Shown: piece after piece, positions 1 through 34,831 of the stretch
Position numbering within the stretch: the first letter of the stretch is position 1
Layout: each line of letters starts with the position of its first letter
Assembly: GCF_009741925.1 (NCBI RefSeq)
Contig: NZ_WPCC01000033.1
Coordinates: forward strand, 1-34,831
Source of the DNA: Natronomonas sp. CBA1123
Lineage (GTDB): Archaea; Halobacteriota; Halobacteria; Halobacteriales; Haloarculaceae
Length of the DNA: 34,831 nt
Reading direction: 5' to 3'
Program-made: the position numbers and the translations under genes
The notes under the pieces: generated by a model
Databases searched by the model: none
What the model was told of the DNA's origin: nothing
The model's input: the letters and a program-made list of their open reading frames with translations, nothing else

Positions 1-373
1 GGGGGTCGCTGCGCGCGCGTTCGGCGAGTGCGTCGTCGTGAAACGCCGCCGCGTCGCTAAATCGACCTGCGGCGACCAACAGTCCCGCGGCACCGTCCTC
101 GTAGGTTCGTTCGAAGCCGGCCGACCGCGTTCGCACCGACTCGACGTCCCGGTCGCGGAGGGCCTCGATTGCCGTTGCTCGACAGGCTGGGACCGCGTCG
201 AGGCGCCCGTCGCCGGAACAGGCCGACCCGTCGAGGAGAAGTCGGTCACCCTCGAAGGTCGCTTCACACCGACAGTCGGCGTCGGTCGACAGGAGTTCCT
301 CGAACACGAGGGGTCTGGGCCCGGCTTCGCTTTTGAACCCTCGCCCGTCGAACCCGGACGACCGCCGTCCCAC
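1..373 (-). CDS. Probable type II/IV secretion-system ATPase (GspE/VirB11-like), N-terminal part, runs off the window
   Basis: On the minus strand an open frame runs without a stop to base 1. It reads as an acidic haloarchaeal protein with a Cys-Arg-Cys motif near its start, a further Cys-Ser-Gly-Asp-Gly stretch, and a segment containing AAGLLVAAGRF. In my recollection of haloarchaeal genomes, this kind of N-terminus belongs to the large GspE-type ATPases that follow a coiled-coil gene and a small membrane-protein gene, as here. The Walker motifs would lie outside the window, so the ATPase identity is inference. The start is uncertain: a GTG at 373-371 gives a long overlap (110 bases) with the upstream gene, and a GTG at 307-305 is an alternative. 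Confidence 0.5.
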   Translation of the reverse strand, partial: MGRRSSGFDGRGFKSEAGPRPLVFEELLSTDADCRCEATFEGDRLLLDGSACSGDGRLDAVPACRATAIEALRDRDVESVRTRSAGFERTYEDGAAGLLVAAGRFSDAAAFHDDALAERARSDP

Positions 374-755
374 CGGTCGAAACCAACGACAGTCTGAGCG
401 GGGTCCGGCCCGTGAGGACGAGCGGCGTCTCGACGCGAATCGGCACCGCGTTTTCGACCGTCCGGTTTCGACCGGTCCGTGGCACCCACACGAGACGGTC
501 GTTTGCGACGACGAGTCGGCCACCGTCGGTGAGCGTCGGGTCGGGCGGGTCGACGACGACGGTGGTGCCGGCAGGTTCGCGGCCGGCTTCGAGGGCGGCG
601 TTGCCGTCGGCGAGGGAATCCGCCTCGCGGGCCAGCGACGACAGTTCGTCGGTCGCGAGTTCGCCGTTGCGGTCGCGTTCGACCCGCTCGGCGACGGGGA
701 GGCTCACGCCGAAGAGTGCGGTCGCCACCACCACCGCCAACACGACGCGAATCAC
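264..755 (-). CDS. Small membrane-anchored haloarchaeal protein (DUF7311-like)
   Basis: This protein of about 163 residues begins with one hydrophobic segment (IRVVLAVVVATALFG), a signal anchor or signal peptide, followed by a soluble domain rich in beta-strand patterns. The GTG start at 755-753 overlaps the stop of the upstream coiled-coil gene as GTGA; a GTG at 761 is the alternative. It lies between the coiled-coil gene and the probable secretion ATPase, so I infer a role in the same secretion or pilus machine. The last 30 or so residues are strongly basic, unlike the rest, and lie over the next gene in another frame. The true C-terminus may therefore be nearer base 340, or a small indel may be present. 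The family name is from memory; no catalytic motif is visible. Confidence 0.6.
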   Translation of the reverse strand: MIRVVLAVVVATALFGVSLPVAERVERDRNGELATDELSSLAREADSLADGNAALEAGREPAGTTVVVDPPDPTLTDGGRLVVANDRLVWVPRTGRNRTVENAVPIRVETPLVLTGRTPLRLSLVSTGGTAVVRVRRARVQKRSRAQTPRVRGTPVDRRRLSV

Positions 756-1117
756 GGCCACTTCCGAAGCCGGTCGAACGGACCATCCGAGGCGTCGTCA
801 GCGTCGGTGTGCTCGGTATCTCCGGGGCAATTCGGTGGATTCTCGCCGACGGTGTCGCCACCGACGTGACACTCGAGGGCCGTGGCTTTCCGCAACGCGA
901 GGTCTGCACGCTGTTCGATGTCGTCGTTGACCGCCCGGACGGAACCGACGTAGCCGCGCAACGCCTGGACGGCCGCTTCCAGTTCGACGACTCTGCCTTC
1001 GAGGTCGTCGAGTCGGTCGGCGTACTCGAGGGGTTCGTCCGTCGCGAGCGCGCGCTCGACCGCCGCGAGTCGCCGCTCGACGGATTCGCGGTCGTGCTCG
1101 GTGTCGTTCGGAGCCAT
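752..1117 (-). CDS. Coiled-coil protein (DUF7310-like), first gene of a secretion-associated operon
   Basis: A 121-residue, highly acidic protein. Residues about 10-70 form a heptad-rich coiled coil (many Glu/Leu/Val positions, e.g. VERRLAAVERAL), followed by a Cys-containing stretch and a charged tail. There is no signal peptide or membrane segment. Its stop overlaps the start of the membrane-anchored gene downstream, so the two are translationally coupled and precede the probable secretion ATPase. A weak TATA-like element (TTCAAAT, minus strand, near 1140-1147) lies about 27 bases before the ATG, consistent with a leaderless transcript. Similar coiled-coil genes precede GspE-like genes in haloarchaea as far as I recall; the molecular role is unknown. 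Confidence 0.65.
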   Translation of the reverse strand: MAPNDTEHDRESVERRLAAVERALATDEPLEYADRLDDLEGRVVELEAAVQALRGYVGSVRAVNDDIEQRADLALRKATALECHVGGDTVGENPPNCPGDTEHTDADDASDGPFDRLRKWP

Positions 1118-1392
1118 GCGGACGGCTTGCCTCGTGCTGGAATTTGAACGTTCGGACGAAACGAACTGAAAAGCGAGCGACGACAGCTGTGTTGTTTGTC
1201 GTATTCAATACCACCGAACCCCCTTTGAACACCAGTCTGCGGTTCGAGTGGAACTCGAGCACTCGTTCGAGCGCACTCGCGAGACGGGATGCGGCGTTCA
1301 AAGCGGCCGTTATGCTCCGAATGCGCATGCAAGCGATTCGGCGCGAAAACGTACTCATAAGTTATGGATGGTTGCGGGGGAGTTACCCGAAT

Positions 1393-1407
1393 ATAGTATT
1401 GTACTAT
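1393..1407. promoter_or_regulatory. Perfect 6-3-6 inverted repeat upstream of the TauE operon promoter
   Basis: ATAGTA-TTG-TACTAT is an exact palindrome. It sits just upstream of a BRE-like purine run (CCCAAAACC, 1411-1419) and a TATA-like element (1420-1428). The position and symmetry suggest a binding site for a dimeric regulator of the transporter operon. No regulator gene lies next to it. Confidence 0.45.
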
Positions 1408-1410
1408 CAT

Positions 1411-1428
1411 CCCAAAACCGTTATTACA
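1411..1428 (+). promoter_or_regulatory. Candidate BRE/TATA promoter of the TauE operon
   Basis: A BRE-like CCCAAAACC is followed by GTTATTACA. Initiation about 27 bases after the TATA centre would fall near 1451, leaving a leader of about 48 bases before the ATG at 1499. Confidence 0.4.
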
Positions 1429-1498
1429 CTCAAGGGATTACGCTCAAGTGAGCAGAAATGTACCAGGTGCGAACTACCGCGAAAGGGTTACAAGAACG

Positions 1499-1660
1499 AT
1501 GGCAGGACTAGAAGTTCCGACGTGGGACCCCGAGGCAGCGATACTCATCGGTGCCGTGCTGCTGGAGGCGGTCCTCCTGTACGTCGGTTACGGTGGACTC
1601 GAGAAACTGATTGGCCCGCGTCTGATGAAGGCCCTCATCGGGGGTGAGAACAATGCTTGA
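1499..1660 (+). CDS. Small single-pass membrane protein upstream of TauE (DUF7512-like)
   Basis: A 53-residue protein with one hydrophobic helix (about residues 13-30, AILIGAVLLEAVLLYVGYG) and a short basic/polar tail. I chose the ATG at 1499 over an in-frame GTG at 1448, because the extra 17 residues are not hydrophobic or acidic and a purine-rich GAAAGGG lies ahead of the ATG. Its stop overlaps the start of the TauE gene by 8 bases, so the two are coupled. Small proteins of this type are regularly found ahead of TauE/SafE genes in haloarchaea, so a role as an accessory subunit of the exporter is likely but not shown. Confidence 0.7.
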   Translation: MAGLEVPTWDPEAAILIGAVLLEAVLLYVGYGGLEKLIGPRLMKALIGGENNA

Positions 1661-2720
1661 TATGGTGTTCAACACCCTCTCCGGGACGCTCAGTGCCTCG
1701 CCCGAACTGCTGGCGCTGTTCGTCGGCTTCGGGTTAGTCGTCGGTATCCTGTTCGGCTTCTTCGGCATGGGCGGGTCGTTCCTCGTCACGCCGGCGCTGT
1801 TGATGATGGGCTATCCGGCCCGCGTCGCCGTCGGGAGCGGGATGGCGTTCGTCTTCGGGACGGCCGTCATCGCGACGCTGAAACACCACGACCTCGGTCA
1901 GGTCGACTACAAACTCGGCGGTATCATGATTGCCGGGACGACCCTCGGCATCGAGGTCGGCCGCGCGAGCGTGTTCTATCTGGAGGAGATGGGACTCGCT
2001 GGCGGTATCATCAGCGTCGTCTACGTCCTGCTGTTGGGCGCGGTCGGCCTGATGGTCACTCGCGACGCCCTGAAGAGTGACGGCGGCGGCAGTGGTGGCG
2101 GTCACCACGACGAAGCCGACAAGGACCTCAGCGAGTACGAGATTCCCGACATCGCGAAGACGATTCAGGAGACCGTTCGGATTCCCCCGATGGTGAACCT
2201 GCGCGGTGACGTCACTGTCTCCCTGTGGGTCATCATGGCCGTCGCCTTCGTGACCGGCCTGCTGTCGGGCTTCCTCGGCGTCGGCGGTGGCTTCATCCGG
2301 ATGCCCGCGATGATTTACGCCATCGGCGCGCCGGTGCCCGTCGCCGTCGGGACCGACCTCTTCGAAATCGTCTTCTCGGGCGGTATCGGGAGCTACCTGT
2401 ACGGACAGGGCGGCGGCGTCGACCTCGGTATCGTCGTCCCGCTGCTGTTCGGTAGCGCCCTCGGCGCCCGAATCGGGTCGGCGGCCACCAGCGTCGTCGA
2501 TTCGGACGGTATCAAGATTTACTTCGGTGGGATGCTGCTCGCCGGTGCCGTCGCAGTCGGCGTCGGTGAGGTCGGCTCCTACCTCGGAATCGAAATCCTC
2601 GAAACCATCGGTCTGGTGTTGGTCCTCGGCGCGGCCGTCGTCGTCGCCGCCGCGGTCGTCTACACCAGCCTCCGGTCGCTTCGGTCGACCCGCAGCCAGC
2701 AGACGCCAGCGGCCGACTGA
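1653..2720 (+). CDS. TauE/SafE-family anion exporter (probable sulfite/organosulfonate exporter)
   Basis: A 355-residue multi-pass membrane protein made of two homologous halves. Each begins with the family's glycine-rich signature: GFFGMGGSFLVTPALL near residue 30 and GFLGVGGGFIRMPAM near residue 205. The halves are joined by a hydrophilic Gly/His/Asp loop (about residues 147-180) on one side of the membrane. About eight transmembrane helices can be read. TauE/SafE proteins export sulfite, sulfoacetate or related anions; the substrate here is not determined. The ATG at 1653 is preferred over a GTG at 1644 because it gives a short 8-base overlap with the preceding gene. No sulfur-metabolism gene lies next to it in the window. 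Confidence 0.85.
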   Translation: MLDMVFNTLSGTLSASPELLALFVGFGLVVGILFGFFGMGGSFLVTPALLMMGYPARVAVGSGMAFVFGTAVIATLKHHDLGQVDYKLGGIMIAGTTLGIEVGRASVFYLEEMGLAGGIISVVYVLLLGAVGLMVTRDALKSDGGGSGGGHHDEADKDLSEYEIPDIAKTIQETVRIPPMVNLRGDVTVSLWVIMAVAFVTGLLSGFLGVGGGFIRMPAMIYAIGAPVPVAVGTDLFEIVFSGGIGSYLYGQGGGVDLGIVVPLLFGSALGARIGSAATSVVDSDGIKIYFGGMLLAGAVAVGVGEVGSYLGIEILETIGLVLVLGAAVVVAAAVVYTSLRSLRSTRSQQTPAAD

Positions 2721-2751
2721 GGCTGTTCGGACGTTTCAACACCCGTCGCTG

Positions 2752-2773
2752 TTTTCGGTTTTTCCGCTATTTT
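2752..2773 (+). terminator. T-rich terminator after the TauE operon
   Basis: Three T tracts (TTTT, TTTTT, TTTT) within 22 bases follow the stop by about 30 bases, between two convergent genes. Archaeal intrinsic terminators are T-rich tracts of this kind. Confidence 0.5.
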
Positions 2774-2797
2774 ACCGGCCGTGAGTCGCTGACGTAG

Positions 2798-3430
2798 CTA
2801 CGGAGCCGTCGCCGCGAGGCCGACGAACGAGCCCTCGCCGCGGCCCGACTCGACGCGGTCCGGTTCCGTCATCTCCTCGGGCATCCGGAACACCGTCTGA
2901 ACGGATTCGAACGACCCGAAGCCGGCCGACTCCATCGCTTCGAGGAGTTCGTCCGTCGAGACGAACGTCGCGTCTCGATAGAAGGGATTGTTCGCTTTCT
3001 TGGCCTCGTACCGTTCGCCGAGCGGACTCTCGCGGTCGACGTACCCGACGACGAGTCGGCCGCCGGGAGCGAGCACGCGGCGTGCCTCCCGTAGCGTCTC
3101 GGCGATGTCGTCGACGAAGCAAATCGTCGTCACGACGAGTGCGGTGTCGAACAGTCCCGAACGGAACGGGAGCGCCTCCGCGACACCCCCGACGACCTCG
3201 ATGCCGCGCTCGGCGGCGCGTTCGAGCATCCCGGTCGAGGGGTCGACCCCCACCTCGATTCCGAGCGGCGCCGCAAAACGGCCGGTTCCGACACCGATTT
3301 CGACTCCACGACCCGGGTCGCCGACGAGTCGCTCTAGAGCCGCCAGTTCGGAACGATAGGCGTGTTCGTACTCCTGAAACCACTCGTCGTACCGGTCGGT
3401 GTGCTCCTCGAACGGGTCGGTCACGGGCAT
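2798..3430 (-). CDS. Class I SAM-dependent methyltransferase
   Basis: A 210-residue soluble protein. It has the Rossmann-type SAM-binding motif I (VEIGVGTGRFAAPL, about residues 42-55), the acidic residue after the second strand (GVDPSTGML), a post-I region (AEALPFRSGLFDTALVV) and a motif around LREARRVLAPGGRLVVGYVD. This is the UbiE/Methyltransf_11 type of fold, which methylates small molecules; the substrate cannot be read from the sequence. The ATG at 3430 follows a weak TATA-like GGTAAG at the right distance. It is convergent with the TauE operon and separated by about 100 bases from the aminotransferase gene, which is on the same strand upstream. Confidence 0.85.
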   Translation of the reverse strand: MPVTDPFEEHTDRYDEWFQEYEHAYRSELAALERLVGDPGRGVEIGVGTGRFAAPLGIEVGVDPSTGMLERAAERGIEVVGGVAEALPFRSGLFDTALVVTTICFVDDIAETLREARRVLAPGGRLVVGYVDRESPLGERYEAKKANNPFYRDATFVSTDELLEAMESAGFGSFESVQTVFRMPEEMTEPDRVESGRGEGSFVGLAATAP

Positions 3431-3531
3431 GGTCGGAGTTCGGCCCGTCTCCTCTTACCAGTACGGGAGAATCCCACGAGAGAAGAACCGTCCGGATAGC
3501 GAACGAGGAAGCGACCAGTCGAAAAGCGTGT

Positions 3532-4664
3532 TCAGAAGTCCAACGTCTCGACCAGCCGGTCGATCTCGTCGGCAGTGTTGAACGCGTGGACGGAGACGCG
3601 AATCGCCTCCTCGCCCGGCAGCGCCCGGACGACGATAGACCGGTCGGCGAGCCGTTCGACCGTCGCCTCGGCGTCGTCGACGGCGATGGGGACGAGTCCC
3701 GACTCGTAGGACCGCGGCCCGAGCAGACGGTCCTCCGGAACGTCCGCTTTCAGGTGGTCGGTGAGCCGTTCGATGCGCGAGGACACCGTCGAGAGGCCGA
3801 TATCCTCGAAGACGCCGATAGCCTCCTGTAAAGCGACGTGAGCCGCGGGATTCGTCGTCCCGATTTCGAACCGGCGTGCACCCGCTTCGTACTCGAAGGG
3901 TGTGGCACCCGAGTCTGTCACGCTCCGGTAGCCGATTGCGGTCGGCTCCAGACGCTCCGCGAGGTCCGAGCGGACGTAGAGGAAGCCGGCGCCCCAGAGG
4001 CCGAGCAGCCACTTGTGGCCGGCCGCCGCCACGGCGTCGGCGCCCCACTCGCGGACATCCACGGGCATCTGTCCGGGTGCCTGTACGGCGTCGACCAACA
4101 CGAGCGCGTCGTGTCGGTGGGCGATGTCGGTCAACTCCGCGACCGGCAGTTTCGTGCCCCGTGTCCAGGAGACGGCGCTGAGACACACCAGTTTCGCGTC
4201 CTCGACGGCCGCCTCGAACGCCGCTCGGTCGAGCGTCCGCCCTCGCTCTCGACGACGCGGACCTCCACGCCGTCGCGTTCGAGTCGCTCCCACGGCAGAA
4301 CGCCGGCGGGGTGTTCCAAGTCCGTCCGGACGACCACGTCGCCGGGGGTCCAATCGAGGGCGCCGGCGAAGCGGTTGATGCCGTCGGTCGTGCTCTCGGT
4401 GAGCGCGATTTCGTCGGGGTGGGCGCCGAGAAACGAGGCGACCGTCTCGCGGACTTCGTCGTAGGTGTCGAACGCCAGCGGGTAGGGGTCGCCGGACGCG
4501 TGGGCGTCGTACTCGTGGCGCTCGGTGTAGGATTCCGCGGCCTCGACGACGTAACGCGGACTCGGCCCGCTGGCGCCGGTGTTGAAGTAGGCGGTCGATT
4601 CGAGCGCGGGGATGTCCGCACGGAGTTCCAGCGGGGTCAAACGCTCGTCCAGACGGGAACTCAC
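3532..4664 (-). pseudogene. PLP-dependent aminotransferase class V (cysteine desulfurase-like fold), single frameshift
   Basis: Two adjacent frames together make a full class V aminotransferase of about 377 residues. The N-terminal part (4664 to about 4245) contains FNTGASGPSPRYVV and LTESTTDGINRFAGAL. The C-terminal part (about 4235 to 3532) contains VDAVQAPGQMPVDV and the PLP-lysine motif AAGHKWLLGLWGAG. The frames switch within about 4235-4246 (GAGGGCGGACGC on the minus strand), where one missing base explains the break. Everything on either side looks intact, so a sequencing error is as likely as a real mutation. The start taken is GTG 4664-4662. The family covers desulfurases, kynureninases and isopenicillin-N epimerase-like enzymes, and the substrate is open. 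Confidence 0.8.
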
Positions 4665-4729
4665 GCGAGGCCGCCTCCTCGGTGGACCCGGCACTCGCGG
4701 TCGGTTCGCTCGGTCGCTGAATCGGTCAT
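4661..4729 (-). other. 22-codon leaderless mini-ORF overlapping the aminotransferase start
   Basis: An ATG at 4729-4727 starts 22 codons whose TGA overlaps the GTG start of the aminotransferase (GTGA). A TATA-like CTTTACC (4759-4753, minus strand) is centred about 27 bases before this ATG, so the transcript would begin at the mini-ORF. It could be a coupled leader peptide, or the real N-terminus of the aminotransferase separated by another small indel. Confidence 0.35.
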
Positions 4730-4752
4730 AGTTTCGAATAGGCCGCCTCGCG

Positions 4753-4759
4753 GGTAAAG
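4753..4759 (-). promoter_or_regulatory. Candidate TATA box for the aminotransferase transcript
   Basis: CTTTACC on the minus strand, about 27 bases before the ATG of the mini-ORF at 4729. Confidence 0.35.
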
Positions 4760-4856
4760 TCTTGTGTGTGTTGTGAAATACAAGCAATTTCGCTTTTGCG
4801 TCCACGTCCACGCACCCGGGACGACGACGGCAGGCCTCAGCGACGACCTACGGCCG

Positions 4857-5228
4857 TCAGGAGTCCCGTTGGAGATTCTCGCGTCGCGTTTCGTACTCTT
4901 CCTCGGTGAGGTCGCCGCGTGCGTACGCGAGTCGGAGTTCCTCGAGCGCCGCGTCACCGTCGCCGTCCGACCCCGTCATCGCCCGGTAGAGGAAGTAACC
5001 CCCGGCGACGATGGCCGCGAGGAACAGGAGTCGGAAGAGGAGTCCCGCGAGAACGACCCAACCGGAGACCGTTCCGTCGCCCCACATTCCGTGGCCCCAC
5101 GTCCCGCCCATCATCGAGCCGTATCCCATCATTCCGAACCCCATGAACAGGGCGGGGAGTACGACGAGTGCGCCGACCACGACGAGCAGTATCGCGAGGA
5201 GTCGACTGTCGTCGGTGTTGGTTGTCAT
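4857..5228 (-). CDS. Membrane protein with C-terminal SHOCT domain
   Basis: A 123-residue protein. It has two hydrophobic segments (about residues 9-32, LLAILLVVVGALVVLPALF, and about 57-80, VVLAGLLFRLLFLAAIVAGG) separated by a Gly/Met/His/Trp-rich loop containing MMGYGSMMGG and GHGMWGDG. The last 30 residues form a SHOCT domain (ALEELRLAYARGDLTEEEYE), a short helical oligomerisation module often found at the C-terminus of prokaryotic membrane proteins. The Met/His-rich loop could bind a metal such as copper, but that is speculation. An upstream in-frame ATG at 5261 is possible; I prefer 5228 because the extra residues add nothing recognisable. No functional partner is adjacent. Confidence 0.8.
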   Translation of the reverse strand: MTTNTDDSRLLAILLVVVGALVVLPALFMGFGMMGYGSMMGGTWGHGMWGDGTVSGWVVLAGLLFRLLFLAAIVAGGYFLYRAMTGSDGDGDAALEELRLAYARGDLTEEEYETRRENLQRDS

Positions 5229-5417
5229 AACGTTTTGGTATACGTCCCCTGCATTCAACACAGTTCCTGCTCAGAAACCATCGAATATCGTGGTGTTAGT
5301 CTCGAATAAGAAAGCGAGATGGAGAAACACACCGTGTATCAAAACCGGTTCATCTCGATGCGGTCGCTGTCCGGGGAATCCGCGACCGCCGCTCGGGGAG
5401 TACGGTCCGTCCACACG

Positions 5418-5423
5418 TTTACT
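5418..5423 (+). promoter_or_regulatory. TATA-like element of the GNAT gene
   Basis: TTTACT, centred about 31 bases before the ATG at 5452, implies a leader of no more than about five bases. Confidence 0.4.
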
Positions 5424-5451
5424 GTAACCCCCGTCGTAGTGGTGGGCATCG

Positions 5452-6000
5452 ATGTATGGGGGTCACTTCCCGGAGTTGGGGACCGAGGCGGGGACCCAGC
5501 CGCCGCCGCTGTCGTTTCGGGACGCGAAGGGCCGCGACATCGAGGTCCGGGCCTACGGTGACGGCCCGGTCGACTCGGAGTACGACGCCCTCCTTGCGAT
5601 GTATCACGACTTCGATTCGGCACACCGCTCGCTCGGGATTCCGCCGGTTCGCGAGACGCGACTGCAGGAGTGGCTGGACGTGATGGTGTCCGATTACTGC
5701 GTGCTGGCGTGGCACGACGACCGCGCCGTCGGACAGGCCGTCCTCATCGAGGAAGAGCCCGGACGCTGTGAGTTGGCCATCTTCCTCCATCAGGACTACC
5801 ACAGCGCGGGCATCGGCACTCGGCTACTGGAAGCCACGCTGAGTTACGGGCGGGAACACGGCGTCGAGTACGTCTGGCTCCTCGTCGAACGGGAGAACCG
5901 CCGTGCGGTCAACCTCTACAACGACGTGGGGTTTTCGGTCGTCGAGACGACCAACTACGACATCACGATGGCGCTGACGCTGGCCGATTTCGGGCGGTGA
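5452..6000 (+). CDS. GNAT-family N-acetyltransferase
   Basis: A 182-residue soluble protein. An N-terminal 30-residue extension precedes a GNAT core with motif B-like strand VGQAVLIEEE, the acetyl-CoA pyrophosphate-binding loop LHQDYHSAGIGTRLLEATL (Q/R-x-x-G-x-G/A pattern, about residues 112-130) and the C-terminal VERENRRAVNLYNDVGF motif typical of the fold. It transfers an acetyl group from acetyl-CoA to an amine; the acceptor (protein, amino acid or small molecule) is unknown. The start at 5452 fits the TATA spacing. It is followed by the Bat-type regulator on the same strand with a 53-base gap and may or may not be cotranscribed. Confidence 0.85.
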   Translation: MYGGHFPELGTEAGTQPPPLSFRDAKGRDIEVRAYGDGPVDSEYDALLAMYHDFDSAHRSLGIPPVRETRLQEWLDVMVSDYCVLAWHDDRAVGQAVLIEEEPGRCELAIFLHQDYHSAGIGTRLLEATLSYGREHGVEYVWLLVERENRRAVNLYNDVGFSVVETTNYDITMALTLADFGR

Positions 6001-6053
6001 CCCCCGGACCCGCGGCGGTGTGTTGAAACGTCCGGGCCGTCTACCGGCGAGCA

Positions 6054-8921
6054 ATGCCGACTGCGACGCTCCGTTCGACCCGAATCCTGCTCGTCGGGGA
6101 GGCCGACTGGGTCGAGACGGTCGCCGACGCGTTGACCGCCCACACCGACGCGGTCGTCGAGCGGGCCGCCACGGCCGCGGCGGCGCTCGAAACCGTTCGA
6201 AACGAATCGGTCGAGTGTCTCCTCAGCGAGTACGTACTGCCGGAGTCGACCGGCGTGGAGTTGCTCCGCTCGGTTCGGGCCGAAACCGAGACGCTCCCGG
6301 TGATACTCGCGACGGCTTCGGGAAGCGAAGCCGTCGCCGCGGACGCAATCGCCGCCGGCGTCACCGACTACATCGCCCTCGATGGACGGCACGTCGACAC
6401 CGACGCCCTACTCGACCGCATCGAACGCAGCGTCGACGCCGCCCGAGAAACGAGGACCCGACGGGACCGCGCGAGGCAGTTCGACGCCATTTTCGAGGAC
6501 AGCCGGACGGCCACGTGGGTACTCGACCCGGACGGCACTCTCAGTCGGATGAACGAAACCGCTCGCGAGATGGTCGAAACAGGCGTCGAAGACGCCATCG
6601 GCGAGCCGTTCTGGGCGCTCCCGTGGGGGCCGGCGTCGGCGGAGACACGGGCCGACGTGCGCCGAATCGTCGAGACGGCGATGGACGGCACCTTCGGCAA
6701 CGCGGTCGTCACCGGCGCCGCGGACGAAACCGAGCGCGTCGTCGACCTCTCGGCCCGCCCCGTTCGCGACGACCGCGGCGGTATCGTCTCCATCGTCGTC
6801 GAAGCCGTCGACATCACCGAACGGGTCGACCTCGAACGCGACCTCCGGCAGTCCGAGGAACTCCACCGGGTAACGCTCAACAACATGACGGACACGGTGT
6901 TGATAACCGACGAGTCCGGCGAGTACACCTACGTCTGTCCGAACGTGCACTTCATCTTCGGCTACACGGTCGAGGAAATCCGTGAGTTGGGGACGATAGC
7001 GGAACTGCTCGGTCCGGACCTCTTCGACCGCGAGGAACTCGCCGAGGAGGGCGTGTTGAAGAACATCGAGTGTACCGCCACCGACAAGGCCGGACGGGAA
7101 CACACCCTGCTGGTCAACGTCAGGGAAGTGTCGATTCAGGACGGAACGCTCCTCTACAGCTGTCGGGACATCACGAAACGGAAGCAACGCGAGGAGGCGC
7201 TGGCGACGCTCCAGGGGACGGCCCGGGAGTTCCTGTACGCCGAAACCCACCGGGAAATCGCCCAGCACGTCGTCGACGACACCGCGAGCGTCCTCGACGT
7301 CGACGCGAGCGCCGTCTACCTGTTCGACGCCGACGACAACGACCTCGACCCGGTGGTCCACTCCGCCGAGATGGAGCGGCTGAACGGGCCGCTGCGAGCG
7401 GTCCACGCCAACGACGGCGGGTTGACGAGTTACAGTTTCGTCGAGAACGAACCGCTGTTTTTCGACGACGTCCACGAGTCCGACCGACTCGAAAACCGTG
7501 CGACGGACCTCCGGAGCGCGGCGTTCATCCCGCTCGGCAACCACGGCGTGTTCCTCGCGGGCTCGGAGGAAGTCGGTGCCTTCGACGACGTGACGCGCGA
7601 ACTCGCCGATTTGCTCGCGGCGACGGCCGAGGCCGCACTCGACCGGGTGACCCGTGAGAGTCGCCTCCGCGAGCAGGACCGCGAACTCCAACACCGGAAC
7701 GACCAACTGACGGCGCTGAACCGAATCAACGAGACGATTCGCGAAATCGACCAGGCGCTCGTCGAGGCCGAGACACGCGAAGAAATCGACCACACGGTGT
7801 GTGAACTGCTCACCGACGACGACCGCTTTGCCTTCGCGTGGGTCGGCGCCGTCGACCCCCGAACCGACACGATAGAGCCGCAGGCGTGGGCCGGCGACGA
7901 ACAGGGGTATCTCGACAGTCGCACGTTCCACGTCGACGAGGCGACCGGCGAACCCGTCGGACGGGCGGCGGCCACGCGGGAAGTGACGTTGGTGTCGAAC
8001 GTCGCCGCGCGACTCCGGGAGGAGGCGTGGCGAAAGGACGCGCTGTCGCGGGATTACCTCTCGGTGTTGAGCATCCCGCTTTCGTACAACGAACTCACCT
8101 ACGGCGTCCTGACGGTGTACGCGCGGACGCAGAACGCCTTCGAGGGCACCTTGCGGACGGTCATCGCGGAACTCGGCGAGACGATTGCGGCGGCGATAAG
8201 CGCAATCGAGCGGAAGAACGCGCTGCTCACCACCTCGATGACGCGAGTCGAGTTGTCCATCGACGACCAGCGGTTCGTCCTCTCCCGACTGGCCGCGGAG
8301 GCCGACTGTACGCTCTCCTATCAGGGCGGTATCCAACAGACCGCCGAGGGGAGTTACGTCTTCGTCACCGTCGAGGACACCCCCATCGACGTCGTCGAGA
8401 CGGCCGCACGGGGGCTTCACTCCATCGAGACGGTCCACCGAATCAGCGCCGACAGCGCCGGTGGCGTCCTCCGACTCGGCCTGTCGAGTCCGTTCCTCGC
8501 AATCGAGTTGGCCGACCACGGCGCGGTGTTGCGGAGCGTCTCGGCCGACCCGACGACGACGACGCTCGTCGTCGACATCCCAGAGAGCATCGACGTGCGA
8601 CACATCACGGACCTCGTCCGTGAGTCGTTCGACGACGTTCGACTACAGTCGAAACAGACGTTCGACCGCTCGACGGACCGGAACCTGTACTCGCGAGTCT
8701 TCGACCGCCTGACCGACCGACAACTCGAAGTGGTGCAGACGGCCTACTACAGCGGCTTCTTCGACACCCCCCGCGAGAGCACCGGCGAGGACGTCGCGGC
8801 GACGCTCGGCATCTCCTCGACGGCGTTCTACAACCACATCCGGGCCGTCCAACGGACGCTGTTCGAATCGCTGTTCGACGACATCGGCGTTCCAGCGGCC
8901 CAATCGGCAGTAGAGGGTTGA
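6054..8921 (+). CDS. Receiver-PAS-PAS-GAF-GAF-HTH regulator of the bacterio-opsin activator (Bat) type
   Basis: A 955-residue cytoplasmic sensor-regulator. Domains in order: receiver-like (about 8-118); PAS (about 138-260, DPDGTLSRMNETAREM); PAS (about 272-380, with NVHFIFGYTVEEIRELG); GAF (about 385-530); a short coiled coil; a second GAF (about 565-705); a Bat-type ligand/regulatory domain (about 720-870); and HTH_10 (about 890-945, LTDRQLEVVQTAYYSGFFDTP). HTH_10 proteins regulate transcription in haloarchaea; Bat itself senses light and oxygen through PAS and GAF domains. The receiver is degenerate: the usual phospho-aspartate is Glu59 (SEYVLP) and the conserved lysine is absent, so it probably does not take part in normal phosphotransfer. 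There is no histidine kinase domain. Its own gene or the downstream gdhB operon are plausible targets. Confidence 0.88.
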   Translation: MPTATLRSTRILLVGEADWVETVADALTAHTDAVVERAATAAAALETVRNESVECLLSEYVLPESTGVELLRSVRAETETLPVILATASGSEAVAADAIAAGVTDYIALDGRHVDTDALLDRIERSVDAARETRTRRDRARQFDAIFEDSRTATWVLDPDGTLSRMNETAREMVETGVEDAIGEPFWALPWGPASAETRADVRRIVETAMDGTFGNAVVTGAADETERVVDLSARPVRDDRGGIVSIVVEAVDITERVDLERDLRQSEELHRVTLNNMTDTVLITDESGEYTYVCPNVHFIFGYTVEEIRELGTIAELLGPDLFDREELAEEGVLKNIECTATDKAGREHTLLVNVREVSIQDGTLLYSCRDITKRKQREEALATLQGTAREFLYAETHREIAQHVVDDTASVLDVDASAVYLFDADDNDLDPVVHSAEMERLNGPLRAVHANDGGLTSYSFVENEPLFFDDVHESDRLENRATDLRSAAFIPLGNHGVFLAGSEEVGAFDDVTRELADLLAATAEAALDRVTRESRLREQDRELQHRNDQLTALNRINETIREIDQALVEAETREEIDHTVCELLTDDDRFAFAWVGAVDPRTDTIEPQAWAGDEQGYLDSRTFHVDEATGEPVGRAAATREVTLVSNVAARLREEAWRKDALSRDYLSVLSIPLSYNELTYGVLTVYARTQNAFEGTLRTVIAELGETIAAAISAIERKNALLTTSMTRVELSIDDQRFVLSRLAAEADCTLSYQGGIQQTAEGSYVFVTVEDTPIDVVETAARGLHSIETVHRISADSAGGVLRLGLSSPFLAIELADHGAVLRSVSADPTTTTLVVDIPESIDVRHITDLVRESFDDVRLQSKQTFDRSTDRNLYSRVFDRLTDRQLEVVQTAYYSGFFDTPRESTGEDVAATLGISSTAFYNHIRAVQRTLFESLFDDIGVPAAQSAVEG

Positions 8922-8962
8922 CTATCCAACCCCCGATACCCCAGAAGGTTCGATAGCCAACC
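8917..8962. promoter_or_regulatory. Pair of 16-base half-palindromic elements in inverted orientation, 30 bases apart
   Basis: GGTTGACTATCCAACC (8917-8932) and GGTTCGATAGCCAACC (8947-8962). The reverse complement of the first matches the second at 14 of 16 positions. Centre-to-centre spacing is 30 bases, about three helical turns, and the pair ends 12 bases before the TATA element of the zinc-ribbon/gdhB operon. The first also forms a GGGTTG/CAACCC hairpin around the stop codon of the regulator gene, so a terminator role is an alternative. Confidence 0.45.
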
Positions 8963-8974
8963 GCGGAATATTCC

Positions 8975-8980
8975 CTTATA
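8975..8980 (+). promoter_or_regulatory. TATA-like element of the zinc-ribbon/gdhB operon
   Basis: CTTATA in an AT-rich stretch. Initiation would be near 9004, about 33 bases before the ATG at 9037. Confidence 0.4.
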
Positions 8981-9036
8981 CACCTATTACCCACATCCAG
9001 AGCGCAATCGGTTCGCGCGACAGTGTTCCTGACACC

Positions 9037-9180
9037 ATGCGAGACAAAATCCCAACCCCGAACGCCGAACGCCGGTACGAATGCTTCGAATGTGGAACCG
9101 TCGTGGTCTCCGCGGAGAGCCCCGGCTCCTGTCCCGAGTGTGGCGGTGACCTCCGGAACCGCGGTACACCCATGGAGTGA
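9037..9180 (+). CDS. Rubrerythrin-like zinc-ribbon miniprotein
   Basis: A 47-residue protein with two Cys-x2-Cys knuckles (CFECG and CPECG, 16 residues apart), the arrangement of a rubredoxin/rubrerythrin-like zinc ribbon that binds one Zn or Fe. It ends with NRGTPME. It is too short for standard ORF cut-offs but its composition and motifs are clear. Its stop is two bases from the ATG of glutamate dehydrogenase, so the two are translated from one message. Such miniproteins accompany gdhB in many haloarchaea, as far as I recall. The function is unknown; it may bind metal or assist a partner protein. Confidence 0.8.
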
Positions 9181-9182
9181 GA

Positions 9183-10484
9183 ATGGCTTCTAGTACGACC
9201 CCGAGTGACGACTCCGAAGAGACGACAGCGGAGTCGTCCGAACCCGAAAGCGCACTGGAGACCGCTCGCCGGCAACTCGAATACGCCGCCGAGTACGTCG
9301 ACATCGACCCGAGCATCGTCGAACGGCTCAGACATCCCAAGAAGGTCCACGAGGTTACGGTCCCCATCGAACGGGACGACGGCTCCGTGGAGGTGTTCAC
9401 GGGGTATCGAGCCCAACACGACAGCGTCAGAGGCCCGTACAAGGGCGGGCTTCGGTATCACCCCGACGTGACCAGAGACGAGTCCGCGGGTCTCGCGATG
9501 TGGATGACCTGGAAGTGCGCCGTCATGGACCTCCCGTTCGGCGGTGCGAAGGGGGGCATCGCCGTCGACCCCAAAGGGTTGAGCGACGAGGAGAAAGAAC
9601 GGCTCACCCGCCGGTTCGCCCAGGAGATGCGACCGGCCATCGGCCCGACGCTCGACATTCCCGCCCCCGACATGGGGACGGACCCCCAGACGATGGCGTG
9701 GCTGATGGACGCCTACTCGATGCAGGAAGGCGAGACGATTCCCGGTGTGGTGACCGGCAAGCCGCCGATAGTCGGCGGCAGCGAGGGGCGAGACGAGGCG
9801 CCCGGCCGGAGCGTCGCCATCATCGCCCGAGAGGTAATCGACTACTACGATAAGGACATCAAGGAGACCTCCGTCGCCGTCCAGGGGTACGGAAGCGTCG
9901 GCGCCAACGCCGCGCGACTCCTCGACGACTGGGGGGCGAACGTCGTCGCCGTCAGCGACGTGAACGGCGGCGTCTACGACACGAACGGGCTGGACACGCG
10001 GTCGATTCCCTCCCACCACGAGGAACACGAGGGCGTGCTACGGCACGACGCCCCCGAGACGGTCACGAACGACGAACTGCTGGAGTTGGACGTCGACGTG
10101 TTGATTCCGGCAGCTATCGGCAACGTCCTCACCGAGTCCAACGCCGACGACATTCAGGCGGACATCATCGTCGAGGGCGCAAACGGGCCGACCACCATCG
10201 CCGCCGACGCGATTTTCGCCGAACGCGGCATTCCCGTCATCCCGGACATCGTCGCCAACGCCGGTGGTGTCACCGTGAGCTACTTCGAGTGGCTTCAGGA
10301 CATCAACCGCCGGTCGTGGTCGCTCGAACGCGTCAACGAGGAACTCGAAACGGAGATGGTCGAAGCCTGGAACACCATCCGCGAGACGTTCGAATCCCGA
10401 GACGTGACCTGGCGTGAGGCGACCTACATCGTCGCCCTCACGCGTATCGCGGCCGCCCACGAGGCGCGCGGCCTCTGGCCGTAA
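9183..10484 (+). CDS. gdhB: Glutamate dehydrogenase (Glu/Leu/Phe/Val dehydrogenase family)
   Basis: A 433-residue, full-length hexameric-type glutamate dehydrogenase. It interconverts glutamate and 2-oxoglutarate plus ammonia with NAD(P). Visible motifs are the substrate region [13 protein letters not shown], the catalytic lysine motif PFGGAKGGI (about residue 120), the catalytic aspartate region [14 protein letters not shown], the dinucleotide-binding [13 protein letters not shown] (about residue 236), and EGANGPTT near the C-terminal domain. The ATG at 9183 is taken over an in-frame GTG at 9177 because it follows the stop of the zinc-ribbon gene directly. The symbol follows the haloarchaeal paralogue usually found with that miniprotein; haloarchaea carry several gdh genes, so the letter is less certain than the enzyme. 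Confidence 0.9.
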
Positions 10485-10510
10485 GGGCGGACCGCCATCC
10501 AGAGCCTTCT

Positions 10511-10516
10511 TTTATC
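10511..10516 (+). promoter_or_regulatory. TATA box of the CaCA antiporter gene
   Basis: TTTATC, centred 27 bases before the ATG at 10540: a leaderless arrangement. The preceding TTCTTTTAT stretch may also end the gdhB transcript. Confidence 0.5.
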
Positions 10517-10539
10517 GACAGAGAGATTGTCTCGACGAG

Positions 10540-11575
10540 ATGGTACTCGGCGGCTTCCTCCCGAACACGCCTGTCGTGAGCGTCGGCCTGATACTCTTCG
10601 GGACCGCCCTGCTGTGGGTCGGCACCGGCTGGCTCGAAGGCGCCGCCGAGCAACTGTCGGCGTACTACGGCCTGCCGGCGGTCGTCCAGGGCTCTATCGT
10701 CGTCGCAATCGGGTCGAGTTTCCCCGAGTTCACCACCGTCGTCTTCTCGGCGTTCGCCGGCGTCGTCGACATCGGCGTCGGCGGCATCGTCGGGTCGGCC
10801 ATCTTCAACATCCTCGTCATCCCGGCGCTGGCCGGTCTCGCTGCCGACGAGCCGCTCGAAGCGAGTCGCGCCATCGTCTACAAGGAAGCCCAGTTCTACA
10901 TGATAGCCGTCTCGGCGCTCGTCATCACGTTCGCACTCGCGGTCATCTACGTCCCGGTGCCGGATGGACCGGCCCTCGCCGGAGAGATTACGCGACCGCT
11001 GGCGATGATTCCCCTCCTGTTGTACGGGCTCTACCTGTTCATCCAGTGGCAGGACGTCAGCGACCACGACGCTGAAGACCTCCGGGAGGGGATTTCGGTC
11101 GGTCGAGAGTGGGGAAAACTCGCCGCCGGACTCGTCGTCATCGTCATCGGCGTCGAGGAACTCGTCGTCGGCGTCGAATCCATCGGGGCGACGTTCGGCA
11201 TCCCCGAGTTCATCGCGGGACTCACCGTCGTCGCGCGCGACGAGTCTCCCGGACCTGCTCGTGAGCGTGCGGTCGGCGCAGGCGGGGAACGGACTGACCA
11301 GCCTCGGGAACGTCCTCGGGTCGAACACGTTCGATTTGCTCGTTGCGATTCCGGTCGGCGTCCTCATCGTCGGCGGCATCACCATCGACTTCGCGGTTGC
11401 CGTCCCGATGATGGGCGTGTTGACGCTCGCGACGGTGCTGCTGTTCGGGATGCTCCGGACGGAGCTCTCGTTGACCGACATCGAGTCCTACACGCTATTG
11501 GTCGCCTACGCGCTGTTCATCGCGTGGATCGTCGCCGAAACAGTCGGTGCGACTGCGTTCCTCAAGAGCATCTGA
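10540..11575 (+). pseudogene. CaCA-family sodium/calcium antiporter, single frameshift
   Basis: Two overlapping frames give a 344-residue cation/Ca2+ exchanger if one base is removed. The first half contains the alpha-1 repeat (VVAIGSSFPEFTTVV, IVGSAIFNILVIPAL). The second half contains the alpha-2 repeat (ATSLPDLLVSVRSA, NVLGSNTFDLLVAIP). The acidic and small polar residues of both alpha repeats, which form the ion-binding site, are present. About ten transmembrane helices are readable. The frame breaks at about 11231-11241 inside GCGCGCGACG; deleting one C gives VVAATSLPD and restores the alpha-2 repeat. The gene probably is intact in the organism. It exchanges Na+ or K+ for Ca2+ in the cell membrane. 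It is followed by a ZIP transporter 67 bases downstream. Confidence 0.85.
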
Positions 11576-11642
11576 GCGCCCCGCCGTCGGTGAAAGCCAG
11601 CGAGTCGATAACCTCAACACCCGACACCACACACGTCTTACC

Positions 11643-12443
11643 ATGGTCGACTGGGCCGCCTACACGCTCGTCTTCGTCGCCGGACTCATCACCGCCCTGG
11701 CGACTGGAATCGGCGCGCTCCCCTTCTTTTTCGTCCCCGACATCTCCGAGAAGTTCAACGTGGGGCTCTGGGGGGTCGCCTCGGGCATCATGATGGCCGC
11801 TTCGATATTCGGGCTCATCCCCGAGGGACTGAACGCGGGGCCGTGGACGACCGTCGCGGTGGGACTCGTCGCCGGCGGCCTGCTCGTGTTGGTCGCGAAC
11901 GACCTGCTGATGGACGCCGATATCGACTCCCGGACCTACGAGGAAGCCGACTTCAAGAAACTCGTCCTCATCTTGGGCGTCCTGACGGTTCACTCCTTTC
12001 CGGAAGGCATCGCCATCGGCGTCTCCTTCGCCGAACTCAATCTCGGGTCGGGCATCCCGCTTTTGGGCTTCACCGTCCCCGCCCTCGCAATCGCGATGAC
12101 CATCGCCATCTCGATTCACAACATCCCGGAGGGGGTCGCCATCTCGATTCCGCTGCGGACGATGGGCGTCGCCGAGTGGAAGATGGTGTGGTGGTCGATT
12201 TTCTCCTCGCTGCCCCAACCGCTCGGCGCGGTCATCGCCTTCGGGTTCGTCCAGTTGGCAGAACCGCTGTTGCCCGCCGGGTTCGGCTTCGCCGCCGGCG
12301 CGATGATTTATCTCGTGTTGAGCGAGTTCATCCCCGACGCGCTGGAGGCGGGGGAAGAACTCGACGGGAAGGGGTACCGCGAACTGGTCGCCGGGTTCGC
12401 CGCCGGCGGGGGTGCAATGGTGCTGTTGCTCGTGGTGGTGTGA
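11643..12443 (+). CDS. ZIP-family divalent metal transporter
   Basis: A 266-residue, eight-helix membrane protein. The metal-binding helices carry HSFPEGIAIGVSF (about residue 117) and HNIPEGVAISIPL (about residue 159), the paired H-x-x-P-E-G motifs of ZIP transporters. ZIP proteins take up Zn2+, Fe2+ or Mn2+; specificity cannot be read here. The ATG at 11643 is chosen because upstream codons overlap the antiporter in another frame. No clear TATA is visible at the right distance, so it may be cotranscribed with the antiporter. It is convergent with the COG1361 gene. Confidence 0.85.
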   Translation: MVDWAAYTLVFVAGLITALATGIGALPFFFVPDISEKFNVGLWGVASGIMMAASIFGLIPEGLNAGPWTTVAVGLVAGGLLVLVANDLLMDADIDSRTYEEADFKKLVLILGVLTVHSFPEGIAIGVSFAELNLGSGIPLLGFTVPALAIAMTIAISIHNIPEGVAISIPLRTMGVAEWKMVWWSIFSSLPQPLGAVIAFGFVQLAEPLLPAGFGFAAGAMIYLVLSEFIPDALEAGEELDGKGYRELVAGFAAGGGAMVLLLVVV

Positions 12444-12450
12444 CGGCGGG

Positions 12451-14049
12451 CTATCGCCGACGAACCCACCAGTAGCCCCCCGCGATGACGACCGCGACGC
12501 CGAGGATTCCGACGATAGCGAGCGAGGAGGTGTCGACGGCCTCATTCTCTTCGGCGACCTCGACGGGGACCCGGTAGGCGTCGGTGGCGGCGGCGTCGCC
12601 ATCGGCCGGTTCGGAGGTGACGTTCATCCGCAACGCGTGAGAACTCGGAACGGTGTCCTCGTCGACCGACACCTCGAATGCGACTTCGGCTGATTCGCCC
12701 GGGTCGAGCCGGGCGACGTACGCCTCCGGCGAGACGCTGCTGAACGGCGGCGTCGCCGCCACCCGTGCCGTCACGTCCGTTCGCGTCGTCTCGCCGACGT
12801 TCGTCAGTCGGACAACGAGTCGGTTGCTGGTGTCGGCGGCGAACGTCGCGTTCACCGCTTCGGCACTGAAGAACTCGCGGTCGGCGCCGACCGACCGCTG
12901 GAGCCGAATCGGGTCGCTCGTCTTCGTGTCGCCGTCGGCGGTTTCGTAGTTGACGATCGCCGTGAACGGCCGTGGGCCGTCGCTCGCGCCGGGGCCGACG
13001 TCGACGGCGAACTCGAAGGGCGTCGACGACCCGGGGGCGAGGTCGCCGACGGCGACCGCCCGTTCGGACACTGTGACGCTCGGCGACGACGACTCGATGA
13101 CGACCACGGCGTTCCGTGCCGTCCACTCGCCCTCGTTTCTGAGTTGCCCCGATAGGGTTCCCTGCTCGCCGACGTACAGCTCGGAGTCGACGGCTTCGGT
13201 GCTGAATCGGAGGCCAGACCCGACCGTCACGGCCACCGGGAGTGCGTCATCGCGTCGAGTCTCTCCGTCGGCGTTCCGGTATCTCGCCGACGCCTCGAAG
13301 ACGTACGGTTGGGCCCGAATCCCCTCCCTCACGTCGACGGCGTACGTCACCGTTCGCCGCTCGCCGGGAGCCACTCCACCGATTCGACGGCTGTTGGTGG
13401 GCGCGCCGCCGAGGTCGAACCCCTCGTTGGGGGAGCTGAGCGTCACGACCGTGTCCCGGGCGGGTTCGGTTCCGCGGTTCTCGACCGTCACCGAGACGCT
13501 GCCGCCGTCGTCGGCGCGAACGTCGGCGGTCGTCCCCACGACGCGGAACCGACTCTCCGAATCCGTCTCGATTCGAACCCGGACGTAGAGCGTCCGCGAG
13601 CGCGTTCGCTGCTGTGTCACGCCCGACAACTCGGCGATTTGTCGCGTGTAGGTGTACTCCACCTCGACGGGGACCCGGTAGGTGCCGGCCGTCGCGTTGT
13701 CGTCGACGGAGACGGAGAACGGTATCGTGGCGCTCGCGCCGTCGGGAATGCCCCCGACGACTCGCCGTGGTGAGTCGACCGAGAAGGGCAGAGTTCCGTC
13801 GTCGATGCGGATTTCGACCCCCCGGGCGGTCGTGACGCGTTCGTTGAACGCGGGGTTCGACAGCGACGCAACCTCGAGGTCGGCGCTGTTGGCGACTGTC
13901 AACTCCAAGGTACCGTCTTCTCCGGCGGTGAGCGTGGTGTCCCCGACGCTCGCGTCGAGGTCCGGCTCGCCCCGGACGACTGCCGTCGCCGTTCCGGGAA
14001 CGACGAGCAGCACCACCACGGCCACGACGACCACCTGCAGACGGTTCAT
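12451..14049 (-). CDS. COG1361-type surface protein with Ig-like repeats and C-terminal anchor
   Basis: A 532-residue exported protein. It has an N-terminal signal peptide (about residues 1-23, VVVVAVVVLLVVPGTATA), then about four immunoglobulin-like units of about 110 residues (CARDB/NEW3 type). Each shows the pattern of a strand such as GTLELTVANSAD, VSVTVENRGTEPARD, GTLSGQLRNEGEW or NRLVVRLTNVGETT. A transmembrane helix follows (about 508-527, SLAIVGILGVAVVIAGGYWW), then a WWVRRR stop-transfer tail. There are several N-x-S/T sequons (e.g. DNAT, NATF, MNVT) for glycosylation. It is the last gene of the ABC-2 transporter operon. COG1361 proteins are S-layer-associated; an adhesive, substrate-presenting or transporter-linked role is inferred. 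Confidence 0.85.
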   Translation of the reverse strand: MNRLQVVVVAVVVLLVVPGTATAVVRGEPDLDASVGDTTLTAGEDGTLELTVANSADLEVASLSNPAFNERVTTARGVEIRIDDGTLPFSVDSPRRVVGGIPDGASATIPFSVSVDDNATAGTYRVPVEVEYTYTRQIAELSGVTQQRTRSRTLYVRVRIETDSESRFRVVGTTADVRADDGGSVSVTVENRGTEPARDTVVTLSSPNEGFDLGGAPTNSRRIGGVAPGERRTVTYAVDVREGIRAQPYVFEASARYRNADGETRRDDALPVAVTVGSGLRFSTEAVDSELYVGEQGTLSGQLRNEGEWTARNAVVVIESSSPSVTVSERAVAVGDLAPGSSTPFEFAVDVGPGASDGPRPFTAIVNYETADGDTKTSDPIRLQRSVGADREFFSAEAVNATFAADTSNRLVVRLTNVGETTRTDVTARVAATPPFSSVSPEAYVARLDPGESAEVAFEVSVDEDTVPSSHALRMNVTSEPADGDAAATDAYRVPVEVAEENEAVDTSSLAIVGILGVAVVIAGGYWWVRRR

Positions 14050-14129
14050 CGAGCCACCTCGATAGGTTCGATGCGGGGAGTCGTCTGTCGATGCGAACCG
14101 AACGGCCGTGGTGGGTGTGTCGTGTTCAT
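14046..14129 (-). CDS. Possible 27-residue coupled miniprotein between permease and COG1361 gene
   Basis: The ATG overlaps the permease stop (TGATG) and the TGA overlaps the ATG of the COG1361 gene (ATGA), so this frame fills the gap exactly. The peptide is basic and Pro/His/Arg-rich (it starts MNTTHPPRPFG), unlike the acidic proteins around it. It may be a real miniprotein, a ribosome-passage device that couples the two genes, or chance. Confidence 0.35.
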   Translation of the reverse strand: MNTTHPPRPFGSHRQTTPRIEPIEVAR

Positions 14130-14914
14130 CAGATGTCCCTCCGCTGGAAGACCAGCAGGCTCGCGACCAGCAGCAGCGCCGACGCTTCGAGGAGGATGAC
14201 CGCGCCGACGAGGTCGTAGGTGCCGTGGACGAGGATGTCGTTCGTGTCGAAGTACCGCGATGGGCTGACCACGCCCAGCCAGCCGAAATCCGTCTCCGTC
14301 ACCAGCGCCTCTATCATGTACAGCGAGAAGATGACGCCCATGCTCGCACGCTGAGCCGACCCCTCTCGCTCCATCGCGGCCGACGCCAGCAGGCCGATGG
14401 CCGCACAGCACAGCAGATACGGAACCGACAGGGCGTGAACCGCGACTACGTCGAACAGCGGAATCGGGTCGTCGACGACCTGCGCGCCGACGTAGATGAC
14501 CGCCCCGACGACGACGTTGACGACGACGATTGGGACGAAAAGCGAGAGGTACTTTTCGAGGACGACGCTCGACCGAGAGACGGGATTCGACAGCAGCATG
14601 TCCATCCGGTCGCGTTCGACGTCGCCCGCAATCGTTGACCCGGCGCTATAGGCCATGTACAGCCCCATCAACAGAATCCACCCGAGCGTGTAGAACTCCC
14701 CTGCGAGGATACCCGCGAGGCTGTCGAAAGATTCCAGTCCGAACGCCGAGGAGAACGCCGGCGGGAGGTCTTCGAGCATCGCCTCGTAGTCCACCTCCCC
14801 GATGATTTCGGGGGTGATGGCGATGAAAAGCGCCGCGAACGCCGCGAGACCGACCGCGATGATGACTGACCCCGAAAGTCGTCGTTCGGCCTCGTATCGT
14901 GCGATTTCGAGCAT
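14129..14914 (-). CDS. ABC-2 type exporter, permease subunit
   Basis: A 261-residue protein with six predicted transmembrane helices and the ABC-2 layout. A cytoplasmic N-terminus (MLEIARYEAERRL) precedes helix 1, a large extracellular loop follows (about residues 33-70), and a cytoplasmic segment reads GDVERDRMDMLLSNPVSRSSVVLEKY, the coupling region typical of NosY/ABC-2 permeases. The ATG at 14914 shares one base with the ATPase stop (TGATG). It forms the membrane channel for the ATPase encoded just upstream. The substrate is unknown; such pairs export lipids, polysaccharides, drugs or copper-related factors. The following surface protein may be a substrate-handling partner. Confidence 0.85.
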   Translation of the reverse strand: MLEIARYEAERRLSGSVIIAVGLAAFAALFIAITPEIIGEVDYEAMLEDLPPAFSSAFGLESFDSLAGILAGEFYTLGWILLMGLYMAYSAGSTIAGDVERDRMDMLLSNPVSRSSVVLEKYLSLFVPIVVVNVVVGAVIYVGAQVVDDPIPLFDVVAVHALSVPYLLCCAAIGLLASAAMEREGSAQRASMGVIFSLYMIEALVTETDFGWLGVVSPSRYFDTNDILVHGTYDLVGAVILLEASALLLVASLLVFQRRDI

Positions 14915-15909
14915 CACGAAACCCCGCGGTCCACGACGTCTTCGGAGGACTCCTCGCCGTCGGTGCCGTCGTCCGGTTCGGGTCCAGCCGACCCGTCGTA
15001 GAACCGCCTGAACACCTCGTCGAGCGGCGCGTCCTCGATGGTGAAATCGAGTACGTCGAAGTCGGTCAGGTGCTCGATGAGCGCGTTGTAGCGCCCGGTG
15101 AAGGTAAACGAGAACGCGGTCGCCTCGGCCGAGTCGGTGCCGTCACGTCGGGGTGGGTCCTCACCGGACCCGACGGTGAGATTGGCGACGCCATCGATGT
15201 CGAAAGCCGACGGGGGAACCGCCTCGGCGACCCGAAGGTGAACCGATTTCCCGCCGCGACTCCGTAGCGTCTCGATGTTTTCGAGTTCGACGAGTTGGCC
15301 GTTCCGGATGATGCCGACGCGGTCGCAGATTTTCTGGACTTCGCTGAGGATGTGCGAAGACATGAAAAAGGTGACTCCGTTTTCCCGTTCGGTGCGGACG
15401 AACTCGTCGAACCGCTCCTGTTTGATGGGGTCGAGTCCGCTCGTCGGTTCGTCCATGAACACGAGTTCGGGGTCGTGCATGAACGCGAGAACGATGGCGA
15501 GCATCTGCTTGTTGCCACGGGAGTACTCGCCGATGGGGCGTTCCAGTGGTGGACTGAACAACTCCAGTAGCTCCCCCCTTCGCTCCTCGCCGCGCAACGA
15601 CCCGTAATACTCGAGCAGTCGCTCTCCGGTCACTGTTCCGTCGAGACCCGGGTCGCTCGGCAGGTAGCCGATGTTCCGTCGAGCCTCGACCATCGCCCGC
15701 TCGTCGGCGATGTCGTTGCCGAGAACCGTCGCCGACCCCGCAGTCGGGGATTGAAACCCCAGCAGGGTTCGAATCGCCGTCGTCTTGCCCGCACCGTTCG
15801 GCCCGAGAAAGCCGAACACCTCGCCCCGCTCGACGGAGAGGCTGAGGTCCTCGATACCCCGAGTGTCGCCGTAGTACTTGCTCAACCCCGCGGCGTCGAT
15901 AACAGGCAT
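14914..15909 (-). CDS. ABC-2 type exporter, ATP-binding subunit
   Basis: A 331-residue ABC ATPase. It carries Walker A (GPNGAGKTTAI, about residue 36), the Q-loop region around YLPSDPGLDG, the signature as EYSRGNKQMLAIVLAF (SRGNKQ in place of LSGGQ, common in this subfamily), Walker B (ELVFMDEPTSGLDP) and the H-loop (FFMSSHILSEV). A C-terminal domain of about 100 residues follows, ending in an acidic tail. It energises export with the permease encoded next. A TATA element (15931-15940) is centred about 27 bases before the ATG at 15909, so this is the first gene of a leaderless operon. Confidence 0.9.
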   Translation of the reverse strand: MPVIDAAGLSKYYGDTRGIEDLSLSVERGEVFGFLGPNGAGKTTAIRTLLGFQSPTAGSATVLGNDIADERAMVEARRNIGYLPSDPGLDGTVTGERLLEYYGSLRGEERRGELLELFSPPLERPIGEYSRGNKQMLAIVLAFMHDPELVFMDEPTSGLDPIKQERFDEFVRTERENGVTFFMSSHILSEVQKICDRVGIIRNGQLVELENIETLRSRGGKSVHLRVAEAVPPSAFDIDGVANLTVGSGEDPPRRDGTDSAEATAFSFTFTGRYNALIEHLTDFDVLDFTIEDAPLDEVFRRFYDGSAGPEPDDGTDGEESSEDVVDRGVS

Positions 15910-15930
15910 TGGTTTCCCCGACCCACGTTT

Positions 15931-15940
15931 CGTTTAAAAA
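15931..15940 (-). promoter_or_regulatory. TATA box of the ABC-2/COG1361 operon
   Basis: TTTTTAAACG on the minus strand, about 27 bases before the ATPase ATG at 15909. Confidence 0.55.
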
Positions 15941-16058
15941 TTCATAAACCTACCCTCGGTCGAACAACGCTGCAACGACACTCGGCCCGGGTGTAGTAAT
16001 AAACGACGCGGCGATGCGAGGCCCGGTGGTTATTGTGCCGGCCGCACACGTAGTACGT

Positions 16059-17485
16059 ATGAGTGAAGATGCCAAGCACGGCTCGTCGGTTCCCGCCGAC
16101 CCCGACGGCCCCGCCGAGAGTGGTCCCGGCGACCCGCCCAGCGACCCCTCCCGCCGTATCCGCCGAACCTCACCCATCCGTCGCTCCATTTCCTCCATCA
16201 GATGCGGGACGTCATCGACTTCGGGGAGAAGGCGCTCGCGACACGGGACGTGGTCCGCAGTCGCTTGCCCGGCGAGGGCGACGTGTTCTCGCTGGCCCAT
16301 CCCGACCACACCAAGCGCGTCCTGCTGACCGAACGCGAGAAGTTCCGCAAGAGCGACGACTTCAACATCGCCTTCGGGGAGGGGTTGTTGACCGTCGAGG
16401 GCGAGGAGTGGCGGAAACAGCGCGACGTACTCCAGCCGCTTTTCACCCGCGACAGCGTGATGGACTACGCCGACGGCATGGTCGAGCAGATTCAACGCCG
16501 GAGCGACCGCTGGTCCGACGGCGACCGCTTCGATTTGCAGGCGCAGTTCACCGACATGACGCTGGACGTGCTGTTCGCGACGGTGCTCGGTCGGGAACTC
16601 GACCTCGACGGCGACACTCGCATCCGTGAGGCTGCCGAGGCGCTCCACGACTGGTTCGTTCCCACGTCGTATCTGCTCCCGAAGTGGGTGCCGACGCCCG
16701 CACGGCGGCGGTTCCGGGAGGGGAAGGCGACGCTTCAGGAGGAGGCCCAGCGGCTGCTCGATGAGAAGTCGGGAGAGGCGCCGACGAACCCCTCGGAGGC
16801 CGACGACCTGCTGTCGCTTCTGGTCGGACTGCGGGAGGCCGGCGTCGCGGAGTCAGGGATGTTGACCGACGAGCGCCTCCGCGACCAGATGGTCACCATC
16901 ATCTTCGCCGGCCACGACACGACGACCACGTCGCTGACCTTCGCCTTCTGGGCGCTGGCGAACAACCCCGAGGTCCGCGAGCGGTTCCACGCCGAAGTCG
17001 ACGAACTCGACGGCCCGCCGACGATGGACGACGTCAAGGACTTGGAGGTGACCGACCGCGTGTTGACCGAGACGCTGCGACTGTTCCCACCGGTGTACTC
17101 GCTGCCGCGGGAGAGCAAAGAGGAGACCGTCTTCGACGGCTACCGAATCCCCGCGGAGAGTCGGATTATCCTGCCGATTCGGCACATCCAGCGGGACCCC
17201 CGGTTCTTCGAGGACCCCGAGACGTTCCGGCCATCGCGGTGGGACGGCGAGTTGCGTCGCGAACTCCACGACTTCGCCTACGCCCCATTCGGGGGCGGCC
17301 CCCGCATCTGTATCGGCCGGGAGTTCGCGCTACTGGAGGCGAAACTGGCGCTTGCGACCATCGGCCGAAACTACGAACTGTACTGGCTCGGGGAGAACGG
17401 ACCCGACGGCGAACCGCCGGTCTCACCCGAGATGACGATGCGGATGGAACCCGGACAGGAGTTCCTCGTCTCCGAGCGCTCCTGA
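16059..17485 (+). pseudogene. Cytochrome P450, N-terminal frameshift
   Basis: The main frame carries a near-complete P450. It has I-helix FAGHDTTTTSL, K-helix ETLRLFP (ExxR), and the heme-thiolate loop FAPFGGGPRICIG-like (APFGGGPRICIGREFALLE) with its cysteine ligand. The frame has no start codon before Met at 16202, yet reads sensibly further upstream (LPPYPPNLTHPSLHFLHQ). A good start, ATG 16059, lies in another frame (MSEDAKHGSSVP). One missing base around 16125-16150 joins them into a protein of about 475 residues. With class P450s acting as mono-oxygenases, the substrate may be a lipid, carotenoid or other small molecule; no redox partner gene is adjacent. A TTATT element near 16030-16034 is suitably spaced from the ATG. 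Confidence 0.85.
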
Positions 17486-17551
17486 ATCGTCGCGTCCGGT
17501 TCCACTCCCTTGGACGCCCGTCGGTCCCACTCAGTAGGAACCACGGTCTAC

Positions 17552-17558
17552 GTTTATG
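17552..17558 (+). promoter_or_regulatory. TATA box of the PEBP gene
   Basis: GTTTATG, about 34 bases before the ATG at 17589; initiation is expected near 17580-17585. Confidence 0.45.
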
Positions 17559-17572
17559 TCGGTTCGAGCCAG

Positions 17573-17585
17573 TGTGTGAGACACA
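17573..17585. promoter_or_regulatory. Perfect 5-3-5 inverted repeat at the PEBP transcription start
   Basis: TGTGT-GAG-ACACA lies between the TATA element and the ATG at 17589. In archaea, repressors often bind at the transcription start; this could be such an operator, or chance. Confidence 0.35.
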
Positions 17586-17588
17586 ATC

Positions 17589-18044
17589 ATGACAGAGCTT
17601 CAACTCACGAGTCCGGTGTTCGCCGACGGCGATGCGATACCACGGCAGTACGGCTACACGGAGACGAACGTGAACCCACCGCTCGAAATAACCGGCGTCC
17701 CGGACGACGCCGAGGCATTGGCGCTGGTAGTCGATGACCCCGACGCCGTCGAACCGGCCGGGAAGGTGTGGGACCACTGGGTAGTGTACGACATCGACCC
17801 CGCGACGACGACCATCCCCGAAGACTGGGACGGGGGCAACGCCCTCGACGGGACCAACGACTACGGCGAGACGGGCTACGGCGGCCCGAACCCGCCGGAC
17901 CGCGAACACACCTATCGGTTCCGGCTGTACGCGCTCGATGCGCCGGTGGACCTCGATGCCGGCGCGTCGAAAGCCGAACTCGAAACCGCGATGGACGGTC
18001 ACATCCTCGCCGACGCTACGCTCGAAGGCACCTACGCGCCGTAG
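17589..18044 (+). CDS. YbhB/YbcL family Raf-kinase-inhibitor-like (PEBP) protein
   Basis: A 151-residue soluble protein that matches the prokaryotic PEBP family over its full length. It opens with SPVFADGDAIPRQYGY, then NVNPPLEITGVPDDAEALALVVDDPDA (the DDPDAP-like anion-binding motif). It continues with DHWVVYDIDP, the GxNDYGETGYGGPNPPDREHTYRF ligand-site region and a C-terminal helix (LEGTYAP end). Members bind phosphate- or lipid-like anions; prokaryotic functions are mostly unknown. It follows the P450 gene by about 100 bases but has its own promoter. There is no signal peptide, so it is probably cytoplasmic. Confidence 0.9.
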   Translation: MTELQLTSPVFADGDAIPRQYGYTETNVNPPLEITGVPDDAEALALVVDDPDAVEPAGKVWDHWVVYDIDPATTTIPEDWDGGNALDGTNDYGETGYGGPNPPDREHTYRFRLYALDAPVDLDAGASKAELETAMDGHILADATLEGTYAP

Positions 18045-18140
18045 GCTCCCGGCCGTCCGTTCTGATTCGGGGGGAGCCACGGCGAGACACTTCTCGGCGA
18101 CGAATAGGCGGCCGGTAGCGGAAGCGGTTCGAGCAGCCAG

Positions 18141-18148
18141 TATATAAA
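18141..18148 (+). promoter_or_regulatory. TATA box of the secreted repeat-protein gene
   Basis: TATATAAA followed by ATAACC. Initiation would be near 18171, leaving a leader of about 30 bases. A second AT-rich element (ATTATTATATTA, 18176-18187) is closer to the ATG at 18202. Confidence 0.45.
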
Positions 18149-18201
18149 TAACCGTCTATAGCTCGCGTTATTCTGATTATTATATTAGATGACGGGACGC
18201 T

Positions 18202-19410
18202 ATGCGACGTGAATCCCTCCAAGCCCTCTCGGTCGTCGTCGCAGTCGCGGTGTTCGTCGGCACCGGCATCGCACCGGTGGCGGCGGTCGGCGACGGCGTC
18301 GACCTCGGCGGCGAGAACGGTATCGATGTCGGAACAGACGGACTCAACGCGAGTATCGGCGGGGGCGACGGGGCCTCCGTCGAAGTTGGCAGCAACGACG
18401 GCGTCGACATCGGTGCCGGTGGCGAAGACGGCGTCGACGTCGGCACCGACGGGGTCGAGGTCGGAGGCTCGAACGTCACGACAGACGGCTTCGGGGAGGT
18501 CGAACCGAGCGACGACGGCGTTGGAACCTCACAGGTCGACTTCGGTTCGGGTGACACACCCGAGTTGACCGACGTGGAGTTCGACTCCAAAGAGGACATC
18601 CCCAAGAACGCACAGGTGCTTCGGCTGTTGCTCCGGAGCATTCCCGAAATCAACCGGACCGGTCCGGAGGATTTCCCAATCGGCGACGAGCGGGCGGCGC
18701 TCAACGTCTGTGACCCACTCGACGTCGAGCCCGGCGACCTTCCCCTTGAGTTGCTCCCGAGCCTCCAGGACGTCCCGGAACCGCTGCAAGTGCCGGGCGT
18801 CCCCTCGACCATCCTCTCGAACGAGGCCCTCGCCGGCATCCTGCTGGGGCTGATTCCGGCGCCGTGTGAGGTGTTCAACCCGAACGACCCACAGATAGAC
18901 CCGACGGACGTACCCGACGAACCCCGCGGGCAGTTCGACATCCAGCGTGCAGGAGCCTACGAGTACAACGGGAGTCAAGGCGGCGTCATCCTCGTTGACG
19001 GGTCGGGCACGCTCAACGAGTCCGCTGACGGCCCCCGTACTGACGTGAAAGTCGGCGCGCTCGCCACGCAAGACTTCGGCGACTTCGATACGGAACTGAC
19101 GTTCAACGACGGCAAGAACGACTACGGCGTCGAGCGGCTTCGAGCGCGATACAACGACGACGGCGTCAAACTCCGGTTGGTGCTCTCGTTGGTCGACAAG
19201 CAGGCGGGCGTCGACCTCTCCTGTGACAGTTCCCCCGACGAGGCCGTCTTAGAGGAGGCCTTCGCGAAGGACCTCGACCAACTGCAGGAGAACCCGCTGG
19301 CGCCGTGTGAAATCGAGTTCATCGGCCTTCCACAGACGCTGCTCGACCCCGGCCTCGTCTTCCAGATTCTCGCCGGGCTGAGCGAGACGGCGACGAACCC
19401 GGGGGGCTGA
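18202..19410 (+). CDS. Secreted protein of unknown function with Gly/Asp/Val repeats
   Basis: A 402-residue protein with a Sec-type signal peptide (about residues 1-28, charged start, hydrophobic core VVVAVAVFVG, APVAA before the likely cut). Residues about 30-90 are built from short units of the form DGVDVG / NGIDVG / DGVDIG, which resemble a beta-solenoid or calcium-binding roll without matching the RTX consensus exactly. The remaining 300 residues have four cysteines; two lie in repeated APCE motifs (near residues 230 and 373), each next to a hydrophobic Leu/Pro-rich segment, which suggests internal duplication and disulfides. Similar haloarchaeal secreted proteins exist but I cannot name a family. 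It precedes a pilin-like surface gene. Confidence 0.75.
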   Translation: MRRESLQALSVVVAVAVFVGTGIAPVAAVGDGVDLGGENGIDVGTDGLNASIGGGDGASVEVGSNDGVDIGAGGEDGVDVGTDGVEVGGSNVTTDGFGEVEPSDDGVGTSQVDFGSGDTPELTDVEFDSKEDIPKNAQVLRLLLRSIPEINRTGPEDFPIGDERAALNVCDPLDVEPGDLPLELLPSLQDVPEPLQVPGVPSTILSNEALAGILLGLIPAPCEVFNPNDPQIDPTDVPDEPRGQFDIQRAGAYEYNGSQGGVILVDGSGTLNESADGPRTDVKVGALATQDFGDFDTELTFNDGKNDYGVERLRARYNDDGVKLRLVLSLVDKQAGVDLSCDSSPDEAVLEEAFAKDLDQLQENPLAPCEIEFIGLPQTLLDPGLVFQILAGLSETATNPGG

Positions 19411-19465
19411 GCCAGCGCCACGAGGCCATCGAAATCGGGATACAGCGTCTGGAATCGGACGTACG

Positions 19466-19472
19466 TATAAAA
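19466..19472 (+). promoter_or_regulatory. TATA box of the pilin-like surface-protein gene
   Basis: GTATAAA (19466-19472), centred about 35 bases before the ATG at 19504. ATAAAAACCAC occurs twice (from 19467 and from 19481), a short direct repeat. Confidence 0.5.
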
Positions 19473-19503
19473 ACCACCGGATAAAAACCACTCAAAGCCC
19501 CAC

Positions 19504-21246
19504 ATGAAGTCCCCTCCGCTACCCTCCGTGAGACTCGGCGGTGACGAACGCGGTGCCTCGGAAGTCGTCGGCGCGATACTGGTGTTCGGCCTGTTGGTCA
19601 TGTTGCTCTCTATCATCCAACTGCAGGCGGTGCCGAACGCCAACGCCGGCGTGGAATACGAACACAGCCAGGCGGCCCAAGGTGACCTCGACCGACTCGA
19701 CGAGTCGATAGACCGAACCGTCGAAACCGGCAACAGCGAGGGCGTCGGGGTACAACTCGGCACGCAGTATCCGACCCGGCTGGTGACGTTCAATCCACCA
19801 CCGCCGGAGGGTTCCTTGCGGACCGAGAACCGACGAGCCCTCCGAATCGACAACGCCAGCGCCTCCGGACCCGCCGGCGTCCTTCTCGACGGCCGAGAAC
19901 TGCAGTATCACTCCCACTCGCTCGTCTACGAGGCCGACTACAACGAGTACGACAACGCCGCCCGACGTGTCAGAGAGGTCGGCATCGGATACAACGAGTT
20001 CCGCGACGGCACCGTCGTCCGGACCCAGCCGTTCATCGACGGAGCGACGGTCGAGTTGGTGACGTTCAACCGCTCCTTCGAGGCGCAATCGAGCGGGTCG
20101 AAGCTCATCGAACCGACCGACGTGAGCGGGCCGGCGACGACGGTTCCCGTCGAGAACGCCGCAGCCAACGAATCGATTCGCATCGAAGTGCCGACAGCCT
20201 TGGACAACGAGACGTGGAGCGAGGCCCTCGACGACGAACTCATCGAGAACGGCGGCCACGTCGAATCCTTCGGCGTCAACGACACGACCGACCGCCTCGT
20301 CGTCCACCTCGAACCCGGTGTCACCTACGACCTCCGAATGGCCGACGTTGGCTTCGGCGACGCCGACTCCGAGGAACCGCTGTACATGGTTCCATCGCCG
20401 GGGTCGGAGGGGCCGGCCAGCGTCGATGTCGGCCGGGAGGGGTCGGTCAGCGTCGAGGTGCGCGACAAGTACAACAACCCCGTCGAGGGCGTCGACCTCA
20501 CCGCGGAGTTGGCGCCCGGAAACGGAACGATAGCCAACGGAACCACCAGCGGGACGGTAGTGAACGTCTCGACGAACGCCTCCGGCATCGCGACGGTGCG
20601 CTACGACGCGCCCAACGGCTTCGACGCCGAAGTCGTTCGGTTCTCGCCGGTCGACGACGACTCGACGCTCCAGCCACGGGACGCCCTCGTGTTGACCGGA
20701 TTTGCCGGCGACCAATCCGTCGTGATGCGGGGTGCCGGCGGGGGAGCCGACACCAACCAGTTGACGCTCCGCGTCCAGAACCTCGGCGAGAAGCGGGAGG
20801 TGTTGGGTGTCGAACTCGACTCCGCGAAGGAGGTCACAGCGACGGAGGTCGCCGCCCGGTCGGGACTGTCCGGAACGCTCGCCGGCATCGGCGACGACCT
20901 CTTCGACCTCGGGGAACTCGTCATCGGGTCGGACCTCCCGGAGGTGAACCAGGTCGGAGCGAGCAACATCTCGTATGCTCCGGGCGAAATAACCGGACTC
21001 GCGGTCAACAACGGTTCCAGTACCGATTCGACGACGCTCACTGCACCACAGGGTGCCGGCCCGGACTTCGTCACCGGCGACCGACTCCCCACTCTCGGCG
21101 TCGGCGAGGTCGCGGACCTCCGGTTCACGTTCAACGAGAACTACGAGGTCGGCGGTTCGAAACTGTTCGTCGCCGAAATCACCGTCTACTACACCGGCGG
21201 GCAGTCGGAGACCTACCAGGTGCAGTTCGCCGACGACGGCTCTTGA
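19504..21246 (+). CDS. Large surface protein with type IV pilin-like N-terminus and Ig-like domain (DUF7289-like)
   Basis: A 580-residue protein. Residues 15-40 read DERGASEVVGAILVFGLLVML, which is the charged-Gly-Ala-Ser-Glu-hydrophobic layout of archaeal type III signal peptides cut by the prepilin peptidase before a membrane helix. The extracellular part is acidic and contains several N-x-S/T sequons. Around residues 305-390 a bacterial Ig-like (Big_1-type) domain is visible (VSVEVRDKYNNPVEGVDLTA, then NASGIATVRYDAP). The length is far beyond ordinary pilins (about 150), so it is more likely a large pilin-like or pseudopilin-tethered surface protein. The role could be adhesion or cell-surface structure. 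Confidence 0.8.
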   Translation: MKSPPLPSVRLGGDERGASEVVGAILVFGLLVMLLSIIQLQAVPNANAGVEYEHSQAAQGDLDRLDESIDRTVETGNSEGVGVQLGTQYPTRLVTFNPPPPEGSLRTENRRALRIDNASASGPAGVLLDGRELQYHSHSLVYEADYNEYDNAARRVREVGIGYNEFRDGTVVRTQPFIDGATVELVTFNRSFEAQSSGSKLIEPTDVSGPATTVPVENAAANESIRIEVPTALDNETWSEALDDELIENGGHVESFGVNDTTDRLVVHLEPGVTYDLRMADVGFGDADSEEPLYMVPSPGSEGPASVDVGREGSVSVEVRDKYNNPVEGVDLTAELAPGNGTIANGTTSGTVVNVSTNASGIATVRYDAPNGFDAEVVRFSPVDDDSTLQPRDALVLTGFAGDQSVVMRGAGGGADTNQLTLRVQNLGEKREVLGVELDSAKEVTATEVAARSGLSGTLAGIGDDLFDLGELVIGSDLPEVNQVGASNISYAPGEITGLAVNNGSSTDSTTLTAPQGAGPDFVTGDRLPTLGVGEVADLRFTFNENYEVGGSKLFVAEITVYYTGGQSETYQVQFADDGS

Positions 21247-21272
21247 CCGACGACATCGCGGTTGGCCGCCAG

Positions 21273-21279
21273 ATATAAC
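21273..21279 (+). promoter_or_regulatory. TATA box of the 74-residue membrane protein
   Basis: ATATAAC, about 30 bases before the ATG at 21306; nearly leaderless. Confidence 0.45.
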
Positions 21280-21305
21280 ACTGGGTCGACAGAAACAGGC
21301 GCCCG

Positions 21306-21530
21306 ATGGACGAAGCACTCGAAGTCGTCGAGGTACTGGCGGATTCGGGTCTCGAAGAAGCCCTCGCGTGGATACTGCGCATCCTGGGTGTGCTGGCGAT
21401 ACTGGCCGGCCTCGGGTTGTGGCTGCTCACCGACGCTGGGTTGCTCGTGTTGCCGGCGGCGCTGATACTGCTCGGTGTCTTATTGCTCGTGATTCCGCAG
21501 GTGCTGCTCGCGCTCACCGAACTCGCCTGA
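21306..21530 (+). CDS. Small two-helix membrane protein, function unknown
   Basis: A 74-residue protein with an acidic N-terminal helix (MDEALEVVEVLADSGLEEAL) followed by two hydrophobic helices (WILRILGVLAILAGLGLWLL and LLVLPAALILLGVLLLVIP). The TATA element at the expected distance and the clean membrane topology support a real gene. I recognise no family. It lies between the pilin-like gene and a zinc-ribbon gene. Confidence 0.65.
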   Translation: MDEALEVVEVLADSGLEEALAWILRILGVLAILAGLGLWLLTDAGLLVLPAALILLGVLLLVIPQVLLALTELA

Positions 21531-21604
21531 CGGCGACCGCTCCAGGGGGAGCGGTCGCTCCCTCCCGGCGTTACAGTTACGTCCCCCGCGTGTCAACGAC
21601 CCAC

Positions 21605-21784
21605 ATGGCCACCACCTACTCCTGTGACTGCGGTGCGACGCTCGGTGCCGTCGATGATTTGATTCGGGAGTCGACGCCGACTGGCCGGTCGTGGTACTGT
21701 CGGTACTGTCGGAGTCCAGTCCCGGGGTCGGTCGGCGAGCGACTGGGCCACGTCCGAGACGGGTCACCGACCGACCGGCGCTGA
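21605..21784 (+). CDS. Small zinc-ribbon protein
   Basis: A 59-residue protein. Cys-Asp-Cys-Gly near the start (residues 7-10) and Cys-Arg-Tyr-Cys (about 33-36) form a four-cysteine metal site, as in haloarchaeal zinc-ribbon miniproteins. The rest is polar. A weak TATA-like ACAGTTAC is centred about 27 bases before the ATG. The function is unknown; such proteins may bind nucleic acid or act as small regulators. Confidence 0.65.
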   Translation: MATTYSCDCGATLGAVDDLIRESTPTGRSWYCRYCRSPVPGSVGERLGHVRDGSPTDRR

Positions 21785-21789
21785 GTTGG

Positions 21790-22107
21790 TCACCGTCGGA
21801 GCCAGCCGAGTGCGCCGACGCCGACGAGCGACAACGTACCGCCGAGCAACGACGGAACGAGCGAGGAGACGTGGCCGTTACAGCCATCCGACCACACCAC
21901 CTGCAGGTCGCTCCAGTCGATGTCGACGGTGTAGCCGGGCGGGTAGATGCCGACCGCGTCGTACACCGCGCCGTAGAAGCCGCCGAATTCACAGGCTGCA
22001 AGCGTACTCGTGCCGGTCAAGAACGGAAGCGGAACCAACACGAGACCGACGAGTGCACAGAGCCACGCGAGATACCGAACTCGGCGGGAGTGAAGCGTCG
22101 TGCTCAT
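21790..22107 (-). CDS. Small membrane protein of unknown function
   Basis: A 105-residue protein with hydrophobic segments near residues 12-30 (LAWLCALVGLVLVPLPFLTG) and 80-100 (LVPSLLGGTLSLVGVGALGW), joined by a loop with two cysteines (ACEFGG and DGCNGH) that may form a disulfide outside the cell. The ATG at 22107 is preferred over an upstream codon at 22134, because it lies about 28 bases from the T-rich element at 22133-22139. It ends five bases from the convergent zinc-ribbon gene. No family is recognised. Confidence 0.65.
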   Translation of the reverse strand: MSTTLHSRRVRYLAWLCALVGLVLVPLPFLTGTSTLAACEFGGFYGAVYDAVGIYPPGYTVDIDWSDLQVVWSDGCNGHVSSLVPSLLGGTLSLVGVGALGWLRR

Positions 22108-22132
22108 GACAGCGGCTGTCCAGCGCCAGTCC

Positions 22133-22139
22133 AAAAAAA
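22133..22139 (-). terminator. T7 tract between DUF445 gene and downstream small gene
   Basis: Seven Ts on the minus strand, 12 bases after the DUF445 stop, fit an archaeal terminator. The same tract is centred about 28 bases before the next ATG (22107), so it may also work as the TATA region of that gene. Confidence 0.45.
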
Positions 22140-22150
22140 TGTCGGCTGTC

Positions 22151-23510
22151 TCACACGGCGGTGACGACGAGCAACTGAACCCAACCGGCGACGAACCCCA
22201 GCGCCGCGCCGACGCCGATGAGGAGCCACTCGTCTTCCTTGAACGCCGCCCGGAGCATGCGGGCGAACTCCTCCGGCGGGAGATTCTTCATCCGACCGGC
22301 CATCAACTGCTGGATGGCCTCGCTGCGTTCGGCGTTGAACTCGGGGTCGGACATCGGTTCGATGGCGTACTCGACGCCGCGGTCGGCGATGTCCTCGCGG
22401 ATGGCGTCGTACTGTCGGGGGCCGGTCGTAAACCGCAACAGTGGCGCGGCCAGTCCCATCGACGAGTCGACGGCCTCGCGGAGTTCCTCCGCTATCATCT
22501 TGTGTGTCCGGTCGGCGTTGGGGCCGTTGAGGAGGTTCCGGGCGACGTTTTCGAGGTTGATAACCTCCTCGGCGACGATGGAAGCGTACGTTTCGGAGGC
22601 CTCGTCCTGCCGGCGGATGAACAGTCCCTGAATCGTAAACGGGCCGACCTCGTGGGGTTTCATCGGCTGGAAAATCATCTTCAGCGCGAGCCAGTTGGTG
22701 AAGTAGCCGACGAAGATGCCGGCAACGGGCAACACCCACCAGCGGTCGATGAAGACGAACAGCGGAATCGAAAAGCAGCCCAGAATCGTCCCGAAGATGA
22801 ACCCCGACTTGACGAGGAAATCGAACTCCCGTTCGCCGGTTTCGAGGAAGATACGATTGACGAGTTCGGGGTTCTCGCCGAGGTGGTTCATCACCATCAA
22901 CTTGATATCGAGCAGTTCGTCGATGTTCTCGCCGATTCGCTCGGTGATGTGATGGGTGACCTCCGGGAGTTGCTGGGAGACGCGTGCGTGAACCAGCCGA
23001 CGGGTCGCCTCGGGTGAGTCCCGCCACAGTTGCGGCTGTTTCTCGCGGATTATCTCCTCGACCATCCGGTGGATGTCCTCGCTTCCCTCCGCGAGCATGT
23101 GTTCGGCGATGCGTTCGGCGTCGAACTCGTTGTAGAACTCCCGCTGGCTCGCGATTTTGCTGATTCCGGTGTCGACTGAGATACTCCCCATCTTGCGTGC
23201 ACGCGAGGGGAGTGATGCCCTGCCAGCCGATTCGCCCCTGCATCATGCCGGGAATCTGTCTGACACGCTGGGGAAGCGCCGTCGTCAGCAACTCCAATCC
23301 GGGCACGTCGATGCCCCGGAACTCGACCGGTTTGAACAGCATCCGGATGGCGACCCAGTTCGTGATGTAGCCAATGATGCCCGTAATCGGCGGAATGAGG
23401 AGCAGTCGGAGGTCGGCGGCCGCGAGCAGTCGGCGGCTGTCGACGCCGAACTGGAGTAGCGACTCGGCGAGAAAGAACGGGCCGAGTGCGACGCCGAGTG
23501 CCGGAGTCAT
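22151..23510 (-). pseudogene. DUF445-family membrane protein, single frameshift
   Basis: Two frames combine into a DUF445 protein of about 452 residues. The N-terminal part (23510 to about 23213) includes LLIPPITGIIGYITNWVAIRM, the family's first membrane-associated motif, and LPQRVRQIPGMMQGRIGWQG. The C-terminal part (about 23212 to 22151) includes the second copy VLPVAGIFVGYFTNWLALKM and a final hydrophobic helix. Removing one base (the G at 23212) turns ATCACTCCC into ATCATCCCC and joins the frames as GIIPSRARKMGSIS. DUF445 proteins are predicted peripheral or integral membrane proteins of unknown function (YheB/YtwI group). The start ATG at 23510 is well placed but no TATA box is evident. 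Confidence 0.8.
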
Positions 23511-23589
23511 CGGGTAAGTGTCACGTCGAGGGGCGGCCTCTTGACCCCAACGCATGCCGCATGTCAGTACTGCCCAGTTAGCTGGACGA

Positions 23590-23595
23590 TTTATG
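23590..23595 (+). promoter_or_regulatory. TATA box of the second ZIP gene
   Basis: TTTATG, about 30 bases before the ATG at 23623; nearly leaderless. Just upstream is a CCAG-TTAG-CTGG inverted repeat (about 23575-23586) that could be an operator. Confidence 0.4.
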
Positions 23596-23622
23596 CCCGA
23601 TACGCACGAATGTGTCGGATAG

Positions 23623-24381
23623 ATGGGTCCGCTGGCGTGGATTATCGCAACGACCGTCGGAATCAGCCTCACGGCGTGGGTCGGCATCTTGACGCTGTAT
23701 CTCCGTGAAGAGTTACTCGACGAGCTCCTGTTGGGGATGGTGGCGCTGGCCGCCGGCAGTCTCATCGGCGGTGCGTTCCTTCATCTCCTCCCCAACGCAA
23801 TCGCGGAGGCGGGGGCGGAAGACACCCTGCCGCTGTTTCTGTATCTCATCGCCGGATTCTGTCTGTTCTACGTGCTCGAACAGTTCCTCCACTGGCACCA
23901 CCACCACGGGACGACACACGAACACGAGCCGGTCTCGTATCTCGTCTTGGCCTCCGATACGCTCCACAACTTCATCGACGGACTCGTTATCGCCGGGGCG
24001 TTCCTGCTCTCGACGCCGCTCGGAGTGACCACGTCGCTGGCCATCGCACTTCACGAAATCCCGCAAGAGATCGGCGACTTCGGTATCCTCGTCTACAGCG
24101 GGTTCGAACAGCGGCGGGCGCTCGTCCTCAATTACCTCACACAGACGACCGTCATCGTGGGCGGCGTCGTCGGGTTCTACCTCAACGACGTCATCACCGG
24201 ATTGCCGGCCTTCCTCCTTCCGTTCGCGGCGGGAAACTTCATCTACATCGCCAGTTCCGATTTGATTCCCGAAATCAAACACGAAGACGACGTGGTTCGG
24301 TCGATGCTGTACTTCCTCGTGTTTCTCGTCGGCATCGCACTCATGCTCGGGGTCCGACTGTTTCGCGGCGTGGTGGGGTGA
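23623..24381 (+). CDS. ZIP-family metal transporter (second copy)
   Basis: A 252-residue, eight-helix ZIP protein of a different subfamily from the one at 11643. Its metal helices carry HNFIDGLVIAGAF (about residue 112) and HEIPQEIGDFGIL (about residue 145), the HNxxDG/HExPQE signature of the LIV-1/ZupT-like group. A cytoplasmic His-rich stretch (HWHHHHGTTHEHEP, about residues 88-102) between helices 3 and 4 is the usual metal-sensing loop. It probably carries Zn2+ or a related cation. It stands alone between divergent and convergent neighbours and has its own promoter. Confidence 0.88.
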   Translation: MGPLAWIIATTVGISLTAWVGILTLYLREELLDELLLGMVALAAGSLIGGAFLHLLPNAIAEAGAEDTLPLFLYLIAGFCLFYVLEQFLHWHHHHGTTHEHEPVSYLVLASDTLHNFIDGLVIAGAFLLSTPLGVTTSLAIALHEIPQEIGDFGILVYSGFEQRRALVLNYLTQTTVIVGGVVGFYLNDVITGLPAFLLPFAAGNFIYIASSDLIPEIKHEDDVVRSMLYFLVFLVGIALMLGVRLFRGVVG

Positions 24382-24396
24382 ACGGAGCCGACGCCC

Positions 24397-24906
24397 TCAC
24401 TCGAAAATCGTCTCTAAATCCTCGTCGTCGTAGTTGACGAGCAGTCGGTCCTCGTCTTTGAACGTCCGAAGGACGACGTTCGTGTTGGAGTTATCGACGC
24501 CCTCAGTCTGGATAATCGACTCCATGAGCGTCTGGAGGTGTTCGTGGTCCCGAACCCGTGAGATGACGTAAAACGACATCTCCCCGAGCATGAAGAACAC
24601 CCGCTGGACGCCGGAGAGTTCCGAGAGACGCTCCGCGATTTCCTCGTAGCCGGGGCCGTCGTAGTTGGCGTCGATTTCGGTAATCGCCGTCAACCCGAGG
24701 CCGAGTTTCTGTGGGTCGAGTTTCGATATTTTCCCCTCGACGATTCCCTGCTCTCGATACCCCTCGAGGCGGTAGTAAATCGTCGACGCGCTCACGTCCA
24801 GTTCGTCGCTCAGTTCGTCGACGCTAACCTCGCCGTCCTCGTCGAGACGACGGAGTATCTCGAAGTCGGTCTCGTCGAGCGTGACCTCTGGCATCGTTTC
24901 GCTCAT
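24397..24906 (-). CDS. Lrp/AsnC-family transcriptional regulator
   Basis: A 169-residue protein. The N-terminal winged helix (about residues 10-60, DFEILRRLDEDGEVSVDELS, then ASTIYYRLEGYREQGIV) is followed by a RAM/AsnC ligand-binding domain (about 70-155, GLTAITEIDANY, VFFMLGEMSFYVISRV) and an acidic tail. Lrp proteins are octameric feast/famine regulators that bind amino acids or other small ligands. It lies 13 bases after the nitrilase gene at the end of the catabolic operon, so it is likely its local regulator. A TATA-like GTTATTAAC (24928-24920, minus) fits better with the inner ATG at 24894, so the protein may be four residues shorter. Confidence 0.88.
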   Translation of the reverse strand: MSETMPEVTLDETDFEILRRLDEDGEVSVDELSDELDVSASTIYYRLEGYREQGIVEGKISKLDPQKLGLGLTAITEIDANYDGPGYEEIAERLSELSGVQRVFFMLGEMSFYVISRVRDHEHLQTLMESIIQTEGVDNSNTNVVLRTFKDEDRLLVNYDDEDLETIFE

Positions 24907-24919
24907 CGATGTGCGTTCG

Positions 24920-25726
24920 TTAATAACTTGGCTTGCGCTCGGTCGACTCGGCGTCGGTACGGTCGTCCTGGCGGTCGACCCGCATGGGGTTGCGGCGCCG
25001 TTCGGCGGCGACGATACCCGGCTCCAGCGTTGCCGTCAGTCGGCCGGGCCCGTTGCCCAACTCCGAAATCGTCGTCCCGTCGGGTTCGACGACCATGCTG
25101 CTCCCACAGAAACTGTCGCCGGCTTCCGTCCCCGCGCGATTACACCCGATGACGTAGGCGCCCTGTTCGACGGCGCGGGCCGGCAGTAGCGTCTGCCAGT
25201 CCCGCTCCATTTTGACCGTCCACGCCGAGAGGTTCACGAAGAGGTCACACTCCTCGCGGGCCAGCGCGGCGCTGGCTTCGGGGAAGGCGAGGTCGTAACA
25301 TATCTGGACGCCGACGCGGCCGAACGGGGCCTCGACGACGAGGTAGCGCTCGCCCGTGTCGAAAGCGTCCCGTTCGTCACCCCAGAGGTGGCGTTTGTCG
25401 TAGCGGGCCCGAACGTCGCCGTCGGAGTCGAGCCAGACGGCGGCGTTGTACACCGCCTCGCCGTCGGCCAGCGGCATCCCGAACAGCACCTCGCTGTCGG
25501 CGGCGTCGGCGGCCGCACCGAGCGTTTCCGTCGTCTCTCCGCCGACCGGTTCCGCGAGGTCGTCGAGCCGGTCGAAGACGTGATACCCCGTCGTCGCGAG
25601 TTCGGGAAACACCACCAAATCGGCGGCGGCGGCCTCGATTGCCGACACCATTCGCGAAAGCGTCTCTTCTTTCGGCTCTTCGAGGGGCACGTCGAACTGG
25701 ATGATAGTACAGCTGAAGGGGTTCAT
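24920..25726 (-). CDS. Carbon-nitrogen hydrolase (nitrilase superfamily amidase)
   Basis: A 268-residue enzyme with the full catalytic triad: Glu42 (VVFPELATTGY), Lys111 (RYDKRHLWG) and Cys143 (GVQICYDLAFPE). The superfamily hydrolyses amides, carbamoyl groups or nitriles; proteins of this length without extra domains are usually omega-amidases or N-carbamoyl hydrolases. The ATG overlaps the stop of the enoyl-CoA hydratase gene (ATGA). In this operon it may release ammonia from an amide substrate before or after CoA activation; that is inference. The last 25 residues are a charged tail without known role. Confidence 0.88.
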   Translation of the reverse strand: MNPFSCTIIQFDVPLEEPKEETLSRMVSAIEAAAADLVVFPELATTGYHVFDRLDDLAEPVGGETTETLGAAADAADSEVLFGMPLADGEAVYNAAVWLDSDGDVRARYDKRHLWGDERDAFDTGERYLVVEAPFGRVGVQICYDLAFPEASAALAREECDLFVNLSAWTVKMERDWQTLLPARAVEQGAYVIGCNRAGTEAGDSFCGSSMVVEPDGTTISELGNGPGRLTATLEPGIVAAERRRNPMRVDRQDDRTDAESTERKPSY

Positions 25727-26520
25727 TTCCCCTCGAACTCCGGTTCGCGGTCCTCCTGGAAGGCCGCGACCGCCTCCTCGTGGTCGCGGGTTTGCGAGCA
25801 GATGCGCTGGGCACGGGTCGCGTCCGCGAGGGCGTCGTCGAGTTCGGTGTCGAAACTGTTGTTGACGAGCCGTTTGCTCTCCGCGAGCGCGACCGGCGGC
25901 CTATCGGCGAGTTCGCTCCCGAAGGCCGCGGCGGCGTCGAGCAGTTCGTCGGCGGCGACCTGCTCTTTGGCGAGGTCCCACTCGACGATTTCCTCGCCGG
26001 AGAGTTTCCGGCCGGTGAAGATGAGTTCCTTCGCGCGGGCCTCCCCGATGAGTCGGGGCAGCAGGAACGCGCCACCGTCACCGGGGACGAACCCGACGTC
26101 GATGAACGTCTCACCGATGACGCCTTCGTCGCTCGTGATACGGAAGTCACAGGCGAGGGCGGTGTCACAACCGGCGCCCAAGGCGTAGCCGTTGACAGCG
26201 GCGATGACCGGCGTCGAGATGCCGCGAAGCGTCCGAACGACGTTCTGGAACAGGCCGAGACCGGTCTCGTACTCCGCGAAGTCCATCTCCGGCGTCAGCG
26301 GCATGTCTGTCAGGTCGACGCCCGCACAGAAGGCGTCGCCGGCGCCGGTGAGGACGATGGCCCGGACGTCGTCGCGTTCGTCCAGCGTCTCGAAAGCCTC
26401 GACGGCACCGTGGAGCAGCGCCTCGTTGTAGGCGTTCATCGCGTCGGGGCGGTCGTATCGCACGCAGGCGACGTACTCGTCGAGCCACTCGGTTTCGATG
26501 GGGGCATCGATTTCAATCAT
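25723..26520 (-). CDS. Enoyl-CoA hydratase/isomerase family protein (A)
   Basis: A 265-residue crotonase-fold protein. The oxyanion-hole regions read DAFCAGVDLTDM (about residue 66) and NGYALGAGCDTALACDF (about residue 112). The position of the usual first catalytic Glu is in GETFIDVGFVPGDGG, with Glu and Asp candidates. Members hydrate enoyl-CoA, isomerise double bonds or hydrolyse thioesters, and the reaction cannot be chosen by eye. The ATG at 26520 overlaps the end of the acyl-CoA ligase gene by 8 bases. An in-frame GTG at 26529 is the alternative. It is one of two crotonase paralogues in the same operon. Confidence 0.85.
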   Translation of the reverse strand: MIEIDAPIETEWLDEYVACVRYDRPDAMNAYNEALLHGAVEAFETLDERDDVRAIVLTGAGDAFCAGVDLTDMPLTPEMDFAEYETGLGLFQNVVRTLRGISTPVIAAVNGYALGAGCDTALACDFRITSDEGVIGETFIDVGFVPGDGGAFLLPRLIGEARAKELIFTGRKLSGEEIVEWDLAKEQVAADELLDAAAAFGSELADRPPVALAESKRLVNNSFDTELDDALADATRAQRICSQTRDHEEAVAAFQEDREPEFEGK

Positions 26521-28703
26521 CGCTCTCACCTACAGGGGCCGGGACCGTTTCAGTGTCGGTCCCTGGAGCGCGGAGCGTCACCGCGGCGTCGACGATTTCG
26601 ACGCCGTCGTCGTCGGCGAACACGGGGTTCAAATCCAGTTCCTCGACCGCGGGGTTGGCCTCGACGAACGCCGACACCTCCAACAGGAGATCGACGACGG
26701 CATCGCGGTCGACCGGTGGGTTCCCGCGAGCGCCGTCCAGCAGTTCCTGGGCCTCGATGTCGTCGAGCATGTCGCGGGCATCGGCCTCCGAAAGCGGGAG
26801 CGCGCGGAAGGCCACGTCTTCGAGGACTTCCACGAAGACGCCGCCGAGCCCGACCATCATCACGCGCCCGAACTGCTCGTCGTCGACGACGCCGACGATG
26901 AGTTCGACGCTGCCCTCCCGCATCGGCGAGACGAGGACGCCTTCGATATCGGCGTCGGGAGCGTACGATTCGGCGGCCGCGAGGAGTTCCTCGTAGGTCG
27001 CCTCGACGGCATCGTCGGCGACGCCCAACGCCACGCCGCCGGCGTCGGATTTGTGGACGATATCCGGCGATACCACCTTCATCGCGACCGGGCCGTCGGC
27101 GTCGGTCGCCGCGTCGAGCGCCTCGCTGGGTGATTCGGCCAACTCGAACGGAACGACGGGCAAGCCCCGCTCGCGGAGCGCCCGCTTTGCGGTATACTCC
27201 GAGAGCTGTCGGCGCCCCGCCTCGATTGCGTGGCCGATTTCGGCGGCGTCGTTGTCTTCGCCGTCGAACCGGAAGTCGCTCTTCTCGTCGGCGGTGGTGA
27301 GGTGCTCGCCGTAGGCGGCCAGCGATTCGAGACTGCTGGCGGCGACGTCTATCGATTCGACGACCGGGATGCCCGATTCCCGGAGTATCTCGTGGGGTTC
27401 GGTGCCGAACTCCGCGTAGGCGCTCTGGACGACGATGGGGGTGTCGTGGCGCTCGGCCAGCGTCACCAACTCCTCGGCGACCTCACACTCCACGTCGGTG
27501 TACTGCTCGGCAAAGCGGATGCCGTAGCCGCCGAAGAGGCCGGCGAGCAACAGCGCGTCGACGTTCGGGTCGGCGATAATCGCCTCCGCACAGTCGTAGA
27601 AGACGCGCTGGTCGTCGTCGGTGCCGCCGGCGACGTCGACGGGGTTGACGACGCTTGCGGCGTCCGGCAACACCTCGTCGAGTCGGCGTTGGGTCTCGTC
27701 GGTGACGTTCGGAACCGAGAGGCCGCGTTCGGCGAGGGCGTCGGCGGCAAGCGTCGCGTGGCCGCCGCCATCAGCGAGGATGCCGACGTTCGGGCCGTCG
27801 GCGGCCGGCAGCGACGACAGCGAGTTCGCGACGGCGAGCAGTTCGTCGGAGCGGTCGACGCTGACGACGCCGGCCTGTTCGAGGACGGCGTGGGCCACTG
27901 CGCTGTCGCCCGCCAGCGCGCCGGTGTGAGAGGACGCCGACTGCTTGCCGACGGCCGACCGGCCGCTCTTGAGCGCGACGATGGGCGTCTCGGGCGTGAC
28001 CTCGCGTGCCGCCTGCAGGAACGCTCGCCCCTCACTCATCCCCTCGACGTACAGCACGATGGCGTCGGTTTCGGGGTCGTCGTTCAGATACGGGAGGTAC
28101 TCGTGGAACTTGAGGTCCGCCTCGTTGCCGACGCCGACGTAGTGGCTGTAGCCGACGCCTTCCCGCGTCGCCGCCTCGGTGAACAGCGAAATCGCCATGT
28201 TCCCGCTCTGACAGAGCAGGCCGAGACCCCCCCTCCGGAACCCCGTCGGCGCCGACGAGGTTCAACCCCGCGTGGACGTTAATCATCCCGGAGGTGTTCG
28301 GCCCGATGAGTCTGATGTCGTGTCGTTCGGCCAGCGAGACGATTTCGCGTTCCAGGGCCTCCCCGTCGGTGCCGGCTTCCCCGAAGCCGACCGCGATGAC
28401 GACGGCGCCCGCGAGGTCAGTCCCGCCGCAGTCTTCGAGTACGTCCGGGACGACGTGGGCAGGCGTGACGATGAGTGCGAGGTCGACCTGGCCGGGAATC
28501 GCGGAGACCGTGGGGTGCACCTCGAGGCCGCGAATCTCCTCGGCGCCGGGGTTGACCGGATAGATGTCACCCTCGTAACCGCCCTCCTGCAGCGTCTCGA
28601 TGGCCTGATAGCCGCGTTTGGTCTCGTCGGTCGATGCCCCGACGACGGCGACCGCCTCGGGGTCCATGATTCGCTCGATGTCGGTGGTGTCCGACACGGT
28701 CAC
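26513..28703 (-). pseudogene. ADP-forming acyl-CoA (acetate-CoA) ligase, fused alpha-beta type, homopolymer frameshift
   Basis: Two frames make a ligase of about 729 residues. An N-terminal CoA-binding Rossmann domain (about 10-105, AVAVVGASTDETKRGYQ) is followed by succinyl-CoA-ligase-like domains with the phosphohistidine region SASSHTGALAGD (His about 259). An ATP-grasp domain comes last (about 500-725, GPVAMKVVSPDIVHKSDAGG). It interconverts acyl-CoA, ADP and phosphate with acid, ATP and CoA. The frame breaks in seven Cs at 28227-28233 (plus strand); six would restore PEGGLGLLCQSGNMA. A run-length error is the simplest reading. The GTG start (28703) overlaps the stop of enoyl-CoA hydratase B (GTGA). 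Confidence 0.88.
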
Positions 28704-29500
28704 TCACCCACGAACGTCGGCTCTCGGTCCTCGGCGAAGGCGTCGACGCCCTCCTGCCAATCGTCGGTTCCCATGCAGGCCAACAGCGCCTCCGCCTCGG
28801 CGGTCAGCATGTCGTCTCGGGTCGCCGAGCCGACGCGGCCGAACTGCGATTTCGCGAACTGCATCGGAATCGGCGCGTTGCCGGCGAGGTCGGCCGCCAA
28901 CTCGTCGACGGCGTCGTCGAGTTCGGATTCCTCGACCGCTCTCGTGACGACGCCCTCCTCGGCGGCTTCCGTGCCGGTCAGCGTCGCCGCCGACAGAACC
29001 AGTTCCTTCGCGCGGGCGGCGCCGACGCGCTGGGCGAGGGTGTAGGTGAGCCCGCCGCCGATGTAGGTCCCGATGCTCACCTCGGGGAACCGCAACTCCG
29101 CGTCGGCACCCATGAGGATGAAGTCCGCGCTCATGGCGAGTTCGGCGCCGCCGCCGATAGCGTAGCCGTGGACCTTCGAGATGACCGGCGCCGGGTGCGT
29201 TTGGACGGCCTTACACGCGTCTTGGGCCGTCCAAGCGTAGTCGCGCCGTTCCTTCGCCGACCGCTGTTGTTCGTCGTGGTTCTGCATGTCGGCGCCGACA
29301 CAGAACGCTCGACCTTCGCCTTCGAGGACGACGACCCGTGCGTCGTCCTCCTCGGCGCGTTCGAGCCCCGACTGGACCCCTTCGTAGAGCTCGCCGGTCA
29401 CGGCGTTGAGCCGGTCGGGACGGTTGAGTCGGATGCGGGCGATGTCGCCATCGACCTCGTAGACGGTCGGAGAATCCGTCTTGGAATCTGTCGTCGTCAT
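28700..29500 (-). CDS. Enoyl-CoA hydratase/isomerase family protein (B), first gene of the catabolic operon
   Basis: A 266-residue crotonase-fold enzyme. Oxyanion-hole segments are GRAFCVGADMQNHDE (about residue 64) and HGYAIGGGAELAMSADF (about 112), followed by RFPEVSIGTYIGGG with Glu in the first catalytic position. It differs clearly from paralogue A, which suggests successive or different steps. The ATG at 29500 is chosen, but a GTG at 29509 fits a fully leaderless start from the TATA element at 29535-29541. It is coupled to the acyl-CoA ligase and divergent from the ABC importer across an AT-rich spacer. Confidence 0.85.
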   Translation of the reverse strand: MTTTDSKTDSPTVYEVDGDIARIRLNRPDRLNAVTGELYEGVQSGLERAEEDDARVVVLEGEGRAFCVGADMQNHDEQQRSAKERRDYAWTAQDACKAVQTHPAPVISKVHGYAIGGGAELAMSADFILMGADAELRFPEVSIGTYIGGGLTYTLAQRVGAARAKELVLSAATLTGTEAAEEGVVTRAVEESELDDAVDELAADLAGNAPIPMQFAKSQFGRVGSATRDDMLTAEAEALLACMGTDDWQEGVDAFAEDREPTFVGE

Positions 29501-29534
29501 GTCTGCCACTGGCTTACTCCTCGTGACTCACCCA

Positions 29535-29541
29535 CATAAGC
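29535..29541 (-). promoter_or_regulatory. TATA box of the catabolic operon
   Basis: GCTTATG on the minus strand, about 29 bases before the GTG at 29509 and about 38 before the ATG at 29500. Confidence 0.4.
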
Positions 29542-29572
29542 TTTGGCTGATTTTCAAAATAGTTCCCTTGAT

Positions 29573-29600
29573 TAAGAATTTCTCCAAATATAGAATCTTA
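29573..29600. promoter_or_regulatory. Imperfect inverted repeat in the divergent spacer
   Basis: TAAGAAT and AATCTTA, 14 bases apart, pair at six of seven positions, between the two divergent promoters. This is a weak candidate operator for the operon's Lrp-type regulator. Confidence 0.25.
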
Positions 29601-29611
29601 TCTTGGGATAG

Positions 29612-29620
29612 TTTATTATA
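29612..29620 (+). promoter_or_regulatory. TATA box of the ABC importer operon
   Basis: TTTATTATA, centred about 31 bases before the ATG at 29647; the message is almost leaderless. Confidence 0.5.
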
Positions 29621-29646
29621 GGAGTGTGTGTAACAGACTCATAGCC

Positions 29647-30783
29647 ATGTCGAAGGGCTCGAACTACAGACGGCGTGACGTACTGACAACCGTTGGAGCA
29701 GGAACACTCGCCGGACTGGCGGGGTGTCTCGGCGGCAACGGTGGAGGAAACGGCAACGGAAATGGAAACGGCAACGGCAACGGAAACGGCAACGGTGGCG
29801 GTGGTGGCGGCGAACTCCGCTTCCTCGGCTTCGGTGGGAACACCCAGGAGGCACAGATGTCCGTCTTCGAACCGTGGGCCGAAGAGACCGGGACGGAAGT
29901 CTCCGGCACCGAAGCCGGCGGGACCACCGAGATGATTTCGCTCATCAAGCAGAACCCCGGTTCGTTCGACATCGTCGCGCTCAACGACACCGGGATGGCG
30001 CGTGCTCAACAGGAGGACGTCATCGAACCCATCGACCTCTCGATGGTGCCGAACTACGAGAAGAACATCAAGGAGTCGGCCCGCTCGCTGTCGTTCAACG
30101 TCGACGGCGACGACACCATGGGTCTGATTCGGGAGAACGGCGCGACCGGCTACGCCTACAACACCGAGAAGGTCGACGGCGAACTCACCGCCTGGGAGGA
30201 CATCAAGGACCCCGCCTACGAGGGGAAGGTGTCGCTCATCGACCGAACCATCGACCGACTGTCGAACTGCGCCGCCGCGGCCGACCTCAACATCAACGAG
30301 GTGCCCGGCGACGAGGCGAAGACCGACCAGATGTTCGCCGAGGCCAAAGAACAGGACCAGAACGTCTTCAACTACTGGGGCGACGGCGCCACCTCCATCC
30401 GATACCTGCGACAGGAGAACGCCTGGATTTGTGAGGCGTGGGGCGGCCGCGTCCTCGCACTGCAGGAGGAGGGGTACGACCACATCGAGTACGTCATCCC
30501 CGAGGAGGGTGCGATGGGGTGGACCGACAACCTCGCCATCGTCAAAGGCACCGAGAGCCGCGAGTTGGCTCACGAACTGCTGAACCACACCTACCAGCGG
30601 GAGCACCTGCTGACGCTGTCGGACATGATGAACTACACGGTGCAGGTGAAGAACCCGCCCGAGAAGATGACCCAACTGCCGGACTACGCCCCGGCCGAAG
30701 ACCTCGCGTTCCGCGATTGGGACGTCGTCCTGCCGAAGGAGGACGCCTGGACCGACCGATTGAACGGAATCAAGCAGGGGTAA
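29647..30783 (+). CDS. ABC importer substrate-binding lipoprotein (polyamine/PotD type)
   Basis: A 378-residue exported binding protein. The start shows a Tat-type motif (YRRRDVLTTVG) and a lipobox LAGC with Cys27, the usual haloarchaeal Tat lipoprotein signal. A Gly/Asn linker (about residues 28-56) tethers the solute-binding fold, which begins at ELRFLGFGGNTQEAQ and matches the periplasmic spermidine/putrescine (PotD/PotF) type. It has ENGATGYAYNTEKV, a domain-hinge region, and EEGAMGWTDNLAIVKGT near the C-terminus. The ligand is not proven; related proteins bind polyamines, opines, thiamine or amino-acid-like cations. The ATG at 29647 is preferred over GTG 29626 because of the Tat motif spacing and the TATA box. 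Confidence 0.88.
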   Translation: MSKGSNYRRRDVLTTVGAGTLAGLAGCLGGNGGGNGNGNGNGNGNGNGNGGGGGGELRFLGFGGNTQEAQMSVFEPWAEETGTEVSGTEAGGTTEMISLIKQNPGSFDIVALNDTGMARAQQEDVIEPIDLSMVPNYEKNIKESARSLSFNVDGDDTMGLIRENGATGYAYNTEKVDGELTAWEDIKDPAYEGKVSLIDRTIDRLSNCAAAADLNINEVPGDEAKTDQMFAEAKEQDQNVFNYWGDGATSIRYLRQENAWICEAWGGRVLALQEEGYDHIEYVIPEEGAMGWTDNLAIVKGTESRELAHELLNHTYQREHLLTLSDMMNYTVQVKNPPEKMTQLPDYAPAEDLAFRDWDVVLPKEDAWTDRLNGIKQG

Positions 30784-30792
30784 TACTGCATC

Positions 30793-31836
30793 ATGCTCGA
30801 AGTTCGCGATTTCACGAAGTATTACGGTGACCTGTGTGCGGTGGAGAACCTCTCGTTCGACATCGACGAAGGGGAGTTCGTCACGCTACTCGGCCCCTCG
30901 GGGTGTGGGAAATCGACGACGCTCCACGCCATCGCCGGCCTCGTCGAACCGACCGACGGGCAGATTCTGCTCCGCGGGGAGGACGTGACCGACCTCCCGC
31001 CGGAGAAACGCAACATCGGGATGGCGTTTCAGTCGACCGCGCTGTTTCCGCACATGACGGTCCGGGAGAACATCGCCTTCGGGCTCAAGATGCACGGCCA
31101 CGACTCGACAGCCGTCGAAGAGCGCGTCGAGGAGTCGCTCGAACTAGTCGACATGCCCGACCACGGCGACCACAAGCCGGGGGAACTCTCCGGCGGCCAA
31201 CAACAGCGCGTCTCGCTGGCTCGAGCGCTGGCGTACGAACCCGACATCCTCCTGTTGGACGAACCCCTGACCGGCCTCGACAGGGTTCTCCGCGAGGAGA
31301 TGCGCGGCTGGCTCAACCGCATCCAGAAGGAGGTCGGCGTGACGACGCTGTACGTCACCCACGACCAGGAGGACGCCCTGTCGATGTCGGACACCGTCAT
31401 CGTGTTGAACGACGGCCACTCCGAACAGATAGACACCCCCGAGCGCATCTACGAGTCGCCGGCCAGCCCCTTCGTCGCCGAGTTCGTCGGGAAATCGACT
31501 CGGTTCAGCGGCCCCGTCACTCGGGAGGGCGACCGAGCGGTCGTCAACAACGACGACAAGGCCATCACGGTCGAGGGGACCGGCGTCGAAGACGGCGACG
31601 ACGCCACGTTGTACGTCCGCCCGGAAGACATCGAGGTGAGCACGACGGCCGCGGGCGCAGAAAACGAGATAACGGGTCGCGTCGTCAACGTCGCCAACCT
31701 CGGCAACCGCGCGGAGGTGACAGTCGAGTTGACCGACGGGAACGAAGCGCTCGCCCACACGAACCGGTTCCCGGACATCGACGTCGGTGACGACGTCCAC
31801 CTCCGATTCGACCCCGAGCGGGTGATTGCGCTATGA
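30793..31836 (+). CDS. ABC importer ATP-binding subunit (PotA type)
   Basis: A 347-residue ATPase. It carries Walker A (GPSGCGKSTTL, about residue 35), Q-loop (MAFQSTALFPHMT), signature (LSGGQQQRVSLARAL), Walker B (ILLLDEPLTGLD) and switch histidine (LYVTHDQEDAL). A C-terminal TOBE regulatory domain follows (about 245-345, VEGTGVEDGDDATLYVRPEDIEV). This is the polyamine/iron/sugar importer class. It begins nine bases after the binding-protein stop, and its stop overlaps the first permease start (ATGA). It energises uptake through the two permeases encoded next. Confidence 0.92.
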   Translation: MLEVRDFTKYYGDLCAVENLSFDIDEGEFVTLLGPSGCGKSTTLHAIAGLVEPTDGQILLRGEDVTDLPPEKRNIGMAFQSTALFPHMTVRENIAFGLKMHGHDSTAVEERVEESLELVDMPDHGDHKPGELSGGQQQRVSLARALAYEPDILLLDEPLTGLDRVLREEMRGWLNRIQKEVGVTTLYVTHDQEDALSMSDTVIVLNDGHSEQIDTPERIYESPASPFVAEFVGKSTRFSGPVTREGDRAVVNNDDKAITVEGTGVEDGDDATLYVRPEDIEVSTTAAGAENEITGRVVNVANLGNRAEVTVELTDGNEALAHTNRFPDIDVGDDVHLRFDPERVIAL

Positions 31837-32696
31837 GCACCTCCCGGCCGACCGTAGACGGCGTCACCGGCTCCATCGGCGAGTTCGTCGAGGGGCGAAT
31901 CACGAACAGCCACCTCGCCCTGTTCGGACTCGGGTTCGTCGGGGTGTTCTTCGTCCTCCCGATACTGCTGCTCGTTCCGGAGAGCCTCGCGTTCGGTACC
32001 GGCGAACCGCTGCAGGCGTACCGGCGGGCGACGAGGGGCATCTACGTCGACGCCTTCGTTCGCTCGTTCCTCTACGGTATCGTCACGACGGCCGTAACGC
32101 TCGCTCTCGCGTACCTGCTCAGCTACTTCATGGCCTTCGGGACGAAACGCGTCCGCCTGACGATGACGCTCGTCATCGTTCCGCTGTGGATCGCCTACAT
32201 CGTCCGGTACTTTGGCATCCTGCTGTTCCTTTCGCCGGCAGGCCCCTTCGCCGACCTGACGGGCATCGAGCCGTCGCTGCTGTTCACGACGCCGGCGGTC
32301 ATCATCGGGCTGTCGAACGTGTATCTCCCGTTCGCAGTCCTGCCGATTTACAACTCCTTGAACGCCATCGACGGGGAGCTCATCAGCGCCTCACGGGTGC
32401 TCGGCGCCAGCCAGTGGCGAACACTCGCCGCAGTCGTGTTCCCGTTGAGCCTCCCCGGGCTCGTCGCTGCAGGGCTCATCGTGTTCATCCTCGCGGCCGG
32501 GTCGTTCCTCGGCCCCGCCGTCCTCGGCGGCCCCAATCAGACGATGATAGCGAACGAAATCGCCGGCGCGTTCCTGAACAACTTCAACATCCGGTTCGCC
32601 TCGGCACTGGCGGTCATCTACTCGATACTGCTCGTCGGTGCGCTGCTCGTCTTCAACACGGTGTTCGACCTCCGGGAGGTGCTCGGAAACATATGA
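31833..32696 (+). CDS. ABC importer permease 1 (PotB type)
   Basis: A 287-residue protein with about six transmembrane helices. The cytoplasmic EAA loop is recognisable as LNAIDGELISASRVLGASQWRTLAAVVFPLSLPG (about residues 171-204), read in pieces: ISASRVLGASQ then VVFPLSLPGL. It forms half of the channel. The start overlaps the ATPase stop by four bases, and its own stop overlaps the next permease (ATGA), as expected for subunits made in equal amounts. Confidence 0.9.
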   Translation: MSTSRPTVDGVTGSIGEFVEGRITNSHLALFGLGFVGVFFVLPILLLVPESLAFGTGEPLQAYRRATRGIYVDAFVRSFLYGIVTTAVTLALAYLLSYFMAFGTKRVRLTMTLVIVPLWIAYIVRYFGILLFLSPAGPFADLTGIEPSLLFTTPAVIIGLSNVYLPFAVLPIYNSLNAIDGELISASRVLGASQWRTLAAVVFPLSLPGLVAAGLIVFILAAGSFLGPAVLGGPNQTMIANEIAGAFLNNFNIRFASALAVIYSILLVGALLVFNTVFDLREVLGNI

Positions 32697-33481
32697 GCGG
32701 GCGTTCGCTCCCGAGTCCCCGACGGGTCGGACTCCTCGCGGCCGTCGTCGCGGTGTTCGCGTTCCTGCTCGTGCCCGTCATCATCGTCGTAATCACCTCC
32801 TTTACGCCCCAGTCGTTCCCGGGCATCCCACAGGAGGGGCTGTCGCTGCGGTGGTACGGCGAACTCTTAGCCGACGAGAGCCTCCTCAACGCGCTGAAGG
32901 TGAGCCTCATCGTCGCCACGGCCTCGTCGATTCTCTCGGCGATTATCGGGACGATTGCCGCCTTCGGCTTCGTCCGCGGTGAGTTCCCCTACAAGGAACA
33001 GATATCGACGATTATGCTGTTGCCGATGATTATCTCGCCGGTCATCACGGGTATCGCGCTCGTCCGGTACTTCGGGAGTTTGAGCCTCCCGTCGGGGTAT
33101 CCGGCGCTCATCCTCGGACACACGGTGCTGTCGCTGCCGTACGTCTTCCTGCTGGTTCGCTCCGAACTGGTCACGTACGACAAGGACCTCGAACGCGCCT
33201 CACGCGTCCTCGGGGCGGGCCCGGCGGCGACGTTCCGCCACGTGACGGGGCCCATCATCTCACCGGCGATTATCGCTGGCTCGTTCATCGCCTTCGTCGT
33301 TTCCTTCGGCGAGTTCACCGCGACCCAGTTCCTGATTTCGCCGGGGACGAGCACCGTGCCGGTCGTCATCTACACGATGTTGCGAACCGGCCTGACGCCG
33401 ACGATTAACGCGCTGTCGGTCGTCCTCATCGTCGTCATGCTCGTGGTGGCCCTGAGCAGTCGACGGCTCAGTTCCGCCTGA
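32693..33481 (+). CDS. ABC importer permease 2 (PotC type)
   Basis: A 262-residue protein with about six transmembrane helices, beginning with a basic N-terminus (MSGRSLPSPRRVG) and a helix AVVAVFAFLLVPVIIVVITS. The EAA loop reads DLERASRVLGAGPAATFRHV followed by TGPIISPAI (about residues 163-193). It pairs with permease 1 and completes the importer. A T6 tract directly after the stop marks the end of the operon. Confidence 0.9.
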   Translation: MSGRSLPSPRRVGLLAAVVAVFAFLLVPVIIVVITSFTPQSFPGIPQEGLSLRWYGELLADESLLNALKVSLIVATASSILSAIIGTIAAFGFVRGEFPYKEQISTIMLLPMIISPVITGIALVRYFGSLSLPSGYPALILGHTVLSLPYVFLLVRSELVTYDKDLERASRVLGAGPAATFRHVTGPIISPAIIAGSFIAFVVSFGEFTATQFLISPGTSTVPVVIYTMLRTGLTPTINALSVVLIVVMLVVALSSRRLSSA

Positions 33482-33488
33482 GCACTCG

Positions 33489-33494
33489 TTTTTT
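33489..33494 (+). terminator. T6 terminator of the ABC importer operon
   Basis: Six Ts, eight bases after the permease stop. Confidence 0.5.
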
Positions 33495-33537
33495 CGGGCG
33501 GTTCTCTCCTCTCGACGCCCAGTCGACGACCCCCGCG

Positions 33538-33543
33538 TTTATC
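33538..33543 (+). promoter_or_regulatory. TATA box of the kinase-like gene
   Basis: TTTATC, about 28 bases before the ATG at 33569; a leaderless arrangement. Confidence 0.5.
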
Positions 33544-33568
33544 CCGTCGCCGCCGGAACCCCCGCCAC

Positions 33569-34184
33569 ATGTCGGGACACGACATCAGCCCGGACCAGCA
33601 AATCGACAGCAACCTGTTCATCACCGTGTCGGGGCCGCCGGGAAGCGGCGTGACGACCCTGTGTGAGGGACTCGCCGAGGCGATGGACTGTGGGTTCATC
33701 TCCGGCGGCGAAGTGTTCCGCGAACTCGCCGACGAGCGCGACATGAGCCTCTCGCAGTTCATCGCGAAAGCCAGCGAGAACGAGGACATCGACCGCGCCG
33801 TCGACCGCCGCCTCCGAACCATCGCCGAGAAGTGGGGCGCGGCGAACAAGGCGTTCGTCCTCGAATCGCGGCTGGCGGGCTGGCTCGCCGGCAACCGCGC
33901 CGACCTCCGGTTTTGGCTCGACGCCCCCCGAAGAAATCCGCGTCGACCGCACGTCCGACCGCGAGGAGATAGGCGCCGAGATGCGCGTCCGCGACGTCAT
34001 CGACGTGAAGCGCTACGAATCCTACTACGGCATCGACCTCTCGGACCGCTCCATCTACGACCTCTGTATCAACACCGCGCGGTGGACCCCCGAAAACACC
34101 CTCGACCTCGCGCTCACGGCCATCGACTCCTACGACTCCGAAACCGACGAGGGCGCCTTCCCGACCGCCGACCTCGACATCTAG
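33569..34184 (+). pseudogene. Cytidylate-kinase-like P-loop protein lacking the Walker lysine, homopolymer frameshift
   Basis: Two frames make a protein of about 204 residues with the cytidylate-kinase layout: LFITVSGPPGSGVTTL (P-loop), FISGGEVFRELADER (nucleotide-monophosphate site) and FVLESRLAGWLAGNRADLRFWL. DREEIGAEMRVRDVIDVKRYESYYGID and SIYDLCINTARW follow, read in pieces after the break. The frame breaks in six Cs at 33924-33929; five would restore APEEIRVDRTSDREE. The P-loop is GPPGSG-Val28-Thr, with Val in place of the usual Lys, so kinase activity may be lost or altered. Haloarchaea usually have another, canonical Cmk, so this is probably a divergent paralogue of unknown function. 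It converges on the Rieske gene. Confidence 0.8.
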
Positions 34185-34588
34185 AAACTCAGGTGTGAGG
34201 TCGAGCTCGGTGCGCCGTCGTCGTCGATGCCGCCCTCGTGGCTGAACGACACCTCGTCGTCGGTGAGATACACCTGCCCGTGGCGGACGGACACGTCGAC
34301 TTCGACGAGCGTCGACCCCGCGGCCTTCCCGGTGTCGCAGTACCCCGTCTCCGCGTCGAACATCGACCCGTGTTTCGGACAGATTATCTGCCCCTCCCGC
34401 ATCGCCGCGCCGCGTCCACGGTCGAGCCGTTGGTCGGTTTCGTGTTGACAGAAGTTCTTCCACGCCGAGACGCCGTCCGCGAGTCGGACGAGAATCACCT
34501 CTTCGCGACCGCCGTCGGCCTCTTCGACGGTGAAGAGATACGAGCCGTTCTCGGGAACGTCGTCGACGGCGGTGAGCAGCGTCGCCAT
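34181..34588 (-). CDS. Rieske-type [2Fe-2S] protein
   Basis: A 135-residue soluble ferredoxin-like Rieske protein. Cluster ligands are visible as Cys-x-His (NFCQHETDQ, about residue 46) and Cys-x2-His (ICPKHGSMFD, about residue 69). The single Cys-x-His / Cys-x2-His set without disulfide cysteines matches small Rieske ferredoxins, which pass electrons to oxygenases or nitrite-reductase-like enzymes. No partner oxygenase is next to it here; the P450 is 17 kb away and is not an established partner. The gene is convergent with the kinase-like gene, and the two stop codons share the palindrome CTAG. Confidence 0.88.
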   Translation of the reverse strand: MATLLTAVDDVPENGSYLFTVEEADGGREEVILVRLADGVSAWKNFCQHETDQRLDRGRGAAMREGQIICPKHGSMFDAETGYCDTGKAAGSTLVEVDVSVRHGQVYLTDDEVSFSHEGGIDDDGAPSSTSHLSF

Positions 34589-34642
34589 GCCTCGCCGTAC
34601 CGGTAGCAGTCTCAAAACTCCACCGCCGACGGTCGCACGCCG

Positions 34643-34831
34643 TTACAACAGACCGTCGTCGCCGACGAGCGTGTCGGTGGTGTTGTCGATGACATCCGTG
34701 GTGCTGTCGGTGGTGTCGTCGACGGCGCCGGTGATGGAGTCGTCCGGCGTCGCCGTCGGTGTCGCGGTGGGTTCCGGTGTCGCAGTCGCCGTTGGCTCTG
34801 GTGTCGCAGTCGCCGTTGGCTCTGGTGTCGC
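34643..34831 (-). CDS. C-terminal part of a Thr/Pro-repeat secreted or surface protein, runs off the window
   Basis: The last 62 residues of a minus-strand protein whose start lies beyond the window. It begins with Ala-Thr-Pro-Glu-Pro-Thr repeats, then an acidic Asp/Thr-rich tail ending in LVGDDGLL. Thr/Pro-rich linkers of this kind occur in haloarchaeal cell-surface proteins, often as glycosylated spacers. No membrane anchor is visible at this C-terminus. The function is unknown. Confidence 0.65.
   Translation of the reverse strand, partial: ATPEPTATATPEPTATATPEPTATPTATPDDSITGAVDDTTDSTTDVIDNTTDTLVGDDGLL
34777..34831. repeat. 24-base tandem repeat, two copies plus a partial third
   Basis: Identical units at 34777-34800 and 34801-34824, followed by seven bases of a third at the window edge. 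Each unit encodes eight residues (Ala/Thr/Pro/Glu) of the surface protein, so the array keeps the reading frame. Confidence 0.85.

Follow-up and report, generated by a model that had tools for sequence, protein, structure and literature searches.

A pair of imperfect 16-bp dyads sits directly in front of the promoter shared by a zinc-ribbon gene and the glutamate dehydrogenase gene gdhB in Natronomonas sp. CBA1123. The two dyads probably form one local operator (a probability of roughly 80%) for the Bat-type regulator with an HTH_10 domain that is encoded just upstream, and through them this regulator would act on the zinc-ribbon and gdhB genes. The same pair recurs in many haloarchaea where the regulator gene is present, and the dyads are for this reason very probably the regulator's own putative sites.

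The dyads and their surroundings

The window is the whole stretch of DNA that was analysed, 34,831 nucleotides in length. The features of interest are the following:

6054..8921, + strand: Bat-type regulator, 955 aa, with receiver-like, PAS, GAF, BAT and HTH_10 domains (Pfam; orthologues); presumed binder of the dyads
8916..8931, no strand: putative operator dyad 1, GGTTGACTATCCAACC (sequence and matrix; pair conserved)
8947..8962, no strand: putative operator dyad 2, GGTTCGATAGCCAACC (sequence and matrix; pair conserved)
8963..8981, + strand: presumed BRE region and TATA box of the zinc-ribbon–gdhB promoter, the latter being CTTATAC at 8975-8981 (sequence; aligned and conserved in relatives)
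9005..9036, limits approximate, + strand: leader with a stem-loop, a weak counterpart of the stem kept elsewhere (window fold and stem counts)
9037..9180, + strand: zinc-ribbon microprotein, 47 aa, DUF7129 / rubrerythrin-like (constant neighbour)
9183..10484, + strand: glutamate dehydrogenase GdhB (NF041398, 794 bits against a cut-off of 620)

Each dyad has the form GGTTN8AACC with a central TA. Dyad 1 overlaps the last codon and the stop of the regulator gene (TGA, 8919-8921). From start to start the dyads are 31 bp apart, with a gap of 15 bases between them. This is about three helical turns, which places both on the same face of the DNA.

An earlier, sequence-only reading had noted two elements matching at 14 of 16 positions in opposite orientation and ending 12 bases before the TATA element. 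Both figures are correct: the reverse complement of dyad 1 agrees with dyad 2 at 14 of 16 positions (12 of 16 in direct orientation, counted by eye), and 12 bases separate the end of dyad 2 from CTTATAC. Its start at 8917 was one base off, since dyad 1 begins at 8916. Its spacing of 30 bases has to be replaced by 31, while the placement on one face stands.

The regulator has the domain make-up of a Bat-type protein, a C-terminal HTH_10 domain together with a BAT domain and a GAF/PAS sensor part (PF04967 at 65 bits, PF15915 at 120 bits, GAF and PAS over cut-off). The genome of the window holds 37 HTH_10 matches. The closely related genome of Natronomonas gomsonensis has a regulator that is 97% identical. 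In the receiver-like domain the phosphoacceptor aspartate is not conserved: the window has Glu, and the residue varies among 13 aligned orthologues (position set by eye), with Asp retained at the expected place in L007. The second PAS domain is highly conserved, and C295, H299 and C370 are invariant across the same 13. By analogy with Bat, one might guess that the signal is redox or oxygen. The zinc-ribbon protein carries the motifs CxxCG and CPxCG.

Conservation across haloarchaea

The locus set consists of the best 80 of 175 relatives from a search with a regulator profile, all haloarchaeal by title. These loci are related, so counts across the 80 are not counts of independent events. A pair was scored if it matched at 13 or more of 16 positions, taking the best pair per locus at a spacing of 30-32 (31±1 bp).

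The sequence-only reading had suggested looking for the elements in relatives with the same gene order, and there they are: 59 of 80 loci have a pair in the zinc-ribbon promoter, against 4 of 4000 simulated flanks. A pair upstream of the regulator gene is found in 37 of 80, and one in either flank in 67 of 80. These span 29 of 34 genus labels, Haloferax and Haloarcula included (four of the 34 labels are unnamed isolates or a MAG). The 13 loci without a pair in either flank mostly reach a score of 12. Three Natronomonas keep the elements with one or two changes, while one spacer has diverged. The window itself has no pair upstream of its regulator.

The spacing of 31 stands out when all spacings from 17 to 60 are scanned. 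On the zinc-ribbon side 53 of 80 loci have a pair at 31, with 16 at 30, 13 at 32 and at most 8 elsewhere. Upstream of the regulator the peak is again at 31 (33/80), followed by 9 at 32 and at most 5 elsewhere. A control stretch of 260 bases within the regulator gene yielded no pairs.

Given that dyad 1 runs into the regulator's stop codon in the window, one could read the dyads as a structural signal, for example a terminator of the regulator gene, or as a product of chance. This is hardly credible. Chance does not fit the simulated flanks. The distance is fixed to the zinc-ribbon start and not to the stop codon: the pair start ranges from -9 to +105 relative to the latter (setting aside one exception, L110), whereas 64 of 69 pairs with a score of at least 12 end 67-77 nt before the zinc-ribbon ATG. 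Pairs also occur upstream of the regulator gene. Chance and terminator were ruled out on these three grounds.

A zinc-ribbon gene adjoins the regulator on its downstream side at 79 of 80 loci; the one locus without it, L145, breaks off about 200 bases past the stop codon. For gdhB the number is 68 of 80. The link to glutamate metabolism that the sequence-only reading had raised as possible is therefore usual but not universal, and the constant target is the zinc-ribbon gene.

Rarity in the window and the genome

The single-element pattern of the earlier reading, at up to 3 mismatches, has 6 matches in the window against 1.88 expected, 4 of which are the two dyads counted on both strands. The pair pattern at up to 3 mismatches matches once, with 0 mismatches, against 0.05 expected. 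A matrix was also built from 166 elements of other loci, with N. gomsonensis excluded. It places the two dyads first and second within the window. Singly, at 19.6 and 18.7 bits, they do not go beyond simulation, where the best single in 100 simulated windows reached 20.5. As a pair they score 38.3 bits; the next pair in the window has 1.0, and the best simulated pair 10.9.

Many random occurrences would have spoken against a specific site. Pairs are not spread in this way: in the 3.45-Mb genome the pair of the window is the sole one with fewer than 3 mismatches, with 11 others at 3, and 0 for a reversed control. Single elements with one mismatch do occur, at 40 places where the reversed pattern has 19; beside 35 of these 40, on inspection, there is no second element comparable to that of the window. 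Loci L037 and L038 contain, in another part of the locus, 13/16 pairs with a spacing of 30, and the matrix gives pairs at spacing 31 in L255 (15.9 bits) and L043 (11.0 bits). A search of viral contigs for the operator gave no match.

The pair follows the regulator

Searching 293 genomes of the order with the DNA pattern only, and allowing at most 1 mismatch, gave 41 places in 39 genomes, and 5 for a reversed control. Loci were inspected for 30 of the 41 places. Leaving out the window, 26 of 29 adjoin the Bat-type regulator or a paralogue: 22 an orthologue at 62-72% identity, with the place directly downstream of the orthologue in 16 cases and upstream in 6, and 4 a paralogue at 33-41%. No HTH_10 match is near L048 or L051.

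In locus L050 the pair separates two divergent ORFs, and a weak HTH_10-like match lies about 1 kb off. It shares this pair, GGTTAACATGTGAACA / GGTTCACATATCAACC, with G119:C3:95752 in another genome of the same genus.

A survey of GdhB approached the question from the other side. In 60 genomes, 52 genes exceed the family cut-off, 28 away from the regulator and 24 beside it. Within 450 nt of the 28, no pair reaches 13 (the highest score is 12), not even at the 12 genes that are preceded by a zinc ribbon. One gene of this group, L161, lies about 1.2 kb from a 74-residue stretch that matches the regulator at 42%. Among 20 tested loci of the 24 beside the regulator, 12 have the pair, three of these being the window and two near relatives. 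The 8 without it mainly have regulators below about 55% identity, including the six most diverged. With 0 of 28 against 12 of 20, it is the regulator that the pair accompanies, not gdhB.

This also bears on who binds. Binding by the Bat protein is deduced, and two promoters of one locus could be used by any local co-regulator; a regulator encoded elsewhere might thus bind the pair, with the Bat gene linked for other reasons. Such an arrangement is improbable. Presence of the pair tracks the Bat gene, gdhB genes with and without the regulator coexist within several of the same genomes, and a variant of the pair accompanies a paralogous HTH_10 regulator. In most of 66 extracted sequences the clade's recognition helix reads SPxAFYxHxRxVQRKLF, and it differs from that of the other HTH_10 proteins compared. 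The idea first proposed from the sequence, that the adjacent Bat-type regulator would act through these elements, is thus supported by conservation, by the rarity of pairs in the genome and by co-occurrence with the regulator.

Other HTH_10 regulators

At paralogues L073-L075, as in the window, two GGTTN8AACC dyads with a spacing of 31 bp lie in the stretch that separates the regulator from the small gene downstream of it; L060 resembles this more loosely. They differ in having the core GGTTAACTGTATAACC, and a HalOD1 gene downstream instead of the zinc ribbon. Pairs of dyads at 31 bp are in all seen at paralogues L073-L075, L202, L222 and L060, with the HalOD1 gene following in L073-L075 and L060.

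A scan for tandem dyads of any sequence covered 60 other HTH_10 loci; coding periodicity overwhelmed it, and 31 did not emerge as a peak. When the specific arms were required, 31-bp pairs turned up at two of 40 multi-domain HTH_10 loci: L202 and L222, the latter identical in place to L025, each with a pair of the GTTAACTG type. None appeared at spacings 30-32 in 19 short HTH_10 loci. L243 was left out of this comparison. Since most other HTH_10 loci are without a pair, the rule is not general to HTH_10. From sequence comparison, the putative pair rule is claimed for the Bat-type regulator clade and one paralogue type.

Leader stem, small ORF and plasmids

Leaders of the zinc-ribbon gene (L076-L155; around 9005-9036 in the window) share a stem GAGTGC...GCACTC with compensating changes. 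On chosen columns 394 of 439 cells are paired, where 1000 shuffles reach at most 383. Where the regulator is present, 57 of 79 leaders carry the pattern GAG..CTC, against 20 of 1580 shuffles. It is in 0 of 12 zinc-ribbon leaders without the regulator, the start codons there being set mechanically. RNAalifold, given the gappy alignment of these leaders, predicted no structure, and the version of the stem in the window is divergent.

In about two dozen of 80 loci, among them L078, L079, L084 and L088 and excluding the window, the end of a short ORF of about 29-31 aa overlaps the start of the regulator (TAATG). Its ATG is a few bases past the second dyad, and the peptides are alike (QQQNW..RIGTE).

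In L080, L103 and L117, plasmids by title, the regulator, dyad pair, zinc ribbon and gdhB are found together, and on that account the unit may move as a module.

Promoter layout and proposed mechanism

In the proposed mechanism, each 16-bp dyad would probably take one regulator dimer. Two dimers would then sit three turns apart on the same face, adjoining BRE and TATA. A signal received via the PAS and GAF domains would let them help recruit TBP and TFB, which would switch on the zinc-ribbon–gdhB transcript. Elsewhere, the second pair in the regulator's own upstream region probably serves self-control, which would be repression in those layouts whose sites lie on either side of the TATA position and stop 0-4 nt short of the first ATG.

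The two promoters are laid out differently. In the zinc-ribbon promoter both dyads are upstream of the presumed BRE/TATA, and judging by the inner bases an inverted pair fits better in 34 of 51 loci and a direct one in 8. In the regulator's own upstream region the direct fit is ahead of the inverted one, by 17 to 10 of 33. Here 18 of the 37 pairs stop exactly 4 nt short of an ATG, another 6 directly before one, and a stretch like TCTTTG or CTTTTAT is often found between the dyads. Haloarchaeal transcripts are often leaderless, so these sites, if bound, would block that promoter. The layouts suggest activation of zinc ribbon and gdhB together with self-repression of the regulator. The Halorubrum/Halolamina group has a different layout upstream of the regulator, which is at odds with self-repression.

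The same binder could work with the opposite sign, repressing zinc ribbon and gdhB until a signal frees the promoter. The sign cannot be read from sequence, and as the dyads adjoin the presumed BRE, a bound protein could hinder TFB. Repression is nevertheless unlikely: archaeal activators, Bat included, usually act upstream of BRE/TATA, which is where both dyads are, and the layout at the regulator's own promoter is another one.

A wider joint reading is possible, though less likely than not. At least two HTH_10 clades would share a modular operator grammar in which 16-bp dyads come in pairs, at a distance of three turns, and each clade has a core of its own; layout would set the sign. Mostly inverted pairs upstream of BRE/TATA may activate zinc ribbon and gdhB, and pairs around the regulator's own TATA, more often direct, may repress the regulator. 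The co-expressed microprotein may be a Brz-like partner, a small zinc finger of the CPxCG type that would control the neighbouring gene jointly with the Bat-type protein, or may bind its own leader stem-loop as feedback.

Comparison with known systems

The bop UAS consensus is ACCNNACTAGTTNGG. The dyads are not this element: at up to 3 mismatches it has 18 matches in the window against 16.6 expected, none at 8916-8962. The regulator does resemble Bat of the Halobacterium bop regulon in type (GAF, PAS, BAT, HTH_10), and both have the site beside the core promoter. The window differs in its two dyads 31 bp apart, its receiver-like domain and its zinc-ribbon and gdhB targets. The system would work like Bat on its UAS, within the same protein family, but with a separate operator sequence.

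Bat is said to act also on its own gene (PMC1885257), and in H. salinarum small zinc-finger genes are reported beside bat, boa2 and boa4 (PMC2253796, PMC3184054). A regulator with a small zinc finger is thus a known association. For Haloferax mediterranei, two papers describe Bat-like regulators in haloarchaea and a semi-palindromic denitrification promoter motif, CGAAYATDKTYG (PMC10062603, PMC11218638). NarO and this motif are similar to our case in those two respects. The motif differs in being a single one of 12 bp with another sequence, and the source paper leaves its regulator unidentified. At up to 2 mismatches it has 25 matches in the window against 29 expected, none at 8916-8962, and was rejected. 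An account of the operator or of the spacing rule was not found in the literature searched, mostly outside subscription papers.

Significance

Haloarchaea have numerous HTH_10 regulators, and to our knowledge the binding site is known for very few of them. The result offers a putative operator at the level of single bases, a probable regulator, its targets and a rule for the spacing that is seen in 29 of the 34 genus labels. Genetics is possible in Haloferax and Haloarcula, which makes direct tests easy there. In H. salinarum the gdhB transcript is reported to rise on entering stationary phase (PMC2880973), and that gene does not necessarily belong to this module. The finding would also connect a sensor of the Bat type with a zinc-ribbon microprotein and, in most loci, with GdhB.
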